DNA of 64,000 nt from Prevotella sp. (GTDB lineage Bacteria; Bacteroidota; Bacteroidia; Bacteroidales; Bacteroidaceae): the NCBI GenBank assembly GCA_016281055.1, contig JAEEHW010000082.1, forward strand, positions 62,001-126,000. Reading direction: 5' to 3'. Position numbers and translations under genes: made by a program. Positions 1-64,000 of this stretch are shown piece by piece. The stretch's first letter is position 1, and every line of letters starts with the position of its first letter. The notes under the pieces are model-generated. The model did no database searches. It saw only the letters and a list, made by a program, of their open reading frames with translations, and was not told where the DNA came from.

Positions 1-873
1 AAACCATCCGAAGGGCAGCAGCTTTCCATGACTTTTCTTTATTCCGTCAGATATGTCGCGGCATGTCACAGCTACACCGACCAGTTGTCCCTTGTCGTCT
101 TCCACTACGGGTACCATATCCATGTCAACGACAGGAAGAAAGGTGTGAAGCACATCGTCTGCCTGTTCTGGAGAGAATGGTGCAAACCCATAGAGTGGGG
201 TATATGCTTCATTCAGCAGGTCGAAAACCTTCTTGCCGTAACTGTCATAGACTTCTTTCTTCGTCTTTTGCAACACTTTCACGCCGAACTCCTGTTTGGA
301 GTAGTCAGCAACGCGTTGAAAGCGTGGCGGTACTTTTTCGGGTACCTTGAAACGGATTTGCAGCCAGTCGGCAGCTTTTGTGAACCCCAGTCGCTCCATG
401 TGTGTGCGATAGTATGACGGATTCCAGTTCTCCATAAAACAGCCGTCAAGGTCGAAGTCTTCGATGAGCATCCCTTCCTTGTCAAAGTCCGTGATGCCCA
501 TAGGACCTTGTATCTCAGTCATTCCATGTTCGGCTCCCCATTGTTCAACAGTTTTCAGTAATGCCTCAGAGACTGCACAGTCATCTGTGAATTCTATGTG
601 TGTGAACCGAACAATCTTTTTGCTCCATGATTCGTTGGACTTGTGGCTGATAATGGCAGTGATGCGTCCTGCACATTCTCCGTTTTTGTATGCCACAAAA
701 GGTTGTACTTCTGCAAACTGAAGGCTGCGGTTTTTCTTGGGGTTAAAAAAATTGCGAATATCAGCATCCATGTCCGGTACGTATTGTCTTGTATTTCTGT
801 ACAGACGATGCGGTAAGGAGACGAAATCGTTCATCTCTTTCTTCGTGTCGGCTTTTTTTATTAGAATGCTCAT
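1..873 (-). CDS. GNAT-like N-acetyltransferase family protein (3' part outside window)
   Basis: Partial gene on minus. Its start codon is at 871-873 and the reading frame stays open to the window edge, giving at least 291 residues. The protein begins MSILIKKADTKKEMNDFV and carries a motif rich in aromatic and charged residues (LYRNTRQYVPD, then NFFNPKKN). This pattern is typical of the roughly 380-residue GNAT-like proteins of Bacteroidetes, which resemble E. coli YghO. A central stretch reads GPMGITDFDKEGMLIEDFD. The substrate is unknown. The C-terminal acetyl-CoA-binding part would lie mostly in the missing piece. A minus-strand TAATTTTG box at 901-908 fits as its promoter, divergent from the channel gene. 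The family assignment comes from overall resemblance, not from a seen catalytic residue. Confidence 0.7.
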   Translation of the reverse strand, partial: MSILIKKADTKKEMNDFVSLPHRLYRNTRQYVPDMDADIRNFFNPKKNRSLQFAEVQPFVAYKNGECAGRITAIISHKSNESWSKKIVRFTHIEFTDDCAVSEALLKTVEQWGAEHGMTEIQGPMGITDFDKEGMLIEDFDLDGCFMENWNPSYYRTHMERLGFTKAADWLQIRFKVPEKVPPRFQRVADYSKQEFGVKVLQKTKKEVYDSYGKKVFDLLNEAYTPLYGFAPFSPEQADDVLHTFLPVVDMDMVPVVEDDKGQLVGVAVTCRDISDGIKKSHGKLLPFGWF

Positions 874-900
874 TTCGCAATAAATATTTATTATAGAGTG

Positions 901-908
901 CAAAATTA
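901..908 (-). promoter_or_regulatory. -7 box for the GNAT-like gene
   Basis: Reads TAATTTTG on the minus strand and matches the Bacteroidetes -7 consensus TAnnTTTG. It lies 28 bp upstream of the minus-strand start codon at 873. No clear -33 TTTG was picked out. Confidence 0.45.
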
Positions 909-940
909 CAAAAATATTTTCATACGTGCAAGTTTTTTAG

Positions 941-948
941 TAAATTTG
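941..948 (+). promoter_or_regulatory. -7 box for the TRIC-family channel gene
   Basis: TAAATTTG matches TAnnTTTG and lies 33 bp upstream of the ATG at 982. It is arranged back to back with the minus-strand box at 901-908. Confidence 0.5.
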
Positions 949-981
949 CAAACGTTATTGAATTGAAATAAATATTATAGT

Positions 982-1599
982 ATGGAACAGGATATTATTA
1001 TTAAAATAATTGAATTGTTGGGCACTTTTGCTTTTGCCATTTCAGGAATCCGTCATGCTGCAGCAAAGCAATTTGATTGGTTTGGTGGTTACGTGTGTGG
1101 CATAGCAGTGGCCATAGGAGGCGGTACGATACGTGATTTGATGTTGTCAACAACACCATTCTGGATGACTACACCTATTTATATGATATGCACAGCTGTT
1201 GCTTTATTGACGGTGGTGTGGTTTGGAAAGTGGATGGAACCTTTGAAAAACGCATGGTTCGTTTTTGACACACTGGGTCTTGCCCTGTTCACTATAGCCG
1301 GCATACAGAAGAGCCTGTTATTTGGACAGCCATATTGGATTGCCATTATCATGGGATGTATCACTGGAGCTGCGGGAGGTGTCATACGTGATGTCTTGTT
1401 GAACAATGAACCTGTGATATTCCACAAGGAGATATATGCCATAGCATCGGTTCTGGGTGGACTTGCTTATTGGGCGCTCAATGTGTTTGACTTACAGGTG
1501 GAGTGGTGTGCGGTGACGAGTTTCATCGTAACATGTGTGATACGTTTCCTGGCTGTGAAATATCATATATCGTTGCCTGTGTTGAGAGAAAAGAAGTGA
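982..1599 (+). CDS. Trimeric intracellular cation channel / UPF0126 family membrane protein
   Basis: The product is 205 residues and almost entirely hydrophobic, with about seven membrane segments. It shows the two internal glycine-rich repeats of the UPF0126/TRIC family: GIAVAIGGGTIRDLM near residues 38-52 and the matching GCITGAAGGVIRDVLL near 128-143. Bacterial members are inner-membrane proteins reported as potassium-permeable channels or, in some annotations, small-solute transporters. The physiological substrate here cannot be told from sequence. Length is normal for the family. The gene stands alone, with its own -7 box and a strong bidirectional terminator separating it from uxaA. Confidence 0.9.
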   Translation: MEQDIIIKIIELLGTFAFAISGIRHAAAKQFDWFGGYVCGIAVAIGGGTIRDLMLSTTPFWMTTPIYMICTAVALLTVVWFGKWMEPLKNAWFVFDTLGLALFTIAGIQKSLLFGQPYWIAIIMGCITGAAGGVIRDVLLNNEPVIFHKEIYAIASVLGGLAYWALNVFDLQVEWCAVTSFIVTCVIRFLAVKYHISLPVLREKK

Positions 1600-1620
1600 C
1601 TGTTTCTAATGTGATAAAAA

Positions 1621-1660
1621 ACAAACGGCGGCTGATGAATTATCGTCAGCCGCCGTTTGT
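1621..1660. terminator. Bidirectional terminator between the channel gene and uxaA
   Basis: Perfect 15-bp inverted repeat (arm ACAAACGGCGGCTGA) around a 10-nt loop, placed between two convergent stop codons at 1599 and 1685. It is flanked by A-rich sequence on the left and T-rich sequence on the right, so it can serve both genes. Confidence 0.85.
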
Positions 1661-1684
1661 TAATTGAAATACTTGTAATCGATT

Positions 1685-3181
1685 TTATAGAGTTACTCCG
1701 TTTTTGAAGATGGAGATTTCGCTATAGCCGTTTATTTCGTTGCGTGCTTTTTCCCCAGAAGCCACAGCAAGAACTTTATCAATGAATTCCGGAACCAAAT
1801 CCTTCATCGTCTTTCCACCGTCCACAAGTTGACCGGCGTTGAAGTCTATCCAGTTGGTCTTACGGCGATAAAGGTCGCTGTTGGTGGAGATTTTCATTGT
1901 TGGTACGAATGTTCCGAATGGTGTGCCACGGCCGGTGGTGAAAAGTACCATGTGGCATCCAGCTGATGCTAATGCCGTTGCAGCAACGAGGTCGTTGCCA
2001 GGGGCAGAAAGCAAGTTCAGTCCGTTCTTCTCAAGACGGTCGCCATATTCAAGGACGCCGCTTACAGGAGCACGGCCACATTTCTGTGTGCATCCCAGAG
2101 CTTTGTCTTCAAGTGTGGATATACCTCCAGCTTTGTTGCCTGGTGAAGGATTTTCGCCTACGGGCTCACCATGTGACAAGAAATAGTTCTTGAAATTATT
2201 TATGAGTGAAACTGTTTGATCAAACAATTCTTTTGTCTTGCAACGGTTCATGAGTATTGTTTCTGCACCAAACATCTCTGGAACCTCAGTGAGTATTGAA
2301 GTGCCGCCTTGAGCGACGAGCCAGTCGGAGAACTCTCCTTCCAAAGGGTTGGCAGTGATGCCTGAGAAACCGTCAGAGCCACCACACTTCAGACCTACGC
2401 GCAGTTTGCTGACGGGAACATCCTCACGTTTATCTTCCTTTGCAATGGCATATAATTCGCGAAGCACACGCATACATTCCTCTGTTTCGTCACCTTCAAC
2501 TTTCTGTGTGACAATCAAGCGTACACGGTCTTTGTCATAGTCTCCCAGCATAGCCATGAAATCATCAGGTTGGTTGTTCTCACAGCCAAGCGACAATACC
2601 AGTACTCCTGCTGCATTTGGATGCAATACTATGTCACGAAGTATTTTTCTGGTAGCTTCATGGTCTTCTGAAAGTTGTGAACATCCGTAATTGTGGTGCC
2701 ATGCATGTACCGCATCGATGCCTTCGAGGTTAGTCTCTTTTTCAAGACGTTTCGCAACCTCTTCTGCTATGCCGTTGACACAACCTACCGTTGGGACTAT
2801 CCAAATCTCATTACGTATTCCCACATCACCATTTTTTCGAACATATCCCTTGAATGTACGTTCTTCTTTGGCGATGGAAAGTTTTTCATTTACTGGATTA
2901 TAGGTGTACTCCAGTGTTCCTGAGAGATTTGTTTTCAGGTTGTTTTCATTTACCCATTCACCAGCTTTCAAGGACTTGCGTGCATGTCCTATGGGGTAGC
3001 CATACTTTATTATGTCCTCACCCTCAGTTTTGTCCATAATCAACACCTTGTGACCGGCAGGGGTGTCTTGTAATACGGAGATGTCTTTGCCGTCAACATT
3101 GATTATCTCCCCCTTCTTCATGGCTTGCAAACAAACGACCACGCTGTCTGCCGGGTTGATTTTAAGGAATTTTTGTTCCAT
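1685..3181 (-). CDS. uxaA: Altronate dehydratase (UxaA family)
   Basis: The 498-residue product has the full UxaA layout: an N-terminal SAF-like domain (roughly residues 1-95), then the catalytic UxaA/GarD part. Recognisable motifs are HAWHHNYGCSQ, SLGCENNQPDDF, KCGGSDGFSGITANP and CTQKCGRAPVSGV, rich in cysteines and histidines likely to bind iron. The enzyme removes water from D-altronate to give 2-keto-3-deoxygluconate in hexuronate breakdown. It sits 36 bp after the LacI-type regulator gene on the same strand. The next two enzymes of the pathway (KDG kinase and KDPG aldolase) are transcribed divergently, so regulator, dehydratase, kinase and aldolase form one module. The upstream steps (uronate isomerase and altronate oxidoreductase) are not in this window. 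Galactarate dehydratase is a related alternative, but it is less likely beside kdgK and eda. Confidence 0.9.
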   Translation of the reverse strand: MEQKFLKINPADSVVVCLQAMKKGEIINVDGKDISVLQDTPAGHKVLIMDKTEGEDIIKYGYPIGHARKSLKAGEWVNENNLKTNLSGTLEYTYNPVNEKLSIAKEERTFKGYVRKNGDVGIRNEIWIVPTVGCVNGIAEEVAKRLEKETNLEGIDAVHAWHHNYGCSQLSEDHEATRKILRDIVLHPNAAGVLVLSLGCENNQPDDFMAMLGDYDKDRVRLIVTQKVEGDETEECMRVLRELYAIAKEDKREDVPVSKLRVGLKCGGSDGFSGITANPLEGEFSDWLVAQGGTSILTEVPEMFGAETILMNRCKTKELFDQTVSLINNFKNYFLSHGEPVGENPSPGNKAGGISTLEDKALGCTQKCGRAPVSGVLEYGDRLEKNGLNLLSAPGNDLVAATALASAGCHMVLFTTGRGTPFGTFVPTMKISTNSDLYRRKTNWIDFNAGQLVDGGKTMKDLVPEFIDKVLAVASGEKARNEINGYSEISIFKNGVTL

Positions 3182-3217
3182 AGTTATTGATTTAATGTTA
3201 TTAATGTTTTTATATAG

Positions 3218-4288
3218 TTAGATTTGAGTCCTGCGGTAAAAATCGACGTTTTCCTTTGATAATATCTCAATAGGCATATAGTTTACGGGCGTAACATCCT
3301 TCTTCAATATGATAGCTCGCACGAGTGCATCAACGCTGTAATACCCCTGCTGGTAGCCATGCTGTGCAATCAGGAAAGAGATGCTGCCGTTTCTTACACA
3401 GCGTGCATTTTTCTCAACCATGTCGTATCCCATTATTTGAACATTGCGCCTGTTTGTTTTCAAAAGGAAATCACCAACTAAGTGAGCTTTTGAATTAAGC
3501 GTGATGCAATGGTGAGTGTTGGGGTGCTTCTCGAAATAATCTTCGAGTAACTGTGTGTATAGTTTTCGTGTACTTAAATAAGGAAGGTCAAGAACATGGA
3601 TTTGTACATCGGGGAAGTGGTCTTTCATGTAATGCCTAAAACCTACTTCACGATTGTCTTGTTGCTTGCTTGCAACGTGTATTCCGTCAAGAGTCTGCTT
3701 CATGAGCATGATTTCTTTCTCCTCATGAGCAATGAGCATCAGCATCTTGGCAGCAAAATATCCGCTGGCAAATGAATCCTGCCCATAGAAAGCCAAAGGA
3801 CGGAGATCTGGCAGATATGAGTCCAACATTATAAAAGGAATGTTGCGACTGTGTAATTGATCAGTGAACTGTTTTGTGTAATCAAGTTTCGTGGGCACCA
3901 TGACAACACCATCCGGAGTTGCCTCAAGAATCTTCTCATATTGCTCTTTGAATGACTCTATGTCATTGCGCTTGTAATACTTAAAGGTTACATGCACATG
4001 GAAATCCCGTCTTACATCACAGCATTTCTTCTGTCCCTGTTCCACTTCTTCCCAATATGCCTCACTTTCATGCTTAGGCATAAGACAAAAGAAATCATAC
4101 CTGCGACTGTTGGCCAAAGCACTGGCATAGGCATTTGGCTCATATTTCATTTCTTCGAGAGCCTTGTTTACTTTTTCAAGAGCTTTCTTTGAAACGTTAG
4201 GGCGGTTGTGTAATACACGGTCAACCGTTCCAGCTGATACACCGGCTTTTTCTGCAATGTCCCTGATTGTAATGCGTTCTGTAGGCAT
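3218..4288 (-). CDS. LacI-family transcriptional regulator of the hexuronate genes
   Basis: The 356-residue product has an N-terminal LacI helix-turn-helix (residues about 6-30, ITIRDIAEKAGVSAGTVDRV), a hinge helix near residues 50-60 (EPNAYASALA) and a periplasmic-binding-protein-like effector domain. It is the first gene of a minus-strand pair with uxaA and faces kdgK-eda. The divergent intergenic region holds two copies of a TTGTG-N6-CACA(A/C) dyad, good candidates for its operators. By analogy with LacI family members the effector would be a pathway intermediate such as KDG or a uronate, but this is inference. The length is normal and the helix-turn-helix is intact. Confidence 0.88.
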   Translation of the reverse strand: MPTERITIRDIAEKAGVSAGTVDRVLHNRPNVSKKALEKVNKALEEMKYEPNAYASALANSRRYDFFCLMPKHESEAYWEEVEQGQKKCCDVRRDFHVHVTFKYYKRNDIESFKEQYEKILEATPDGVVMVPTKLDYTKQFTDQLHSRNIPFIMLDSYLPDLRPLAFYGQDSFASGYFAAKMLMLIAHEEKEIMLMKQTLDGIHVASKQQDNREVGFRHYMKDHFPDVQIHVLDLPYLSTRKLYTQLLEDYFEKHPNTHHCITLNSKAHLVGDFLLKTNRRNVQIMGYDMVEKNARCVRNGSISFLIAQHGYQQGYYSVDALVRAIILKKDVTPVNYMPIEILSKENVDFYRRTQI

Positions 4289-4345
4289 CTTAATTAGTCC
4301 TTTTGTTCCTTAAATAATCCTATTGTGATTGATTTACGATAAGTT

Positions 4346-4411
4346 TTGTGTTATTACACACTAAAACAAGTGCAAAAATAGTAAAAAAAAACGAATTGTG
4401 CGAATACACAA
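4346..4411. promoter_or_regulatory. Two candidate LacI-family operators, exactly 50 bp apart
   Basis: Site 1 at 4346-4361 and site 2 at 4396-4411 both read TTGTG-N6-CACA(A/C). They lie in the 307-bp gap between the divergent regulator/uxaA and kdgK/eda units. A minus-strand TATTTTTG box at 4373-4380 sits between them, so binding could control the regulator's own promoter as well as kdgK. The rest of the gap is A/T runs and the kdgK promoter. Assignment is by pattern only. Confidence 0.5.
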
Positions 4412-4462
4412 GCGTTTTTTTGAAAAAAAACACAAGAAAAGAAAGTTTTTCATCTATTTTTC

Positions 4463-4493
4463 TTTGATATTTCGAAAATAATGTCTAACTTTG
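4463..4493 (+). promoter_or_regulatory. Promoter of kdgK-eda
   Basis: TTTG at 4463-4466, a 19-bp spacer, then TAACTTTG at 4486-4493. This is a near-ideal Bacteroidetes vegetative promoter about 100 bp upstream of the kdgK ATG. Confidence 0.7.
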
Positions 4494-4595
4494 TACTCGT
4501 AAAGTATTTTGTCGCGACTTGTGAAAGGTAACAATTATTAGCTTAATGTTAAATCAAATACTATCAATAACAACTAAAAATATAAAAAAAGAACT

Positions 4596-5618
4596 ATGGC
4601 AAAAGTAGTTACATTAGGCGAGATTATGCTTCGTCTTTCCCCGAATGGTCAGGATCGTTTTGTTCAGACCGATGTGTTTCGTATTATCCCTGGTGGCGGT
4701 GAAGCCAATGTGGCAGTGAGCTGCGCAAACTATGGACATGATGCATATCTTGTAACCAAACTTCCTGCTCATGAGATTGGACAGATTGCAGTAAATTCTC
4801 TTCGTCGTTATGGCGTTAACACAAAGTATATTGCTCGTGGTGGTGACCGTGTTGGCTTGTACTATTGTGAGACAGGTGCTTCTATGCGTCCTTCCAAGGT
4901 GATTTATGACCGCGCTCATTCTGCTATTGCAGAGGCTGATCCATCAGATTTTGATTTCGATGCAATAATGGAAGGTGCTGACTGGTTCCACTGGTCTGGT
5001 ATTACACCTGCTATTTCAGACAAGGCTGCAGAACTTACAAAATTGGCTTGCCAGGCTGCAAAGCGTCATGGTGTGACAGTTTCTGTTGACCTCAACTTCC
5101 GTAAGAAGCTGTGGACATCAGAGAAGGCTATATCTATTATGCGCCCACTTATGGAATATGTAGATGTATGTATCGGTAATGAGGAAGATGCAGAACTCTG
5201 CTTAGGTTTCAAGCCAGAGGCTGACGTAGAGGGCGGAGAAACAAACGCTGCTGGTTACGAGGGTATCTTCAAGCAGATGAAGGAGAAGTTTGGATTCAAG
5301 TATGTTGTTTCAACATTGCGTGAGTCTTTCTCTGCTACATTCAACGGCTGGAAGGCTCTCATATATGATGGTAAGGAATTCTATCAGTCAAAGCGTTATG
5401 AAATCAATCCTATCATCGATCGTGTAGGTGGTGGTGACTCTTTCTCTGGTGGACTTATCCATGGCCTGTTGACAAAGGCTACACAGGGTGAGGCTCTGGA
5501 GTTTGCTGTAGCAGCATCAGCGCTGAAGCACACTATCAACGGTGACTATAATCTTGTAGGCGTTTCTGAGGTAGAGTCATTGGCTGGTGGTAACGCTAAT
5601 GGTCGTGTACAGAGATAA
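4596..5618 (+). CDS. kdgK: 2-keto-3-deoxygluconate kinase (PfkB family)
   Basis: The 340-residue sugar kinase is of the PfkB/ribokinase fold. The N-terminal GGGEANVAVSCANYG motif (residues about 31-45) and the C-terminal signature DRVGGGDSFSGGL (about 275-287), with its catalytic aspartate in GGDS, are both intact. It phosphorylates 2-keto-3-deoxygluconate to KDPG using ATP. Identity as KDG kinase rather than another PfkB kinase rests on the immediately following KDPG aldolase (22-bp gap) and the divergent altronate dehydratase. It has its own promoter at 4463-4493 and likely control by the LacI-type regulator. Confidence 0.9.
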   Translation: MAKVVTLGEIMLRLSPNGQDRFVQTDVFRIIPGGGEANVAVSCANYGHDAYLVTKLPAHEIGQIAVNSLRRYGVNTKYIARGGDRVGLYYCETGASMRPSKVIYDRAHSAIAEADPSDFDFDAIMEGADWFHWSGITPAISDKAAELTKLACQAAKRHGVTVSVDLNFRKKLWTSEKAISIMRPLMEYVDVCIGNEEDAELCLGFKPEADVEGGETNAAGYEGIFKQMKEKFGFKYVVSTLRESFSATFNGWKALIYDGKEFYQSKRYEINPIIDRVGGGDSFSGGLIHGLLTKATQGEALEFAVAASALKHTINGDYNLVGVSEVESLAGGNANGRVQR

Positions 5619-5640
5619 TATTTCAATCATATAAAAGAAA

Positions 5641-6309
5641 ATGGCAAAGTTTGATAAGTTTCAGGTGATGGCAAAGATTGCCGATGCACCTATGGTTCCT
5701 GTATTCTATAACAAGGACGTTGATGTTTGTAAGAACGTTATCAAGGCTTGTTATGAGGGTGGAGTTCGTGCTTTTGAGTTTACCAATCGAGGTGATTTCG
5801 CTCATGAGGTGTTCGGTGAACTTTCAAAGTGGGCTGTGAAGGAGTGTCCGGAACTTGCTCTTGGTATTGGTTCTGTCGTTGATGCGCCTACAGCATCTCT
5901 GTACATTCAGCTTGGAGCAAACTTCGTGGTAGGTCCGTTGTTTAACCCTGACATCGCAGTTGTATGTAACCGTCGTTGTGTTACATATTGTCCTGGCTGC
6001 CTTACACCATCAGAGATAGGTAAAGCACAGGAAGTCGGCTGTGATTTCACTAAGGTCTTCCCTGGTGACGTTGTAGGTCCAAATCTCATTAAGGGTCTTA
6101 TGGCACCAATGCCATGGTCAAAGATTATGGTTACCGGTGGCGTTGCTCCTGAGGAAGAAAACTTGAAGGGTTGGTTCAAGGCAGGTGTGTTCTGCGTTGG
6201 AATGGGCTCAAAGTTGTTCCCGAAAGACAAAGTGGCTGCAGGTGATTGGCAGTACATAACAGATAAATGTAAAGAAGCACTTGGCTATTGTGCAGCTGCT
6301 AAGGCTTAA
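5641..6309 (+). CDS. eda: 2-dehydro-3-deoxyphosphogluconate (KDPG) aldolase
   Basis: The 222-residue class I aldolase is a single TIM barrel. It shows the family pattern: EFTNRG near residue 46, GIGSVVDAP near 83, and the Schiff-base lysine in DFTKVFPGD near residues 135-143, followed by MVTGGV. It cleaves KDPG to pyruvate and glyceraldehyde 3-phosphate, ending the uronate route in glycolysis; many members also act on 4-hydroxy-2-oxoglutarate. It follows kdgK by 22 bp and ends 15 bp before a strong terminator hairpin that overlaps the start of the next gene. Confidence 0.92.
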
Positions 6310-6324
6310 TAATAATAGTTTTAA

Positions 6325-6367
6325 AGGCTCCACAAAGTACATGTTGGCTTTGTGGAGTCTTTTTTTT
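6325..6367 (+). terminator. Intrinsic terminator of kdgK-eda, containing the start codon of the next gene
   Basis: A 13-bp stem (arms 6325-6337 and 6348-6360, one G-T wobble) with a 10-nt loop is followed by a run of T at 6360-6367. The loop contains the ATG at 6341 that best starts the downstream sensor gene. The T run codes for the phenylalanines of its signal peptide. Confidence 0.8.
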
Positions 6368-9184
6368 CTGGCTTTCCTGGTATCTAGTTGTAATAAAAAT
6401 GGAAAGTCGGAAGGTGAAAGCTTGTTTTTGTATGAGGTTGAGCAGATGCATCAATGTCAGCAAAAGGCAGACAACATAGGTTTTTATATTCATAAATACA
6501 GGGCAGAGAATATAGAGGATGAGCCTTCGTTAAGGTATTATCTTGTTCTTGCAGATTATTTGATGCAGGTAGGCAATCGTGCAGAGGCACGTAGGATAAT
6601 GGATAGTCTTGCAGTCGTACCCGTGACGATTACAAACAAGGATACATCTTTATGGCTTGACTATCTGTGTCATCAGGGAGAGGTAAATTACAGACGTTAT
6701 AATATTAAAGAAAATCGTGGTAAAATCCTAAACGGTTTTGATTACTTGATTCAATGCTATATACTGTCATCAAGAAAGGGGTATGACAAATACAAGGCTA
6801 TTTCTATGAAGTTGCTTAGCCAGTATCTGTTGAATGATAGTATATATACAATTATAAAACATGGAGACCCTGCAGGAATAAGATACATAAATGAGGAAAC
6901 AGTGGATGAATCATTGCTTGCAGGAAATCTTGCTGAGCGTGCATTGTGTGAATTTCTGGAAGAAAACGACAGTTATCAAACAGCGGATGCATGGCGTGTG
7001 CTTGCGGTATGCTTCTTCAGTATTGGTAATGCAGAGCGTTCTGTTGAATGTTTGCATAATGCGTTGTCAAATCCTGCTGTTGACTCATTGCCGGCGTTGA
7101 AGGCAAACATTAATCAACTTATGTCAATGTCGTACTCTGCTCTTGATGACAAGAATGCGAGTGACATGTATAGAAATGCCTATCTTGACATACAAGACAG
7201 TATAAGGCAGGATAGGAAATTAGAGGTTCGTGCCATGGAATTGAGTGATTCCATACATGATATTTGGTACAGTGTCTTGGTTGCGATGTGTATGTTTGTT
7301 GCATTGTGCCTGCTTACTGTTTTCTTGAATCACTTGCGTAAAAAGAGAGAGAAAAAGAGCCGTGCATATAATGAGGAAATAGAAAATCTTGAAGAACAGT
7401 TTGGTATTATAAAATACAAATATTCAGAAGCCCTCCGTGCTGCCATAGAACAGAGTGCCCGTATATCATTTGTCAGCAGTATGTTGCCTCTCATTGAACG
7501 TGCAAGAATTGCTGCAGAGAAAGGACAATTTGAATATGTAGGAGAGACTGCGGAATGTATTTCAAAACAGAATGAAATGCTTACCACCTGGATAAAGTTG
7601 CGTCAAGGTAGTGTGCTGCCACAAATAGAAAAGTTCTCGATACAGGATTTATTCTCAATAGTTAGGCAGAATACAGCTAATTTGGCGAATCAGGGTGTGG
7701 AGTTCGAAATAACAGAAGCGGATGCTAATGTGAAAGCAGACCGTGTACTTACCTTGTTTATCTTGAATACTGTTATTGATAATGCAAGAAAATCTCAATC
7801 AAAGCGTATTGTGGTAAACATGATCACAAATACAGACAAACAATATGCAGAGATAACAGTGACCGATGATGGCAAGGGTATGTCACCAGAAGTGGTGGAA
7901 CATCTTTTTGACAAGAAACCTATTTGTGACGGAGATGTCAATGATTACAACAAGTCTCATGGCTTTGGCCTCCAGAATTGTCGTGGTATAATTGATCGTT
8001 ACAAGAAGGTGTCGTCAGTATTCTCGGTATGTGCCATTTGGGCAAAGTCTGTATTAGGTAAGGGAACGACGATAGGTTTCAGATTACCTTTGTCGATGCT
8101 TCTTACTTTATTATTTATGGTAGGTACTTTGCCGGATGCAAGGGCAGATGTGAAAAGATATGCGGACAGTCTGTACTATTTCAATGTAGAGCGTCAGCAT
8201 GTTGAGGCGATGCAATATGCTGATTCGTGTATTGCAGCATTGAATAAAGGAGAAAAGACAGATAGTGCAACATTGTTGTCGATATATAATGAGACTGCGG
8301 TTGCAGCGTTGGCTTTGCATGATTGGAGTAAGTATTCGTTGTATAACTTTCGGTACATGTCCTTGTATCAAGATTGCACGATAGACAGAAGCCTTCCATA
8401 TTACTGCAAGCGATTGGAATCATATAAACTGATTGCAGACATCGCAATGATAATAAGTGTTGTTCTGTTGTTTGCGTTGATACCAATCTTCTGGTTTGTA
8501 TATCTGCGTCATGTTTACAGTGAAAGGAAAGACTTGTTATTACGCAGAAGTCAGACGAAGGACCAGATATCAATTTTTAGAAACAAATATTCTGCGATTC
8601 ATGTCTATAATAACATAACGGATAATCATTTGTCGAGTTTGAAACATGAAACGATGTACTATCCGTCTCGTATCCGACAGATGGTCAAGGATAATGAAAA
8701 TTTGGAGGTTCAGGAATTGACGTCAGTTGTTGGATATTATAGAGAGTTGTATTCATTACTCTTGAAACAGATGACAGGAGATGCAAAGGAAAAACTGTTG
8801 TTTCCTGTTAGAAATAAAAGTCTGTCAGAATGGTTCCATTCAGCAGAAGGTGACGTTGTGGTGAACGAAGAACTGTTGACATACCTTCTTGTGTTGCTTA
8901 AACGTCATAACAGTAACAAGAATCCGATATACTGTGTATCCAGGTATAATGAGAAATATTACAAGATAGAGGCGTCCATGACATCTTTCGATAAGTCAAT
9001 GGACGATTTGGGTGACTTGTTCTCGGTATATACATGTGATACGGATTTCCTGGTTATGCGTCAAATACTGCGTGTTACGGGAAGCGTGAGTGGTTGTTAT
9101 GGATGTGGTATAGGTGTAGAGCCTGGTATTGAGCCTCCCACGCTGTCATTTACTCTGCCATGTGCACATAAAAAAACGCTTTGA
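6341..9184 (+). CDS. Double-sensor histidine-kinase-like membrane protein (DUF5112/DUF5113-type)
   Basis: I start this gene at ATG 6341 because it opens a clean lipoprotein signal (MLALWSLFFLAFLVSSC); an upstream TTG at 6281 would destroy it. The 947-residue product appears to have a lipid anchor, a periplasmic helical TPR-like region (about 25-305), membrane segment 2 (about 309-332), and a cytoplasmic GHKL ATPase domain. That domain has an N box (NTVIDNARKS, about 476), G1 (DDGKGMS, about 507) and G2 (HGFGLQNCRG, about 538). Membrane segment 3 (about 585-602) looks like a second signal peptide. A second periplasmic region, segment 4 (about 700-722) and a cytoplasmic C-terminal domain follow. 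The region before the ATPase lacks a recognisable H-box histidine, so autophosphorylation is uncertain. The architecture resembles Bacteroidetes proteins with DUF5112 and DUF5113. The stimulus is unknown and no response regulator is adjacent. Confidence 0.7.
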   Translation: MLALWSLFFLAFLVSSCNKNGKSEGESLFLYEVEQMHQCQQKADNIGFYIHKYRAENIEDEPSLRYYLVLADYLMQVGNRAEARRIMDSLAVVPVTITNKDTSLWLDYLCHQGEVNYRRYNIKENRGKILNGFDYLIQCYILSSRKGYDKYKAISMKLLSQYLLNDSIYTIIKHGDPAGIRYINEETVDESLLAGNLAERALCEFLEENDSYQTADAWRVLAVCFFSIGNAERSVECLHNALSNPAVDSLPALKANINQLMSMSYSALDDKNASDMYRNAYLDIQDSIRQDRKLEVRAMELSDSIHDIWYSVLVAMCMFVALCLLTVFLNHLRKKREKKSRAYNEEIENLEEQFGIIKYKYSEALRAAIEQSARISFVSSMLPLIERARIAAEKGQFEYVGETAECISKQNEMLTTWIKLRQGSVLPQIEKFSIQDLFSIVRQNTANLANQGVEFEITEADANVKADRVLTLFILNTVIDNARKSQSKRIVVNMITNTDKQYAEITVTDDGKGMSPEVVEHLFDKKPICDGDVNDYNKSHGFGLQNCRGIIDRYKKVSSVFSVCAIWAKSVLGKGTTIGFRLPLSMLLTLLFMVGTLPDARADVKRYADSLYYFNVERQHVEAMQYADSCIAALNKGEKTDSATLLSIYNETAVAALALHDWSKYSLYNFRYMSLYQDCTIDRSLPYYCKRLESYKLIADIAMIISVVLLFALIPIFWFVYLRHVYSERKDLLLRRSQTKDQISIFRNKYSAIHVYNNITDNHLSSLKHETMYYPSRIRQMVKDNENLEVQELTSVVGYYRELYSLLLKQMTGDAKEKLLFPVRNKSLSEWFHSAEGDVVVNEELLTYLLVLLKRHNSNKNPIYCVSRYNEKYYKIEASMTSFDKSMDDLGDLFSVYTCDTDFLVMRQILRVTGSVSGCYGCGIGVEPGIEPPTLSFTLPCAHKKTL

Positions 9185-9185
9185 T

Positions 9186-10283
9186 ATGACACTTACAGAT
9201 ATATCCATATTAAATTATAAAAACATAACAGAAGCAGAATTAAGTTTCTCTCCCAATATCAACTGTTTCATAGGTGACAATGGTGAGGGAAAGACCAATC
9301 TTCTGGATGCTATATATTTCCTATCGTTCACCCATTCAATGTTTTCAAACATTGATTCGCAAATGATGCGCCATGGTTCGGAATTCTTTATGCTGAAAGG
9401 ACATTATTTGCATGATGATGGAGAAACGACGGAAAATATCTGTGCCAGCATGAAACGCGGCGTGAAGAAACAGTTCAAGCGTAATGACAAATTGTATAAA
9501 CGTATGGCTGAGCATATAGGGCTCATTCCGCTTATAATTGTTTCGCCAGATGACGTGATGCTCGTAAACGGTGGAAGTGAAGAACGTCGTCGGTTGTTGG
9601 ACATCGTGATATCACAGTATGATAACGCATATATTGATTATCTCGTAAGATACAACAAGGCGCTTCAGCAACGCAATGCTCTATTGAAGATGGAGGAAGA
9701 ACCTGACGTGTCATTGATGGAGTTGTGGGAGGAGGAGATGGCTCAGAATGGTGAAGAGATATATCGCAGGCGTAATGAATTCGTTGAAAGGTTTATTCCT
9801 GTATTTAATGAGATATATTCACGTATCAGTGGAAGTAAGGAAAAAGTGTCCTTGCGTTATGTCTCTCATTGTCAGCGTGGACCACTGATTGATGTCATAC
9901 AGCGTGACCGCGTCCGTGACCGTGCAGTCGGTTATTCGTTGCATGGCATACATCGTGATGACATGGAGATGTTGATAGGTGAATATCCTATGAAACGTGA
10001 GGGGAGCCAGGGGCAAACAAAGACATACGTGATATCATTGAAACTGGCGCAGTTTGACTTCCTTAAGCGAACAATAAGTAAAACCACGCCTCTGCTTCTG
10101 TTGGACGATATATTCGACAAACTTGACAGACAGCGAGTGGAGAGTATCATTGGAATGGTGAGTGGTGACGCCTTTGGGCAGATATTCATTACCGACACCA
10201 ATAGGGAACACTTAGACCGCATACTTGCAGAGTCACGTTCAGATTATAAGATTTTCAAAGTTAATAATGGGGAATTTAGTTGA
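9186..10283 (+). CDS. recF: DNA replication and repair protein RecF
   Basis: The product has 365 residues from ATG 9186, one base after the previous stop. An upstream in-frame ATG at 9129 would overlap the sensor gene and add a tail foreign to RecF. Walker A is GDNGEGKTN (about 31-39), the family signature GSEERRRLLD is near residue 129, and Walker B is LLLLDDIFDKLD (about 303-314). RecF binds gapped DNA with RecO and RecR and helps load RecA during gap repair. It is followed directly by the DUF721 gene, a common Bacteroidetes pairing. Confidence 0.95.
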   Translation: MTLTDISILNYKNITEAELSFSPNINCFIGDNGEGKTNLLDAIYFLSFTHSMFSNIDSQMMRHGSEFFMLKGHYLHDDGETTENICASMKRGVKKQFKRNDKLYKRMAEHIGLIPLIIVSPDDVMLVNGGSEERRRLLDIVISQYDNAYIDYLVRYNKALQQRNALLKMEEEPDVSLMELWEEEMAQNGEEIYRRRNEFVERFIPVFNEIYSRISGSKEKVSLRYVSHCQRGPLIDVIQRDRVRDRAVGYSLHGIHRDDMEMLIGEYPMKREGSQGQTKTYVISLKLAQFDFLKRTISKTTPLLLLDDIFDKLDRQRVESIIGMVSGDAFGQIFITDTNREHLDRILAESRSDYKIFKVNNGEFS

Positions 10284-10288
10284 TAAAT

Positions 10289-10579
10289 ATGTTTAGAAAA
10301 CATCCTCGTGACATATCAGATGTACTATGGGCTTTTCTACGGGCAAATGGTCTGGAGACTCCTTTGATGCAGCATCGACTCATTGATGCGTGGGATGTCG
10401 TCGCAGGGCCTGTAGTGCAAAAATATACGGAAGAGAAGTCAATACGGAACCAGACATTATGGGTAAAGATAGGCAGCCCGGCTCTTCGCTCAGAATTACA
10501 GATGCGTCGTACGGAATTAGTTGCAGAATTGAATGAGAAAGTTGGTTCGCAGGTGATAACAGACATAAGGATATACTAA
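10289..10579 (+). CDS. DUF721 (DciA-like) protein
   Basis: The product has 96 residues from ATG 10289, five bases after the recF stop. A TTG nine bases earlier is less likely. The sequence has the DUF721 layout: an N-terminal helical part, WDVVAGPVVQKYTEE, then LWVKIGSPALRSELQMR and a C-terminal VTDIRI-like strand. DUF721 includes DciA, which in other bacteria helps load the replicative helicase DnaB. Whether this short Bacteroidetes version does so is not established. Adjacency to recF suggests a role in DNA metabolism. Confidence 0.85.
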   Translation: MFRKHPRDISDVLWAFLRANGLETPLMQHRLIDAWDVVAGPVVQKYTEEKSIRNQTLWVKIGSPALRSELQMRRTELVAELNEKVGSQVITDIRIY

Positions 10580-10602
10580 CCCGCAGTCTTCCCTCTTTTT
10601 GT

Positions 10603-10992
10603 TCAGAATGACACCTGTACAAGGATGTCCTTTGGATTCTTTTCCGAACGGCAGAGGTAGATGAAATGGAAATTAGCTTCCACATAGGGCTTCATACTTG
10701 TGGATTCGCGTACTGATGCTGTCAGGATATTTTCAATCTTCTTTTGGTTCGTAGCAATAATTTCTTTGTCATCCAGAATGTCTCCGAAGGTACAGTGATA
10801 AACAAATGTCCTTGTCTGTATGTCAAACGTGACGCTGTCGGTGCGTATGTAATTGACAAATGGGGTAGGGCAGAATTTCCTTGTGTAGTTGTGAGCATCG
10901 CGTTCTGCACGTTCCTCCATTGACTCCTGACATGAGCAGAAACAGATGAGGAGTAATGATAAAATTGATATAAAATAAGTTTTCTTAGGCAT
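10603..10992 (-). CDS. Hypothetical small lipoprotein
   Basis: Minus-strand gene convergent with the DUF721 gene. Started at 10992, the product has 129 residues with a lipoprotein signal ending in the lipobox CFCSC (about residues 17-21). A longer start at 11025 would bury the signal and is rejected. The mature part contains EERAERDAHNYTRKFCPTP and an alternating beta-like C-terminus, with two further cysteines. I do not recognise a named family. It may be an outer-membrane-attached protein facing the periplasm. Confidence 0.7.
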   Translation of the reverse strand: MPKKTYFISILSLLLICFCSCQESMEERAERDAHNYTRKFCPTPFVNYIRTDSVTFDIQTRTFVYHCTFGDILDDKEIIATNQKKIENILTASVRESTSMKPYVEANFHFIYLCRSEKNPKDILVQVSF

Positions 10993-11081
10993 TAATGTTC
11001 TGATTTTGTAATTTCGTGAATGCAAAATTACTGTTTTTTTCCAACAAATACAATAAAAAAAGCAAAAAAGTATTGTTTTGC

Positions 11082-11112
11082 TTGTGTAATATCAAAAAAA
11101 AAGCTATCTTTG
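11082..11112 (+). promoter_or_regulatory. Promoter of lepA
   Basis: TTG at 11082-11084, a 20-bp spacer and TATCTTTG at 11105-11112, 25 bp before the lepA ATG. Confidence 0.65.
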
Positions 11113-11137
11113 CACAATACAAAATATAAATCCTTTA

Positions 11138-12919
11138 ATGAACAACATACGTAACTTCTGTATTATTGCCCACATAGACCACGGAAAGAGCACTATCGCC
11201 GACAGACTGTTGGAATACACCAAGACTATTCAGATAACAGAGGGGCAGATGCTCGATGATATGGATCTTGAGAAAGAGCGTGGCATAACAATCAAGAGTC
11301 ATGCCATACAGATGGAATATGAGAAGGATGGAGAGAAATACATATTGAATCTGATAGACACTCCAGGACATGTTGATTTCTCATACGAGGTCAGTCGCAG
11401 CATTGCGGCCTGTGAGGGTGCGGTTTTGGTGGTCGATGCAACTCAGGGAGTGCAGGCGCAGACCATCTCGAATCTTTATATGGCCATAGAGCATGACCTT
11501 GAGATTATACCGGTCATCAACAAGATAGACATGCCGGCGGCACATCCTGATGAGGTGGAAGATGAGATAGTAGAACTCATTGGTTGTAAGCCAGAGGAGA
11601 TAATACGTGCCAGCGGAAAGACAGGTGAGGGCGTGCAGGAGATTCTTGATGCCGTAGTGGAGCGAATACCTGCTCCAAAAGGTGATACCAAGGCTCCGTT
11701 GCAGGCTTTGATATTTGATTCTGTATTCAACAGCTTCCGTGGTATCATTGCCTATTTCAAGATACAAAACGGCTCCATAAAGAAGGGAGACAAGGTGAAA
11801 TTCTTCAACACCGGTATGGAGTATGATGCTGACGAGATTGGCATATTGAAGATGGACATGGTGCCGAAGAAAGAAATGTCAACCGGTGAGGTTGGATACA
11901 TCATTTCGGGTATCAAGGATGCCAAGGAGGTGAAGGTGGGCGACACCATAACTCACATAGAGCATCCATGCGATAAAGCAATATCGGGTTTCCAGGAGGT
12001 AAAGCCAATGGTCTTTGCCGGTGTTTATCCAATAGATCCTGCAGACTATGAAAACCTGCGTGCATCGCTGGAGAAACTGCAGCTTAACGATGCGTCGTTG
12101 ACTTTCATGCCAGAGTCATCGGTAGCTCTCGGCTTCGGCTTCCGCTGCGGATTCCTGGGATTGCTCCACATGGAGATAGTGCAGGAACGTCTTGATCGTG
12201 AGTTCAACATGGATGTGATTACCACGGTACCTAACGTGTCGTATATGGTATATGACAAGCAGGGCAATGCAAAAGAAGTGCATAATCCCTCGGGGCTGCC
12301 GGAGCAAACCATGATAGATCACATTGAGGAACCTTACATACGTGCCACCATCATTACCGATGCAAACTATATCGGAGGCATAATGAAACTGTGTCTTGAC
12401 AAGCGTGGTGAACTGATAAACCAGGAGTATGTGAGCGGTAACCGCGTGGAATTGCATTTCTACATACCGCTTGGTGAGATAGTGATTGACTTCTATGATA
12501 AACTGAAGTCTATATCCAAGGGATACGCTTCGTTCGATTATCACATCGACTCGTTCCGCCCTTCTAAACTCGCCAAACTTGACATACTGCTCAATGGTGA
12601 ACCTGTTGATGCTCTTTCAACGCTGACGCACAACGATAATGCGGTGACATTCGGCCGTCGTATGTGTGAGAAACTGAAAGAACTCATACCGCGTCAGCAG
12701 TTCGACATAGCCATACAGGCAGCTATCGGTGCAAAGATTATTGCTCGCGAGACTATCAAGTGCGTGCGCAAGGATGTAACTGCGAAATGTTATGGTGGCG
12801 ACGTTAGTCGAAAGCGCAAGTTGCTTGAGAAGCAGAAGAAAGGCAAAAAACGTATGAAACAGATTGGCAATGTTGAGGTGCCGCAGAAAGCGTTCCTCGC
12901 AGTGTTGAAATTAGATTAA
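11138..12919 (+). CDS. lepA: Elongation factor 4 (LepA), ribosomal back-translocase GTPase
   Basis: The 593-residue product is a normal full-length LepA. G1 is AHIDHGKST (about 10-18), G3 is DTPGHVDF (about 75) and G4 is NKID (about 129). EF-G-like domains follow, and the LepA-specific C-terminal domain ends [21 protein letters not shown]. It is a translation factor that acts on stalled or mis-translocated ribosomes under stress, in the cytoplasm and membrane periphery. The start codon lies 25 bp after a good promoter. The following Crp-like gene is 27 bp downstream and may be co-transcribed. Confidence 0.97.
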
Positions 12920-12946
12920 TCCCAACCTTAAATAAATTAAGAAGAG

Positions 12947-13543
12947 ATGAAAGACCTGACAATTCCCATCAGGGACGTAGCACGCGAACTGGCACGTCGG
13001 TTCAGCACTATGACCTATGAAGAACTCGACGTGCTTGAAGGTATCATACAGCCCATGAAATTCGTAAAGGGCGAGAAGATACTGAAAGAGGGCGAAGTGA
13101 GCAAGTACATATATTTCCTCTATCAGGGACTCATACGCCAGTATTATTTCAAGAACAACAAAGAGATGACTAGCCATCTTGGTGTTGATGGCAGTATGTT
13201 TATGAGTGTAGAGAGTTTGTTCAAGGAAGCTCCATCGCAGGAAACCATCGAAGCTCTTGAGCCGTGTTATGTATATGCCCTGCCTAAGAAACGCCTTGAG
13301 GAGATTGCGTTACACAATCAGAACATTCAGATACTATATCGCAAAATACTTGAGGGTCAGTTGATTGAGGCGCAGGTACATGCCGACCTCGTACGCTTCG
13401 AGACTGCACAGGACCGTTATCGCCGCATCTGTCGTCAGATGCCGAAGGTGGTACTTCGTGCTCCGTTGGTATATATTGCCAGCTATTTGCAGATGACACC
13501 AGAAACGTTGAGCCGTGTACGCTCATCGACACTTATTGATTAA
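12947..13543 (+). CDS. Crp/Fnr-type transcriptional regulator
   Basis: The 198-residue product has an N-terminal cyclic-nucleotide-binding-like beta roll (about 20-120, with KFVKGEKILKEGEVSKYIYF and GLIRQYY) and a short C-terminal helix-turn-helix (about 160-195, VYIASYLQMTPETLSRVRS). This is the common Bacteroidetes architecture in which the ligand pocket is degenerate, so cAMP binding should not be assumed. Targets are unknown. It follows lepA by 27 bp and is followed by an AT-rich inverted repeat that may end the transcript. Confidence 0.85.
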   Translation: MKDLTIPIRDVARELARRFSTMTYEELDVLEGIIQPMKFVKGEKILKEGEVSKYIYFLYQGLIRQYYFKNNKEMTSHLGVDGSMFMSVESLFKEAPSQETIEALEPCYVYALPKKRLEEIALHNQNIQILYRKILEGQLIEAQVHADLVRFETAQDRYRRICRQMPKVVLRAPLVYIASYLQMTPETLSRVRSSTLID

Positions 13544-13546
13544 TTC

Positions 13547-13625
13547 ACAATTCATAATTCATAATGCATAATTGCCATTCAGTTATGGCTCAGTTATGGA
13601 TTATGAATTTTTAATTTTGAATTGT
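13547..13625. repeat. AT-rich imperfect inverted repeat between the Crp-like gene and mazG
   Basis: The left arm has repeated AATTCATAATTC words (13547-13575). The right arm carries the complement (13597-13625, ATTATGAATT...GAATTG). It can fold into one long weak hairpin and fills almost the whole gap. It may act as a transcript end. Confidence 0.6.
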
Positions 13626-13636
13626 AAAAAATAAAA

Positions 13637-14428
13637 ATGCATACAAGGGAAGAAACACTTAAAGCTTTCTCGCGACTTCTCGACATACAGGATGAGTTGC
13701 GGGAGAAATGTCCTTGGGACCATAAACAGACGAACAGTTCGTTGCGTCCACATACAATAGAAGAGGCTCATGAACTCTGTGATGCCATTATGGATGACGA
13801 CCCGGTAGAGATACAAAAGGAAATGGGTGATGTCATGGAACACCTTGTGTTCTATGCTATGATAGGACGTGAGCAGGGGCGTTTCGACATGTGTGACGTG
13901 CTGACGAAGGAGGCAGACAAACTGGTGTTCCGCCATCCGCATATATATGGTGATGCTTCTGCATCCAATTCTGAGGATGTCAGCAAGATATGGGAACAGG
14001 TGAAGCAAAAGGAAAAAGACGGAAACAAAACCGTCTTGTCAGGTGTGCCTCGTTCTCTTCCGTCGCTCATCAAGGCATACAGAATACAGGACAAGGCCCG
14101 CAACGTAGGGTTTGACTGGGACAAGCGCGAGGATGTTTGGGACAAGGTCTTTGAGGAAATAGGCGAGTTGAAGGCCGAACTGGAGCGTGGCGACCGTGAG
14201 GCGTCAGAAAAAGAACTCGGCGATGTGCTGTTCTCGCTTGTCAATGCTGCACGACTTTACCATATTAATCCTGACACTGCCCTTGAGCGCACCAACCGCA
14301 AGTTCATAAGCCGCTTTACATACGTAGAGCAGAAAGCCAAGGAACAGGGACGTGAATTGAAAGACATGACCCTTGCAGAGATGGATGAATTGTGGAATGA
14401 AGCGAAACGATGCTCTCAATCAGAGTGA
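13637..14428 (+). CDS. mazG: Nucleoside triphosphate pyrophosphohydrolase MazG
   Basis: The 263-residue product has two MazG domains. The first has CPWDHKQTNSSLRPHTIEEA (about 25-45), EEAHELCDAI and the downstream EMGDVMEHL metal site. The second has EEIGELKAEL (about 173-182) and EKELGDVLFSL (about 192-202). The enzyme hydrolyses NTPs to NMP and pyrophosphate, cleaning abnormal nucleotides and affecting (p)ppGpp levels in other bacteria. Metal-binding glutamates are present in both domains. Length matches E. coli MazG. Confidence 0.95.
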   Translation: MHTREETLKAFSRLLDIQDELREKCPWDHKQTNSSLRPHTIEEAHELCDAIMDDDPVEIQKEMGDVMEHLVFYAMIGREQGRFDMCDVLTKEADKLVFRHPHIYGDASASNSEDVSKIWEQVKQKEKDGNKTVLSGVPRSLPSLIKAYRIQDKARNVGFDWDKREDVWDKVFEEIGELKAELERGDREASEKELGDVLFSLVNAARLYHINPDTALERTNRKFISRFTYVEQKAKEQGRELKDMTLAEMDELWNEAKRCSQSE

Positions 14429-14532
14429 AATAAATAGAGAGGAAAGTGATGAATTCAGTACGGATGTAGTTTGCGGAATCCGACATTTAGGCAAATGTTA
14501 AAAATGTAAAGTTTTCTTAAATCGTAGTAAAA

Positions 14533-14583
14533 GCTATCCAAATACCATGTAAAAGCTATCGTATTACAGTGCTATCTGATAGC
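14533..14583. repeat. Cluster of GCTATC words downstream of mazG
   Basis: GCTATC occurs at 14533, 14555 and 14571 and its complement GATAGC at 14578. The first two sit in the longer word AAAAGCTATC (or TAAAAGCTATC). It lies in the roughly 500-bp gap between mazG and the lipocalin-like gene, in which I see no coding potential beyond this cluster, the hairpin at 14617-14664 and the promoter at 14859-14889. Confidence 0.5.
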
Positions 14584-14616
14584 TATTACATTGTGATATG
14601 GCTGCTTTTACAACAT

Positions 14617-14664
14617 AAAAAGGCACGTTTTAAGTACCAATTGTGGACTAAAACGTGCCTTTTT
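14617..14664. terminator. Strong hairpin with T run, terminator-like
   Basis: Near-perfect stem with arms AAAGGCACGTTTTA and TAAAACGTGCCTTT around a 16-nt loop. A-rich before and T-rich after, it could end transcripts from either side. It lies about 190 bp past mazG. Confidence 0.7.
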
Positions 14665-14858
14665 TGCTTTTTCTTCAAATTTCAGAAAATATCCGACTCC
14701 ATATTTCGCATTTTAAGACTATTTTTAGAGGGGGAACCCCTTTTCTGGACATCATGTCCATCCACTATGTTTTACCTGCCTTAAAATGAGTTTTCTAAAT
14801 AGTGGTGATTTAGAAAAAAACGCATATCCCAAAAATCCATAGAAAAAGACTTATTTCC

Positions 14859-14889
14859 TTTGCAGTTTCAGAAAAAGTTCGTATCTTTG
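14859..14889 (+). promoter_or_regulatory. Promoter of the lipocalin-like gene
   Basis: TTTG at 14859-14862, a 19-bp spacer, TATCTTTG at 14882-14889, 35 bp before ATG 14925. Confidence 0.7.
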
Positions 14890-14924
14890 CACTCACAAAT
14901 CAATCATACTAATCTGAAGTGAGA

Positions 14925-15485
14925 ATGAAAAGAAATTTTACACTATCTGTGTTGCAGCTGTTCGCTGCGGCATTGCTTATGGTCGGCTGTAATGGAAAGA
15001 CAGACAATGCAAAAGGCGAGAATGCAGACTCTATGATGACTTTTGTGTCTGACACAGCATTGTATGGAACGGTAGGCGAGGGCACTACTATGCATGTGCT
15101 TGAACTGAAAACTGACGGTGGCAAGACATTGTCGTTTGAAATGAATACCGACGAAGAGTCGGCAGTGCAGGGTGGAGTGTTCGCTGGGGATAAGGTGACA
15201 CTTACATTCACCGAGAATGAAAATGGTGAGAAGTTCATCATCCGTATGGTGAACCTTACTTCGTTGTTGGGAAAGTGGACATCGCTCGACCGCAATTTCA
15301 AGATACAAGAAGACGGAGCAGTGGAAAGTGAAGGTACGGCAGAAACGCACCCATACACGCAATGGTCGATGTCAAACGCGCAACTGATACTGAATGCTGA
15401 CACCTTCGATGTGGTGTCGCTTGGTCCTGACAGTATGTCGCTTGAGAATGACAAAGGTATCTTTGTGTATAAAAGACAGAAGTAG
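14925..15485 (+). CDS. Lipocalin-like lipoprotein
   Basis: The product has 186 residues from ATG 14925; a GTG two codons earlier is less likely. It has a lipoprotein signal with lipobox MVGC near residues 19-22, then a short low-complexity linker. The first beta-rich part looks like a small OB- or NlpE-like barrel (about 35-105). The C-terminal part reads LLGKWTSLDRNFKIQEDGAVES and ends GIFVYKRQ, the pattern of lipocalin-like domains in Bacteroidetes. The likely location is an outer- or inner-membrane-anchored periplasmic protein. Function is unknown. It has its own promoter and precedes the arabinose locus by 150 bp. Confidence 0.7.
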   Translation: MKRNFTLSVLQLFAAALLMVGCNGKTDNAKGENADSMMTFVSDTALYGTVGEGTTMHVLELKTDGGKTLSFEMNTDEESAVQGGVFAGDKVTLTFTENENGEKFIIRMVNLTSLLGKWTSLDRNFKIQEDGAVESEGTAETHPYTQWSMSNAQLILNADTFDVVSLGPDSMSLENDKGIFVYKRQK

Positions 15486-15636
15486 AGCATAGGGAAATTT
15501 GTTTAGTGTGGTTTGCAATTTGAGGAAAAATTGTGCGTAAACGAAAAAAACACTAAGAAAAATTGTCCTATGTCAAAAAATAATGTTAACTTTACGTCCG
15601 TTTTTGACCAAACAATTATTTAAAATATACTAACTG

Positions 15637-16812
15637 ATGAAGAAAAAACTTCTTTTCCTTGCAAGCGCAATGGCAATGACAGCCTTTGTTGCATGCACCA
15701 ACGACAGTCAGCAGACTGCGTTGAAGTCGGGGCTGGACCCTGCGGCTTTTGACACTGTAATAGCCGGAAAGCCAGTGAAACTCTACACGTTGAAAAACGA
15801 CAACGGCATGGAGGTGTGCATCACCAACTATGGCGGTCGTGTGGTATCGCTTGTGGTGCCTGACAAGGACGGCAAGCCTACAGACGTTGTGCTCGGCTTT
15901 GACAACATTCAGCAGTATGCAGACACACTGAACTCACCGAGCGACTATGGTTCTTCAGTGGGTCGCTATGCCAACCGTATAGCAGGTGGCAAGTTCACAC
16001 TCAACGGCCAGGCATACCAGCTGAAGCAGAACGACGGTCCTAACTGCCTTCACGGCGGTGGCACCACAGGTTGGATGAACCAGGTGTATGACGCTGAGCA
16101 GATAGGTGATTCAATACTGAAACTCACCATCAAGGCTGCTGACGGCGAGAACGGTTTCCCTGGAAACGTGACTGCTACCACCACATATAAGGTGACGTCT
16201 GACAATACCCTCGACATGACATGGGAGGCAACGACAGACAAGGAGACCATCATAAACCAGACCAACCATAACTACTACAACCTCAATGGCGACTTGTCGC
16301 AGGTAGGTACGGATATGGTGCTGTATGTGAATGCTGACAACTTCACTCCGTCAGACAAGTTGTATATACCAACGGGCGAGATTAAACCAGTGGAAGGAAC
16401 CGCAATGGATTTCCGTACACCACATGCTTTCGGTGACTCAATCAACAGCACATTTGACCAGGTGCAGAATGCCGGTGGTTATGACCACAACTACTGCCTG
16501 AATACATTCAAGGACGGCAAGGGCGATGACACACAGGTGTGTGCATCACTGTATTCACCTAAGACAGGTATCTTCATGGAAATGTTCACCAACGAGCCAG
16601 GTGTGCAGGTTTATACCGCAAACTTCCAGGGCGTAGGCAAGGATAAGGATATCGTCCGCAAGGGTGGTCTGAAATACCCTAAGCACGTCAGCGTATGTCT
16701 TGAGAGCCAGAAATTCCCTGACTCACCAAACAAGAAAGACTGGGTGCAGCCGACACTGAAGCCGGGTGAGAAGTATTACAGTCACGCAGCATATAAATTT
16801 TCAATCAAATAA
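15637..16812 (+). CDS. galM: Aldose 1-epimerase (mutarotase), lipoprotein form
   Basis: The 391-residue product starts with a lipoprotein signal (lipobox FVAC near residues 17-20), so it is probably exported. GalM motifs are in order: NYGGRVVSLVVPDKDG, GRYANRIAGGKF, CLHGG (His near 139), the catalytic histidine in NQTNHNYYNL (near 211) and the catalytic glutamate in CLESQKFPDSP (near 355). It interconverts the anomers of a sugar. Its place directly before the SSS symporter and araD suggests it prepares L-arabinose or a related sugar for uptake in the periplasm. An inverted repeat rather than tight coupling separates it from the symporter. Confidence 0.9.
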   Translation: MKKKLLFLASAMAMTAFVACTNDSQQTALKSGLDPAAFDTVIAGKPVKLYTLKNDNGMEVCITNYGGRVVSLVVPDKDGKPTDVVLGFDNIQQYADTLNSPSDYGSSVGRYANRIAGGKFTLNGQAYQLKQNDGPNCLHGGGTTGWMNQVYDAEQIGDSILKLTIKAADGENGFPGNVTATTTYKVTSDNTLDMTWEATTDKETIINQTNHNYYNLNGDLSQVGTDMVLYVNADNFTPSDKLYIPTGEIKPVEGTAMDFRTPHAFGDSINSTFDQVQNAGGYDHNYCLNTFKDGKGDDTQVCASLYSPKTGIFMEMFTNEPGVQVYTANFQGVGKDKDIVRKGGLKYPKHVSVCLESQKFPDSPNKKDWVQPTLKPGEKYYSHAAYKFSIK

Positions 16813-16830
16813 ATAAATTAATCAGAAATC

Positions 16831-16922
16831 TGTAGTTAAGCAGTCTGTAGTTAAGACGAATGTGACAGCCTGTGAGCGCAAACGAAATGTCTTGACTTCT
16901 TGACTCCTTAACTCCTTAACTC
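16831..16922. repeat. Inverted repeat of TTAACTCC/GTTAAG words between galM and the symporter
   Basis: The left part holds two GTAGTTAAG words. The right part ends with tandem CCTTAACTCCTTAACTC. The words pair imperfectly across the gap. The same words build the repeat at 18893-18965 on the other side of the symporter gene. Confidence 0.6.
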
Positions 16923-16933
16923 TAAGATAAACA

Positions 16934-18871
16934 ATGAGTATTTTAGACGCACTTAAGAACAATGGTTTCACCACCATTGACTATCTTGTATTCATAGCAT
17001 ACATTGTAATCCTCGTAGGTCTGGGATTCTTCCTCAGCCGCAGCAAGAAGGGCGAGGAGAAATCATCTACCGACTACTTCCTTGCAGGTAACACCTTGAC
17101 ATGGTGGGCTGTGGGTGCATCGCTTATCGCTGCGAATATATCAGCAGAGCAGTTCATCGGAATGTCTGGTTCTGCCTTCAACTCAGGTATTGCCATGGCA
17201 GCATACGAACTTATGGCTGCTGCCACGTTGCTCGTAGTGGGTAAGTTCCTGTTGCCGCTGATGATTGAGAAAAAGGTGTTTACTATACCGCAGTTCCTGC
17301 GCGACCGCTACAATGACGGTGTAGGTCTGTCATTCTCAATTTTCTGGCTGTTCCTCTATGTGTTCATTAACCTTACCTCTGTAGCATGGCTCGGAGCACT
17401 TGCCATCAAGCAGATTCTCGGTCTGCCGGCATCAATGGGAACGCTCGCAGGTATGCAGGTTGACTTCACCCTGCTGACAATCATTCTGGTACTCTTCCTC
17501 ATCGCAGGTCTGTATTCTATATATGGTGGTCTTGCTTCTGTGGCATGGACCGACGTAATGCAGGTGACATTCCTCGTAGGCGGCGGTCTTATCACTGCGT
17601 ACGCAGCACTTGACGTTATCGGTTCAGAACTTAACATTGAGGGTGGTGCCTTCGGTGCCTTCGGAGAAATATTTAATTACTTCAAGGGAATAGAAGGGGA
17701 TAAACATTTCAATCTTGTGGTGACGCGTAATCCGGCCATTGAGAACATTACCGATGACCCATATTTCGATATTCCGGGTATCGTGGTTATCGTTGGTGCA
17801 CTGTGGCTTACCAACCTTGGTTACTGGGGCTTCAACCAGTACATCATCCAGAAAGGTCTGGCTGCCAAGTCTCTGTCAGAGGCTAAGAAGGGTATGATCT
17901 TCGCTGCATTCCTGAAGATTCTCATTCCGTTCATCGTCTGCATACCTGGCGTTTGCGCATACTACATCATGCACTCACCTGACTGTGAGGCACTGCGTGC
18001 AACATTGGCCGGTTCGATAGAGCGTTCTGATGATGCTTATCCATTCCTCATCCGCAACTTCACCCCTGTATTCGTGAAGGGTCTTTCATTCGCTGCACTT
18101 GCTGCCGCTGTTATTTCTTCACTGGCATCAATGTTCAACAGTACTTCAACCATCTTCACGATGGATATCTACAAGCACTACATTGACAAGAAGGCTTCAG
18201 AGCGTAAGCTCGTGAGTGTGGGTCGTATCACTTCTGTATGTGCACTGCTGATGGCTCTCATTGCCGTTTACCCAATCATGGGTGGTGCCGATCAGGCATT
18301 CCAGGTAATTCAGGAGTACTCAGGTTTCGTATATCCAGGTATTGTGGTTATCTTCGGTCTGGGTCTGCTTTGGAAGCGTGCCAGCGGTGCTGCCGCAGTC
18401 GTTGCAGCCATAGGCACATTCGCATTCTCTATCCTGTTCAAGTTCCTGTTGCCAGAGGTTCCATTCCTGCTCCGCATGGGATATGTGTTCATCTGTCTTG
18501 TTGTACTGTTCTTCGGTCTGTCATTCATGTCTAAGAAGACAAAGCCTGCAGAACTGGTGCCAGAGAAGACAAAGCGTACACTGTTCAAGTGGGCACACAT
18601 CTGCCTTGGCCTCGCCGTAGGTTCCTTCGTGCTCGGTATGCTGTGCTTCTTCAATGAAGACTGCCGTCTGTTGGGCTTCGAGGCATTCTTCTTCATGGCA
18701 GCTATGATGTTCTGCATCTATCTCTATCTGGTAAGCAATGCTAAGGACGAAGTCGAGGATGTGAAATCTATTGGCGTTGACATCGCCATCTTCAAGACTG
18801 ACCGCGCATTCAACATCGGTGCTGCTGGTGTCATCTTGATTCTCGTAATCCTTTACTGGGCACTGTGGTAA
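16934..18871 (+). CDS. Sodium/sugar symporter, SSS family
   Basis: The 645-residue membrane protein has about 13-15 hydrophobic segments spread over its whole length. It shows the sodium:solute symporter pattern: a DYFLAGNTLTWWAVGASLIAANISAEQFIG region (about 47-76), GLYSIYGGLASVAWTDV (about 194-210), and the SSLASMFNSTSTIFTMDIY stretch (about 395-413) that lines the sodium site. The C-terminal helix cluster is typical of SGLT-like members. Placement between galM and araD makes L-arabinose the likely substrate, carried into the cytoplasm with sodium. The two flanking intergenic repeats share the same words. The N-terminal residues (MSILDALKNNGFTTIDYL) agree with close homologues. Confidence 0.9.
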   Translation: MSILDALKNNGFTTIDYLVFIAYIVILVGLGFFLSRSKKGEEKSSTDYFLAGNTLTWWAVGASLIAANISAEQFIGMSGSAFNSGIAMAAYELMAAATLLVVGKFLLPLMIEKKVFTIPQFLRDRYNDGVGLSFSIFWLFLYVFINLTSVAWLGALAIKQILGLPASMGTLAGMQVDFTLLTIILVLFLIAGLYSIYGGLASVAWTDVMQVTFLVGGGLITAYAALDVIGSELNIEGGAFGAFGEIFNYFKGIEGDKHFNLVVTRNPAIENITDDPYFDIPGIVVIVGALWLTNLGYWGFNQYIIQKGLAAKSLSEAKKGMIFAAFLKILIPFIVCIPGVCAYYIMHSPDCEALRATLAGSIERSDDAYPFLIRNFTPVFVKGLSFAALAAAVISSLASMFNSTSTIFTMDIYKHYIDKKASERKLVSVGRITSVCALLMALIAVYPIMGGADQAFQVIQEYSGFVYPGIVVIFGLGLLWKRASGAAAVVAAIGTFAFSILFKFLLPEVPFLLRMGYVFICLVVLFFGLSFMSKKTKPAELVPEKTKRTLFKWAHICLGLAVGSFVLGMLCFFNEDCRLLGFEAFFFMAAMMFCIYLYLVSNAKDEVEDVKSIGVDIAIFKTDRAFNIGAAGVILILVILYWALW

Positions 18872-18892
18872 TTAATCTATAGTAATCATTAG

Positions 18893-18965
18893 TTAAGGAG
18901 TTAAGTAGTTAAGACATTATGCATAATCAGATGAATGCACTTGTCTTAACTCCTTAACTCCTTAA
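18893..18965. repeat. 24-bp inverted repeat between the symporter and araD
   Basis: Arms at 18893-18916 (TTAAGGAGTTAAG...) and 18942-18965 (...CTTAACTCCTTAA) pair with one mismatch. Tandem words GGAGTTAAG make up each arm. It shares TTAACTCCTTAACTCC with the element at 16831-16922. Confidence 0.75.
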
Positions 18966-18985
18966 ATTCTTAATTCCAAATAAAA

Positions 18986-19696
18986 ATGTTAGAAGAACTC
19001 AAACAGAAAGTATTCAAGGCCAACCTTGACCTTGTAAAGCAGGGACTTGTCATATTCACATGGGGCAATGTTTCTGGTATCGACCGTGAGAAAGGACTTG
19101 TAGTGATAAAGCCGTCGGGCGTAAGTTATGACGACATGAAAGCAGAAGACATGGTAGTCGTAGACCTCGAAACCGGCAAAGTCGTTGAGGGCGACCTCAA
19201 TCCATCGTCAGACACACCTACGCATCTGGTGCTCTACAAGGCGTTCCCCAATATTCAAGGTGTGGTACATACACATTCCACATACGCCACCGCCTTTGCA
19301 CAGGCAGGACAGGATATCCCGAACATCGGCACCACTCATGCAGACTATTTCTACAAGGCAATACCATGTACTCGCGACATGACCAAGGAAGAAGTGGAAG
19401 GTGCATACGAATTGGAAACTGGTAACGTGATAGTTGACGAGATACTCAACATCCGCAAGATCAACCCTGACCACACTCCAGCCGTTCTTGTGAAGAACCA
19501 CGGCCCATTCTCATGGGGCACGTCACCAGACAATGCCGTATATAACGCAAAGGTCATGGAGCAGTGTGCCAAGATGGCATTCATCAGTTTCTCTGTAAAT
19601 CCATTGACTACGATGAATCCACTGCTCATCGAAAAACACTACAATCGCAAACATGGTCCTAATGCCTACTACGGACAGAAGGGGCAGAAACACTAA
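18986..19696 (+). CDS. araD: L-ribulose-5-phosphate 4-epimerase
   Basis: The 236-residue class II aldolase-fold enzyme has zinc ligands in [12 protein letters not shown] (two histidines near residues 94 and 96) and KNHGPFSWG (histidine near 172). The N-terminal [22 protein letters not shown] phosphate-site region is intact. It converts L-ribulose 5-phosphate to D-xylulose 5-phosphate, the last step that feeds arabinose into the pentose phosphate pathway. It ends at 19696, followed by a terminator-like hairpin, so araA downstream is probably transcribed from its own promoter. Confidence 0.95.
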
Positions 19697-19713
19697 ATAT
19701 ATAGTACGAAAAG

Positions 19714-19774
19714 AATTGCCATAATAATCTATAGTTTCTCTTGTATATTGAAATTACAGACTATTATGGCAATT
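19714..19774 (+). terminator. Terminator-like hairpin after araD
   Basis: A 17-bp stem with one mismatch (arm AATTGCCATAATAATCT, 19714-19730; partner 19758-19774) is followed by a T-rich stretch (ATTTCTTTTTCTTT). Confidence 0.7.
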
Positions 19775-19832
19775 TGATTTCTTTTTCTTTAGATATTTTA
19801 GAATTATGGTTGTTTAATTAATTATGGTATAA

Positions 19833-20288
19833 ATGATATTTGAAGATTCTTTCGTAATAGTGTGTAACGGTGACCCCTTTTATCTCTCTATAGAATATAG
19901 TTATATAATCATAACAATGTTTTTGCCAATATTTGTAGAATTGCTGGTTTTGTTGGCATTACGCGAATATCGCCTAAAAATTCTACTTACATGTTTAGGT
20001 GCAAATTTATTGACAAGGCCTATAGTATTTACATTTCTTTATGCAGATTACGAAATCACTGATTATTTGGAACACTCATTATTTTGGTTTTTCTGGGGTT
20101 CCTTGTTTGTTTTTTCAGGAGAGGCATTAAAAATCTCAATAGACACAGCCTGTTATCGGTGTATTGGAAGAGATAAACGCCACGCCGTAACTTATAGCGT
20201 ATTATGTAATCTCGCTAGTTTTTCATTTGTTATACTTGCTCTTTGTTTCTATGTTATGCAAACAGCATCAAAACCCAGATTCTTATAA
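19833..20288 (+). CDS. Unknown four-helix membrane protein inside the arabinose locus
   Basis: The 151-residue product has four hydrophobic segments (about 25-45, 48-67, 80-100, 120-143). Polar motifs GANLLTRP and SGEALK lie between the helices, a layout seen in several small integral-membrane families, but I recognise none with confidence. The start at 19833 is the first in-frame ATG; the N-terminus before segment 1 is short. The local DNA is clearly more A/T-rich than the flanking ara genes, and the gene sits between the araD terminator and the araA promoter. It may be a recent insertion unrelated to arabinose use. Confidence 0.6.
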   Translation: MIFEDSFVIVCNGDPFYLSIEYSYIIITMFLPIFVELLVLLALREYRLKILLTCLGANLLTRPIVFTFLYADYEITDYLEHSLFWFFWGSLFVFSGEALKISIDTACYRCIGRDKRHAVTYSVLCNLASFSFVILALCFYVMQTASKPRFL

Positions 20289-20296
20289 ATACATAT

Positions 20297-20452
20297 ATGA
20301 GACTATTAGATGTTATAACCCCTGTTTTAGAAGACATATCAGGGAGTGATGATGGAGCTGCCGTTATACTAATACCCGCCGCAATCGTTGCCATTATATT
20401 TTGTGTCGTAAAGATTATAGAAATACGTGGAGGGAAATCTGACACTTTATAA
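20297..20452 (+). CDS. Unknown 51-residue single-pass membrane peptide
   Basis: I choose ATG 20297, eight bases after the preceding gene. Upstream in-frame starts would overlap that gene. The peptide has an acidic N-terminus (LEDISGSDDG), one hydrophobic helix (AAVILIPAAIVAIIFCVV) and a basic tail. It is probably co-transcribed with the four-helix protein and may be its partner. No family was recognised. It is too short to be certain that it is translated. Confidence 0.45.
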   Translation: MRLLDVITPVLEDISGSDDGAAVILIPAAIVAIIFCVVKIIEIRGGKSDTL

Positions 20453-20505
20453 TCTACGTTATTATAAAGCATTATTAATGTTTATTCATAAAAATATTAA
20501 ACGGA

Positions 20506-20537
20506 TTTGGTAGTTTGAATAAAAAATCGTAACTTTG
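20506..20537 (+). promoter_or_regulatory. Promoter of araA and the FGGY kinase
   Basis: TTTG at 20506-20509, a 20-bp spacer and TAACTTTG at 20530-20537, 55 bp before the araA ATG. Confidence 0.7.
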
Positions 20538-20592
20538 TATTTCGTAAAGCATAAACGAACTAAACAATTACATTAAATATTTTTTATATACT

Positions 20593-22134
20593 ATGATTAA
20601 AGCTTTTGACAATTTGGAAGTATGGTGGGTGACTGGTGCACAGTTGCTCTACGGAGGTGACGCAGTGGTTGCTGTTGACGGTCACTCTAAGGAAATGGTG
20701 GATGGACTGAACAACAGCGGAATAATCCCCATAAAGGTAGTTTATAAGGGCACAGCCAACAGCTCTAAGGAAGTAGAGGACGTGATGAAGGCTGCCAACA
20801 ATGACGACAAGTGTGTGGGCATCATCACATGGATGCACACATTTTCGCCGGCTAAGATGTGGATAAAGGGCCTGCAGGCTTTGCAGAAGCCATTGCTGCA
20901 TTTCCATACACAGTATAATGCAGAGATTCCATGGGACACCATGGATATGGACTTCATGAACCTCAACCAGTCTGCTCACGGCGATATCGAGTTCGGACAC
21001 ATCTGCACCCGTATGCGTGTGCAGCGTAAGGTGGTTTGTGGCTATTGGAAGAGCGAGGACGTTCAGAAGAAGATTGCCGTTTGGGCACGCGTGGCAGCCG
21101 GTGTTGCCGATGCAAAGAACGTTCGCTGCCTGATGTTCGGTATGAACATGAACAACGTAGCAGTAACCGACGGTGACCGCGTTGAGTTTGAACAGCGCAT
21201 GGGATATCATGTGGATTACTATCCAGTCAGCTCGCTGATGGAATACTTCAAAAAGGTGACAGACGCTGAGGTTGACGAACTTGTAAAAGAATACAAGGAG
21301 CAATATACCATCAAGATAGACGAGAGTGGTATTGATGTATACTGGGAGAAGGTGAAGAATGCCGCCAAGGCAGAGATAGCACTGCGCCGTGTGCTTAAGG
21401 ACGAGGGTGCGACAGCTTTCACAACCAACTTCGACGACCTTGGTGATGCTGACATCAACGATCCTAATTTCGTAGGTTTCGACCAGATTCCAGGTCTTGC
21501 CTCACAGCGCTTGATGGCTGAAGGCTATGGCTTCGGTGCAGAGGGTGACTGGAAGACAGCATGTCTCTATCGCACACTCTGGGTAATCCAGCAGGGAATG
21601 CCGACTGGTTGTTCGTTCCTTGAGGATTATACTCTCAACTTCGCCGGCGACCGCTCATCATGTCTGCAGAGCCACATGCTTGAGGTTTGTCCGCTCATCG
21701 CAGTTGACAAACCGACATTGGAGGTTCATTTCCTCGGTATCGGCATACGCAAACAGCAGACTGCACGTCTTGTGTTCACGTCAAAGGTTGGTCGCGGCAT
21801 CAAGGCTACAGTCGTTGACTTGGGCAACCGTTTCCGCCTGATTTCTCAGGAGGTAGAGTGCATTGAGCCAAAACCAATGCCAAACCTGCCAGTGGCTTCA
21901 GCCCTTTGGGTTCCACAGCCAACATTTGAAATCGGTGCAGGTGCATGGATTCTTGCCGGTGGCACTCACCACAGTGCATTCTCTTACGACATCACAGAGG
22001 AATACTGGGATGATTTCGCAGAGATGCTCGGCATAGAGTATGTGAAGATAAACAAGCAGACAAACATTGCTGACTTCAAGCAGACACTCCGCAACAACGA
22101 AGTGTACTATATGTTGAACAAGGCACTGAAATAA
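20593..22134 (+). CDS. araA: L-arabinose isomerase
   Basis: The 513-residue product is full length and collinear with AraA. Active-site acids and histidines appear in GFGAEGDWKTA (Glu), GCSFLEDYTLNF (Glu), SHMLEVCP (His) and GGTHHSAFSY (His), the manganese and substrate ligands of the family. It converts L-arabinose to L-ribulose in the cytoplasm. It has its own promoter and is followed after six bases by the FGGY kinase gene, so the two first steps of arabinose use are translated together. Confidence 0.97.
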   Translation: MIKAFDNLEVWWVTGAQLLYGGDAVVAVDGHSKEMVDGLNNSGIIPIKVVYKGTANSSKEVEDVMKAANNDDKCVGIITWMHTFSPAKMWIKGLQALQKPLLHFHTQYNAEIPWDTMDMDFMNLNQSAHGDIEFGHICTRMRVQRKVVCGYWKSEDVQKKIAVWARVAAGVADAKNVRCLMFGMNMNNVAVTDGDRVEFEQRMGYHVDYYPVSSLMEYFKKVTDAEVDELVKEYKEQYTIKIDESGIDVYWEKVKNAAKAEIALRRVLKDEGATAFTTNFDDLGDADINDPNFVGFDQIPGLASQRLMAEGYGFGAEGDWKTACLYRTLWVIQQGMPTGCSFLEDYTLNFAGDRSSCLQSHMLEVCPLIAVDKPTLEVHFLGIGIRKQQTARLVFTSKVGRGIKATVVDLGNRFRLISQEVECIEPKPMPNLPVASALWVPQPTFEIGAGAWILAGGTHHSAFSYDITEEYWDDFAEMLGIEYVKINKQTNIADFKQTLRNNEVYYMLNKALK

Positions 22135-22140
22135 GACAGT

Positions 22141-23730
22141 ATGAGCGCAAAAGAAACAATACAAGCAGGTAAAGCCATTCTCGGTATCGAGTTTGGCTCT
22201 ACCCGTATTAAGGCTGTCCTCATTGATGAGGACAACAAGCCTATCGCCCAAGGCTCACACGAATGGGAGAACCAACTTGTTGACGGACTGTGGACATACA
22301 GTATAGAGGCTATATGGTATGGTCTTCAGGATTGCTATGCCGAACTGCGCAAGGATGTGACAAAACAGTATGACTGTGAGATAGAGAATCTCGCTGCCAT
22401 AGGTTTCTCTGCCATGATGCACGGTTACATGGCTTTCAACGAGCAGCAGCAGATACTTGTGCCATTCCGCACATGGCGCAACACCAACACTGGCAAGGCT
22501 GCGGCAGAACTCTCGCAGTTGTTTAACTATAACATTCCACTGCGCTGGAGTATCAGCCACCTTTATGAGGCTATACTCGACAACGAGGAGCACGTAAAGG
22601 ATATCAAATACCTTACCACTTTGGCTGGTTACGTACACTGGCAGGTGACAGGACAGTTCGTATTGGGTGTTGGTGATGCCTCTGGTATGATTCCAGTTGA
22701 TCCAGCCACCAAGACATACGATGCGGAGATGGTTAAGAAATTCGATGACCTCATCGCTCCGAAAGGATTCTCTTGGAAACTCCTTGATATTCTGCCGAAG
22801 TCATTGAATGCAGGTGAGAATGCAGGATTCCTTTCTCCAGAAGGAGCCAAGAAACTTGACGTGTCAGGCCATCTGAAACCTGGTTGCCCTGTATGTCCTC
22901 CAGAAGGTGATGCAGGAACAGGTATGGTAGCGACAAACGCAGTGAAGCAACGTACAGGTAACGTAAGTGCCGGCACATCTTCATTCTCGATGATTGTCTT
23001 GGAGAAGCCTCTGAGCAAGCCTTACGAAATGATTGACATGGTGACGACCCCCGATGGTTCGTTGGTTGCCATGGTTCACTGCAACAACTGCACCAGCGAC
23101 ATTAATGCTTGGGTAGGGCTATTCAAGGAATACCAGCAGTTGCTCGGCGTGCCAGTGGATATGAACGAGTTGTATGGCAAACTCTTCAACAAGGCTCTTG
23201 AAGGTGATGCTGACTGTGGTGGCCTGATGGCATACAACTATGTCAGCGGTGAGCCGGTGACAGGTCTTGCCGAAGGTCGCCCGATGTTTGTACGTTCAGC
23301 CAATGATAAGTTCAACCTTGCCAATTTCATGCGTGCCCATCTTTATGGTGCTATTGGCGTGCTGAAGATAGGTAACGACATTTTGTTCAAGGATGAAATG
23401 ATACGTGTTGATCGCATCACTGGTCATGGCGGATATTTCAAGACCGCCGGTGTAGGTCAGCGTATGCTTGCCGCTGCACTTAATTCGCCAATCTCTGTCA
23501 TGGAGACAGCAGGTGAAGGTGGTGCATGGGGAATAGCTTTGTTGGCAGCCTATTTGATCAAGAATAATGGCAAGAACCTCGCAGACTATCTTGAAGATGT
23601 CGTCTTTGCAGGCAACACAGGTGTGTCTGTTGCTCCTACAGCAGAAGATGTAGCAGGCTTTGAGAGGTATATAGAGAATTATAAACAGTGTCTGCCTATT
23701 GAGCAGTCTGCTGTAGAAAACAAGAAATAG
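22141..23730 (+). CDS. FGGY-family carbohydrate kinase, probable L-ribulokinase
   Basis: The 529-residue product opens with the ATP-binding loop LGIEFGSTRIKAVLIDED (about 14-31). It has CPPEGDAGTGMVATNAV and NVSAGTSSFSMIV in the centre and the second phosphate motif GHGGYFKTAGVGQRM near residues 430-445. It phosphorylates a ketopentose. Bacteroidetes homologues are often annotated xylulokinase, but its place six bases after araA, with araD upstream, makes L-ribulose the likely substrate. It fills the AraB role, which otherwise has no candidate here. A strong terminator follows. Confidence 0.85.
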   Translation: MSAKETIQAGKAILGIEFGSTRIKAVLIDEDNKPIAQGSHEWENQLVDGLWTYSIEAIWYGLQDCYAELRKDVTKQYDCEIENLAAIGFSAMMHGYMAFNEQQQILVPFRTWRNTNTGKAAAELSQLFNYNIPLRWSISHLYEAILDNEEHVKDIKYLTTLAGYVHWQVTGQFVLGVGDASGMIPVDPATKTYDAEMVKKFDDLIAPKGFSWKLLDILPKSLNAGENAGFLSPEGAKKLDVSGHLKPGCPVCPPEGDAGTGMVATNAVKQRTGNVSAGTSSFSMIVLEKPLSKPYEMIDMVTTPDGSLVAMVHCNNCTSDINAWVGLFKEYQQLLGVPVDMNELYGKLFNKALEGDADCGGLMAYNYVSGEPVTGLAEGRPMFVRSANDKFNLANFMRAHLYGAIGVLKIGNDILFKDEMIRVDRITGHGGYFKTAGVGQRMLAAALNSPISVMETAGEGGAWGIALLAAYLIKNNGKNLADYLEDVVFAGNTGVSVAPTAEDVAGFERYIENYKQCLPIEQSAVENKK

Positions 23731-23740
23731 TATATGCCAC

Positions 23741-23794
23741 AAATAAAAAATCCCGAAGCGTTGATTTCGTAACGTTTCGGGATTTTTTTATTTG
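23741..23794. terminator. Bidirectional terminator after the FGGY kinase
   Basis: Stem with arms AAAAAATCCCGAA and TTCGGGATTTTTT, extended by a further CG..CG block and flanking A/T runs. It sits between convergent stops at 23730 and 23805. Confidence 0.85.
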
Positions 23795-23804
23795 AGAGTT
23801 CGTT

Positions 23805-24515
23805 TTATCGTATTGTTACCATGGTGGCTCCAAAGCCATACTGTTGAAACGAAGCATCCTGCCACTGACAATGACTATAGTCGCGACGCAGTTCTGAGAG
23901 TATGGCGCGACGCAGTACGCCATCACCATTGCCGTGTATGAATACTATGTGGCGTCCTTTGTCTTTCAAATGTTCTTTCATAGTGCGGCGGAATACGTCA
24001 AGTTGGTATTCCTTTATGTCTGTAGCATTCATGCCTGCCGTTGTGTCGAGTAGTTCCGTGGCATGCAGGTCTATCTCCAAGATACCATCAGCAGTGTCCT
24101 GCTTGATATGTTTCTTGGTTTCTGTCACCTTGATATTGCTGTCTTTAAGTCGTTCACGCAGTGATTTTGCACTTTCCAATTCCTCTATGCGTAATTGAAG
24201 TCTCTTTACAGTGCGTTCCAGATGAGCGATGCGCTCCTCTATGTTGATATACGCAGTATGAGGCGTTGGCACATTGTTGGCTTGCTTGTATTCAGAGTCT
24301 TCAGCCTGTTCCGCTACTTTACTGCCTGCATTGCTGTTATTCAGTTTACGTTCGGCAGAATCTACGAGAACCACTTCCTGTTCGCGTACTGGTACTTCAA
24401 AACCATCTTCATCCTCGACCAATACTATGTTTCCTTTTTGGAAACCGCTAATCCTGCCGCCTCCCACATCGTTAAGGAAGCGCACCTTGTCTCCTATATT
24501 AAGAATTTGATTCAT
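23805..24515 (-). CDS. Smr-domain protein (short DUF2027-type)
   Basis: The 236-residue product has an N-terminal SH3-like part (GDKVRFLNDVGGGRISGFQKG, about 7-27) and a central coiled coil (about 90-125, ERIAHLERTVKRLQLRIEEL). The C-terminal Smr domain (about 145-236) has the signature IDLHATEL and IVFIHGNGDGVLR. Smr domains nick or bind branched nucleic acids; in MutS2 and related proteins they act in recombination control or ribosome rescue. Typical Bacteroidetes relatives I know of carry an additional middle DUF2027 domain and are longer. Here the coiled coil occupies that position. It starts 26 bases after the pyrK stop on the same strand. Confidence 0.8.
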   Translation of the reverse strand: MNQILNIGDKVRFLNDVGGGRISGFQKGNIVLVEDEDGFEVPVREQEVVLVDSAERKLNNSNAGSKVAEQAEDSEYKQANNVPTPHTAYINIEERIAHLERTVKRLQLRIEELESAKSLRERLKDSNIKVTETKKHIKQDTADGILEIDLHATELLDTTAGMNATDIKEYQLDVFRRTMKEHLKDKGRHIVFIHGNGDGVLRRAILSELRRDYSHCQWQDASFQQYGFGATMVTIR

Positions 24516-24541
24516 CTCCTTTATTGTCTATTGTATATTGA

Positions 24542-25306
24542 CTACATGAACAATCTGCTTGAATCGAATACGGGACCCTCAGTACATACACATACGTTGC
24601 CCTTGTCTTTAGTCTTTTCTACACAACAGAGACAGGCACCAAGCCCACATGCCATCTTGTTCTCAAGACTTACTTCGCAAGATATATTTAGTTGTTCTGC
24701 CAGTCGTGCTACAGCCTTCATCATAGGCATTGGACCGCAGGTAGAGATGAACTTGAATTTTTCTTGTTGCCAGATGCTGTGATTGGTGACGAAGCCTTTT
24801 TCTCCCTCTGTACCATCTTCTGTGGTTATGAATACGCGGCCGTATTCAATAAAACGGTCAAGCATCAGCAGGTCTTTCTTGGAACGTGCACCGAGCAAAA
24901 AGGTTGGTTTGCCGCCTGCTTCGCATATTTTCTTGCCGAGATAGAGTAGGGGGGCAACACCTACACCGCCGCCTACCAGCAGTCTGTCTTCTGCTGGTGA
25001 CAAACTAAATCCATTTCCTAATGGCAACATTACGTTCAGTGTGTCACCACTTTTCAGTTGTGCCATATGGCGTGTGCCGTCACCAACCACGGCTACCAGT
25101 AGATGCAACTCATTCTTTTCTTCGTCAACATTATTTATAGAAATGGGGCGACGCAAGAAAGTGTTGGGTGAATCGTCAACCCTGACTTCTACAAATTGTC
25201 CTGGTAGCATTTGTGGCAGAGGCTCTGAATGCGTCAGACGTATTAGTACATATTTCTCGTTAATGTGTTCAACGGCCTTCACCGTGAGATCTTTACAATA
25301 TTTCAT
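24542..25306 (-). CDS. pyrK: Dihydroorotate dehydrogenase B, electron-transfer subunit
   Basis: The 254-residue product has an FAD-binding beta barrel with RRPISINNVD (about 53-62), an NAD-binding lobe with VGGGVGVAPLLYLG (about 111-124) and a C-terminal cysteine cluster CGLGACLCC...C for one [2Fe-2S] centre (about 219-240). It passes electrons from dihydroorotate oxidation in PyrD to NAD+. The catalytic partner pyrD, usually its neighbour, lies 24 kb away at 49544-50449. It is followed by the Smr gene and preceded, after an 87-base gap, by pepD on the same strand. Confidence 0.93.
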   Translation of the reverse strand: MKYCKDLTVKAVEHINEKYVLIRLTHSEPLPQMLPGQFVEVRVDDSPNTFLRRPISINNVDEEKNELHLLVAVVGDGTRHMAQLKSGDTLNVMLPLGNGFSLSPAEDRLLVGGGVGVAPLLYLGKKICEAGGKPTFLLGARSKKDLLMLDRFIEYGRVFITTEDGTEGEKGFVTNHSIWQQEKFKFISTCGPMPMMKAVARLAEQLNISCEVSLENKMACGLGACLCCVEKTKDKGNVCVCTEGPVFDSSRLFM

Positions 25307-25393
25307 TTTTATTTAAGAGTTATGAATTAAGGTTGTCATATTTCGTTTTCTCTCGGATTTGTTAATCGTACAGTCTTAACTCTTTATTTATAA

Positions 25394-26845
25394 TCATATT
25401 TTTTTGATTATTTCTGTAACCAATTGCCATATTTTGTCAACGGTAGGGATGAGCAGTCGCTCATCGGGTGAGTGTACGCCGCGCATTGTGGGGCCGAGGG
25501 ACAGCATGTCGAGGTTGGGGTATCGTTCAGCGAACAATCCGCACTCCAAACCAGCATGTATGCCTATTACCTTTGGTGCTTTTCCAAACAAATCATTGTA
25601 GCACTGTACAGCAACTGAGCGCAGATGACTTTCGGTGCGCATCTTCCATGCAGGATAACCGTCGCTATGGGTTATGGTGTCGGCGCCTGCCAGTTCGAAC
25701 ACAGAACGTATGGTGTTTACAATGTTTTCAAGGTTGCTCATTACGCTGGAACGCTGACTGCATACTATAGAGCATGATGTTTCGGTGGTACAAATGGAAG
25801 CAAGGTTGCTTGACGTTTCAGTGATGTCGCCCAATATGGTGTCCTGTACTACAGAGTACACTCCGTTATCTACAGCCTGCAAGGCAAGGATGATGCGCTT
25901 ACTGAGGTCTGCAGGCATTACAGGTGTTGTATCTGTGCTTTCCATGTGCCATTGTATGGATGGTTCTGTAACGTGAAATTCCTCTTCAACCTCTGTGGAG
26001 AACACGTTCCAGTCCACTCTTGCTGTTTCTTTTTCACTGAATGGCACGGCGAAGGTTATGCTTCCGTCGCGTGGTATGGCGTTGTGCAGTTTGCCGCTGT
26101 TGAACTGTGCCAGCAATACAGGCATCTTCTTTTGTTCTTTATAAAGGAAACGCGCCAGTAATTTGATGGCATTTGCACGCTTCTTGTTAATGTCGTCACC
26201 AGAGTGTCCTCCTGTCAGTCCTTTGACGGATGCTTTGAGAAAGAAATAATCTTTTCCAACACTCATGTACGAAGTATTCCATGTAGCGGTGGTCGTTTTT
26301 CCACCTGCACATGAAACATAGAACAGTCCCTCATCTTCAGAATCAAGATTGAGCAGCATATTGCCTTTCAGCATATCTCCCTTCAAGCTGTGCGCTCCGG
26401 TCAGACCAGTTTCTTCGTCGCGTGTGAAAAGACACTCCAAGGGACCATGCTCTATGTCGCTTGCATCAAGCAGTGCCAGTTCGATAGCGCAGCCTATGCC
26501 GTCATCAGCGCCGAGTGTGGTTCCCTCGGCCTTCAGCCATTCTCCGTCAATGTACGACTTTATAGGGTCTTTGAGAAAGTCTATATCGTAATCTACGAGT
26601 TTGTCGCACACCATATCCATGTGACTCTGTAATATAATGGTGGGACGTTCCTCCATGCCTTTGGTGGCAGGTTTGCGTATCAGTACGTTGCCGGCATCGT
26701 CAATAATGGTTTCCAATGATCGGCTCTCGCCAAAAGCTTTGAGGTAAGCAATCATCTGCTCCTCATGCTTTGATGGACGCGGTATATTGTTTATCTCTGA
26801 GAAAAAATGAAAGACTCTTTCGGGTTTTAAGTCTTTTTTAGTCAT
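25394..26845 (-). CDS. pepD: Aminoacyl-histidine dipeptidase (PepD, M20C family)
   Basis: The 483-residue zinc dipeptidase has metal and catalytic motifs SHMDMVCDK (about 74-82), EGTTLGADDGIG (about 110-121) and FTRDEETGLTGA (about 141-152); the last holds the general-base glutamate pair. A dimerisation lid domain interrupts the catalytic domain in the middle, and the C-terminal metal histidine lies near IHAGLECGLF. It cleaves Xaa-His and other dipeptides in the cytoplasm and supports amino-acid supply. Length matches E. coli PepD. Confidence 0.93.
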   Translation of the reverse strand: MTKKDLKPERVFHFFSEINNIPRPSKHEEQMIAYLKAFGESRSLETIIDDAGNVLIRKPATKGMEERPTIILQSHMDMVCDKLVDYDIDFLKDPIKSYIDGEWLKAEGTTLGADDGIGCAIELALLDASDIEHGPLECLFTRDEETGLTGAHSLKGDMLKGNMLLNLDSEDEGLFYVSCAGGKTTTATWNTSYMSVGKDYFFLKASVKGLTGGHSGDDINKKRANAIKLLARFLYKEQKKMPVLLAQFNSGKLHNAIPRDGSITFAVPFSEKETARVDWNVFSTEVEEEFHVTEPSIQWHMESTDTTPVMPADLSKRIILALQAVDNGVYSVVQDTILGDITETSSNLASICTTETSCSIVCSQRSSVMSNLENIVNTIRSVFELAGADTITHSDGYPAWKMRTESHLRSVAVQCYNDLFGKAPKVIGIHAGLECGLFAERYPNLDMLSLGPTMRGVHSPDERLLIPTVDKIWQLVTEIIKKI

Positions 26846-26885
26846 AATTTACTTTTTTTATAATACTAAATTCAGTTTTTATTAC

Positions 26886-26893
26886 TAACTTTG
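26886..26893 (+). promoter_or_regulatory. -7 box for the OmpH-like gene
   Basis: TAACTTTG lies 47 bp before the ATG at 26941, within an A/T-rich gap divergent from pepD. The -33 element is not clear. Confidence 0.5.
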
Positions 26894-26940
26894 CAAAATT
26901 AATAAAAAAAACGAAAACAAACAAACTTTATAACGATAAA

Positions 26941-27558
26941 ATGACAAAGAAAAATCTTTATGGTGTGATTGCTGTAGCAGCAGTTGCCCTTGTTTCGCTC
27001 AACTCATGTGACAAATCTCCAAAGGCTGATAAGCCGGAAGCTAAGCAAACTGCTCCAACTGAGCTTAAGATTGCATATGTGGAGGTAGATTCGCTCATGA
27101 CGCAGTATGAGTTCTGCAAGGAGTACTCTTTGATTCTTGAGAAGAAGAGTCAGAATATTCAGGCAACCTTGCAGCAGAAGGGACAGGCTCTGCAGTCTGC
27201 AGCAGCAAATTTCCAGCAGAAACTGCAGCAGAATGCTTATACCCGAGAGCAGGCAGAGCAGATACAGGCAGGCCTGCAGAAGCAAAATGCTGATATTGAA
27301 GCTTTGCAGCAGCGTCTGGGTGCTGAGTTCCAAGAGGAAACAAACAAGTTCAATGCCGCTTTGCATGACTCTCTGCAGCATTTCATTGCTAAGTATAATA
27401 AAGATAAGAAATATACCATGATTCTGTCTAAGTCTGGAGATAATATCCTTTATGCCGACAAGGGCATTGACATCACCAACGAAGTAATCGCTGGTTTGAA
27501 CAAGGGGTATAAGAAAGGCGCAACGAAGACAGAAGACAAGGCTAAGACAAAGAAGTGA
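26941..27558 (+). CDS. OmpH/Skp-like periplasmic chaperone, lipoprotein form
   Basis: The 205-residue product has a signal peptide ending LNSC near residue 23, so it is probably lipidated. After the linker comes the Skp-like beta strand TELKIAYVEVDSLMTQY, then a long glutamine-rich coiled coil (about 75-150) that would form the tentacles, and the closing strand KYTMILSKSGDNILYADKGIDIT. Skp family proteins hold unfolded outer-membrane proteins in the periplasm. The stop codon overlaps the GTG start of the next gene by four bases (GTGA). Confidence 0.88.
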   Translation: MTKKNLYGVIAVAAVALVSLNSCDKSPKADKPEAKQTAPTELKIAYVEVDSLMTQYEFCKEYSLILEKKSQNIQATLQQKGQALQSAAANFQQKLQQNAYTREQAEQIQAGLQKQNADIEALQQRLGAEFQEETNKFNAALHDSLQHFIAKYNKDKKYTMILSKSGDNILYADKGIDITNEVIAGLNKGYKKGATKTEDKAKTKK

Positions 27559-28538
27559 AGGAGATTCACTGGGGCTTCATCGGATGTGGTGAAGTGACGG
27601 AGAAGAAGAGTGGACCGGCGTTCAATGTAGTCGAGGGTTCGCGTGTCGTTGCGGTGATGAGTCGCAATGCCGATAAGGCACGTTCATATGCTGAACGGCG
27701 CGGTATCCCGCGATGGTATGCTGATGCGCAGGCATTGGTAGACGACCCAGATGTGAATGCCGTGTATATTGCAACACCACCATCAAGCCATGCCACGTAT
27801 GCCATTATGGCTATGCGTGCAGGTAAACCTGTCTATATAGAGAAACCTTTGGCGGCATCGTATGATGACTGTGCACGTGTGAATCATGTTTCAAAAGAAA
27901 CTGGTGTGCCGTGTTTTGTGGCATACTATCGTCGCTATCTGCCTTATTTCTTGCGAGTGGGAGAGATATTGCAGAAAGGAATCATCGGTAAGGTGTTGAA
28001 TGTCCAGATTCGTTTTGCCTGTCCGCCGCGTCAGGTAGACTACAATGCTCCGGAGGAACGTCCGTGGCGCATACAGCCGGATATTGCCGGAGGAGGTTAT
28101 TTCTATGATCTCGCACCACATCAACTGGATCTATTGCAACAGTATTTCGGCGTTATTGTACATGCAGAAGGTTTTTCTGCCAATCTCGGAGGACTGTATC
28201 AGGCAGAAGACACAGTCAGCGCCAGTTTCGTTTTCGAAAATGGTTTGCCGGGTAGCGGTTCGTGGTGCTTTGCCGGTCATGAGGCTGGTCGTGAAGATCG
28301 CATAGAATTGATAGGTACGGAAGGCATATTGTGCTTCTCTGTGTTTGATTACGATCCCATTCGATTGCATACCTCTGATGGAATCATGGAAATTGCTGTG
28401 GAGAATCCTCCATACGTGCAGTTGCCGCTCATACGTGCGGTTGTTGAGACTCTGCAAGGACGTGGTGACTGTCAGTGTACAGCACTTAGTGCAACACCCA
28501 CCAACTGGGTGCTTGACAGGATATTGGGTAAATTTTAA
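27555..28538 (+). CDS. Gfo/Idh/MocA-family oxidoreductase
   Basis: The 327-residue product starts at GTG 27555, which overlaps the preceding stop and places the Rossmann motif (GFIGCGEVTEKKSGPAF, residues 7-23) at the correct distance. The substrate-domain hallmark EKPLA follows near residue 97. A conserved central helix GGGYFYDLAPHQLDLL (about 177-192) carries the likely catalytic region with an Asp/His pair. Such enzymes oxidise or reduce sugars, inositols or related alcohols with NAD(P). The substrate cannot be told. Translational coupling to the OmpH gene is probably incidental to function. Confidence 0.85.
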   Translation: MKEIHWGFIGCGEVTEKKSGPAFNVVEGSRVVAVMSRNADKARSYAERRGIPRWYADAQALVDDPDVNAVYIATPPSSHATYAIMAMRAGKPVYIEKPLAASYDDCARVNHVSKETGVPCFVAYYRRYLPYFLRVGEILQKGIIGKVLNVQIRFACPPRQVDYNAPEERPWRIQPDIAGGGYFYDLAPHQLDLLQQYFGVIVHAEGFSANLGGLYQAEDTVSASFVFENGLPGSGSWCFAGHEAGREDRIELIGTEGILCFSVFDYDPIRLHTSDGIMEIAVENPPYVQLPLIRAVVETLQGRGDCQCTALSATPTNWVLDRILGKF

Positions 28539-28542
28539 GGTT

Positions 28543-29655
28543 TTGAGGATAGCGCTTTTAAATATTATGTTAATAGCAACGCTCACACTGTCTGCTCAAA
28601 CAGACAGCGTGGGCGTTGTCGCTAATGACACTTTACCAAAAAAGAAATTGAACTGGTTTAAACGTGCCTATATGTTTGCAGATCGTGTGTTGTCACCGCC
28701 TCGTGATACTAATTATGTGGATACGCAGCAGCAATACAACTGGTGTGCAGAGGTACAGTTGTCGGGGCGCTTTGAACAGTTTCAACTTGATGCCGGTGAT
28801 GATTTTAATCTGAGGGTTACGCCGAAGTGGCGTACTCGCATTGGACCGTTCTTTGGTTGGCGTTTTGCTTTCCTCGGATACAACATTGACTTGAAATCCA
28901 TATTTCTGAACGATGACGACACAGACCTTAGTGCTTCCATATATTCCGCTGCTTTCGGTCTTGATTTGTTCTATCGTCGTGTTGGTGGAAACTACAATGT
29001 CAAGAATTTGACAATCAAGGGCAAAGACTACAGTCCCTTGTTGCATGACCATCCCTTTGACGGCATCAAGGTGGGCATGACACGAATAAGTTTCTACTAT
29101 GTCATGAACTACAAACATTTCTCGCATCAGGCGGCCTACAGTCAGGCGAATCGTCAGTTGCGCTCCGCTGGCTCACCAATAGTAGGCATATCATATGCCC
29201 ATAACCGTATGAGTATGGATTGGGATAAGTTTGCAAATATGGTGAGTGACATTAACAAGACCGAGTACACTTCGAATACCTTGTATGGTCAGCAGAAAAA
29301 CGATGAGTTTTCGCTGACTGGTGGTTATGGGTATAACTGGGTGTTTGCCAAGAACTGGCTTGCAGGCGCAGAACTGACAGGTTCGTTAGGGTATCTACTT
29401 CAGCATACTGCTACGAAGACTAAAGACTATAGTGAAGAGGGAAACGAACAAGGTAACTTCATAAAGTCGTTTGAGGACTTCAGCAAAAAGAATATTGCTT
29501 TCAATGGCACGTTGCGCATGGTCGTTCTCTACAATAATGGCCCGTGGTTCTTTGGTACACAGGGCTATCTATTCTATTATCAATATGGTAATGGCCTTAT
29601 GATGACTCGCAATATGCTCGGATCAGTGTACCTGTATGTCGGTTTCAATTTCTGA
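28543..29655 (+). CDS. DUF4421-family outer-membrane beta-barrel-like protein
   Basis: No ATG gives a good N-terminus. I favour TTG at 28543, five bases after the preceding stop, because it yields a clean signal peptide (MRIALLNIMLIATLTLSAQ). ATG 28567 would leave only its hydrophobic end. The 370-residue product then has alternating amphipathic strands rich in Tyr, Phe and Gly and ends in an aromatic residue (YLYVGFNF), as outer-membrane barrels do. It fits the DUF4421 family of Bacteroidetes. Function is unknown. It may be co-transcribed with the two genes before it. Confidence 0.72.
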   Translation: MRIALLNIMLIATLTLSAQTDSVGVVANDTLPKKKLNWFKRAYMFADRVLSPPRDTNYVDTQQQYNWCAEVQLSGRFEQFQLDAGDDFNLRVTPKWRTRIGPFFGWRFAFLGYNIDLKSIFLNDDDTDLSASIYSAAFGLDLFYRRVGGNYNVKNLTIKGKDYSPLLHDHPFDGIKVGMTRISFYYVMNYKHFSHQAAYSQANRQLRSAGSPIVGISYAHNRMSMDWDKFANMVSDINKTEYTSNTLYGQQKNDEFSLTGGYGYNWVFAKNWLAGAELTGSLGYLLQHTATKTKDYSEEGNEQGNFIKSFEDFSKKNIAFNGTLRMVVLYNNGPWFFGTQGYLFYYQYGNGLMMTRNMLGSVYLYVGFNF

Positions 29656-29705
29656 TATTTAGATGCATAAAAATGCGAAAAGGCGCATAGGCGTTTTCTA
29701 TAATG

Positions 29706-31001
29706 TTAATCAGAAGCGATACTGTCGCATTTGTTTAGTTCTCCCATGAAAGTTTGTGGTTGTAATGCATGGAGACAGAAATTGTCTTGCCATGCTCTGC
29801 CGTTTTCTACACCGCAACCATTGTTCATGATGGCATAGGCTATGAGATGGTTGTCTTTTCCTATGAAATACCCTGCAAGTGTACTGATACCGCCCTCACG
29901 GGTAAGAGTGCCTGTCTTTCCGCGCAACTTGCCCATGATGTCAGGATGGTGCATGCGTTTATACAGTGTGCCATCAACACCAGCCAATGGCATGTCGTTA
30001 ATGACTTCGTTGTATATATATGGTCGTTCATAACAATATATTAATAGTTTTACAAGCAGGTCGGTGGTAAGCTTGTCGTTAGGACATAAACCGCATCCGT
30101 CATCTATATTGCATACCATTGATGGTTCAACATTCAATTCGTTGCGCAGGAATGTGAGTAGTTGCAATTTACCGTTTTCGCGATAATGACCATTCTTGTC
30201 ATATAAGTATCCTAGAGGATATAGCAGCGCTTCTGCATTAATGTTTGATGATACCTTTAGTGATTTCTCTACCATGGAGTGCAGGCTGTTTCTGTTCTCT
30301 GCAATAAGGTTGGTTTTTTTCGGATTGAGTTTGCCATACATTATTTCTCCGTCAATATGTGTAATGCCTCGTGCATGCATGGCTGATGCCATTTCTTTTT
30401 TGACACGTTCAAAACCATGTAATAATATTCCCATGTATCGTGTGCGCAGATCTCCTATAACCCAGTGCTCCTCATGATTCATTGGACTAGTGAACATCAA
30501 GTCCAAAAGAACGTCCCCCTTGACGTATGAGATTCCTTTGTGTTTTAGTTCGTCAAGGAGTAGGTTTAATGTGTCACGGTTGAAAGCGGCGTCAAATTGT
30601 GTCTTGAGAATTAGATTTCCTACTAGTGTGTCGCCTTTGACATCGCCTGATATGTATAATCTGTTGCGCAGTGGCATATTGGCACCCATATAACGTAATA
30701 CTGCGGTGCAGGTGAGAATTTTCATACATGATGCAGGGCTCATAAGTGAGTCTTTGTTGTATGAATATATTTCTTTTTGCGCTGTTATGTCATAAACCTC
30801 TATGCCAAGGCAACCGTCTATGGGATTGTTGATGAGAAATGAGTCTATTCTACTTTTCAGATTTATGTCAATAGGCGGTAGTGTGATGGTATCTGCTTTT
30901 TTACCCCATAATTTTTCGCCGCAACTTTTCGTATTTAAGAATGCAGTTACGGCGAGAAGTGTAATTACTAAAACAATTAGGAATGATATAATTTTTTTCA
31001 A
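29706..31001 (-). CDS. dacB: D-alanyl-D-alanine carboxypeptidase/endopeptidase, PBP4 type (S13)
   Basis: The 431-residue product has an N-terminal membrane anchor or signal segment (about 4-22). The three penicillin-binding motifs are in order: SxxK in SPASCMKIL (about 83-91), SxN in KVSSNINAEAL (about 245-255) and KTG in LRGKTGTLT (about 370-378). Between the first two lies the large insert characteristic of class C PBP4. It trims or cuts peptide cross-links in the periplasmic cell wall. The active-site serine and lysines are intact. Confidence 0.92.
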   Translation of the reverse strand: MKKIISFLIVLVITLLAVTAFLNTKSCGEKLWGKKADTITLPPIDINLKSRIDSFLINNPIDGCLGIEVYDITAQKEIYSYNKDSLMSPASCMKILTCTAVLRYMGANMPLRNRLYISGDVKGDTLVGNLILKTQFDAAFNRDTLNLLLDELKHKGISYVKGDVLLDLMFTSPMNHEEHWVIGDLRTRYMGILLHGFERVKKEMASAMHARGITHIDGEIMYGKLNPKKTNLIAENRNSLHSMVEKSLKVSSNINAEALLYPLGYLYDKNGHYRENGKLQLLTFLRNELNVEPSMVCNIDDGCGLCPNDKLTTDLLVKLLIYCYERPYIYNEVINDMPLAGVDGTLYKRMHHPDIMGKLRGKTGTLTREGGISTLAGYFIGKDNHLIAYAIMNNGCGVENGRAWQDNFCLHALQPQTFMGELNKCDSIASD

Positions 31002-31037
31002 TCTATTCTCCTTTCACGTTTTGACTATGACAAAAAA

Positions 31038-31072
31038 AAGTAGGGGCAAATATCAATTATTTGCCCCTACTT
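31038..31072 (-). terminator. Terminator of the rubrerythrin-like gene
   Basis: Perfect 15-bp stem (arm AAGTAGGGGCAAATA) with a 5-nt loop. Read on the minus strand it is followed by a run of T. It lies seven bases after the minus-strand stop. Confidence 0.9.
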
Positions 31073-31078
31073 ATACTA

Positions 31079-31639
31079 TTATTTCTTGAAATAGCGGTTG
31101 TAGAGACCTTCGAAGCCTTTTCCATGGCGTGCCTCGTCTTTTGCCATTTCGTGTACGGTGTCATGTATTGCATCCCAGCCCTGTGCTTTAGCATTCTTGG
31201 CGATGCGGAACTTGTCTTCGCATGCTCCAGCCTCAGCGTTCATGCGCTTCTCGACATTGGTCTTTGTGTCCCATACTACGTCGCCCAACAGTTCAGCAAA
31301 TTTGCTGGCATGTTCAGCTTCCTCCCATGCGTAGCGTTTGAACGCTTCTGCAATCTCCGGGTAGCCTTCCCGGTCAGCCTGACGGCTCATGGCAAGATAC
31401 ATACCTACTTCGGTGCATTCTCCCATCCAGTGAGCGTTGAGGTCTTTGCGCATCTCGTCATCGATGCCATATTCATTGGCTATGCCTATTACATGCTCTT
31501 GTACGAATTTTATGCCGCCTTCTGCAGCTTCTAGTTCCTTGAACTTTGATGCAGGAACTTTACATTGTGGACATCTTTCAGGTGGTTCTGGTCCTTCGTG
31601 TATGTATCCACATACGGTGCAGATGAATTTTTTGTTCAT
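31079..31639 (-). CDS. Rubredoxin-rubrerythrin fusion (reverse rubrerythrin / NADH peroxidase type)
   Basis: The 186-residue product has an N-terminal rubredoxin-like iron site (CTVCGY...CPQCKVP, cysteines near 8, 11, 24 and 27). A ferritin-like four-helix diiron domain follows, with glutamate/histidine motifs [19 protein letters not shown] and DEARHGKGF. The rubredoxin part comes first, the reverse of classical rubrerythrin. Such proteins reduce hydrogen peroxide and protect anaerobes. It stands alone, with a -7 box at 31705-31712 and its own terminator. Confidence 0.9.
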
Positions 31640-31704
31640 AATGTTTTAGTGTTTTTGTTAGTTGTTAATAATATGGTTATATTTTTGTATTCCTTACTTT
31701 AATG

Positions 31705-31712
31705 CAAACTTA
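31705..31712 (-). promoter_or_regulatory. -7 box of the rubrerythrin-like gene
   Basis: TAAGTTTG on the minus strand, 65 bp upstream of the start codon at 31639. Confidence 0.55.
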
Positions 31713-31793
31713 GTTAAAAGAAATGGAATAACAAAATGTATAGCCTTTTAATTAACAAACTTTATCTACTGTTAACAAAGATGTGTATGTATG

Positions 31794-31818
31794 AAACCTC
31801 AAATTATCTTTGAGGTTT
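31794..31818 (-). terminator. Hairpin overlapping the end of the Spy-like gene
   Basis: Perfect 10-bp stem (AAACCTCAAA / TTTGAGGTTT, loop of 5) that includes the stop codon at 31804-31806. There is no clear T run on the minus strand, so its role as a terminator is uncertain. Confidence 0.45.
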
Positions 31819-32268
31819 CTTGTCTGTCGTGTGTTTTTTGAATTGTTTTTGTTCAGACATCTTGTACATAATCTGGTGTTTGAAGCGTTCTTCAGCATAT
31901 AAGCAAAGAAATACCTTTGATGCAGGAATGACTTTACAGAATTTTGTATGATATGCCATTTGAATCTTCTTCAGTTCCATGTCAATCTTGTCCATGTCTG
32001 ATATTAGTTTTGCAGCATCCTTGTCATTCATCGGTTTTGAACGAACCCACTGACGTTGTTTGTGAAACAGTGCTCTCTGTTTGTTCTTCATTTCGCGGAA
32101 GACAGGGAAGAACTTCTCTGCTTCTTGAGGAGAAAGTCTTGCCTCTTTTGCAATGAAAGCCTCTTGTTCACGTGAGAATTTCTCTGGGTCAAACTTCTTT
32201 GGGGTTTGCGCAGAGAGTGTTACTGCGGATGTGAGTAGCAAAATTATGTAAAACAATTTCTTTATCAT
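31804..32268 (-). CDS. Spy/CpxP-like periplasmic protein
   Basis: Started at 32268, the product has 154 residues and a signal peptide MIKKLFYIILLLTSAVTLSA. The longer frame upstream runs through the preceding anti-sigma gene and is not used. The mature part is all-helical and charged, with the pattern REQEAFIAKEARLSPQEAEKFFPVFREM that recalls the LTxxQ-type repeats of Spy and CpxP chaperones. It is the last gene of the ECF sigma operon, so it probably belongs to the envelope-stress output. The match to Spy is by pattern and is moderate. Confidence 0.7.
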   Translation of the reverse strand: MIKKLFYIILLLTSAVTLSAQTPKKFDPEKFSREQEAFIAKEARLSPQEAEKFFPVFREMKNKQRALFHKQRQWVRSKPMNDKDAAKLISDMDKIDMELKKIQMAYHTKFCKVIPASKVFLCLYAEERFKHQIMYKMSEQKQFKKHTTDKKPQR

Positions 32269-32284
32269 ATCTGCTTTCTTTTTA

Positions 32285-32668
32285 TTACTGTTCTGCCAAA
32301 TAAGTATAGATATCGTCGTTGTCAACCATTGCATATTCCATACAGTCGTTATAGTACTGCTCTGTGATGACTGCATCCTGCTGCTCTGCAATGTGGTTTT
32401 CTTTGTCATTCTGATGATAGAATACACCAATACCCAATATTGATACGGCCGCAACCAAACAAGCTGCCGCAGCATATTTGAACCAGGGCTTCATGGAGAA
32501 GACCTTCATTTTTGTGGTGGATGTCACGGTTGAGTTTTTAGAACATAATGATTCTTTGTCAACACGTTCCATGATTCTATCATGCAATGTATTGAAATAC
32601 CCGTTGGGAACGGTGTAACTACCGTTGTCAACGTATGGTCTTTCTAATATGTTGTTGATGTTTGTCAT
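32285..32668 (-). CDS. Putative anti-sigma factor, single-pass membrane protein
   Basis: The 127-residue product has a soluble N-terminal half (VPNGYFNTLHDRIMERV), one membrane helix (about 62-83, FKYAAAACLVAAVSILGIGVF) and a short acidic periplasmic tail. It is encoded 71 bases after the ECF sigma gene. Size, topology and position fit an anti-sigma factor, although no zinc-binding anti-sigma motif is present. The assignment is therefore based on context. Confidence 0.65.
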   Translation of the reverse strand: MTNINNILERPYVDNGSYTVPNGYFNTLHDRIMERVDKESLCSKNSTVTSTTKMKVFSMKPWFKYAAAACLVAAVSILGIGVFYHQNDKENHIAEQQDAVITEQYYNDCMEYAMVDNDDIYTYLAEQ

Positions 32669-32739
32669 ATTTCTATATTAGTTATCTATCCTATTGACGT
32701 AATAAAAAGATATAGGTTTAATTAATTGAATTGAAATAT

Positions 32740-33282
32740 TCACGCATTATTGTTATGAGCGTCAAAGAATTTCCGAATTTTTTCTACTGCATAATGGTAG
32801 TTCGCTTTTAATCCACCTTCTGATGTTCCGAGTATCTGACTTATCTCTGAGTATTTCTTGTTGTCGAAATATTTAAGTGAGAAAACAGCCCTTTGTGCTT
32901 CAGGCAAGGTTTCAATAGCATCACGTAATAGTCTTTCAACTTCGTCACCATCAAAATATGTGTCAGCAAAAGCTCCCGCAAGGTTGGATACCTCTACATC
33001 GTTTTCATTGTGTTTTTTCTCTCGTCGCAGATGATCCAAAGCTTCATTTACGGCAATGCGATGTAGCCAAGTGGAAATTTTCGAGTCACCACGGAAATCG
33101 TCTAATTTGTTCCATACTTTGATGAATGTTTCCTGAATAACATCGTCGGCATCTTCATGAGTACCAACTATATGACGAACAGTCCAATACAACTTTTCGC
33201 TATATTGGTTAACAATTTCAGAGAAAGCCGTGTGGCGTGTCTCTGGAGAATGTAGTTTTTTGAGTAATAGTTGCTCGTCCAT
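32740..33282 (-). CDS. ECF-family RNA polymerase sigma factor
   Basis: The 180-residue product has region 2 (about 22-90: LYWTVRHIVGTHEDADDVIQ, then FIKVWNKLDDFRGDSKISTW) and region 4 (about 120-170: LPEAQRAVFSLKYFDNKKYS, then SQILGTSEGGLKANYHYAVEKI). Both are complete. It directs transcription of a stress or surface-related regulon. It lies three bases after the small secreted-protein gene and before the putative anti-sigma and Spy-like genes. Confidence 0.93.
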   Translation of the reverse strand: MDEQLLLKKLHSPETRHTAFSEIVNQYSEKLYWTVRHIVGTHEDADDVIQETFIKVWNKLDDFRGDSKISTWLHRIAVNEALDHLRREKKHNENDVEVSNLAGAFADTYFDGDEVERLLRDAIETLPEAQRAVFSLKYFDNKKYSEISQILGTSEGGLKANYHYAVEKIRKFFDAHNNNA

Positions 33283-33285
33283 TAT

Positions 33286-33606
33286 CTATCTGCTGAGCAG
33301 ATTGATTTTTTTAGAAATGTTACCTATCTTTACTATGTGAACAACTTTCTTTAGATTGCTTAAGTCTATATTCTTTTCAGCACTATCTATCTTTATGGAT
33401 AATACAGGCATACCCACAAGGTTATATATATATATGGTTTTGCCTGCAGCTCCAGAAACAGTTAGAGTATTGCCATTAAGCACAATTTTAATTTGTTGAG
33501 TATCTATTTCGCTCAATTCAATTCTTGCTGATGCAGAAGTCACCATTGCAGGGACAAAAGTCAGTGTCAATGCGAGTAATATTGTTGTGTATATTCTTTT
33601 TGCCAT
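33286..33606 (-). CDS. Small exported protein resembling a type IX sorting domain
   Basis: Started at 33606 (MAKRIYTTIL), the product has 106 residues with a signal peptide through about residue 27. What remains is a single small beta domain: VLNGNTLTVSGAAGKTIYIYN, LVGMPVLSIKIDS and a C-terminal KVVHIVKIGNISKKINLLSR. That is the layout of C-terminal Por-secretion tails (YNLxG, then L..G.Y.V.I..), but with no cargo in front. It is the first gene of the ECF operon, three bases before the sigma gene. Its role is unknown; it could be a signal or substrate linked to the sigma factor. Confidence 0.65.
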   Translation of the reverse strand: MAKRIYTTILLALTLTFVPAMVTSASARIELSEIDTQQIKIVLNGNTLTVSGAAGKTIYIYNLVGMPVLSIKIDSAEKNIDLSNLKKVVHIVKIGNISKKINLLSR

Positions 33607-33641
33607 ATAAATCAAGTGTTTTCGCATTTGTTATCTTTCTG

Positions 33642-33649
33642 CAAAGATA
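33642..33649 (-). promoter_or_regulatory. -7 box of the ECF sigma operon
   Basis: TATCTTTG on the minus strand, 36 bp upstream of the start at 33606. This is a housekeeping-type box, so the operon is not obviously autoregulated from here. Confidence 0.6.
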
Positions 33650-33707
33650 CAAAAAATATCTTATATAGAGTTTTTTTACGTTACAGATGCATCTTCTTTA
33701 TATTTTT

Positions 33708-34475
33708 TTAACATCTTCGCCTGAATTCTGAACATATAATTGCTGTTGCAATAGCCACATTTAGGCTTTCTGCTGTAGGACTATTGTCAGGGTAGGGAGG
33801 GATAAGCAGATGTTTTGTAAGTCGTTGTCTTATTTCTTGGGAAATGCCGTTGCCTTCATTTCCCATTATTATTATTCCATTGTTTGACAATTCGCTGTTG
33901 TAGATGTTTTCTCCGTCAAGTAGAGTCCCGTATATAGGAATAGACTTGTCTAGTGTGTCTAGAAAATTTGTTAGGTCTGTATAATAAATGTTGACTCTGG
34001 CTATGCTTCCCATTGTTGCTTGTACTGTCTTGGGACTATATGCGTCAGCAGTTTTTTCGCTACAGATGATATGGCGTATTCCAAACCAGTCGGCGGTTCG
34101 TATTATTGTGCCGAGGTTGCCAGGGTCTTGTATGCCATCGAGACATAGGCACAAGTCCTTGGAGATGATGTCATTCAGATCATTTTTGATATTGATGTCT
34201 GGTATTTGAAATATGCCTAGGACTTGTTGGGGGTGGGGGAGAAGGCTTGCTTTGCGTAGTTCCTCATCAGTGACTTCGATGTATTCTGTCTGCTGTGATT
34301 TTTGAATAGGTGATTTCCAATTTTGCGTAGCTATTATTGTTTTAGCTTGGAAACCCTCCTTCAGTAGTTCTCCTACACACTTGAATCCTTCCGCAATAAA
34401 TGATTGTGTGGATGTTCTGAATTTTTTAAGTTCGAGTGAGTGTATTTGTTTTATTTTGTTTTTGCTGAGTACCAT
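33708..34475 (-). CDS. TrmH/SpoU-family RNA 2'-O-methyltransferase
   Basis: The 255-residue product has an N-terminal substrate-binding domain (LKKFRTSTQSFIAEGFKCVGE) and a SPOUT catalytic domain with the three SpoU motifs: DPGNLGTIIRTADWFG, IIMGNEGNGIS and AESLNVAIATAI. It uses S-adenosylmethionine through a knotted fold to methylate a ribose in rRNA or tRNA. The exact target cannot be told from sequence. It is the last gene of the run starting at dnaN. Confidence 0.92.
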   Translation of the reverse strand: MVLSKNKIKQIHSLELKKFRTSTQSFIAEGFKCVGELLKEGFQAKTIIATQNWKSPIQKSQQTEYIEVTDEELRKASLLPHPQQVLGIFQIPDINIKNDLNDIISKDLCLCLDGIQDPGNLGTIIRTADWFGIRHIICSEKTADAYSPKTVQATMGSIARVNIYYTDLTNFLDTLDKSIPIYGTLLDGENIYNSELSNNGIIIMGNEGNGISQEIRQRLTKHLLIPPYPDNSPTAESLNVAIATAIICSEFRRRC

Positions 34476-34510
34476 TTTGTATATAAAGTATCAGTTTTAT
34501 GTCATTATTG

Positions 34511-36334
34511 TTATGCTATTTCTGATAGTTCCAGCCATCTTAGTTCTTTCTCGTCAAGTTCTTGATTGAGTATGGGAAGACGTTTGCTTAAGGCAGTGAT
34601 TTCATCAACACTGATTTCACCGCTGCTAAGTTTGTTCTCGATGTCTTTCTTCTCAGATGTCAGAGTGTCTATGTCTTTCTCCAACTGTTCAAATTCTCTT
34701 TTCTCTTTAAATGTCATTCTACGTTTCTGGATGGCATTTGGATCACGAGGACCTGATGTTTTGGTCGAGACACTGTTTTCTGTAGTTGTTTTTATTTGTA
34801 TGGGCTTTGGTATTGTTTTAAGCCATTCTCTATATTGGGAGTAATTGCCTGGGAAATCTTTTATTACTCCTTCACCCTTGAATACCAGGAGGTGATCAAC
34901 AACTCTGTCCATGAAATAGCGATCATGGCTGATCACTATCACACAGCCAGGAAAATCATATAGATATTCCTCTAATATCTGCAGTGTCTTTATGTCAAGG
35001 TCGTTTGTCGGTTCATCCAATACAAGAAAGTTTGGGTTGCGCATCAGCACAGTACACAGGTAAAGTTTGCGTTTCTCTCCACCGGATAGTTTGTAAACAT
35101 AATTATGTTGTTGTTCTGGTGTGAAGAGGAAATGCTGCAGAAATTGTGATGCGGATAGATGTCGCCCCTGTCCAAGGTCAATGTATTCTGCAATGTCCCG
35201 TATTATGTCTATGACTTTCTGGTCTTCTCTGAATTTTAAACCTTCTTGTGAGTAATATCCGAATTTGACGGTTTCGCCAATGTCGAAGTGTCCTTCATCA
35301 GGTGGAATGATGCCAAGTAATAGTTTTATGAATGTGGATTTTCCAGTACCATTGTTACCGACTATGCCCATCTTTTCGTATCGGGCAAAGTTATAATAGA
35401 AATTGTCGAGTATTATTTTTCCTTCGTCTGTTTTATCAGAGTTGTTGTTGCGTGGAGGAAACTTTTTTGATACGTATTGGCACTCGAATATCTTTGAACC
35501 TATATATACGTTGCTTGACTTTAGCCTTAGTTGTCTGTCTTCTATCCGTTGTTTTGCAATCTTTTCTAATTCGTAAAAAGCATCCTCTCTGTATTTTGCT
35601 TTGTGACCGCGAGCTTGAGGTTGTCTACGCATCCATTCTAACTCTTTCCTATAGCGGTTGTTTGCATGTTGTATGTTTGCGGTGAGAGTATCGATACGTT
35701 CTTGTCTTTTTTCAAGGAAGTATGAGTAAGACCCTTTGTAGCGGTATATGGTCTGGTTGTCAAGTTCAAGTATTGTATCACAAATGTTGTCAAGAAAGAA
35801 ACGGTCATGTGTGACAAGTAATAATGTTTTATTTCCACGTTGCAAAAACCCTTCCAGCCATTCTACCATTTCCAAATCTAAATGGTTGGTAGGCTCGTCA
35901 AGTATGAGCATGTCGGGATTGGATATGAGAACTTGTGCCAAAGCAACCCTTTTTTGTTGACCACCACTTAGTTGGGCAATGGGTTGTTCCATATCTTTTA
36001 TGCGCAATTGTGTGAGTATTTGTTTGGCTTTTAATTGCGACTCATCCGAGGGACTCTTTTCTGAGAAACAGGCTTCAATGACAGTCTCTCCATCTTTAAA
36101 TTGAGGGTCTTGTCTTAAATATCCAATGCTGATGTCATTGCGAAAGATTATGTCGCCACTGTCTGCGTTTTCTTTTCCCGTAAGCATTGACAGCAAGGTG
36201 GTTTTTCCTGTGCCATTCTGTGCTATCAGGCCGATGTGTTGCCCCTCAGCTACGCTAAAAGATATATTATGGAAGAGCGTACGTTCTCCGAAACTTTTAG
36301 ATACGTTCTGTACGTCAAGAAATGGTGTTGGCAT
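34511..36334 (-). CDS. ABC-F family ATPase (Uup-like)
   Basis: The 607-residue product has two ABC domains in tandem and no membrane part. Domain 1 has GLIAQNGTGKTT, LSGGQQKRVALAQ and LILDEPTNHLD. Domain 2 has GIVGNNGTGKST, LSGGEKRKLYL and LVLDEPTNDLD. The linker between them is charged, and a C-terminal coiled coil (about 535-600) is typical of the Uup/YdiF type. ABC-F proteins act on the ribosome or, for Uup, also on branched DNA. Operon company (engB, recN, trmH-like) fits both. Confidence 0.9.
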   Translation of the reverse strand: MPTPFLDVQNVSKSFGERTLFHNISFSVAEGQHIGLIAQNGTGKTTLLSMLTGKENADSGDIIFRNDISIGYLRQDPQFKDGETVIEACFSEKSPSDESQLKAKQILTQLRIKDMEQPIAQLSGGQQKRVALAQVLISNPDMLILDEPTNHLDLEMVEWLEGFLQRGNKTLLLVTHDRFFLDNICDTILELDNQTIYRYKGSYSYFLEKRQERIDTLTANIQHANNRYRKELEWMRRQPQARGHKAKYREDAFYELEKIAKQRIEDRQLRLKSSNVYIGSKIFECQYVSKKFPPRNNNSDKTDEGKIILDNFYYNFARYEKMGIVGNNGTGKSTFIKLLLGIIPPDEGHFDIGETVKFGYYSQEGLKFREDQKVIDIIRDIAEYIDLGQGRHLSASQFLQHFLFTPEQQHNYVYKLSGGEKRKLYLCTVLMRNPNFLVLDEPTNDLDIKTLQILEEYLYDFPGCVIVISHDRYFMDRVVDHLLVFKGEGVIKDFPGNYSQYREWLKTIPKPIQIKTTTENSVSTKTSGPRDPNAIQKRRMTFKEKREFEQLEKDIDTLTSEKKDIENKLSSGEISVDEITALSKRLPILNQELDEKELRWLELSEIA

Positions 36335-36344
36335 GATTCTTTCT

Positions 36345-36932
36345 TTATAGTATGCTTTCGATGTAGTTTAGAAGTTCGTCACGTCCTTGTCTTTTTTCGG
36401 AACTGGTTATGAAATATGGTGGTAGTTCTTCCCATGCGTCAAGCAGAGTGTTCATGTATTTTTGTGCATTGCTTTTTGCTTTTGTGGGAGTGAGTTTGTC
36501 TGCTTTCGTGAAGACGATGGAGAATGGGATTCCATTCTCGCCGAGCCATTCCATAAACTCACGATCGATTTTCTGTGGATCGTGTCTGATATCTATCAGC
36601 AGAAAAACATTGGCACATTGTTCACGCTTCAGAATGTATGAGGAAATCATTTTCTCTATATCTTCTTGTATTTTTTTGGAGCGTTTGGCAAATCCGTAGC
36701 CAGGCAGGTCGACAATGTACCATTCGTCATTTATGTTGAAATGATTTATCAATAATGTCTTACCTGGCGTAGCGCTGGTTTTGGCTAACCCTTTTCTGTT
36801 TGTGAGCATGTTTATCAGACTTGATTTACCCACATTGCTGCGTCCAATAAATGCGAATTCAACTTTCGTGTCATTTGGGCATTGAGACAATTTCGCTGAA
36901 CTTATGAGAAACTCTGCTTTCTTTATTTCCAT
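36345..36932 (-). CDS. engB: Ribosome-biogenesis GTPase EngB (YsxC)
   Basis: The 195-residue product has G motifs GRSNVGKSS (about 31-39), the switch-I threonine in [15 protein letters not shown] (about 75-80), TKADK (about 142-146) and TSS near 175. EngB acts in assembly of the large ribosomal subunit. It is ten bases upstream of the ABC-F gene and 37 bases after recN. Confidence 0.95.
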
Positions 36933-36969
36933 ATATCAATTAGCAGTTTGTGTTAAATATACAGGGGCG

Positions 36970-38643
36970 TTAGATATTTGTTTTGTTATGTTCTAAGAGT
37001 ACCTTTGCATTGGCTTTTGCTGCTTCGGTGATGTCAGAACCACTGAGCATTTGTGCTATTTCCTGAACTCGCTCGTTGTCATCAAGCTTTCGCATAACAG
37101 ATGTAGAACCTTCTGCTGTGTCATGCTTCTCAACTTTGTAATGGTATGTTCCTGAAGCAGCTATTTGTGGCAAGTGAGTGATGCTGATGACTTGGCGTTC
37201 TGCATGTCCCATTTCTTGCATAATGAGTGCCATTTGTTCTGCTACCTTTCCACTTACTCCAGTATCAATCTCATCAAATATTATAGTAGGCAACTTCACC
37301 GTGCCGCTGATGATGGCTTTTAATGTAAGCATTAGTCTCGCTATTTCTCCACCAGAAGCGACCTGCTCTACAGGGCGTGTCTGCATTCCCTTGTTTGCAG
37401 AGAAGAGAAACTGTACTTTGTCTTGACCATCAGAACCAAGTTCAACTGTCTGCATATCAACGTTAAAAACAGCATTCGGGATACCAAGAGCATTAAGGTA
37501 TTTCGTTGTCTGATTTTCCAGTGTTGATATGGCTTTTCTGCGTATTTTTGTTAGAGCATCTGCTTTTTTCTGTGCATCATTGAGTAATAATTGAACCTCT
37601 GCCTCTTTTTCTGTCAATACGTTGTCCATATTGTCAATGTTGTCTATAGCATTGGCGAGTGAATCACGCATTTTGCATAATTCAGTAATGTTGTCATAAC
37701 CGTATTTCCGTTCTAAAGAATAAATGAGATCAAGTCTGTTATTTATGTATGTAAGACGCTCAGGGTCATATTCTACATTTTCCGATTCAGAAGCACATTC
37801 TTGTGCAATGTCTTTTATATCAATGAATGAAGTATTTAGTCTTTCTGCCAGAGTTTGTATCTTGGGATATATGGCAGATGCAGATGTCAGCTTTTGGCTT
37901 GCCTGCCGTAGAAGTGATACTATTCCATTATTGTCATTATTTAGAATGGAGTCGGTCTCATACAACATTCCTTTGATTTCCTCTGTGTGTGATGCTACCT
38001 CCTGTTCTTGTTCCAGTTGCTCTTGCTCTCCTTCTGATAATTCTGCGTTGTTTAGTTCATTAAGTTGAAAACGCATATAATCCTCTTTTTCTTTAGAATC
38101 AGCAATGTCAGTCTTTAATTGTTTTAGTTCCACATTTGCTTTGTGATAGGTGCTGTATGCTTTTCGAAACAATGCAAGCTCTTTCTCGTCATCGGCAATG
38201 ATGTCAAGTACGTTTAGCTGAAAATCCTCTTTTTGTAGCAGTAGGTTTTTATGTTGTGAGTGGATGTCAAGAAGTTTTTCCCCCAACTCTTTCATTTGGT
38301 TGAGTGTAGCGGGGGTATCGTTAATGAAACCACGGCTTTTTCCTGTTGCTGTAATTTCGCGACGTATAATACATGTGTTGTCATCGCTGTCAAGATCGTT
38401 CTCGTTGAGCCATTCTTTTATACCTTGCTCTACAATGTCAAAAGTTGCCTCTATTGTGCATTTCTGAGAATCACTCTTTATACTCTTAGTGTCTGCTCTT
38501 TGTCCGAGTAATAATCCAATTGCACCGAGAATGATACTTTTTCCCGCTCCAGTTTCTCCGGTTATTACGGAAAAGCCAGAATGGAAGTCTATGTCCAGTA
38601 CGTCTATTAATGCGTAGTTCTTTATATATAAATGTTTAAGCAT
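36970..38643 (-). CDS. recN: DNA repair protein RecN
   Basis: The 557-residue SMC-like protein has Walker A GETGAGKSIILGAIGLLLG (about 30-48), long coiled-coil arms in the centre (about 160-350) and the C-terminal signature/Walker B region VASGGEIARLML and IIFDEIDTGVSGKVAEQM (about 455-472). It acts in repair of double-strand breaks. It starts directly at the stop of the DUF4835 gene. Confidence 0.96.
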   Translation of the reverse strand: MLKHLYIKNYALIDVLDIDFHSGFSVITGETGAGKSIILGAIGLLLGQRADTKSIKSDSQKCTIEATFDIVEQGIKEWLNENDLDSDDNTCIIRREITATGKSRGFINDTPATLNQMKELGEKLLDIHSQHKNLLLQKEDFQLNVLDIIADDEKELALFRKAYSTYHKANVELKQLKTDIADSKEKEDYMRFQLNELNNAELSEGEQEQLEQEQEVASHTEEIKGMLYETDSILNNDNNGIVSLLRQASQKLTSASAIYPKIQTLAERLNTSFIDIKDIAQECASESENVEYDPERLTYINNRLDLIYSLERKYGYDNITELCKMRDSLANAIDNIDNMDNVLTEKEAEVQLLLNDAQKKADALTKIRRKAISTLENQTTKYLNALGIPNAVFNVDMQTVELGSDGQDKVQFLFSANKGMQTRPVEQVASGGEIARLMLTLKAIISGTVKLPTIIFDEIDTGVSGKVAEQMALIMQEMGHAERQVISITHLPQIAASGTYHYKVEKHDTAEGSTSVMRKLDDNERVQEIAQMLSGSDITEAAKANAKVLLEHNKTNI

Positions 38644-39573
38644 TCAGTTTTCTTTTATCTGATTCCAGGCATTGTTTTGTGATGGATTTATTTTGAAAAG
38701 GACATCATACACAGATTCTTTTTCTTTTGAAGTGCCTTTGCTCTTGTATATGTTTGCTATTTCATCTTTTTTGTAATCTGTCCATATCTGTGGCAATAGA
38801 CTGGTAGGTCTGTCCTCATGTGCTTTTTTTAAGTCTTCTGTAATTGTGGTTGTTATTTCTGTTCTGCCGCGTTCTGTATTGTTTGCCATTTCGTCAAGCC
38901 CCTTGCGGTAATAGTTGTATTGTAATGTTCGTAATGGTTCGAGTGCTCCATCCAAATAGTCATTGATAATGGCGAATCTGTTTTTGTCGCTATCAAAAGC
39001 TTTCCATCCTGGATAGTCTAAATTTTGTGCGTTGTTTGTCAAATTCATGCATCGTTGTAGAATGTCTTCTCCGCCTTTTGGTGAAAAGCTGTCCAAATCC
39101 AAACCAATAATAAGGTATGCATAATATGCAAAGAGTGCCATTAGTTGGTTGTCTATCATCTCTTCATTAAATTCCAACTTGTCAAATTGGTTGAATGTGA
39201 ATGTGAAGTCATTGTCTTGAAACTGAAAAAGAGTACTGTTGTATGTAGAGTTGTATATCGGTCTGTTTGCCTGGATAATACAGGAACACCCCCATGTACC
39301 TTCATTCTTCTTGTATTCTTTGACAGTAATGTTGAAACTGCATGAGATACGTTCATTTTCTTGGAATTTTAAAGACGTCCATTGTTGTTGATTGACGAAC
39401 TCTTCCAATTTCTCCTTCAATTCCTCAAAGACTGATGTTTCAGTACCTTGTATCTGTGAATGGTTGATGTTTATCTTTGCTGTCAGTTCCTGTGCGCTCG
39501 TATATATTACTATTGCCCATGACATAAAGGTCATGAGCAATAGTCTTAATTTTATGTTGTTTTTGTAAATCAT
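38644..39573 (-). CDS. DUF4835 family protein (PorD-like)
   Basis: The 309-residue exported protein has a signal peptide to about residue 27 (ending YTSAQE) and an N-terminal part reading LTAKININHSQIQGT. A pair of tryptophan/cysteine-containing strands (EGTWGCSCIIQANRPIYNS) and a conserved YYAYLIIGLDLDSFSPKGG stretch follow. This is the DUF4835 family, widespread in Bacteroidetes; some annotations link it to the type IX secretion system as PorD. It overlaps the exonuclease stop by four bases and is flush with recN, the conserved order. Confidence 0.85.
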   Translation of the reverse strand: MIYKNNIKLRLLLMTFMSWAIVIYTSAQELTAKININHSQIQGTETSVFEELKEKLEEFVNQQQWTSLKFQENERISCSFNITVKEYKKNEGTWGCSCIIQANRPIYNSTYNSTLFQFQDNDFTFTFNQFDKLEFNEEMIDNQLMALFAYYAYLIIGLDLDSFSPKGGEDILQRCMNLTNNAQNLDYPGWKAFDSDKNRFAIINDYLDGALEPLRTLQYNYYRKGLDEMANNTERGRTEITTTITEDLKKAHEDRPTSLLPQIWTDYKKDEIANIYKSKGTSKEKESVYDVLFKINPSQNNAWNQIKEN

Positions 39574-40439
39574 GAGAATAAGGTTCCATTAGTTTTAGCC
39601 TCGCGTAGTCTGATTCTTGTCAGTACTTGCTTGGTTTCTAATGTAAAGTCACTTGACAGCATCCAGCTGAAATATCCAGGGTCTCTTTTCAGAACATCTA
39701 CGACTCCCCAACCTTTGTATTTGCCGAAATTAAATTCTTCGCGCAACTGTTCTTTACCATTGGCATCCAGAATTGGCTTGCCGTCCGCTCCTTTGATTGG
39801 CGCCCATATGATTCTGCCTGCAAGATCCACATTCTTGCGTTGGTTACTGATTGCATTCAGTATGTCCATGTCGTTTGCAAGGATGCGGTCGGGTTCGGTT
39901 TGTCTTTCCGGGCTATACATGTCAAGTTGGCCTTGTAATACCCTGTATGTGGCTTCTGTATCTTCATCAGCCAAATGTGCTTGGAAATCATCCTCCATTT
40001 TTCTGCCGCAGTAGAATTTATATGCTGCAGCAAGATTGTGGCGTTCCATATATCGGAATATGGAACAGGCATCTATGGTCCTGCACTGACTGAAATCAAA
40101 TGATACACCAGCACGCAGAAATTCTTCAGCCAATAGTGGAATGTCGAAATTGTTGGAGTTGTAACCAGCAAAGTCACATCCTATGAAATCATTGGCGAGG
40201 GTATTTGCTATTTCCTTGAAAGACGGAGCATCTTTTACCATTTCATCTGTAATGTGCGTTAATTCCGTTACTTCAGCAGGGATTGGCTTGCCGGGATTGA
40301 TGAAATAGTTTTTCCTTTCTTCTTTTCCGTCAGGGTAAACCTTGATGTAGCTGAGTTGGATTATGTTGTCCTTTGCTAAATCAAGTCCTGTACTTTCAAG
40401 GTCAAATATTACGAGTGGTTTGGTAAGATTGAGTTTCAT
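39570..40439 (-). CDS. DnaQ-like 3'-5' exonuclease
   Basis: The 289-residue DEDDh nuclease has Exo I IFDLESTGLDL (Asp and Glu near 13 and 15), Exo II with the FAGYNSNNFDIPLL motif (about 91-104) and Exo III HLADEDTEATYRVL (about 155-168, His and Asp). A C-terminal extension (EFNFGKYKGWGVVDVLKRDP) resembles exodeoxyribonuclease X. It probably acts in repair or proofreading. It lies three bases after dnaN and overlaps the next gene. In several Bacteroidetes a coaBC gene follows; here it does not. Confidence 0.9.
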   Translation of the reverse strand: MKLNLTKPLVIFDLESTGLDLAKDNIIQLSYIKVYPDGKEERKNYFINPGKPIPAEVTELTHITDEMVKDAPSFKEIANTLANDFIGCDFAGYNSNNFDIPLLAEEFLRAGVSFDFSQCRTIDACSIFRYMERHNLAAAYKFYCGRKMEDDFQAHLADEDTEATYRVLQGQLDMYSPERQTEPDRILANDMDILNAISNQRKNVDLAGRIIWAPIKGADGKPILDANGKEQLREEFNFGKYKGWGVVDVLKRDPGYFSWMLSSDFTLETKQVLTRIRLREAKTNGTLFS

Positions 40440-40442
40440 CGT

Positions 40443-41570
40443 TTATTCATTTAAAAGCATAGGCATAATGAGCATCAGCACATCTTCTCCTTCTGGCTGT
40501 GTAACGGGACGAACAAGTCCTGCTCTACTTGGATCACCCAATTCTACAATTATGTCTTCGCTGGAAATGTTGTTGAGAATATCATACATGGCAGTACCTT
40601 TGAAACCGATGCTCATAGGAACTCCATTGTATTCGCATACAACGTCCTCGTGTGCAGAAGTTGCAAAATTGATATCCTGTGCACTCAATTCTATATTGTT
40701 GAGTGACAGGCGGAATTTAACCAGTCCTGTTGCTTCGTTTGTGAATGGAAGTACATGGCGTAATGCACTCATGAAACTTTTGCGGTCAATTGTTACGACA
40801 TTTGGATTGTCCGTAGGAATAACATTGTTGTATTTTGGATAGCGTCCTTCAAGCAGGGTGCATGACAAGAATCCATCCTCAGTATTGAATTCTGCTTGTC
40901 TTTCGTTGAATTTGATGATTACTGAATTCTCATCTGCGGTATCAAGCATGCTGCGTAATAATGCCGCTGTTCTCTTTGGAAGAAGGAATGATGCCGGCAA
41001 TTCTGTCTTTGAACTGTACAATATATTTCTGACAAGTTTGTATCCATCGCTTGCTACGATGTTCATGCTGTCTTCCTTTAAATCGAAATAAATGCCGTTC
41101 ATGACCATGTGCAGTTCATCGTTAGATGTAGCGAACAGAGAACGCTGTATGTTCATAGCCAATACATTTGTAGGCAATGTCGCCTCTGTGTATGGACTGT
41201 CGAGTGGTTGAATGCGTGGGAAATCATCTGCGCTCTGACCAACGAAATGGTACTTGCCGTTTTGGTATTCCATTTCAATACTGTTGTCATTTGTATTGAC
41301 ATTGAATGATATAGGCTGGTCTGCCATTTCTTTTACGGCTGCCTGTATTATTCTGTTAGGTATGCAAAATGCTCCATTACCATCGCATTCATTAAGTTCT
41401 ATGCGACATTTCATCATGTTGGCATTATCTGTGGCTGTTATTAAAAGATTTCCTTCATTTATTTCAAAGAGGAAACAGTCTAATATCTGCATAGAGTTTT
41501 TGGAACTAATTGCTTTTGCAAGTATTCCTAACTTGCTGTTTAGAATTGAAGAAGAAAGTGTGAATCTCAT
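40443..41570 (-). CDS. dnaN: DNA polymerase III beta subunit (sliding clamp)
   Basis: The 375-residue product has the three repeated clamp domains; the start MRFTLSSSILNSKLGILAKAI and the end LMLIMPMLLNE are typical. The clamp rings DNA and tethers polymerase III and many repair enzymes. It is the first gene of the seven-gene minus-strand run, with a -7 box 72 bases upstream. Confidence 0.96.
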   Translation of the reverse strand: MRFTLSSSILNSKLGILAKAISSKNSMQILDCFLFEINEGNLLITATDNANMMKCRIELNECDGNGAFCIPNRIIQAAVKEMADQPISFNVNTNDNSIEMEYQNGKYHFVGQSADDFPRIQPLDSPYTEATLPTNVLAMNIQRSLFATSNDELHMVMNGIYFDLKEDSMNIVASDGYKLVRNILYSSKTELPASFLLPKRTAALLRSMLDTADENSVIIKFNERQAEFNTEDGFLSCTLLEGRYPKYNNVIPTDNPNVVTIDRKSFMSALRHVLPFTNEATGLVKFRLSLNNIELSAQDINFATSAHEDVVCEYNGVPMSIGFKGTAMYDILNNISSEDIIVELGDPSRAGLVRPVTQPEGEDVLMLIMPMLLNE

Positions 41571-41641
41571 ATTTATTTTGAATTAATTGTTTTCTATGAT
41601 TGTTTAGTTACTTTTTGTGCAATTTATTTGAAAAAGTATTG

Positions 41642-41649
41642 CAAAAATA
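41642..41649 (-). promoter_or_regulatory. -7 box of the dnaN operon
   Basis: TATTTTTG on the minus strand, in the A/T-rich gap divergent from the DUF3127 gene. Confidence 0.45.
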
Positions 41650-41765
41650 CAAAAAACTTGTGTCTTAAACAAAAAAAAACACAAAAACTTTCATGATTTA
41701 CCATTTTTTTTGTAATTTCGCAGAAGAATTTAAAAAAATATAAATAAGAAACGAGAAAAACAGAA

Positions 41766-42188
41766 ATGGAATTACAAGGTAGAATTATCGCCGCTCTTCC
41801 CGAGCGTGGCGGAGTTAGTCAGCGTGGTACTGAATGGAAAGTTCAGGAGTTCGTATTGGAAACTCATGAGCAATATCCAAAGAAAATGGTTTTTGAGGTA
41901 TTTGGAGCTGACAGACTTTCGCGTTTCAATATTCAAATAGGTCAGGAGGTGTTGGTCGCATTTGATATTGATGCTCGTGAGTGGAATGGACGTTGGTTTA
42001 ACAGTATTCGTGCTTTCGATGTACGTCCATACGATGCTACCCAGATGCCATCTGCATCGGCTGGAACAGTACAGCCTGCTGCTGTCGCTCCTGATGTATC
42101 TGTTTCTGCACAGCCATCAGATAATGCAGTTGCAAGTGCAAGTCCTGTAGTTGCAGATGATGGCAATACGGAAGAATTGCCATTCTAA
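41766..42188 (+). CDS. DUF3127 protein with SSB-like C-terminal tip
   Basis: The 140-residue product has a compact OB-fold-like domain (about 1-95: GRIIAALPERGGVSQRGTEW, then KKMVFEVFGADRLSRF, then GRWFNSIRAFDVRPY), a low-complexity Ala/Ser/Val linker and the terminus NTEELPF. An OB fold, a flexible linker and an acidic tip ending in Pro-Phe is the organisation of single-stranded-DNA-binding protein. DUF3127 proteins may bind single-stranded nucleic acid. It is divergent from dnaN and directly before a TetR regulator gene. Confidence 0.82.
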   Translation: MELQGRIIAALPERGGVSQRGTEWKVQEFVLETHEQYPKKMVFEVFGADRLSRFNIQIGQEVLVAFDIDAREWNGRWFNSIRAFDVRPYDATQMPSASAGTVQPAAVAPDVSVSAQPSDNAVASASPVVADDGNTEELPF

Positions 42189-42195
42189 TAATAAT

Positions 42196-42816
42196 ATGAC
42201 AGAATTATCTATATACAAGAAAAATCTCAAGCCTGCCATTCTTGAAGAAGCAATGAAAGACTTCAGGGAATTTGGTATTCGTGCTGTGAAGATGGATGAT
42301 ATAGCCAGGAATATGGGTATATCAAAGCGTACTTTGTATGAAGTATATTCCAACAAGGAAGATTTGTTGGTTGATGTCGTCGAGAGTATGCTTGTCAAGC
42401 GTGATGAGTACATGAAGGATTTTGCAGCGGGATGTACTGACACAATAGATATCCTTCTTGAGGTTTTGAGATTGCAGATAGAATTTTCTGTTAGTACCCA
42501 TGCCGATTTCTTTAAGGATCTGCAGCGTTATCCTGCGGCAGAAAAACAATTGGCTCAATTCCATAAGGGACAAGAGCAGGATGCAAAGAAATTCTTTCAA
42601 AATGGGGTAAATCAGGGATTCTTCCGATCAAATATAGATTATTCTATTTTTCTGAAAATCACTGCTGGTGCGATGCGCATGATAAGGACAGAGAAACAAT
42701 ATAAGAATCTAACTTATCAGCAGTTGTTCATAAATTATCTATGTGTTGTTATTCGTGGAATATGCACATTGAAGGGGCTAGAACGCCTTGACACGTTTAT
42801 TGACCAGCACGTATGA
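42196..42816 (+). CDS. TetR/AcrR-family transcriptional regulator
   Basis: Started at ATG 42196, seven bases after the DUF3127 stop, the product has 206 residues. An upstream frame start would overlap that gene. The N-terminal helix-turn-helix (about 14-50: LEEAMKDFREFGIRAVKMDD, IARNMGISKRTLYEVYSNKEDL) is a strong TetR match. The ligand domain is all-helical with no clue to its effector. A perfect hairpin follows before the convergent SulP gene. Confidence 0.9.
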   Translation: MTELSIYKKNLKPAILEEAMKDFREFGIRAVKMDDIARNMGISKRTLYEVYSNKEDLLVDVVESMLVKRDEYMKDFAAGCTDTIDILLEVLRLQIEFSVSTHADFFKDLQRYPAAEKQLAQFHKGQEQDAKKFFQNGVNQGFFRSNIDYSIFLKITAGAMRMIRTEKQYKNLTYQQLFINYLCVVIRGICTLKGLERLDTFIDQHV

Positions 42817-42840
42817 TACTTTCAATACTTAAGATATAAT

Positions 42841-42874
42841 AAATAAAGGTGAAGGATTTCCTTCACCTTTATTT
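42841..42874. terminator. Bidirectional terminator between the TetR gene and SulP
   Basis: Perfect 15-bp stem (arm AAATAAAGGTGAAGG) with a 4-nt loop between convergent stops, with A/T-rich flanks. Confidence 0.9.
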
Positions 42875-42884
42875 ATTTGTTTAT

Positions 42885-44582
42885 TTATTTCTTTAGGTAA
42901 TCAATGCAATCCTCGAAGGTCTTGAATGTTTGCTCCTCGGAAATCAGTGTTGGTATTATATGTGTTTTGTGCAGTATTGCATCAGCTTGCGGCTGAATGA
43001 TTGTCATTAATACTTCAATGCCTTGGGCCTGCAAGTCTTTGATGGCTGTTTCCAGTGCGTATGCACCAGACTGATCCATGAACGTTACTCGCTTCATTCG
43101 TATAACCACGGTTTTTATTCCTTCAGTAGGAACTTCGTGCATTACTTTGTTGAATCCTGTTATAGAAGCGAAGAATACCGGGCCTCCAAGACGCATGATG
43201 TATATATGTTTTTTCATCTCGTCTGTTACTCCAGTTTCGTCTTCCCATGGCGTGTTGTGGTCGAAACCGTCGTTGAGTATGCCGCCTTCGTATTCCTTTT
43301 CTACGAGGTCACCAGCACGTTTCATAAACAATACTGCTGCTATAACCATGCCAATGCCTACGGCGGTGAGCAGGTCCACGAAAACAGTCATAAGGAATAC
43401 TACGATAAGAACGAATGCATCAGCCTTAGGTATGTGGGTTAAATCGCGGAAGCCGCGAAAATCGATAATTCCCCAACCAACGGTTATCAAGATGCCGGCA
43501 AGTACTGACAATGGCACAAACTTGACGAGAGAACCTAATCCGAGAAGAATAGCCAATAGGAACAGAGCATGTGTCATACCAGAGAATTGGGTACGACCGC
43601 CGCTTTTTACATTTACTACAGTACGCATGGTTGCACCTGCTCCTGCAATGCCACAGAACAATCCGGCAATTGCATTGCCTATGCCCTGGCCAATCAGTTC
43701 TTTGTTGGAATTGTGTTTTGTCTTTGTTATATTGTCAGCTACGACAGATGTCAGCAGCGTGTCAATGGAACCTAATCCAGCCAATGTCAGTCCAGGAATG
43801 ATAGCGGCTTCAATGGTTTGCCACCAGTTTATTTCTGCCAGGTTGATTCCATCCTTTATAAAGAATGGCATCGGAAGGCCAGTTGGGATGTTGCCAATAG
43901 TCAGTGCCGCATCAAACGAACATAGCAAAGAAACAATGGTCATAGCTATGAGGGCGACAAGTGTGGCAGGTATCTTCTTTGTCAATCGTGGCAGTAACAA
44001 TATAATGGCAATGGTGCATACACCTAATATAAGTGCCATCCAACTGATGTCGTTTCCCAATGCGGCAGGGAATCCCAATATCATGTCCACGGTGCTGATT
44101 GGTGACTTCTTGCCTATGAGTGGGTATATCTGTTGTAATATTATGATTACGCCGATGCCGCTCATGAATCCGGATAACACAGGGTAGGGAATATAGCGCA
44201 CGTATTTACCTATGCGTATTATTCCAAAAAGTATTTGGAACAGTCCGCAGAATATTCCCGCCATAGCCATAGCTATCAGTACGGCAGTAAAGTTTCCACT
44301 GCTTGTGGTCCATGCAGCACTGATGAGAGAGGCGGTTATGACAGTCATCGGACCTGTCGGGCCACTGATTTGCGAATGAGTACCGCCGAAGAGTGCAGCG
44401 AAGAATCCGAGCAGAGTCGCTCCCACTAAACCGGCCAATGCTCCCATAGGGGCTGCGGCAGGATCATTGATGCCTCCGAATGCTTGGATGCCGAATGCCA
44501 ATGCTAATGGTAATGCGACGATACCAGCAGTTACACCACCAAAGAGATCGCCTTTGATGTTGCTTGTGTCAATAAGTTTCAT
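42885..44582 (-). CDS. SulP-family inorganic anion transporter with STAS domain
   Basis: The 565-residue product has 12-14 membrane segments (about 15-420). The first segments show GVTAGIVALPLALAFGIQ and GTHSQISGPTGPMTV, the family's substrate-site region. A cytoplasmic STAS domain (about 450-565) has KRVTFMDQSGAYALE. SulP proteins carry sulfate, bicarbonate or other anions, often with sodium or protons. The GPTGPMT variant resembles bicarbonate/sulfate carriers such as BicA, but substrate cannot be decided. It is divergent from the structured RNA and the decarboxylase pump. Confidence 0.92.
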   Translation of the reverse strand: MKLIDTSNIKGDLFGGVTAGIVALPLALAFGIQAFGGINDPAAAPMGALAGLVGATLLGFFAALFGGTHSQISGPTGPMTVITASLISAAWTTSSGNFTAVLIAMAMAGIFCGLFQILFGIIRIGKYVRYIPYPVLSGFMSGIGVIIILQQIYPLIGKKSPISTVDMILGFPAALGNDISWMALILGVCTIAIILLLPRLTKKIPATLVALIAMTIVSLLCSFDAALTIGNIPTGLPMPFFIKDGINLAEINWWQTIEAAIIPGLTLAGLGSIDTLLTSVVADNITKTKHNSNKELIGQGIGNAIAGLFCGIAGAGATMRTVVNVKSGGRTQFSGMTHALFLLAILLGLGSLVKFVPLSVLAGILITVGWGIIDFRGFRDLTHIPKADAFVLIVVFLMTVFVDLLTAVGIGMVIAAVLFMKRAGDLVEKEYEGGILNDGFDHNTPWEDETGVTDEMKKHIYIMRLGGPVFFASITGFNKVMHEVPTEGIKTVVIRMKRVTFMDQSGAYALETAIKDLQAQGIEVLMTIIQPQADAILHKTHIIPTLISEEQTFKTFEDCIDYLKK

Positions 44583-44638
44583 TGTTGTTTGTTTAATCCA
44601 ATCTTTTTTAATATGTCACCCTTTATAAAAAGAAAGTG

Positions 44639-44646
44639 CAAAGTTA
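44639..44646 (-). promoter_or_regulatory. -7 box of the SulP gene
   Basis: TAACTTTG on the minus strand, 57 bp upstream of the start codon at 44582. Confidence 0.6.
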
Positions 44647-44715
44647 CAAAAAAAAACTGAAATAAAGAAATAAAATGCACAAAAAGTTATGTTGTGTGAT
44701 TTTAACGGTTCTGTA

Positions 44716-44748
44716 TTGGTAATTGACTATAAACTTTTTGTACCTTTG
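44716..44748 (+). promoter_or_regulatory. Promoter of the 44.76-kb structured RNA
   Basis: TACCTTTG at 44741-44748 with a TTG at 44716-44718. The spacing of 22 bp is slightly long. It points at the RNA candidate that begins about ten bases later, not at a protein gene. Confidence 0.6.
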
Positions 44749-44758
44749 CAGTAACATG

Positions 44759-44998
44759 AGGGTCGCACTGGTTCGATTGGGATACTCATCAATTAATAGA
44801 AAACCGAGAGCACGCTTCTCTTGTCAATGGCGGGCCACAATGCAGATTGGTCATGATGGTCAATAGTGAGTCCTTTTACGGCATTTGGCTATATCACAGT
44901 CTGGAAACCATTAGGTCGGTGGATTACAAAGGCGGAGAGCACTCTAATATTCAATACTCGGAGTTTTCATCACATCACCAGTGCGGCCCTTTTTTTGT
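44759..44998 (+). ncRNA. Structured non-coding RNA, about 240 nt (6S-like outline, unidentified)
   Basis: The two ends pair in a 14-bp closing stem (44759-44772 with 44977-44990, one wobble), immediately followed by a run of seven or eight T. A second long-range helix lies inside (GAAAAC plus CGAG near 44799-44808, pairing with CTCG and GTTTTC near 44958-44969). A promoter box ends ten bases before the 5' end. No frame inside codes for a plausible protein. A long closing stem with an internal bulge and its own promoter and T run recalls 6S RNA. I cannot identify the family: it lacks the RNase P GGAAAGTCC core, the tmRNA T-arm and the SRP tetraloop region. It occupies most of the 588-bp gap between SulP and the decarboxylase genes. 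Confidence 0.65.
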
Positions 44999-45070
44999 GT
45001 ATATGCGTGATTTTATGATTATTTAAGGAATATTTTGGAAGAAAAACTTTCGTGATTGAGGTTTTTTTGC

Positions 45071-45114
45071 TAATTTTGTGGCAATTTCGCGTTTGTTGCA
45101 CGAAATTGCCACAA
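45071..45114 (+). promoter_or_regulatory. Promoter box and 14-bp dyad upstream of the decarboxylase pump genes
   Basis: TAATTTTG at 45071-45078 is a -7 box. A perfect inverted repeat (TTGTGGCAATTTCG at 45076-45089 and its complement at 45101-45114, spacer 11) overlaps its downstream edge. It may be an operator or a hairpin at the 5' end of the mRNA. Confidence 0.5.
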
Positions 45115-45170
45115 ATCTTTTATTTGAACGACACTATATACTAACAACATTTTAATATTAATCAATAATT

Positions 45171-45416
45171 ATGAATATAGGCATTACATTGATGATAGTG
45201 GGCATGGTGACGGTATTCGCTGTGCTGCTTATCATTATTAATTTGAGCAAACTACTTATAAGCGTAGTTAACAAGGTGGCTCCAGAAGAAGAGGCCAAGT
45301 CCAAAGTCGTATCTCAGGCACCAGCGATAGCTGCTGATGTTATGGAGGTGATACGTCAGACCGTCAGTCAGGTGACCGGCGGCAGGGGAAAAGTTGTTAA
45401 CGTAGTAAAAATATAA
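45171..45416 (+). CDS. Decarboxylase sodium pump, gamma subunit (OadG-like)
   Basis: The 81-residue product has one N-terminal membrane helix (about 4-30, ITLMIVGMVTVFAVLLIIIN), a charged stretch and a short C-terminal tail. This is the size and layout of OadG subunits, which hold the alpha and beta subunits together at the membrane. It precedes the alpha gene by 21 bases. Confidence 0.85.
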   Translation: MNIGITLMIVGMVTVFAVLLIIINLSKLLISVVNKVAPEEEAKSKVVSQAPAIAADVMEVIRQTVSQVTGGRGKVVNVVKI

Positions 45417-45437
45417 ATACAAAACATATATAACATT

Positions 45438-47273
45438 ATGGGCAAAGAGATTAAATTCAGTTTAGTCTTCAGGGATATGTGGCAGAGTGCGGGTAAGTAC
45501 CAGCCACGTGTAGACCAATTGGTCAAGGTGGCACCCGCAATCATCAAGATGGGTTGCTTTGACCGTGTAGAAACAAATGGTGGCGGATTCGAACAGGTGA
45601 ACCTGCTTTATGGTGAGAATCCAAATAAAGCCGTGCGTGAGTGGACAAAGCCTTTTCATGAGGCTGGCATACAGACACACATGCTTGACCGTGCTCTGAA
45701 CGCATTGCGTATGAGTCCTTGTCCGAAGGACCTGCGTCAGTTGTTCTACAAAGTAAAGAAAGCACAGGGTACAGACATTACCCGTATTTTCTGCGGACTT
45801 AATGATCCGCGTAATGTCATACCTTCTATCAAATATGCAAAGGATGCGGGAATGATAGCTCAGGCATCGCTCTGTATTACACATTCTCCTATTCATACTG
45901 TTGATTATTACATCAATCTTGCCAAGACATTCATTGATGCTGGTGCCGACGAGATCTGTCTGAAGGACATGGCTGGCATCGGACGTCCGCAGACTTTGGG
46001 CAAGATTGTTGCAGGTATAAAGGAATACAAGGAAGACATTATCGTTCAGTATCACTCACATGCTGGTCCTGGTTTCAACATGGCTTCTATACTGGAGGTG
46101 GCACGTGGTGGTTGTGACTATATTGACACTGCTGTCGCTCCATTGTCATGGGGTACCGGCCACGCCGATATCATTGCTGTTCAAGAGATGCTGAAGGATG
46201 CCGGTTTCAAGGTGAAGGATATCAACATGGAGGCTTACATGGAGGTGCGTACGCAGATCCAGGAAATGATGGATGATTTCCTCGGCTATTATATTCCTGC
46301 ACTGAACCATCTGAACAATTCGTTGCTCATCAAACCTGGACTGCCGGGCGGTATGATGGGTTCGCTGATGACAGACCTTGAGGACAACCTACGTTCTCTT
46401 AACAAGTGGAAGATGAAGAATGACCAGCCAATTCTTTCTACCGACCAGTTGCTTGTGAAACTCTTTGACGAGGTGGCTTACGTATGGCCGAAGGTGGGTT
46501 ATCCATGTCTTGTCACTCCGTTCTCTCAGTATGTGAAGAATCTCGCCCTGATGAATGTAATGCAGTTGGAGAAGGGCAAGGAACGCTGGTCTATGATTGC
46601 GGAGAATATATGGGATATGATTCTCGGTAAGAGCGGTCAGCTGCCTGGACCTGTTGATCCATTGTTTGTAGAGATGGCTCAGAAGGAAGGCCGCCAGTTC
46701 ATGACTACCGATCCACAGGAGAATTACCCTGACGACCTTGAGACCTACCGTCTGCGTATGTCGCAGCAGGGATGGGAACTCGGTGAAGACAACGAGGAAC
46801 TCTTTGAGTATGCCATGCACCCACAGCAGTATGAGGCATACAAGAGTGGCGCTGCTAAGGCTGCATTTGAGAAAGACCTTGCAGAGCGTAAGGCAAAGAA
46901 GATGCAGGGTGGGGCAGCTGCAGAACCTCAGAAACTTACAGTCACGGTTAACGGACAGTCGTATGTGGTTGACGTGGCATATGGTGAGCAGGCTCCAAAA
47001 GCACAGGAGAATGGCAATGCTGCTTCTGCAGCAGCAGGCGAAGGCCTGGAGGTGCTTGCGCCACTTGAGGGTAAGGCATACCTCGTGCAGTCGTCAAGTG
47101 AGACTCCAAAGAAGGTTGGCGACCATGTGGAGGAAGGTGAAGTGATTTGCTACATCGAAGCCATGAAGGTGTTCAACCGTATCAAGGCAGAGAAATCAGG
47201 TACTATCACAAGCATTTGCTTCTCATCTGGCGATTCTGTTGCTGAGGATGATGTACTGATGACGATTGGATAA
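45438..47273 (+). CDS. Biotin-dependent carboxyltransferase, alpha subunit of sodium-pumping decarboxylase
   Basis: The 611-residue product has an N-terminal TIM-barrel carboxyltransferase domain (about 1-300). It keeps the catalytic lysine in EICLKDMAG, metal histidines in QYHSHAGPGF and the PGGMMGSL segment, followed by the conserved PYC/OADA domain. An Ala-rich linker leads to a C-terminal biotinyl domain with the biotin lysine in IEAMKVFN. The usual RDAHQS motif is RDMWQS here (residues 12-17). It moves a carboxyl group from oxaloacetate or a related acid to biotin, which the beta subunit then decarboxylates. Oxaloacetate is the likely substrate. The flanking gamma and beta genes complete the enzyme. 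Confidence 0.9.
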   Translation: MGKEIKFSLVFRDMWQSAGKYQPRVDQLVKVAPAIIKMGCFDRVETNGGGFEQVNLLYGENPNKAVREWTKPFHEAGIQTHMLDRALNALRMSPCPKDLRQLFYKVKKAQGTDITRIFCGLNDPRNVIPSIKYAKDAGMIAQASLCITHSPIHTVDYYINLAKTFIDAGADEICLKDMAGIGRPQTLGKIVAGIKEYKEDIIVQYHSHAGPGFNMASILEVARGGCDYIDTAVAPLSWGTGHADIIAVQEMLKDAGFKVKDINMEAYMEVRTQIQEMMDDFLGYYIPALNHLNNSLLIKPGLPGGMMGSLMTDLEDNLRSLNKWKMKNDQPILSTDQLLVKLFDEVAYVWPKVGYPCLVTPFSQYVKNLALMNVMQLEKGKERWSMIAENIWDMILGKSGQLPGPVDPLFVEMAQKEGRQFMTTDPQENYPDDLETYRLRMSQQGWELGEDNEELFEYAMHPQQYEAYKSGAAKAAFEKDLAERKAKKMQGGAAAEPQKLTVTVNGQSYVVDVAYGEQAPKAQENGNAASAAAGEGLEVLAPLEGKAYLVQSSSETPKKVGDHVEEGEVICYIEAMKVFNRIKAEKSGTITSICFSSGDSVAEDDVLMTIG

Positions 47274-47291
47274 TTACAATAGTAAATAACG

Positions 47292-48527
47292 ATGGAAATA
47301 CTGAATAAAATATGGGATATGACAGCGTTCGCACAGACAGGCGGCGACTGGTCGTTCCTCATAATGATAGTGATAGCCTGCGTATTGCTTTATCTGGGTA
47401 TTGTCAAGAAGTATGAGCCGTTGTTGCTTGTGCCTATCGGCATGGGTGTACTGCTTGCTAATTTCCCAGGTGGCGGTATGGGCGTGGCTCAGGCTACGTC
47501 GGAGGGATATGTGACATTGCCTGACGGAACGAAAGAGATTATATGGGATATGCCGTTGCATAAGATTGCCCATGATCTCGGATTGATGAACTTCATATAT
47601 TATATGTGCATCAAGACCGGTTTCATTCCGCCAATAATCTTTATGGGTGTAGGTGCATTGACAGACTTCGGTCCGATGTTGCGCAACCTTCGTCTGTCTA
47701 TCTTTGGAGCTGGGGCACAGTTTGGCATCTTTGCTGTATTGCTGGCCGCATTGGCAATGGGCTTTACTCCACAGCAGGCAGCTTCGTTGGGTATCATCGG
47801 TGGTGCCGACGGTCCTACGGCCATCTTCACTACAATCAAGCTTGCTCCGGAACTTCTTGGACCTATTGCCATTGCAGCATACAGTTACATGGCATTGGTG
47901 CCAGTCATCATTCCGTTAGTAGTGAAATGCCTTTGCACCAAGAAGGAACTCCTTATTAACATGAAGGAGCAGGACAAGAAGTATCCTAACAAGACGGAGA
48001 TAAAGAATATGCGTGTGCTGAAGATTCTGTTCCCTATCAGCGTTACCATTATCGTGGCATTGCTCGTACCTACAGCAGTAAGTCTTGTTGGTATGCTGAT
48101 GTTCGGTAACTTGATAAAGGAACTGGGTAGCATGACCAGCCGTCTGTTTGATACGGCCAGCAATGCTATTATGAACACCGCCACCATCTTCCTCGGTCTT
48201 TCCGTAGGAGCAACGATGACGGCTGAGGCTTTCCTCAACCTTCAGACCATTGGCATAGTCGTTGGCGGTTTCCTCGCCTTCGCACTGTCCATATCAGCAG
48301 GTATCTGCATGGTGAAGATTTTCAACCTGTTCGTAAAGAAGAAGGTGAATCCGCTTGTAGGCGCCACAGGTTTGTCTGCCGTGCCGATGGCTTCGCGTGT
48401 AGCAAACGAGATTGCTACGAAGTATGATCCGAAAAACCATGTACTCAACTACTGCATGGCGTCAAACATCTCAGGTGTCATTGGTTCTGCCGTGGCCGCT
48501 GGTGTGTTGATTTCTTTCCTGCAATAA
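47292..48527 (+). CDS. Sodium-translocating decarboxylase, beta subunit (OadB-like)
   Basis: The 411-residue membrane protein has about ten hydrophobic segments and family motifs GVGALTDFGPML (sodium-site aspartate, about 117-128), GGADGPTAIF (about 172-181) and a C-terminal NYCMASNISGVIGSAVAAG. It decarboxylates carboxybiotin and exports sodium ions. It is the last of the three pump genes, 18 bases after the alpha gene, and a terminator follows. Confidence 0.94.
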   Translation: MEILNKIWDMTAFAQTGGDWSFLIMIVIACVLLYLGIVKKYEPLLLVPIGMGVLLANFPGGGMGVAQATSEGYVTLPDGTKEIIWDMPLHKIAHDLGLMNFIYYMCIKTGFIPPIIFMGVGALTDFGPMLRNLRLSIFGAGAQFGIFAVLLAALAMGFTPQQAASLGIIGGADGPTAIFTTIKLAPELLGPIAIAAYSYMALVPVIIPLVVKCLCTKKELLINMKEQDKKYPNKTEIKNMRVLKILFPISVTIIVALLVPTAVSLVGMLMFGNLIKELGSMTSRLFDTASNAIMNTATIFLGLSVGATMTAEAFLNLQTIGIVVGGFLAFALSISAGICMVKIFNLFVKKKVNPLVGATGLSAVPMASRVANEIATKYDPKNHVLNYCMASNISGVIGSAVAAGVLISFLQ

Positions 48528-48556
48528 GGAGATATCATGTTTGAATAATAAATAAG

Positions 48557-48598
48557 ACAATCTCTGACATTAGAAAAATAACGTCAGAGATTGTTTTC
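48557..48598 (+). terminator. Terminator after the decarboxylase pump genes
   Basis: A 12-bp stem (ACAATCTCTGAC / GTCAGAGATTGT) with a 14-nt loop, then TTT and a T-rich tail, 30 bases past the beta-subunit stop. Confidence 0.75.
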
Positions 48599-48614
48599 GT
48601 AAATACAATAAGAT

Positions 48615-49517
48615 ATGATAAAGCTATTATTGTTTTTTGTCTGCATGCTGGCGAGTGGTGTCACAAATGCAGATAATGTCACATACACAGATGCAGACAG
48701 CATTAAGGTGGTGTCATTGCTTACTGAAGGAAATAAGGCATACGCCAAGAATCCTCAGCTGAATCTTATGCTGTATTATGGTAAGCAATTACAAGGCGTG
48801 CCGTATGTTGCTCATACGCTCGAAGTGAACAAGACGGAGCAACTGGTTGTCAACTTGCGCCAGTTGGACTGCACCACTTTCGTTGAAACCGTCTTTGCTT
48901 TAAGTCTGACAACAAAGTCCGGGTCGGTGAAATGGACAGACTATTGCCGCAATCTGCAGACAATCCGTTATGCGGGAGGCAAACCGGAGGGCTATACGAG
49001 CCGCAACCACTATTTCCTTTGGTGGGTAGAGAAAAACAAGGAGAAAGGACTGGTGTCAACACCCATGCATGATGCAATGGTGAAGATTGCGTCTTCTGGT
49101 AAACAGTTGCCGTCATATATCAGAAAACAGACGATAGACATCGACTATATGAGTACGCACTCATCTGCGTATTCCATGCTTGATGGCAACAAACAGGATA
49201 TAGCCATCATTAAAGATAAGGAAAAAAAGTCAAAGGGAGAGATTGTGTATTACATTCCGCCTACGAAAATCGGATTGTCAAAGAAACAACTTGGTGGTTA
49301 TGTCAACGATGGCGATATTCTTGCCATAGCGACTAAGAAAAAAGGTCTTGATACGACACATATAGGAATAGCATCATGGGGAAAGGATGGCAAACTGCAC
49401 TTACTCAATGCATCGCAGGTTAGAAAGAAAGTAGTGCTTGAAACAATGACGCTGCAGCAGTATATGAAAAAACATCCCACTCAACTTGGCATCTGGGTGA
49501 TACATCCTGAATTATAA
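48615..49517 (+). CDS. DUF1460 family secreted amidase/peptidase
   Basis: The 300-residue product has a signal peptide through about residue 19. The central motif QLDCTTFVETV (near residue 85) carries the probable catalytic cysteine and the later DTTHIGIASWG the histidine, the NlpC/P60-like arrangement of the DUF1460 family. Relatives act on peptidoglycan as amidases. The C-terminus ends GIWVIHPEL. The gene follows the pump terminator and ends just before the convergent pyrD. Confidence 0.85.
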   Translation: MIKLLLFFVCMLASGVTNADNVTYTDADSIKVVSLLTEGNKAYAKNPQLNLMLYYGKQLQGVPYVAHTLEVNKTEQLVVNLRQLDCTTFVETVFALSLTTKSGSVKWTDYCRNLQTIRYAGGKPEGYTSRNHYFLWWVEKNKEKGLVSTPMHDAMVKIASSGKQLPSYIRKQTIDIDYMSTHSSAYSMLDGNKQDIAIIKDKEKKSKGEIVYYIPPTKIGLSKKQLGGYVNDGDILAIATKKKGLDTTHIGIASWGKDGKLHLLNASQVRKKVVLETMTLQQYMKKHPTQLGIWVIHPEL

Positions 49518-49524
49518 AATGAAG

Positions 49525-49558
49525 ATAGGTGTGATTTGATATATCAAATCACACCTAT
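49525..49558. terminator. 34-bp perfect palindrome shared by DUF1460 and pyrD ends
   Basis: ATAGGTGTGATTTGATA and its exact complement. Its right half contains the last codons and stop of pyrD, so the hairpin forms part of the pyrD coding sequence while also lying seven bases after the convergent gene. Confidence 0.75.
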
Positions 49559-50449
49559 TATTTCTTCCACACTTTGACAGCCGTGGCTGTCAAGCCATTG
49601 GTTGATGCCGTCGCGTACCTTTATTGTTACTGCAGGGTCGAGGAAGTTTGCTGTTCCTATTTCTATGGCAGATGCTCCTGCCATCAGAAACTCTATTGCA
49701 TCTTTATGGTTGCATATACCTCCCAGACCGATTACTGGTATCTTTACTGCTTTGCTCACCTGGTGCACCATACGCAGGGCAACGGGTTTTACGGCAGGGC
49801 CAGACAGTCCACCAGTGCCGATAGACAGTAGCGACTGGCGTTTCTCTATGTCGATGGCCATGCCCATCAGTGTGTTTATCAGTGACACACTGTCTGCTCC
49901 CTCAGCCTCCACAGCCTGCGCTATCTCGGCAATGTTGGTGACGTTGGGTGACAGTTTCACTATCAACGTCTTGTCATAGCGTTTGCGCACTTCGCGCACT
50001 ACACTAGCAGCTCCTGCGCAGGTTGTACCGAATGCCATGCCGCCGTCTTTTACGTTCGGGCATGAAATGTTTAGTTCGATGGCAGGGATACGCTCCAGTC
50101 CGTTTATGCGTGCGGCACACTCGCCATAATCTTCGGGTGAAGAACCACTGACGTTGACGATGAAGTTTGTCTTGATGTCTTTTATCTCGGGGTAGATATG
50201 TTCACAGAAGTAGTCCACACCCTTGTTTTGTAATCCCACGCAGTTGAGCATACCGCTGGCGGTCTCCGCCATGCGTGGGTAGTCGTTACCCTCGCGGTGC
50301 TTGAGGGTAGTGCCTTTCACTATTATTCCGCCTATTTCATCCAGCGGCACGAAATCCTGAAACTCCACTCCGTAACCAAATGTACCAGAAGCGGTCATTA
50401 CGGGGTTTTTCATTTCGAGGTTTCCTATTTTTACATTTAGTTTTGCCAT
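49544..50449 (-). CDS. pyrD: Dihydroorotate dehydrogenase B, catalytic subunit
   Basis: The 301-residue FMN TIM barrel of class 1B has an N-terminal [13 protein letters not shown], the active-site stretch [15 protein letters not shown] (cysteine as the base in class 1 enzymes), [10 protein letters not shown] and the phosphate-binding [19 protein letters not shown]. It oxidises dihydroorotate to orotate in pyrimidine synthesis and passes electrons to PyrK. Its partner pyrK is at 24542-25306, not adjacent. Confidence 0.95.
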
Positions 50450-50472
50450 AGTCTTTTATTTCTTACTAAATG

Positions 50473-50480
50473 CAAAGTTA
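50473..50480 (-). promoter_or_regulatory. -7 box of pyrD
   Basis: TAACTTTG on the minus strand, 24 bp upstream of the pyrD start codon. Confidence 0.65.
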
Positions 50481-50519
50481 CTTATTTTTTCTCTGTTGGC
50501 AAAATTTTTAGCCTGAATT

Positions 50520-51329
50520 ATTCATGGAATTAAAATCATTCTCTGTGAGGTACCATAAATTCTTGTGCTCCGTAGGTGCTCAGGCGCTCCGTGGAGTCTC
50601 TCATAAATTTAATTTATGGAGAAATTAATGACAATTCAGGAGAATTCATGGTACGCCGTAGGCAAGGATAAATTTCCGTGAATTATGTAGGTTAGAGTGT
50701 TTTTGCCTATTCTTAACGTCAACTCGATGAATTTTGATAAACATAAAATATTTATGATAATTGACTTCGTCGAGCTAAACCTTTGTGGTAATTCATGGTG
50801 ATTCGTGTTTCTTTCAACATTAATGCCCATGAATTTTCCATGAATTATTTTCGTCGAACTCACGTTAATGTTTTTCATCGTTAATGCCATCAATATAGAC
50901 CATTAATGTCATTAATAATCTTAGGGCAAAGCATTAATGTTATTAATGAATGAAATTAGCGGCATTAACGTAAAAAGGAAAATTTTGAAGACAACTTAGG
51001 ACAACGAGGACAACTTTTTTCTAGCATATAATTTCTGTCATACAGCGTTGTCATTGTTGTCTGTGTTGTCTTCTATTCAAATAGACTCTTAAAAATTTCC
51101 ACTTTCGTTATTCATAATTGATTGTTTCGTAAGAAATCTTTTAAAAATCTAAACTAAAATCTTATAGAAGAAATATTTCTGGCGAAGCCCAAATATTATG
51201 AAGCAGATTTTTGGGGATTTCTAACCGAAGGTTATAATAATACATATGGAAGTTGGATGAAGGGGGTGGGGAACTGTGTCCATTTGTGTTCGCACACAGC
51301 GTTGTCGTTTACATTTTTTCATAATTTTC
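50520..51329. repeat. Gene-free stretch built of inverted repeat words
   Basis: No convincing gene is present. The left part is a mixture of AATTCATGG/CCATGAATT and CATTAATG words in both orientations. GACAAC words at 50987-51014 pair with GTTGTC words at 51047-51073 (28- and 27-nt arms, several mismatches). A second pair, 51132-51150 and 51205-51222 (AGAAATC...AAAAATCT), brackets an A/T-rich loop. Two short frames in it have no family features. Confidence 0.6.
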
Positions 51330-51361
51330 TTTGTTCATTCCATAATTTTTTCTTAACTTTG
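51330..51361 (+). promoter_or_regulatory. Promoter of the structured leader and GIY-YIG operon
   Basis: TTTG at 51330-51333, exactly 20 bp, TAACTTTG at 51354-51361. It is about 460 bp upstream of the first start codon, so it predicts a very long leader or a separate RNA. Confidence 0.7.
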
Positions 51362-51363
51362 CC

Positions 51364-51757
51364 CTTGAAAGCAGTTAGTCCACGAGTTGGGCATGTGTTT
51401 TCAAGACATATTGGTTTGATGTTCATGCGGACATGTCTCGTGAAGACACCACTGCCGTGACATCAGAAAAGGGCGTTTATTTGACGTTTTATCTTCTACT
51501 CTTGAAAGTCTGGTAAATTTTCATTATGTTGTAAGAAGATGACGCAACCGAAACGTCTACGTGGGTGATTATTATGACAGATCGCTCACTCTGTAGGTAT
51601 ATATACACTGTGTATATGTATCGTGTAAAGGGTGCAGTGTATCTATTTGTAATTATCTCTTCGGCGTGGGCTAACTGGTTGCTTATCCTTACAACATAGG
51701 TTTACCAGAGCCTCAAGAGTGGGATAAGCAGAAGGTACAGCAACCCACGTCTTTTTC
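51364..51757 (+). ncRNA. Long structured RNA leader with two competing folds and a terminator-like end
   Basis: Fold 1 has separate hairpins. A 5' hairpin is 51364-51370 with 51398-51404. Hairpin A is 51483-51489 with 51551-51557 plus 51491-51497 with 51534-51540. Hairpin B is 51681-51688 with 51722-51729 plus CGTGGG at 51665-51670 with CCCACG at 51744-51749, followed by TCTTTTT. Fold 2 is long-range: the loops of A and B are complementary in three blocks (51498-51505 with 51713-51720; 51509-51517 with 51701-51709; 51525-51534 with 51689-51698), continued by GCAACC 51544-51549 with GGTTGC 51677-51682. GGTTGC can instead pair with GCAACC at 51740-51745 in hairpin B, so the folds exclude each other. 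It may be an attenuator or an independent RNA. I recognise no family. Confidence 0.6.
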
Positions 51758-51824
51758 ATTCCCTAAATTTATTATTAACCGCCGACTCCGAGGGTGCTAT
51801 AGGCAAGGAAAAACTTATTAGCGT

Positions 51825-52211
51825 ATGGAGAAGAAAATTAAAAAAGAGTGTCTATTTGAGATTTTGTTGACAAAATTGAAGGAAATGCAACATGTCACAA
51901 GAGTTTATATCGGCAAAACCAATGACGTAAAGCGTAGAGGTCAGGAGCACTTGGAGGAAGAGGGGTTTGCACATACAGTAGAAATAGCACATGGACTTCC
52001 TGAGGTTATTTCTGAAGCTGAGAAATATATGATAAACAGATTCAAAACTACAGAAAGAGTAAATTGGAAGTTTTGCAATAATAGTGATGGAGGCGAAGGA
52101 GAGCCTAATAAGAAACTCTATGTTTCCTACGATTATGATCGCTCTACAATGAAATGTGATGCTGACGTAAATGATGACGTATTAGATATTGATAGTTATG
52201 AACTCAATTAA
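51825..52211 (+). CDS. Small GIY-YIG-like nuclease domain protein
   Basis: The 128-residue product matches the second half of the GIY-YIG core with correct spacing: RVYIGKT (Tyr 28, Gly 30), Arg 38, His 42 (RRGQEH), Glu 66 in SEAEKYMINRF and an Asn near 79. These correspond to Tyr17, Arg27, His31, Glu75 and Asn90-type positions of I-TevI. The first GIY strand is not visible, and the N-terminus is instead lysine-rich and helical. The C-terminal 40 residues are acidic with no match. It is the first gene after the long structured leader and is 12 bases before the LRR protein gene. Nuclease activity is inferred. Confidence 0.65.
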   Translation: MEKKIKKECLFEILLTKLKEMQHVTRVYIGKTNDVKRRGQEHLEEEGFAHTVEIAHGLPEVISEAEKYMINRFKTTERVNWKFCNNSDGGEGEPNKKLYVSYDYDRSTMKCDADVNDDVLDIDSYELN

Positions 52212-52223
52212 CACAGAACTAGC

Positions 52224-54077
52224 ATGAAACACATTAACATAACAATTCTCCTTACTACGCTAATGTGTATGTTTGGAGTACAGACTTTTGCTCATCATTT
52301 CGAAGCAAAAAACAATGACGGAGTTACCATATATTATGCTTATACTAACAACAATAGCAATAGCTCAACTGTGTATGTGACATTTCGTGGTAGCACCTAT
52401 ACAGCGTCTTCAGGAGAATACAGAAATGATGTAGTTATACCAGAAACTGTCACATACAATGGCAAAACATACAAAGTGACGAGTATCCGCAGTTATGCAT
52501 TCTATGATTGTAGTGGTCTTACCTCAGTAACCATTCCCAAGAGTGTGACGTCAATTGGTGAAAGAGCGTTCAATGGTTGCAGCGGTCTTACCTCAGTAAC
52601 TATTTCCGAGGGTGTGACGTCAATTGGTGAAAGAGCGTTCGCAGGCTGCAAGGCTCTTGTTTCTTTGACAATTCCCAATAGCGTGACGTCAATAAGTGAT
52701 TATGCGTTCCTGGATTGTAGTGGATTAAAAAGGATGAGAGTGTCAGATAATGTTGAGGTTATAAATGAAACCATTTTTAATAGTTGCAATTTTGAAACAC
52801 TTATTTTAGGCAAGAAAACATGTTACATTGATATTAATTCTTTGAGTGCTTCGAAGTTTTTAATGGTTTACGCCGAAATTCCTCCCAAAATAATTAGTTC
52901 AAATGGAACAATCAAAGTGCAGAATACTGCATTGATTTTAGTTCCATACAATAAATTGGAAGAATACAAACATGAATGGATTGATTATTATCCTTCATAT
53001 CTAGGATACAAGTATTTACCCATAGTCGATGCGGATATTTGTTTTTATGACCAAGCCACTCTGCAGGATTATCTTGTGGAAACTGAGAAATATGACATGG
53101 ATACCATAACTTCTGTGGCATTCTATAATGGAAAGGATGATTACTTGACAGACAAATGGCTGAGAACAGGAATGAATCCTAACTGCTTGTTTTATGTTTA
53201 TCCAGATGATATCATGACTGGAGACAATGTGGTTAATATATCAAACAGCACAGCGGAAAACATTGTATTACAAGACGGATATTCTTTCAGATGTCCTACG
53301 GCATTCAACGCTAAAAACATTTTATACTCTTACACCCCCAATGTGTGGGCTGATGGAAAGAAAGGTTGGGATGCACTATGTCTGCCGTTCAGGGTGTCTC
53401 AGTTCAAAGCAAGTACAAAAGGCTCTATATCGCCAATCTTGCTGGGAGCAAACGGAGACTTCTGGCTTCGCAAATTCGTCGGAGCATCAAGCGAAGAACT
53501 GTATTTCACCTCTACATACGATGGAATAATGGAAGCTAACACTCCATACATCGTGGCATTCCCTGGAAAAGGAATGGGCAGCGGAAATTTAGAGGGCCAA
53601 AGCATTTCATTTATAGGAAAGGATATAGAAGTGGGAGTTTCTGAAGAAAAAGAAATACAGCGAAATGAGTATATCTTCAAAGCAAACTATAACACCGCAG
53701 CCGACGGTCACACCGGATGGGTATTGAATTCTGCGGGAGATGGCTTCGATGAAAGTCAAACTGTAGGTAACAAACCATTCAGGGCGTATTTCTACACAGA
53801 CGACGGAAATGCAGCAGGAGCAAAGAGTCTTTGTATTGGATATATTGGTGATGAGGAGATGACTGCCATAGATGAATTACTAATGGAAAAAGAATCAATA
53901 AAGGTAAATGCAGATGGTTCTGTAGAGGTTGTTTCTTCCAAAGATGGTGTCATCAATGTGTTTGGAGTAAATGGTACTCTTGTATGTAGCCAAAAGGTGA
54001 CGAAGGGAATCAATTATATTGGTGGCCTTCCTAAAGGACTTTATATAATAAACAAGCAGAAAATTATTATACCATGA
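52224..54077 (+). CDS. BspA-like leucine-rich-repeat surface protein
   Basis: The 617-residue product has a signal peptide through about residue 23 and a short beta domain. About four LRR_5 (BspA-type) repeats follow (about 85-185: SYAFYDCSGLTSVTIPKSVT, then SIGERAFNGCSGLTSVTISE and so on). A long central beta-rich region has no clear family. The C-terminal tail of about 60 residues (GVINVFGVNGTLVCSQKVTK, then GLPKGLYIINKQKI) is of the type used for type IX secretion or surface attachment. BspA-type proteins bind host matrix or other bacteria. Its last four bases (ATGA) overlap the dockerin-type gene. Confidence 0.85.
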   Translation: MKHINITILLTTLMCMFGVQTFAHHFEAKNNDGVTIYYAYTNNNSNSSTVYVTFRGSTYTASSGEYRNDVVIPETVTYNGKTYKVTSIRSYAFYDCSGLTSVTIPKSVTSIGERAFNGCSGLTSVTISEGVTSIGERAFAGCKALVSLTIPNSVTSISDYAFLDCSGLKRMRVSDNVEVINETIFNSCNFETLILGKKTCYIDINSLSASKFLMVYAEIPPKIISSNGTIKVQNTALILVPYNKLEEYKHEWIDYYPSYLGYKYLPIVDADICFYDQATLQDYLVETEKYDMDTITSVAFYNGKDDYLTDKWLRTGMNPNCLFYVYPDDIMTGDNVVNISNSTAENIVLQDGYSFRCPTAFNAKNILYSYTPNVWADGKKGWDALCLPFRVSQFKASTKGSISPILLGANGDFWLRKFVGASSEELYFTSTYDGIMEANTPYIVAFPGKGMGSGNLEGQSISFIGKDIEVGVSEEKEIQRNEYIFKANYNTAADGHTGWVLNSAGDGFDESQTVGNKPFRAYFYTDDGNAAGAKSLCIGYIGDEEMTAIDELLMEKESIKVNADGSVEVVSSKDGVINVFGVNGTLVCSQKVTKGINYIGGLPKGLYIINKQKIIIP

Positions 54078-54478
54078 GAATTATACATCGAAAAAGCGTT
54101 ATATTGATAGGTTTGTCATTATTCACTTTTTTAATGATACCAACCCCTGTAGCTGGTTCTGATGACAATACTCAGAAAAGCCCATCTATGGGTGGTTCTG
54201 GACTCAGTGATCAGGAACAGGAAAGCCCTTCAATGGGTGGAACTGGACACAGTGACCAGGAGCAGGACAGTCCGTCTGTAAACAAGTTTTTGTTGGGTGA
54301 CGTGAACCACGATGGTTATATCACCATGGCAGATGCAAATATGGTGGTGAACTATTTCCTTGCTACAAATAAGCCAGAGGACTTCGATGTGAAAGCCGCC
54401 GACGTGAATGGTGACGGCTCAATCACCATGGCGGATGCAAACCAGATAGTGAATATGTTCCTGGGTAGTGCACAGTGA
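54074..54478 (+). CDS. Exported dockerin-type protein with a 15-residue tandem repeat
   Basis: The 134-residue product has a signal peptide to about residue 28 and a repeated linker (SPSMGGSGLSDQEQE, then SPSMGGTGHSDQEQD, then SPSVNK). Two calcium-binding dockerin repeats follow (GDVNHDGYITMADANMVVNY, about 76-95, and ADVNGDGSITMADANQIVN, about 113-131). Asp/Asn ligands at positions 1, 3, 5 and 12 of each loop are intact. Type I dockerins bind cohesins; no cohesin is seen here, and in Bacteroidetes such domains are often found on surface proteins with unknown partners. Overlap with the LRR gene implies coupled translation and a shared role. Confidence 0.82.
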   Translation: MRIIHRKSVILIGLSLFTFLMIPTPVAGSDDNTQKSPSMGGSGLSDQEQESPSMGGTGHSDQEQDSPSVNKFLLGDVNHDGYITMADANMVVNYFLATNKPEDFDVKAADVNGDGSITMADANQIVNMFLGSAQ

Positions 54479-54566
54479 TACCAACGGTTGGTATTGTTCG
54501 TACCAAGACCAGGTATTGTTTGTACCAATGGTTGGTATATGTTGTACCAACCGTTGGTATCAATGC
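54479..54566. repeat. Four 22-bp tandem units, each with a TACCAA..TTGGTA palindrome
   Basis: Units begin at 54479, 54501, 54523 and 54545, exactly 22 bp apart, and start TACCAAC, TACCAAG, TACCAAT and TACCAAC. Units 1, 3 and 4 contain TACCAA-N3-TTGGTA palindromes; unit 2 is degenerate (TACC..GGTA). The linkers are similar (TTGTTCG, TTGTTTG, TATGTTG). The array begins at the dockerin stop codon and lies about 80 bp upstream of the transketolase promoter. Confidence 0.85.
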
Positions 54567-54646
54567 GTAATTCGTAAATTGGGGTTTGCAAAATGCAGGA
54601 ATTATAAGAAATAATTATTGTTTGTTCCTTTTTTTATAAAGAATAT

Positions 54647-54678
54647 TTTGCGTATATAAAAAAAATAATGTAACTTTG
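54647..54678 (+). promoter_or_regulatory. Promoter of transketolase
   Basis: TTTG at 54647-54650, 20 bp, TAACTTTG at 54671-54678, 45 bp before ATG 54724. Confidence 0.7.
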
Positions 54679-54723
54679 CAAAAGTCTAAACAAGCAATAT
54701 TATTTTCTAAACTATTATTTATA

Positions 54724-56751
54724 ATGGCAAACGACATCAAAGTATTGAATCATGCTGCTGACAATATCAGAATATTGGCAGCAGCATCAGTTGAGAAAGC
54801 TAAGTCGGGACACCCAGGCGGAGCCATGGGCGGTGCCGACTTTATTAATGTACTTTATTCTGAATATCTGCAGTACGACCCAAAGAACCCGGAGTGGGTT
54901 GGTCGCGACCGCTTCTTCCTCGACCCTGGTCATATGGCACCGATGCTTTATTCACAGTTGTGCCTTGCTGGCAAGTTCTCGCTTGATGAGTTGGCACAGT
55001 TGCGTCAGTGGGGTTCACCTACAACAGGACACCCTGAGTTTGAGATAGCACGTGGCATAGAAAATACCTCTGGTCCTCTCGGACAGGGACACGTATTCGC
55101 TATAGGTGCAGCCATCGCAGCCAAGTTCCTTGCTGCGCATACCGGCAACCCAACATTCGCAAAGGAAACCATCTATGCATACATCTCTGACGGTGGCATT
55201 GAGGAGGAAATCTCACAGGGTGGTGCACGTGTGGCTTCTACTCTTGGACTTGACAACCTCATCATGTTCTATGACTCTAACGACATCCAGCTCTCTACTG
55301 AGACTAAGGAGGTTATGAATGAGGATACAGCAGCCAAGTATCGTGCACTCGGTTGGTATGTAATTGAAATCAACGGTAACGATGCAGCTCAGATTCGCAA
55401 GGCTATCGAAGAGGCAAAGGCAGTCAAGGGACAGCCTGCACTCATCATAGGTAAGTGTATCATGGGTAAGGGCGCACTGAAGGAAGACGGTACATCATAC
55501 GAGGCAAACTGCAAGACTCACGGTGCACCTCTCGGTGGTGGCGCTTTCGTCAACACAATAAAGAATCTCGGTGGTGACCCAGAGAATCCATTCCAGATTT
55601 TCGATGACGTTAAGGAACTCTATGCAAATCGTGCTAAGGAGCTTGAGGCAATCGCTGCAGAGCGTTATGCAGAGGAAAAGGCATGGGCTGACGCCAACCC
55701 AGACAAGGCAGCACAGTTGAAGGACTGGTTCGCAGGCAAGGCACCAAAGGTTGACTGGTCTGTTGTTTCTCAGAAGGCCAACGATGCTACACGTTCTGCA
55801 TCTGCAGCATGTCTGAGCGCATTGGCAGAGCAGGTGCCAAACATGATTTGTGCATCAGCCGACCTCTCAAATTCTGACAAGACCGACGGCTTCCTGAAGA
55901 AGACACGCGCCCTGACCAAGGACGACTTCGGTGGCGCATTCTTCCAGGCAGGTGTGGCAGAGCTTACCATGGCATGCTGCTGCATAGGTATGGCACTTCA
56001 CGGAGGTGTAATACCAGCATGTGGAACATTCTTCGTATTCTCAGATTATATGAAGCCAGCAGTGCGTATGGCTGCCCTGATGCAGTTGCCAGTGAAGTTC
56101 ATCTGGACACACGACGCATTCCGTGTTGGTGAGGACGGTCCTACACATGAGCCTGTTGAGCAGGAGGCACAGATTCGCCTTATGGAGAAACTGCACAACC
56201 ACGCAGGCAAGCCATCTGTTCTCGTACTCCGCCCGGCAGAGGCAAAGGAGACAACAGAAGCTTGGAAACTCGCTATCGAGAATACTGCAACTCCTACGGC
56301 TCTTATCTTCTCACGCCAGAATATCAACGACCTGCCAGAGGGCAACGACTATTCACAGGTTGCCAAGGGCGCATACGTTGTTGCAGGTTCTGACGAAAAC
56401 CCAGACGTTGTGTGCGTAGCTTCAGGTTCTGAGGTTTCTACACTCGTCAGCGGTGCAGAACTGCTTCGCAAGGATGGTGTGAAGGTTCGCATTGTCAGCG
56501 TTCCTTCAGAGGGCCTGTTCCGTGAGCAGTCAGCAGAGTATCAGCAGAGCGTTATCCCAGCTGGTGCAAAGGTATTCGGCATGACAGCCGGACTGCCAGT
56601 AAACCTGCAGGGCTTCCTCATCGGTGCTGATCCTAAGTCAAAGATCTGGGGTCTGGAGAGCTTCGGTTTCTCTGCACCATACAAGGTGCTTGACGAGAAG
56701 CTGGGTTACACCGCTGAGAACGTTTACAAGCAAGTGAAATCTATTTTATAA
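54724..56751 (+). CDS. tkt: Transketolase
   Basis: The product has 675 residues from ATG 54724; an upstream TTG inside the promoter is not used. Thiamine-diphosphate sites are DFINVLYSEYLQYDP, GPLGQGHVFAIGAAIAAK and the metal motif YISDGGIEEE near 155-164, where enzymes such as E. coli's read GDGC. The second Pyr domain has CASADLSNSDKT and FVFSDYMKPAVRMAAL, and THDAFRVGEDGPTHEPVEQ is present. It transfers two-carbon units in the non-oxidative pentose phosphate pathway, joining arabinose breakdown to glycolysis. rpiB follows after an inverted repeat. Confidence 0.95.
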   Translation: MANDIKVLNHAADNIRILAAASVEKAKSGHPGGAMGGADFINVLYSEYLQYDPKNPEWVGRDRFFLDPGHMAPMLYSQLCLAGKFSLDELAQLRQWGSPTTGHPEFEIARGIENTSGPLGQGHVFAIGAAIAAKFLAAHTGNPTFAKETIYAYISDGGIEEEISQGGARVASTLGLDNLIMFYDSNDIQLSTETKEVMNEDTAAKYRALGWYVIEINGNDAAQIRKAIEEAKAVKGQPALIIGKCIMGKGALKEDGTSYEANCKTHGAPLGGGAFVNTIKNLGGDPENPFQIFDDVKELYANRAKELEAIAAERYAEEKAWADANPDKAAQLKDWFAGKAPKVDWSVVSQKANDATRSASAACLSALAEQVPNMICASADLSNSDKTDGFLKKTRALTKDDFGGAFFQAGVAELTMACCCIGMALHGGVIPACGTFFVFSDYMKPAVRMAALMQLPVKFIWTHDAFRVGEDGPTHEPVEQEAQIRLMEKLHNHAGKPSVLVLRPAEAKETTEAWKLAIENTATPTALIFSRQNINDLPEGNDYSQVAKGAYVVAGSDENPDVVCVASGSEVSTLVSGAELLRKDGVKVRIVSVPSEGLFREQSAEYQQSVIPAGAKVFGMTAGLPVNLQGFLIGADPKSKIWGLESFGFSAPYKVLDEKLGYTAENVYKQVKSIL

Positions 56752-56759
56752 ATTCTGGG

Positions 56760-56833
56760 TTATTAGTTATTAGTCATTAATTGTCGGGTTGTCATGAATA
56801 CACCCGCAATTGATGGCTGATGACTGGTAACAA
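56760..56833. repeat. Imperfect inverted repeat between tkt and rpiB
   Basis: GTTATTAGTCATTAATTG on the left pairs with CAATTGATGGCTGATGACTG on the right with an insertion, and CGGGT with ACCCG. It fills the gap. Confidence 0.5.
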
Positions 56834-56859
56834 TATACTAACAACTTAAATATAAGCCT

Positions 56860-57291
56860 ATGAACAACAAGATTATCGGTATTGCCAGCGATCACGCAGG
56901 CTTCCCACTTAAGCAGTTTGTATTACAGTACCTTGAGGAGAAAGGTATAGAGTATAAGGATTTTGGCACATATAGTGACCGTTCGTGTGACTATCCAGAT
57001 TTTGCACATCCTCTGGCAGACGACATTGAGTCAGGTGTGGTATCGTGCGGCATAGGCATTTGCGGTTCAGGCGAGGGTATGGCAATGACGCTCAACAAGC
57101 ACCACGGTGTGCGTGCCGGATTGGCATGGAATGTTGAGATAGCACATCTTATCCGCCAGCACAATGATTCCAACTGTCTTGTATTGCCAGGACGCTTCAT
57201 CACCAACCGTGAGGCAGCAGTCATCATTGACGAGTTCCTCAAGACTCCGTTTGAGGCAGGTCGTCATCAGTTGCGCATCGACAAGATGTAA
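56860..57291 (+). CDS. rpiB: Ribose-5-phosphate isomerase B
   Basis: The 143-residue RpiB/LacAB-fold enzyme has IGIASDHAGFPLKQ (about 5-18), CGIGICGSGEGMAMTLNKH with the active-site cysteine (about 64-82) and the conserved NCLVLPGRFI. It interconverts ribose 5-phosphate and ribulose 5-phosphate. Placement after tkt puts two pentose phosphate steps together. Confidence 0.94.
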   Translation: MNNKIIGIASDHAGFPLKQFVLQYLEEKGIEYKDFGTYSDRSCDYPDFAHPLADDIESGVVSCGIGICGSGEGMAMTLNKHHGVRAGLAWNVEIAHLIRQHNDSNCLVLPGRFITNREAAVIIDEFLKTPFEAGRHQLRIDKM

Positions 57292-57316
57292 GGATATAAT
57301 CCTGAGATAAAGAATA

Positions 57317-57350
57317 TAAAACGGTGGAAAGAAACTCTTTTCACCGTTTT
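57317..57350 (+). terminator. Terminator after rpiB
   Basis: AAAACGGTG pairs with CACCGTTTT, with an inner AAAG/CTTT helix; 25 bases after the stop, followed by T/A-rich sequence. Confidence 0.75.
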
Positions 57351-57417
57351 ATTATGTATGTAAAAATATAGAAATATCATACAAATACATTCAGTTGATA
57401 AAAAAACGTGTTAAACG

Positions 57418-57449
57418 TTTGTGAATTCAAAAAGTTATTGTTACCTTTG
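57418..57449 (+). promoter_or_regulatory. Promoter of the DUF4348-murB unit
   Basis: TTTG at 57418-57421, 20 bp, TACCTTTG at 57442-57449, 37 bp before the ATG. Confidence 0.7.
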
Positions 57450-57486
57450 CAAGGAAATTGTTTTGAATAGGATATTATAAAAAAAA

Positions 57487-58335
57487 ATGAAAAAAGCTAT
57501 TTTCCTTTTGATGGGAATTATTGTGTCAGCTCTGTTCTTTTCTACAGGTTGTACAAACAAGAATGCAGAAGCTGCTGACAGCATAGGTGCAGATACGCTT
57601 GTGGAAGACACCGCTGCCAATGATTCACTGTCGGAAATGATAGCCGAAGAGGAAATGCCCGCTTCGGCCGATGAGTTGTTTGATGATTTCTTCTTCAATT
57701 ATGCAGCCAGCCGCAAGGTGCAGAAGGAACGTACCGTATTTCCTCTGCCGGTAAACTCTTGGGGAAAAGAAAGCAAGATTGAAGAAAAAGCTTGGAAGCG
57801 CGAGCATTTCTTCATGCAGCAAGGGTATTACACCCTTATTTTCCATAAGGCATCGCAGATGAATATGGTAAAAGACACTGCTGTAAGTGACGTTACCGTA
57901 GAGAAGATCATGGTAAACAAAAACATGGTGACACGATGGCACTTCGCTCGCACTCGTGGCCTGTGGTATATGGATGGAATGTCACATATTTCATTGGGAC
58001 AGCATCCTGATGCCGGATTCATACGTTTCTATCAGCGCTTTGTCACTGACAGTGCCTTCCAGCATCGCTCACTTGCAGAGAGCATTGCCTTCACGGGGCC
58101 TGATCCCGATGATGATTTCTCAACAATGTCTGGTGTGATAATGCCAGAACAGTGGCCTATGTTCGTGCCATGGATGCCTTCTGGAACATTGTATAATATA
58201 ATATACGGTAAGAATCCGTATCCAGCATCAAACACCCGTTTGTTCTATGTACGTGGCATAGCCAACGGATTGCAGATGGATATGGTGTTTACAAAGAAAG
58301 GAAAGGGTTGGAAATTAGAAAAGGTAAACACATAA
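57487..58335 (+). CDS. DUF4348-family lipoprotein
   Basis: The 282-residue product has a lipoprotein signal with lipobox STGC near residue 22, an acidic low-complexity linker (about 28-62) and a domain starting ELFDDFFFNYAASRKVQKERTV that fits DUF4348. Conserved aromatic and charged positions (FPLPVNSWG, WHFARTRGLWYMD) are present. Function is unknown. Its stop overlaps the murB start by one base (TAATG), so the two genes are coupled. Confidence 0.78.
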   Translation: MKKAIFLLMGIIVSALFFSTGCTNKNAEAADSIGADTLVEDTAANDSLSEMIAEEEMPASADELFDDFFFNYAASRKVQKERTVFPLPVNSWGKESKIEEKAWKREHFFMQQGYYTLIFHKASQMNMVKDTAVSDVTVEKIMVNKNMVTRWHFARTRGLWYMDGMSHISLGQHPDAGFIRFYQRFVTDSAFQHRSLAESIAFTGPDPDDDFSTMSGVIMPEQWPMFVPWMPSGTLYNIIYGKNPYPASNTRLFYVRGIANGLQMDMVFTKKGKGWKLEKVNT

Positions 58336-59330
58336 TGCAGAGTCTGTTAAACTATAATACCTTTGGTATAGACCATTCCTGCAAGAAGATATACGAGCCC
58401 CGCACTGTGGCAGAATTGCAGGAAATGCTGCCTATGCTTCGCAAAGAGCCATTGCTGATAGTCGGTGGGGGCAGCAATCTGTTGCTCACCCGTGACTTTG
58501 AAGGTAATGTGCTGCATCCCATGATAAAGGGAATAGAAAGAGATAGCCAGGGTGACGGTGGCTGTACCTTGCGCATTGGTGCAGGAGAGGTATGGGATGA
58601 TGTGGTGCAGTGTACTGTAGAAGAAAACCTTTCAGGTATGGAAAACTTGTCGCTGATACCTGGTGATGTAGGCGCATCGGCAGTACAGAATATCGGTGCA
58701 TACGGGGTAGAAGCGAAAGATTTGATATGTCTTATAGAAGCAGTAGAGATTGCAACGGGTGAGATAGTCAAGATTTCGCCGTCAGAGTGCAATTATGGAT
58801 ATCGCTACAGCCGTTTCAAGGATGAATGGAAGGGAAAGTATGTCATTACCCATGTAACATATAAGTTGAGCGAAAAGTTTGAACCGCGACTTGATTATGG
58901 AAACCTGAGGTCAGTGCTGCAGGAACGCGGCATAAATAATCCATCGTTGCGTGATGTCAGGGATGTTATTATAGAAATACGCAATGCTAAATTGCCCGAT
59001 CCGAAGGTGGAAGGCAATGCCGGCTCTTTCTTCATGAATCCCATCGTAAGTAAAGAAAAGGCTGAGAATCTGATAAAGGAATATCCCAATATGCCTCATT
59101 ACAATATCAGTGAGACAGAAGAAAAGATACCAGCCGGTTGGTTGATAGAACAGAGCGGATGGAAAGGCAAAACGCTTGGAAGGGCCGGTGTTCATGCCAA
59201 ACAGGCACTCGTATTGGTGAATAAGGGAGGTGCAACAGGAAAGGAAATCCTGGCACTGTCAGATGCGGTATGCAAAACGGTGAGAGAGAAATTCGGAATA
59301 GAGTTGAAACCAGAAGTGAACATTATATGA
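58335..59330 (+). CDS. murB: UDP-N-acetylenolpyruvoylglucosamine reductase
   Basis: The product has 331 residues from ATG 58335; an earlier start at 58308 lies inside the preceding gene. FAD-binding motifs LLIVGGGSNLLLT (about 35-47) and LIPGDVGASAVQNIGAYGVE (about 109-128), the substrate-site YGYRYSRFK and the catalytic serine region GNAGSFFMNP are all present. It makes UDP-MurNAc for peptidoglycan. It overlaps the next gene by four bases. Confidence 0.95.
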   Translation: MQSLLNYNTFGIDHSCKKIYEPRTVAELQEMLPMLRKEPLLIVGGGSNLLLTRDFEGNVLHPMIKGIERDSQGDGGCTLRIGAGEVWDDVVQCTVEENLSGMENLSLIPGDVGASAVQNIGAYGVEAKDLICLIEAVEIATGEIVKISPSECNYGYRYSRFKDEWKGKYVITHVTYKLSEKFEPRLDYGNLRSVLQERGINNPSLRDVRDVIIEIRNAKLPDPKVEGNAGSFFMNPIVSKEKAENLIKEYPNMPHYNISETEEKIPAGWLIEQSGWKGKTLGRAGVHAKQALVLVNKGGATGKEILALSDAVCKTVREKFGIELKPEVNII

Positions 59331-60193
59331 AACTGACATTTCTTGGCACAGGAACATCGGTAGGCGTTCCAGCTATAGGATGCCAGTGTGAGGTGTGCCG
59401 CAGTAACAACCCAAAAGACAAACGGTTGCGTGCATCGGCAATGCTGGAAACCAACGAGGGACTGCGAGTGCTTATAGATTGCGGTCCAGACTTCAGGCAA
59501 CAGATATTACGACTGCCATTTGGCAAGTTGGATGCGGTGCTCATAACCCACATTCACTATGACCATGTGGGAGGTGCAGATGATTTGCGGCCTTTTGCGT
59601 TGTTTGGAGATGTTGACGTATATGCACAGCAGGATGTAATAGATGGCTTGCACCGAACCATGCCATATTGTTTCAAGAAAGAGCTGTATCCAGGTGTGCC
59701 GCACCTGCATCTGCATGAAATACGTACAGGTAAGCCTTTTCATGTGTCAAGACCGCATGACATAATAGCCAAGATGCCTCCCAGTGGAGCAACACTGGAA
59801 GGTGTGATGCACAAAAGTTGGCAAACGGTGACAATACCTGCAGTGAAAGAGAAATTAGAGATATTGCCGGTCCGCGTGATGCACGGAAAACTACCCATCG
59901 TTGGATACAGATTCGGACGATTGGCATACATCACGGACATGAAGAGTATGGATGAAGAATCCATGAAACTGCTTGAAGGCATTGAGATACTGGTGCTGAA
60001 TGCCCTGCGATTTGAGAAAGAACACCATAGTCACCAGTTGGTTGACGATGCAGTAAAATTTGCTGGCAGGGTAGGGGCGAAACGTACATACCTTACCCAT
60101 CTGACTCATGACATAGGTACGCATGACATTGCAAACAGCCGTCTGCCGAAGGGCTTTTGGTTTGCATACGATGGTCAGGAGATAGAGTGTTGA
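59327..60193 (+). CDS. Metallo-beta-lactamase-fold hydrolase (PhnP-like)
   Basis: The product has 288 residues from ATG 59327, which overlaps the murB stop (ATGA). It opens LTFLGTGTSVGVPAIGCQCEVC, has the metal motif THIHYDHVGGADDLRPF near residue 80, a further histidine in VMHGKLPIVGYRFG and the closing THLTHDIGTHDI. Such proteins are phosphodiesterases (PhnP) or related nuclease-like hydrolases. The cysteine pair in CQCEVCRSNNP is typical of the subgroup. Substrate is unknown. Confidence 0.88.
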   Translation: MKLTFLGTGTSVGVPAIGCQCEVCRSNNPKDKRLRASAMLETNEGLRVLIDCGPDFRQQILRLPFGKLDAVLITHIHYDHVGGADDLRPFALFGDVDVYAQQDVIDGLHRTMPYCFKKELYPGVPHLHLHEIRTGKPFHVSRPHDIIAKMPPSGATLEGVMHKSWQTVTIPAVKEKLEILPVRVMHGKLPIVGYRFGRLAYITDMKSMDEESMKLLEGIEILVLNALRFEKEHHSHQLVDDAVKFAGRVGAKRTYLTHLTHDIGTHDIANSRLPKGFWFAYDGQEIEC

Positions 60194-60251
60194 AACTTTG
60201 GCACATACTTTGTTTTTAGGATGACGCTAATATAAAAGGAACAAGATTATA

Positions 60252-62798
60252 ATGCACAATAATTATTCAGAAAGTGTCACGACATTGCTTGATGACAGCA
60301 AAAAAGAAGCACGCAGACATAGAAGCCGTTCTGTGAGGCCGGAGCATCTGCTCATGGCTATACTGAAACGGCGAGGTACGGTGGCTGACAAAATCATTGA
60401 TGAACTGCACGTAAACAAGGCAGACCTCACCATAGATTGTGAAAACAAACTTCTGCATGATGTAGAAGATGATGCTTCGCAGGCAGTCACTTCACCAGAA
60501 CTGGATGAAAACACAAATAATATAATGATACTGGCTGCGCTGGAAGCACGAATGGCAAAAGAAAACACAGTAGAAATAGAGCATCTGTTGTTGGCAATCC
60601 TGCATGATACCAACAACAATCCAGCACGTGCCATATTAGAGAAGAACAATATGAATTACGATAATGTGACTCAGTGCCTTTTTGACAAGAAGGACAAAGA
60701 CAATACTCCTGTTAATAAGGAAGCGGATCATTCTGTCATACTTGATGGCATGGAACTCTCAGAGGATGAGGATGAGAATGACGAAGGCAATGATGACAAT
60801 AAGAATGACACCAAAACAGAAGAAAAATCCAAGACCAAAGGTGGCGGCAAGACTCCTGTCATAGATGCCTTTGCCATAGACCTGACAAAAGTGGCAGGTG
60901 AAGGAAAGATGGACCCTGTAGTCGGTAGGGAAAAAGAAATAATCCGTCTTCAGGAGATATTGTGTCGCAGGAAGAAAAACAATCCTGTTCTCATAGGCGA
61001 GCCAGGTGTAGGAAAGAGTGCCATCGTAGAAGGATTGGCTCAAATGATAGCATCGGGCAAGACCTCTTCCGTGCTTCACAACAAACGTCTGGTAGCTCTT
61101 GATATGGCAAGCATGGTGGCAGGAACAAAATACCGTGGCCAGTTTGAGGAACGTATCAAGAATCTCATTAAAGAGTTAGAGGCAAATCCTGACATCATAA
61201 TATTCATAGACGAGATACATACCATCATCGGTGCAGGCAGTGCAGCAGGAACCATGGATGCTGCAAACATGCTCAAACCGGCGTTGGCGCGTGGCGCAGT
61301 GCAGTGCATAGGTGCCACCACGCTTGACGAATACCGTAAATCAATAGAAAAAGACGGTGCTCTTGAAAGAAGATTCCAGAAAATTATCGTGGAACCGTCA
61401 ACGCCAGAGCAGACAATGCACATACTGTCAAATATCAAGGATAAGTATGAAGAATATCACCATGTGACATATTCGGACGATGCTTTGGTGTCATGTGTAA
61501 AACTGTCAGAGAGATATATCACAGACCGCGCATTCCCAGATAAAGCCATAGACGTAATGGATGAGGTGGGAGCGAGAATACACCTGCATCATGTAGAGGT
61601 GCCTTCCAGTATCACAGAGTTGGAAGACAAGATATCAACGACGAAGCAGAAGAAGCTGGATGCTGTGCAGAATCAGAATTTTGAACTGGCAGCCAACTAC
61701 CGTGACATGCAGACCAAGTATGAAGAAGAACTCGTGAAACTCAATAATAGCTGGGAGAAAGGAGATACAGGGTCTCGCAAGTCTGTTTCTGTGGATGATG
61801 TAGCTGATGTGGTAGCCAATATGACCGGCATCCCCGTTCAGCGTGTGGCGGGCAACGAAGGAGAGCGTCTGCGTAATATGTCGTCAAAACTTAAGGAGAG
61901 CGTTATCTCGCAAGACAAGGCGATAGATAAAATAGTTAGGGCAATACAACGTAACAGGGTTGGCATACATGACCCCAATCACCCAATAGGCGCATTTATG
62001 TTCTTGGGTCCGACGGGTGTGGGCAAAACATACCTGGCAAAAAAACTTGCAGAGGAAATGTTTGGCTCTGCTGACGACCTGATACGCATTGACATGAGCG
62101 AATATTCAGAGAGCTTCAATACGTCAAGATTGGTTGGAGCACCTCCGGGATATGTCGGTTATGAAGAAGGTGGACAGTTGACCGAGCGTGTGCGTAGGAA
62201 ACCATATTCCATAGTATTGCTCGACGAGATAGAAAAGGCTAACAGCAGTGTCTTTAACATGTTGTTGCAAGTGCTTGACGAAGGCAGACTTACGGACGGA
62301 AACGGACGTCTTATTGATTTCCGCAATACGGTTATAATCATGACCTCAAACACAGGAACGAGACAACTGAAAGAGTTTGCGCACGGTGTGGGCTTCAATG
62401 CAGCCAACGGCACTGGTGGTTCTATGAATGAGAAAGACAAGGAATATGCTCGTTCTATCATTCAGAAAAGCCTCAGCAAACAGTTTGCCCCTGAGTTTCT
62501 GAACCGATTGGACGAGATAATAACATTCGACCAGCTCGATCAGGATGCAATAAGGAAGATTGTCGACATAGAATTGAAAGGCTTATGTAAGCGTATAGAG
62601 AATATAGGCTATAAGTTGGTAATAACAGATGAAATCAAGAACAAACTGGCAGAGAAAGGCTATGATGTACAGTATGGTGCAAGACCGCTGAAACGTGCCA
62701 TACAGACATACGTCGAGGATGTGGTTTGTGAGAGAATACTGTCAAATACCCTTTCTGTCGGTGATGAAATCATAATAGACACTTTGGTGGAAGCATAA
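60252..62798 (+). CDS. clpC: ClpC-type Clp protease ATPase
   Basis: The 848-residue product has an N-terminal Clp_N double repeat (about 1-145), followed by an acidic linker (about 160-195) that is longer than usual. AAA domain 1 has [22 protein letters not shown] and ALERRFQ. The middle UVR-like coiled coil is [28 protein letters not shown] domain 2 has [16 protein letters not shown] and VLLDEIEKA. It unfolds proteins for degradation by ClpP. A strong terminator follows. Confidence 0.93.
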
Positions 62799-62873
62799 GC
62801 ATGACAAATTAAAAAACATTGTGCAAACAAGGTCACCATTATGATGGGAAACATCATTGGCTACCTTATCGTG

Positions 62874-62932
62874 TACTCCCTCTTTTCTTTCGATAAACAG
62901 TGTGTTTTCGGGAAAAGAGGGAGTATTTTATT
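62874..62932 (+). terminator. Terminator after clpC
   Basis: A 14-bp stem (TACTCCCTCTTTTC / GAAAAGAGGGAGTA) with a 24-nt loop, then TTTTATTT. It lies in the 304-bp gap between clpC and the debranching enzyme, which otherwise holds that gene's promoter and no gene. Confidence 0.85.
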
Positions 62933-62960
62933 TAAAAAGCACAAAAAGTGCAGGAAAAAT

Positions 62961-62991
62961 TTTGCTATTTATAAATAAATGATTAACTTTG
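62961..62991 (+). promoter_or_regulatory. Promoter of the debranching enzyme gene
   Basis: TTTG at 62961-62964, 19 bp, TAACTTTG at 62984-62991, about 110 bp before ATG 63103. Confidence 0.7.
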
Positions 62992-63102
62992 CGAAAGAAA
63001 CCTACGTGACGAAAGTCAAACAACAAATAGATTTGTTGACATAGTTCAATTAAATATATATAATACAAACCATAAACATAATTAGTAACCTTAAAAATAT
63101 CT

Positions 63103-64000
63103 ATGAGTTATATCAAATTCGATAAGGCACTGATGACAAATCTTCAGGAGAGTATCCAAAAGGAAGTTCTTCGTACGAGCCGTTCTGGTGCTTATGCCAG
63201 CAGTACAGTGGTAGAGTGCAATATTCGCAAGTATCATGGACTGTTGGTTGTTCCTATTCCGTCTATTGATGATGAAAACCATGTATTGCTGTCGTCGCTT
63301 GATGCCACGGTGGTGCAGCATGGAGCCGAGTTCAATCTCGGACTGCATTTCTATAAGGGTGGGGCAGTGAGCCCTAATGGACATAAATATATACGCGGTT
63401 TTAACTGCGACATAATTCCTACAACGATATACAGGGTAGGAGGAGTACTGTTGCGTAAGGAAATGATATTCCAGACATACACAGACAGAGTGCTGATTCG
63501 TTATACCATAGAAGATGCCCATTCTCCGGTGACCCTTCGTCTGCGTCCGTATCTTGCTTTCCGTCGTGCTGACGAACTGACACATGAGAACTATCAGGCA
63601 TTGCGTGATTATCAGGAAGTAAGTGGCGGTATTAGTACCACGATGTACAAAGAATATCCACAGTTGTATATGCAGCTCTCCAAAAAGAACAAATTCGTAT
63701 ATCAGCCAAACTGGTATAAGGGATTTGAGTATTATAAGGAAGCAGAGCGTGGATATGACTGCCATGAGGATTTGTATGTTCCTGGTTACTTTGAGATAGA
63801 ATGTAAGAAAGGAGACGAAATCGTATTTACGGCTTCTTTAAGCGAGTGTAAGCCAAGCACCTTGAAACAAACATTCAAGGATGCCGTTGATGCACGTATT
63901 CCACGTGATAATTTCTTCCATACATTGGTGACAGCAGCACATCAGTTCCACAACAACAAAGGAAGTGATCGTTATCTGCTGGCAGGTTATCCTTGGTTCA
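63103..64000 (+). CDS. Glycogen debranching enzyme, amylo-alpha-1,6-glucosidase type (5' part)
   Basis: The gene starts at ATG 63103 and stays open to the edge, giving 299 residues. The N-terminus MSYIKFDKALMTNLQESI continues with REW-like and substrate-domain motifs SRSGAYASSTVVECNIRKYHGLLVVP, which in this family bring the sugar-binding tyrosine and histidine, and YLAFRRADELTHEN. This is the N-terminal beta domain of bacterial debranching enzymes (GH133-type catalytic domain would follow). It works in glycogen turnover. The start is supported by a good promoter upstream. Confidence 0.85.
   Translation, partial: MSYIKFDKALMTNLQESIQKEVLRTSRSGAYASSTVVECNIRKYHGLLVVPIPSIDDENHVLLSSLDATVVQHGAEFNLGLHFYKGGAVSPNGHKYIRGFNCDIIPTTIYRVGGVLLRKEMIFQTYTDRVLIRYTIEDAHSPVTLRLRPYLAFRRADELTHENYQALRDYQEVSGGISTTMYKEYPQLYMQLSKKNKFVYQPNWYKGFEYYKEAERGYDCHEDLYVPGYFEIECKKGDEIVFTASLSECKPSTLKQTFKDAVDARIPRDNFFHTLVTAAHQFHNNKGSDRYLLAGYPWF

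Follow-up and report, generated by a model that had tools for sequence, protein, structure and literature searches.

22-bp palindrome arrays at gene ends and DUF6078, their proposed DNA-binding partner in Bacteroidales

The array between a dockerin gene and tkt

The window, meaning the whole 64,000-nucleotide stretch of Prevotella sp. DNA that was analysed, which corresponds to C97:62001-126000 of genome G000, carries a row of short palindromes in the gap between a dockerin gene and a transketolase gene. The features of this region are as follows:

54074..54478, strand +: dockerin gene, upstream neighbour; small secreted protein with a type I dockerin (PF00404, E 1e-14)
54479..54559, no strand: array of four palindromic units, period 22 bp
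54479..54493, no strand: unit 1, TACCAACGGTTGGTA, then spacer TTGTTCG
54501..54515, no strand: unit 2, TACCAAGACCAGGTA, TACC/GGTA intact and inner arm mismatched, then spacer TTGTTTG
54523..54537, no strand: unit 3, TACCAATGGTTGGTA, then spacer TATGTTG
54545..54559, no strand: unit 4, TACCAACCGTTGGTA, the last unit
54724..56751, strand +: transketolase gene tkt, downstream neighbour

The units are 15-bp palindromes of the form TACC-N7-GGTA that start at 54479, 54501, 54523 and 54545, which bears out the exact 22-bp spacing described in the first-pass annotation of this DNA. The array also begins at a stop codon as described there, the TGA of the dockerin gene (54476-54478) directly adjoining unit 1. 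Its end had been placed at 54566, but the last unit stops at 54559, so that the longer span takes in the following 7-bp spacer. Arms were said to be kept in three of the four units; this holds for TACCAA/TTGGTA, which fails in unit 2, but not for TACC/GGTA (often TACCA/TGGTA), which is unchanged in all four. The chance expectation for three exact in-register units is about 5e-8 for the whole genome, and a periodic-palindrome detector returned no arrays in 10 mononucleotide shuffles of the window. In the real window, the detector also gives two weak three-unit runs with a 22-bp period, at 50910-50975 (CATTA..TAATG) and 14548-14613 (TGTAA..TTACA), which are perhaps decayed arrays or AT-rich chance occurrences.

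The dockerin gene is a neighbour of the array and not a functional part of it. On the other side, the ATG of tkt lies 164 bp downstream of unit 4, and a Bacteroides-type -7 box, TAACTTTG, is present at 54671-54678, ~110 bp past the array. Alignments of tkt to relatives start at or near the start of tkt and are array-free in the aligned stretch, these relatives being too distant to fix the ends of an insertion.

Other repeats occur in the window as well. The dockerin gene contains 45-bp repeats at 54173-54267, and its dockerin-coding stretch (54296-54465) has six more genomic copies that are 81-86% identical, which suggests a multi-protein dockerin system. A BspA-type leucine-rich-repeat gene contains 69-bp repeats at 52500-52693, and the 8-bp tandem repeat CTTAACTC is found twice, 2 kb apart (16891-16922 and 18945-18977).

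Arrays in the window genome and in its relatives

A search of the genome for further clusters with a 22-bp period, as proposed in the first-pass annotation, revealed 16 arrays, of which 15 have four units and one has five. With a relaxed two-unit pattern, 51 places were found in this genome (G000, assembled in 151 contigs) compared to three for a backward control. All 16 arrays are intergenic, most of them soon after a stop codon, and they are dispersed over contigs; the 15 outside the window adjoin unrelated genes. Comparison of 64 units (consensus RTACC-N7-GGTAY) gave a between-array identity of 96.5% in the arms, 42% in the central five bases and 30% in the inner spacer, and no flanking sequence common to the arrays was found. 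Conservation is confined to the arms and the 22-bp register and does not extend to centres and spacers.

The register is strict. Successive exact units that lie at most 100 bp apart are spaced by 22 bp in 297 of 306 cases, by 44 bp in eight and by 45 bp in one. In genomes other than that of the window, single half-sites frequently cap an array at -11 and +11, which gives a half-site spacing of 11 bp, close to one turn of the helix. Phasing and arm conservation together fit a protein that reads double-stranded DNA rather than slippage alone, and the earlier view that simple slippage does not account for the array is indirectly supported by the contrast between arms and spacers and by the many other copies.

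Arrays are located preferentially at gene ends, especially between converging genes. Compared to background gaps of the same loci, they are over-represented in convergent gaps (27 of 76 arrays vs 25 of 182 gaps; p=8e-5, with crude gene calls) and, by the same crude calls, under-represented in divergent ones (12 of 76 vs 61 of 182).

When genome contigs were scanned with a three-unit pattern, 49 stretches matched, and every record concerned bore a Bacteroidales name: Prevotella, Bacteroides clarus, B. propionicigenes and uncultured relatives. In a set comprising one genome per species, the strict TACC pattern was present in 12 of 100 genomes of the genus, including that of the window, and the exact relaxed pattern in one further genome among 201 sampled across the family. 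Three-unit TACC arrays are also borne by three IMG/VR contigs (L140, L141 and L142). Between genomes, arrays range from 3 to 12 units, and at one shared site B. clarus has eight units and B. propionicigenes five to six. The first-pass annotation had set against its own reading the case of unit number and arms varying freely with no other copies. The number of units indeed differs from one related species to another, but the arms are fixed and many other copies exist.

Recent copying of arrays does happen. In genome G088, there are seven near-identical array copies of ~80 bp with no further shared flanks, and in G034, arrays with TCCCA arms lie inside a dispersed MITE-like element of ~440 bp (L256-L268) with inverted GCATACACTACATACAC-like ends.

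DUF6078 genes and their linked arrays

Clustering of the genes around arrays revealed one outstanding family of seven proteins from seven genomes, each encoded directly beside an array. All seven belong to DUF6078 (PF19555): the protein of the window genome scores 104.6 bits against a curated cut-off of 27, and the other six score 116-158 bits. The sole DUF6078 gene of the window genome lies outside the window, where it adjoins another array of the same kind:

C44:42257-42652: DUF6078 gene

Of 100 genomes sampled from the genus, 60 carry DUF6078. Among the 12 genomes with TACC arrays, two gave no DUF6078 match (G077, 88% complete, and G091, 93% complete).

DUF6078 proteins are small and basic (median pI 8.4), and their invariant cysteines at positions 22, 27, 33 and 62 likely form a zinc site. 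The confidently predicted fold (pLDDT 88.7, pTM 0.72) had no match below E 1 in the PDB (best E 1.0), solved DNA-binding proteins included, and otherwise gave only weak viral matches (best E 0.1); no solved relative was convincing by sequence or fold. Neither a nuclease nor a transposase family or fold was recognisable, and nothing relevant was found among defence (PADLOC) and phage (PHROGs) families. An open-access literature search returned no paper on DUF6078, the relevant papers it did return dealing with REP and BrickBuilt elements, and the pairing of DUF6078 with arrays is apparently undescribed.

In a reverse test, 90 DUF6078 loci were scanned with the periodic-palindrome detector, which is blind to arm sequence. 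An array of at least three units was present within 500 bp of 53 of the 90 genes, most often 0-150 bp past the gene, and arrays had a density of 0.58/kb close to it against 0.023/kb at greater distances. Shuffled sequence, preserving base composition only, gave none. The period of the 69 arrays at these loci was 22 bp in 59 and 21 bp in six. No three-unit array was detectable near the remaining 37 genes, five of which have two units with a period of 22. The arms beside DUF6078 genes are of more than 20 kinds, e.g., TACCA, GTCCCA, TTCCCA, GTCCGAA, TTATACA, GTTTCA and GTACG.

The pairing extends to DUF6078 genes that were added later (13 in two sets). These came from elsewhere in the family and from another family of the phylum, Parabacteroides included, as well as from plasmids of B. 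finegoldii, P. distasonis and the spirochaete Treponema saccharophilum and from phage-sorted faecal contigs. An array of at least three units accompanies 12 of them (4/4, then 8/9), and the remaining gene has two units. The Treponema plasmid pTS1 additionally holds a second, 97% identical copy of the DUF6078 gene end and array (L317:2148-2470, L326:28550-28873) beside a type ISP restriction-modification gene; as this second array carries the gene end along, it gives no evidence for independent movement. In P. distasonis (L319, L320), the DUF6078 genes adjoin a type I restriction locus and a RhuM-family gene.

Arm sequence varies from lineage to lineage and tracks the DUF6078 protein tree. Mapping the arm label on a tree of 41 proteins needed 10 changes, compared to 25.0 with shuffled labels, and none of 200 shuffles was as low. 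Given that gene and array are linked, this agreement is partly plain co-inheritance. Arms nevertheless persist across protein distances at which the spacers are already random.

The linked array also predicts the arms of dispersed arrays in the same genome, for which three predictions were set beforehand. GTCCGAA arrays gave 288 matches in G097 and 0-1 in each of 11 other genomes. TTATACA..TGTATAA occurred 68 times in G026, 30 times in G003 and twice in G075, the three genomes in which a DUF6078 gene is linked to these arms, and was absent from nine others; the two matches of G075 are the linked array itself, so linkage is not always accompanied by dispersal. GTTTCA..TGAAAC occurred 29 times in G026 and 21 times in G003, with none in ten others. 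TCCC..GGGA is dispersed in G034 and G088, both of which have such a linked gene, although this query was not a clean blind test. Within the protein, residue 102 (L043 numbering) is R or K with GT-type arms and mostly N, G or H in TACC proteins, and at residue 107 (same numbering) the GTACG and GAAAC classes have E. Both are candidate specificity positions, confounded by descent.

A proposed binding system, its alternatives and known repeats

Taken together, we propose with a probability of roughly 0.7 that DUF6078 is a sequence-specific DNA-binding protein for which the arrays serve as cooperative sites, placed at gene ends and phased with the helix. The array in the window would be one dispersed copy of the recognition site for the single DUF6078 protein of this genome. 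A zinc-stabilised dimer would bind double-stranded TACCA-N5-TGGTA, and with half-sites every 11 bp, four or more dimers could align on one face of the DNA and bind cooperatively. Occupied arrays at transcription ends might serve as roadblocks, insulators or nucleoid-organising sites, or alternatively be the mark of a selfish element. Our preference is for cooperative binding and a structural function at gene ends, given that each site keeps its arms intact while the spacers drift. A cooperative protein-binding array had been suggested from the window alone, in which the link to DUF6078 is not visible, and strict phasing, conservation confined to the arms, the many copies and a candidate cognate protein now lend it indirect support. 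More broadly, DUF6078 and the 22-bp arrays quite probably constitute an undescribed protein-DNA system of Bacteroidales, found also on a Treponema plasmid, in which tens of phased gene-end arrays with lineage-specific sites are scattered or maintained as a diversifying chromosome-marking or selfish system.

The strongest competitor, which we consider unlikely, is a REP-like selfish system in which DUF6078 or a recruited enzyme copies the arrays, so that the arrays are mobile and effects at gene ends are secondary. The near-identical copies in G088, which share no further flanks, and the MITE-like copies in G034 speak for it, as do the patchy occurrence under the strict pattern and the placement at gene ends that is known for REPs. 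Since some copies spread within the larger element of G034, dispersal of sites may not need DUF6078 at all. This explanation is weakened by the lack of a recognisable nuclease or transposase in DUF6078, by the array carriers G075, G026 and G003, which are without Y1 transposases, and by the arms of the window genome, which are kept while spacers diverge and thus point to selection at each site. A Y1 transposase as the driver was rejected on its absence from several array-bearing genomes: Y1 (PF01797) was absent in G075, G026, G003 and G027, and the window genome gave one weak match on a contig (C88) without arrays.

It is considerably less probable that the arrays work in transcripts as clusters of 3'-end hairpins, acting as terminator, mRNA stabiliser or RNA site of DUF6078. 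RNA hairpins had been raised as a second possibility, and the position of most arrays 3' of genes and the strong predicted fold of the window array (z -5.95) would suit them. However, a bias of G.U over A.C on the sense strand was not significant (19 vs 17 cells, p 0.87; 23 vs 13, p 0.13), complementarity between units was not in excess (permutation p 0.14-1.0), and hairpins in RNA have no need of a constant 22-bp spacing. No Rfam family scored above threshold, sub-threshold matches being mostly microRNA models. These results disfavour the hairpin possibility. CGG/CCG units, together with a double change that separates B. clarus (L113) from B. propionicigenes (L109), had hinted that units pair into long hairpins; this related idea was rejected, as complementarity did not exceed that of permuted arrays.

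It is highly improbable that we are dealing with a local operator or a set of iterons whose action is confined to the dockerin-tkt region: the array does sit between these two genes, but fifteen more adjoin unrelated genes, the tkt alignments of relatives are array-free, and no replication gene was seen nearby. Equally improbable is a functionless minisatellite from replication slippage; the units of an array all point the same way and resemble one another to some degree in their cores, and their number differs between species, so duplication probably contributes to array growth, but the gap between arm and spacer identity, the constant number of four units in all but one of the 16 arrays of this genome and the tie to DUF6078 genes all argue against it.

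The arrays give a concrete and testable role to DUF6078, a family of unknown function, and they bring to light a whole class of phased sites, dispersed over genomes, that escapes annotation. As more than 20 arm sequences can each be matched to known proteins, they offer natural material for deciphering a protein-DNA recognition code. They also raise the question of why recognition keeps changing, be it through conflict, incompatibility of paralogues or genome identity.

Several known systems resemble the arrays in part. Iterons of plasmid origins are directly repeated protein sites of about 22 bp, one per two helical turns. The arrays share this direct repetition of 22 bp and two turns per unit, but they are palindromic and scattered over many contigs. 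Furthermore, inspection of the neighbours of 16 arrays, with Pfam applied to the window neighbours only, revealed no initiator gene, and the earlier suggestion of an iteron set finds no support.

The BrickBuilt MITE of Porphyromonas gingivalis, likewise intergenic and from Bacteroidota, has about 19 copies with a tandem period of 23 nt, but its unit AGAYCATARTATCCTCTCRTRTG is non-palindromic, lies between terminal inverted repeats and has no linked protein (PMC4596501). Arrays of the window genome, while similar in period, differ in having 22 bp, another sequence, palindromic units, no shared flanks and a link to DUF6078.

In REP/RAYT systems (REPtrons), short palindromes are dispersed between genes and mostly sit at gene ends, a dedicated protein gene lies beside its own repeat, and several sequence families exist (PMC3733652). 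The 22-bp arrays are also dispersed, intergenic, palindromic, often at gene ends and adjacent to a protein gene. They differ in that the GTAG/CGTC tag is absent at the palindrome foot in 64 units of the window genome, in that their units are in tandem and phased at 22 bp, and in that DUF6078 is not a Y1/HUH transposase.

That a single protein can have palindromic sites scattered over a genome is, in general terms, already known. In MatP/matS, ParB/parS and Noc, one DNA-binding protein has many scattered palindromic sites, which are single and of fixed specificity. The proposed DNA-binding protein DUF6078 would share this arrangement, but its sites would be phased multi-unit arrays with a specificity that diversifies between related genomes. 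In the open-access literature, we found no precedent for a small, dedicated protein of unknown fold whose own gene is flanked by a phased, multi-unit array and whose sites diversify lineage by lineage. By analogy, the DUF6078/array system is best read as working somewhat like REP/RAYT or MatP/matS while being related to neither.
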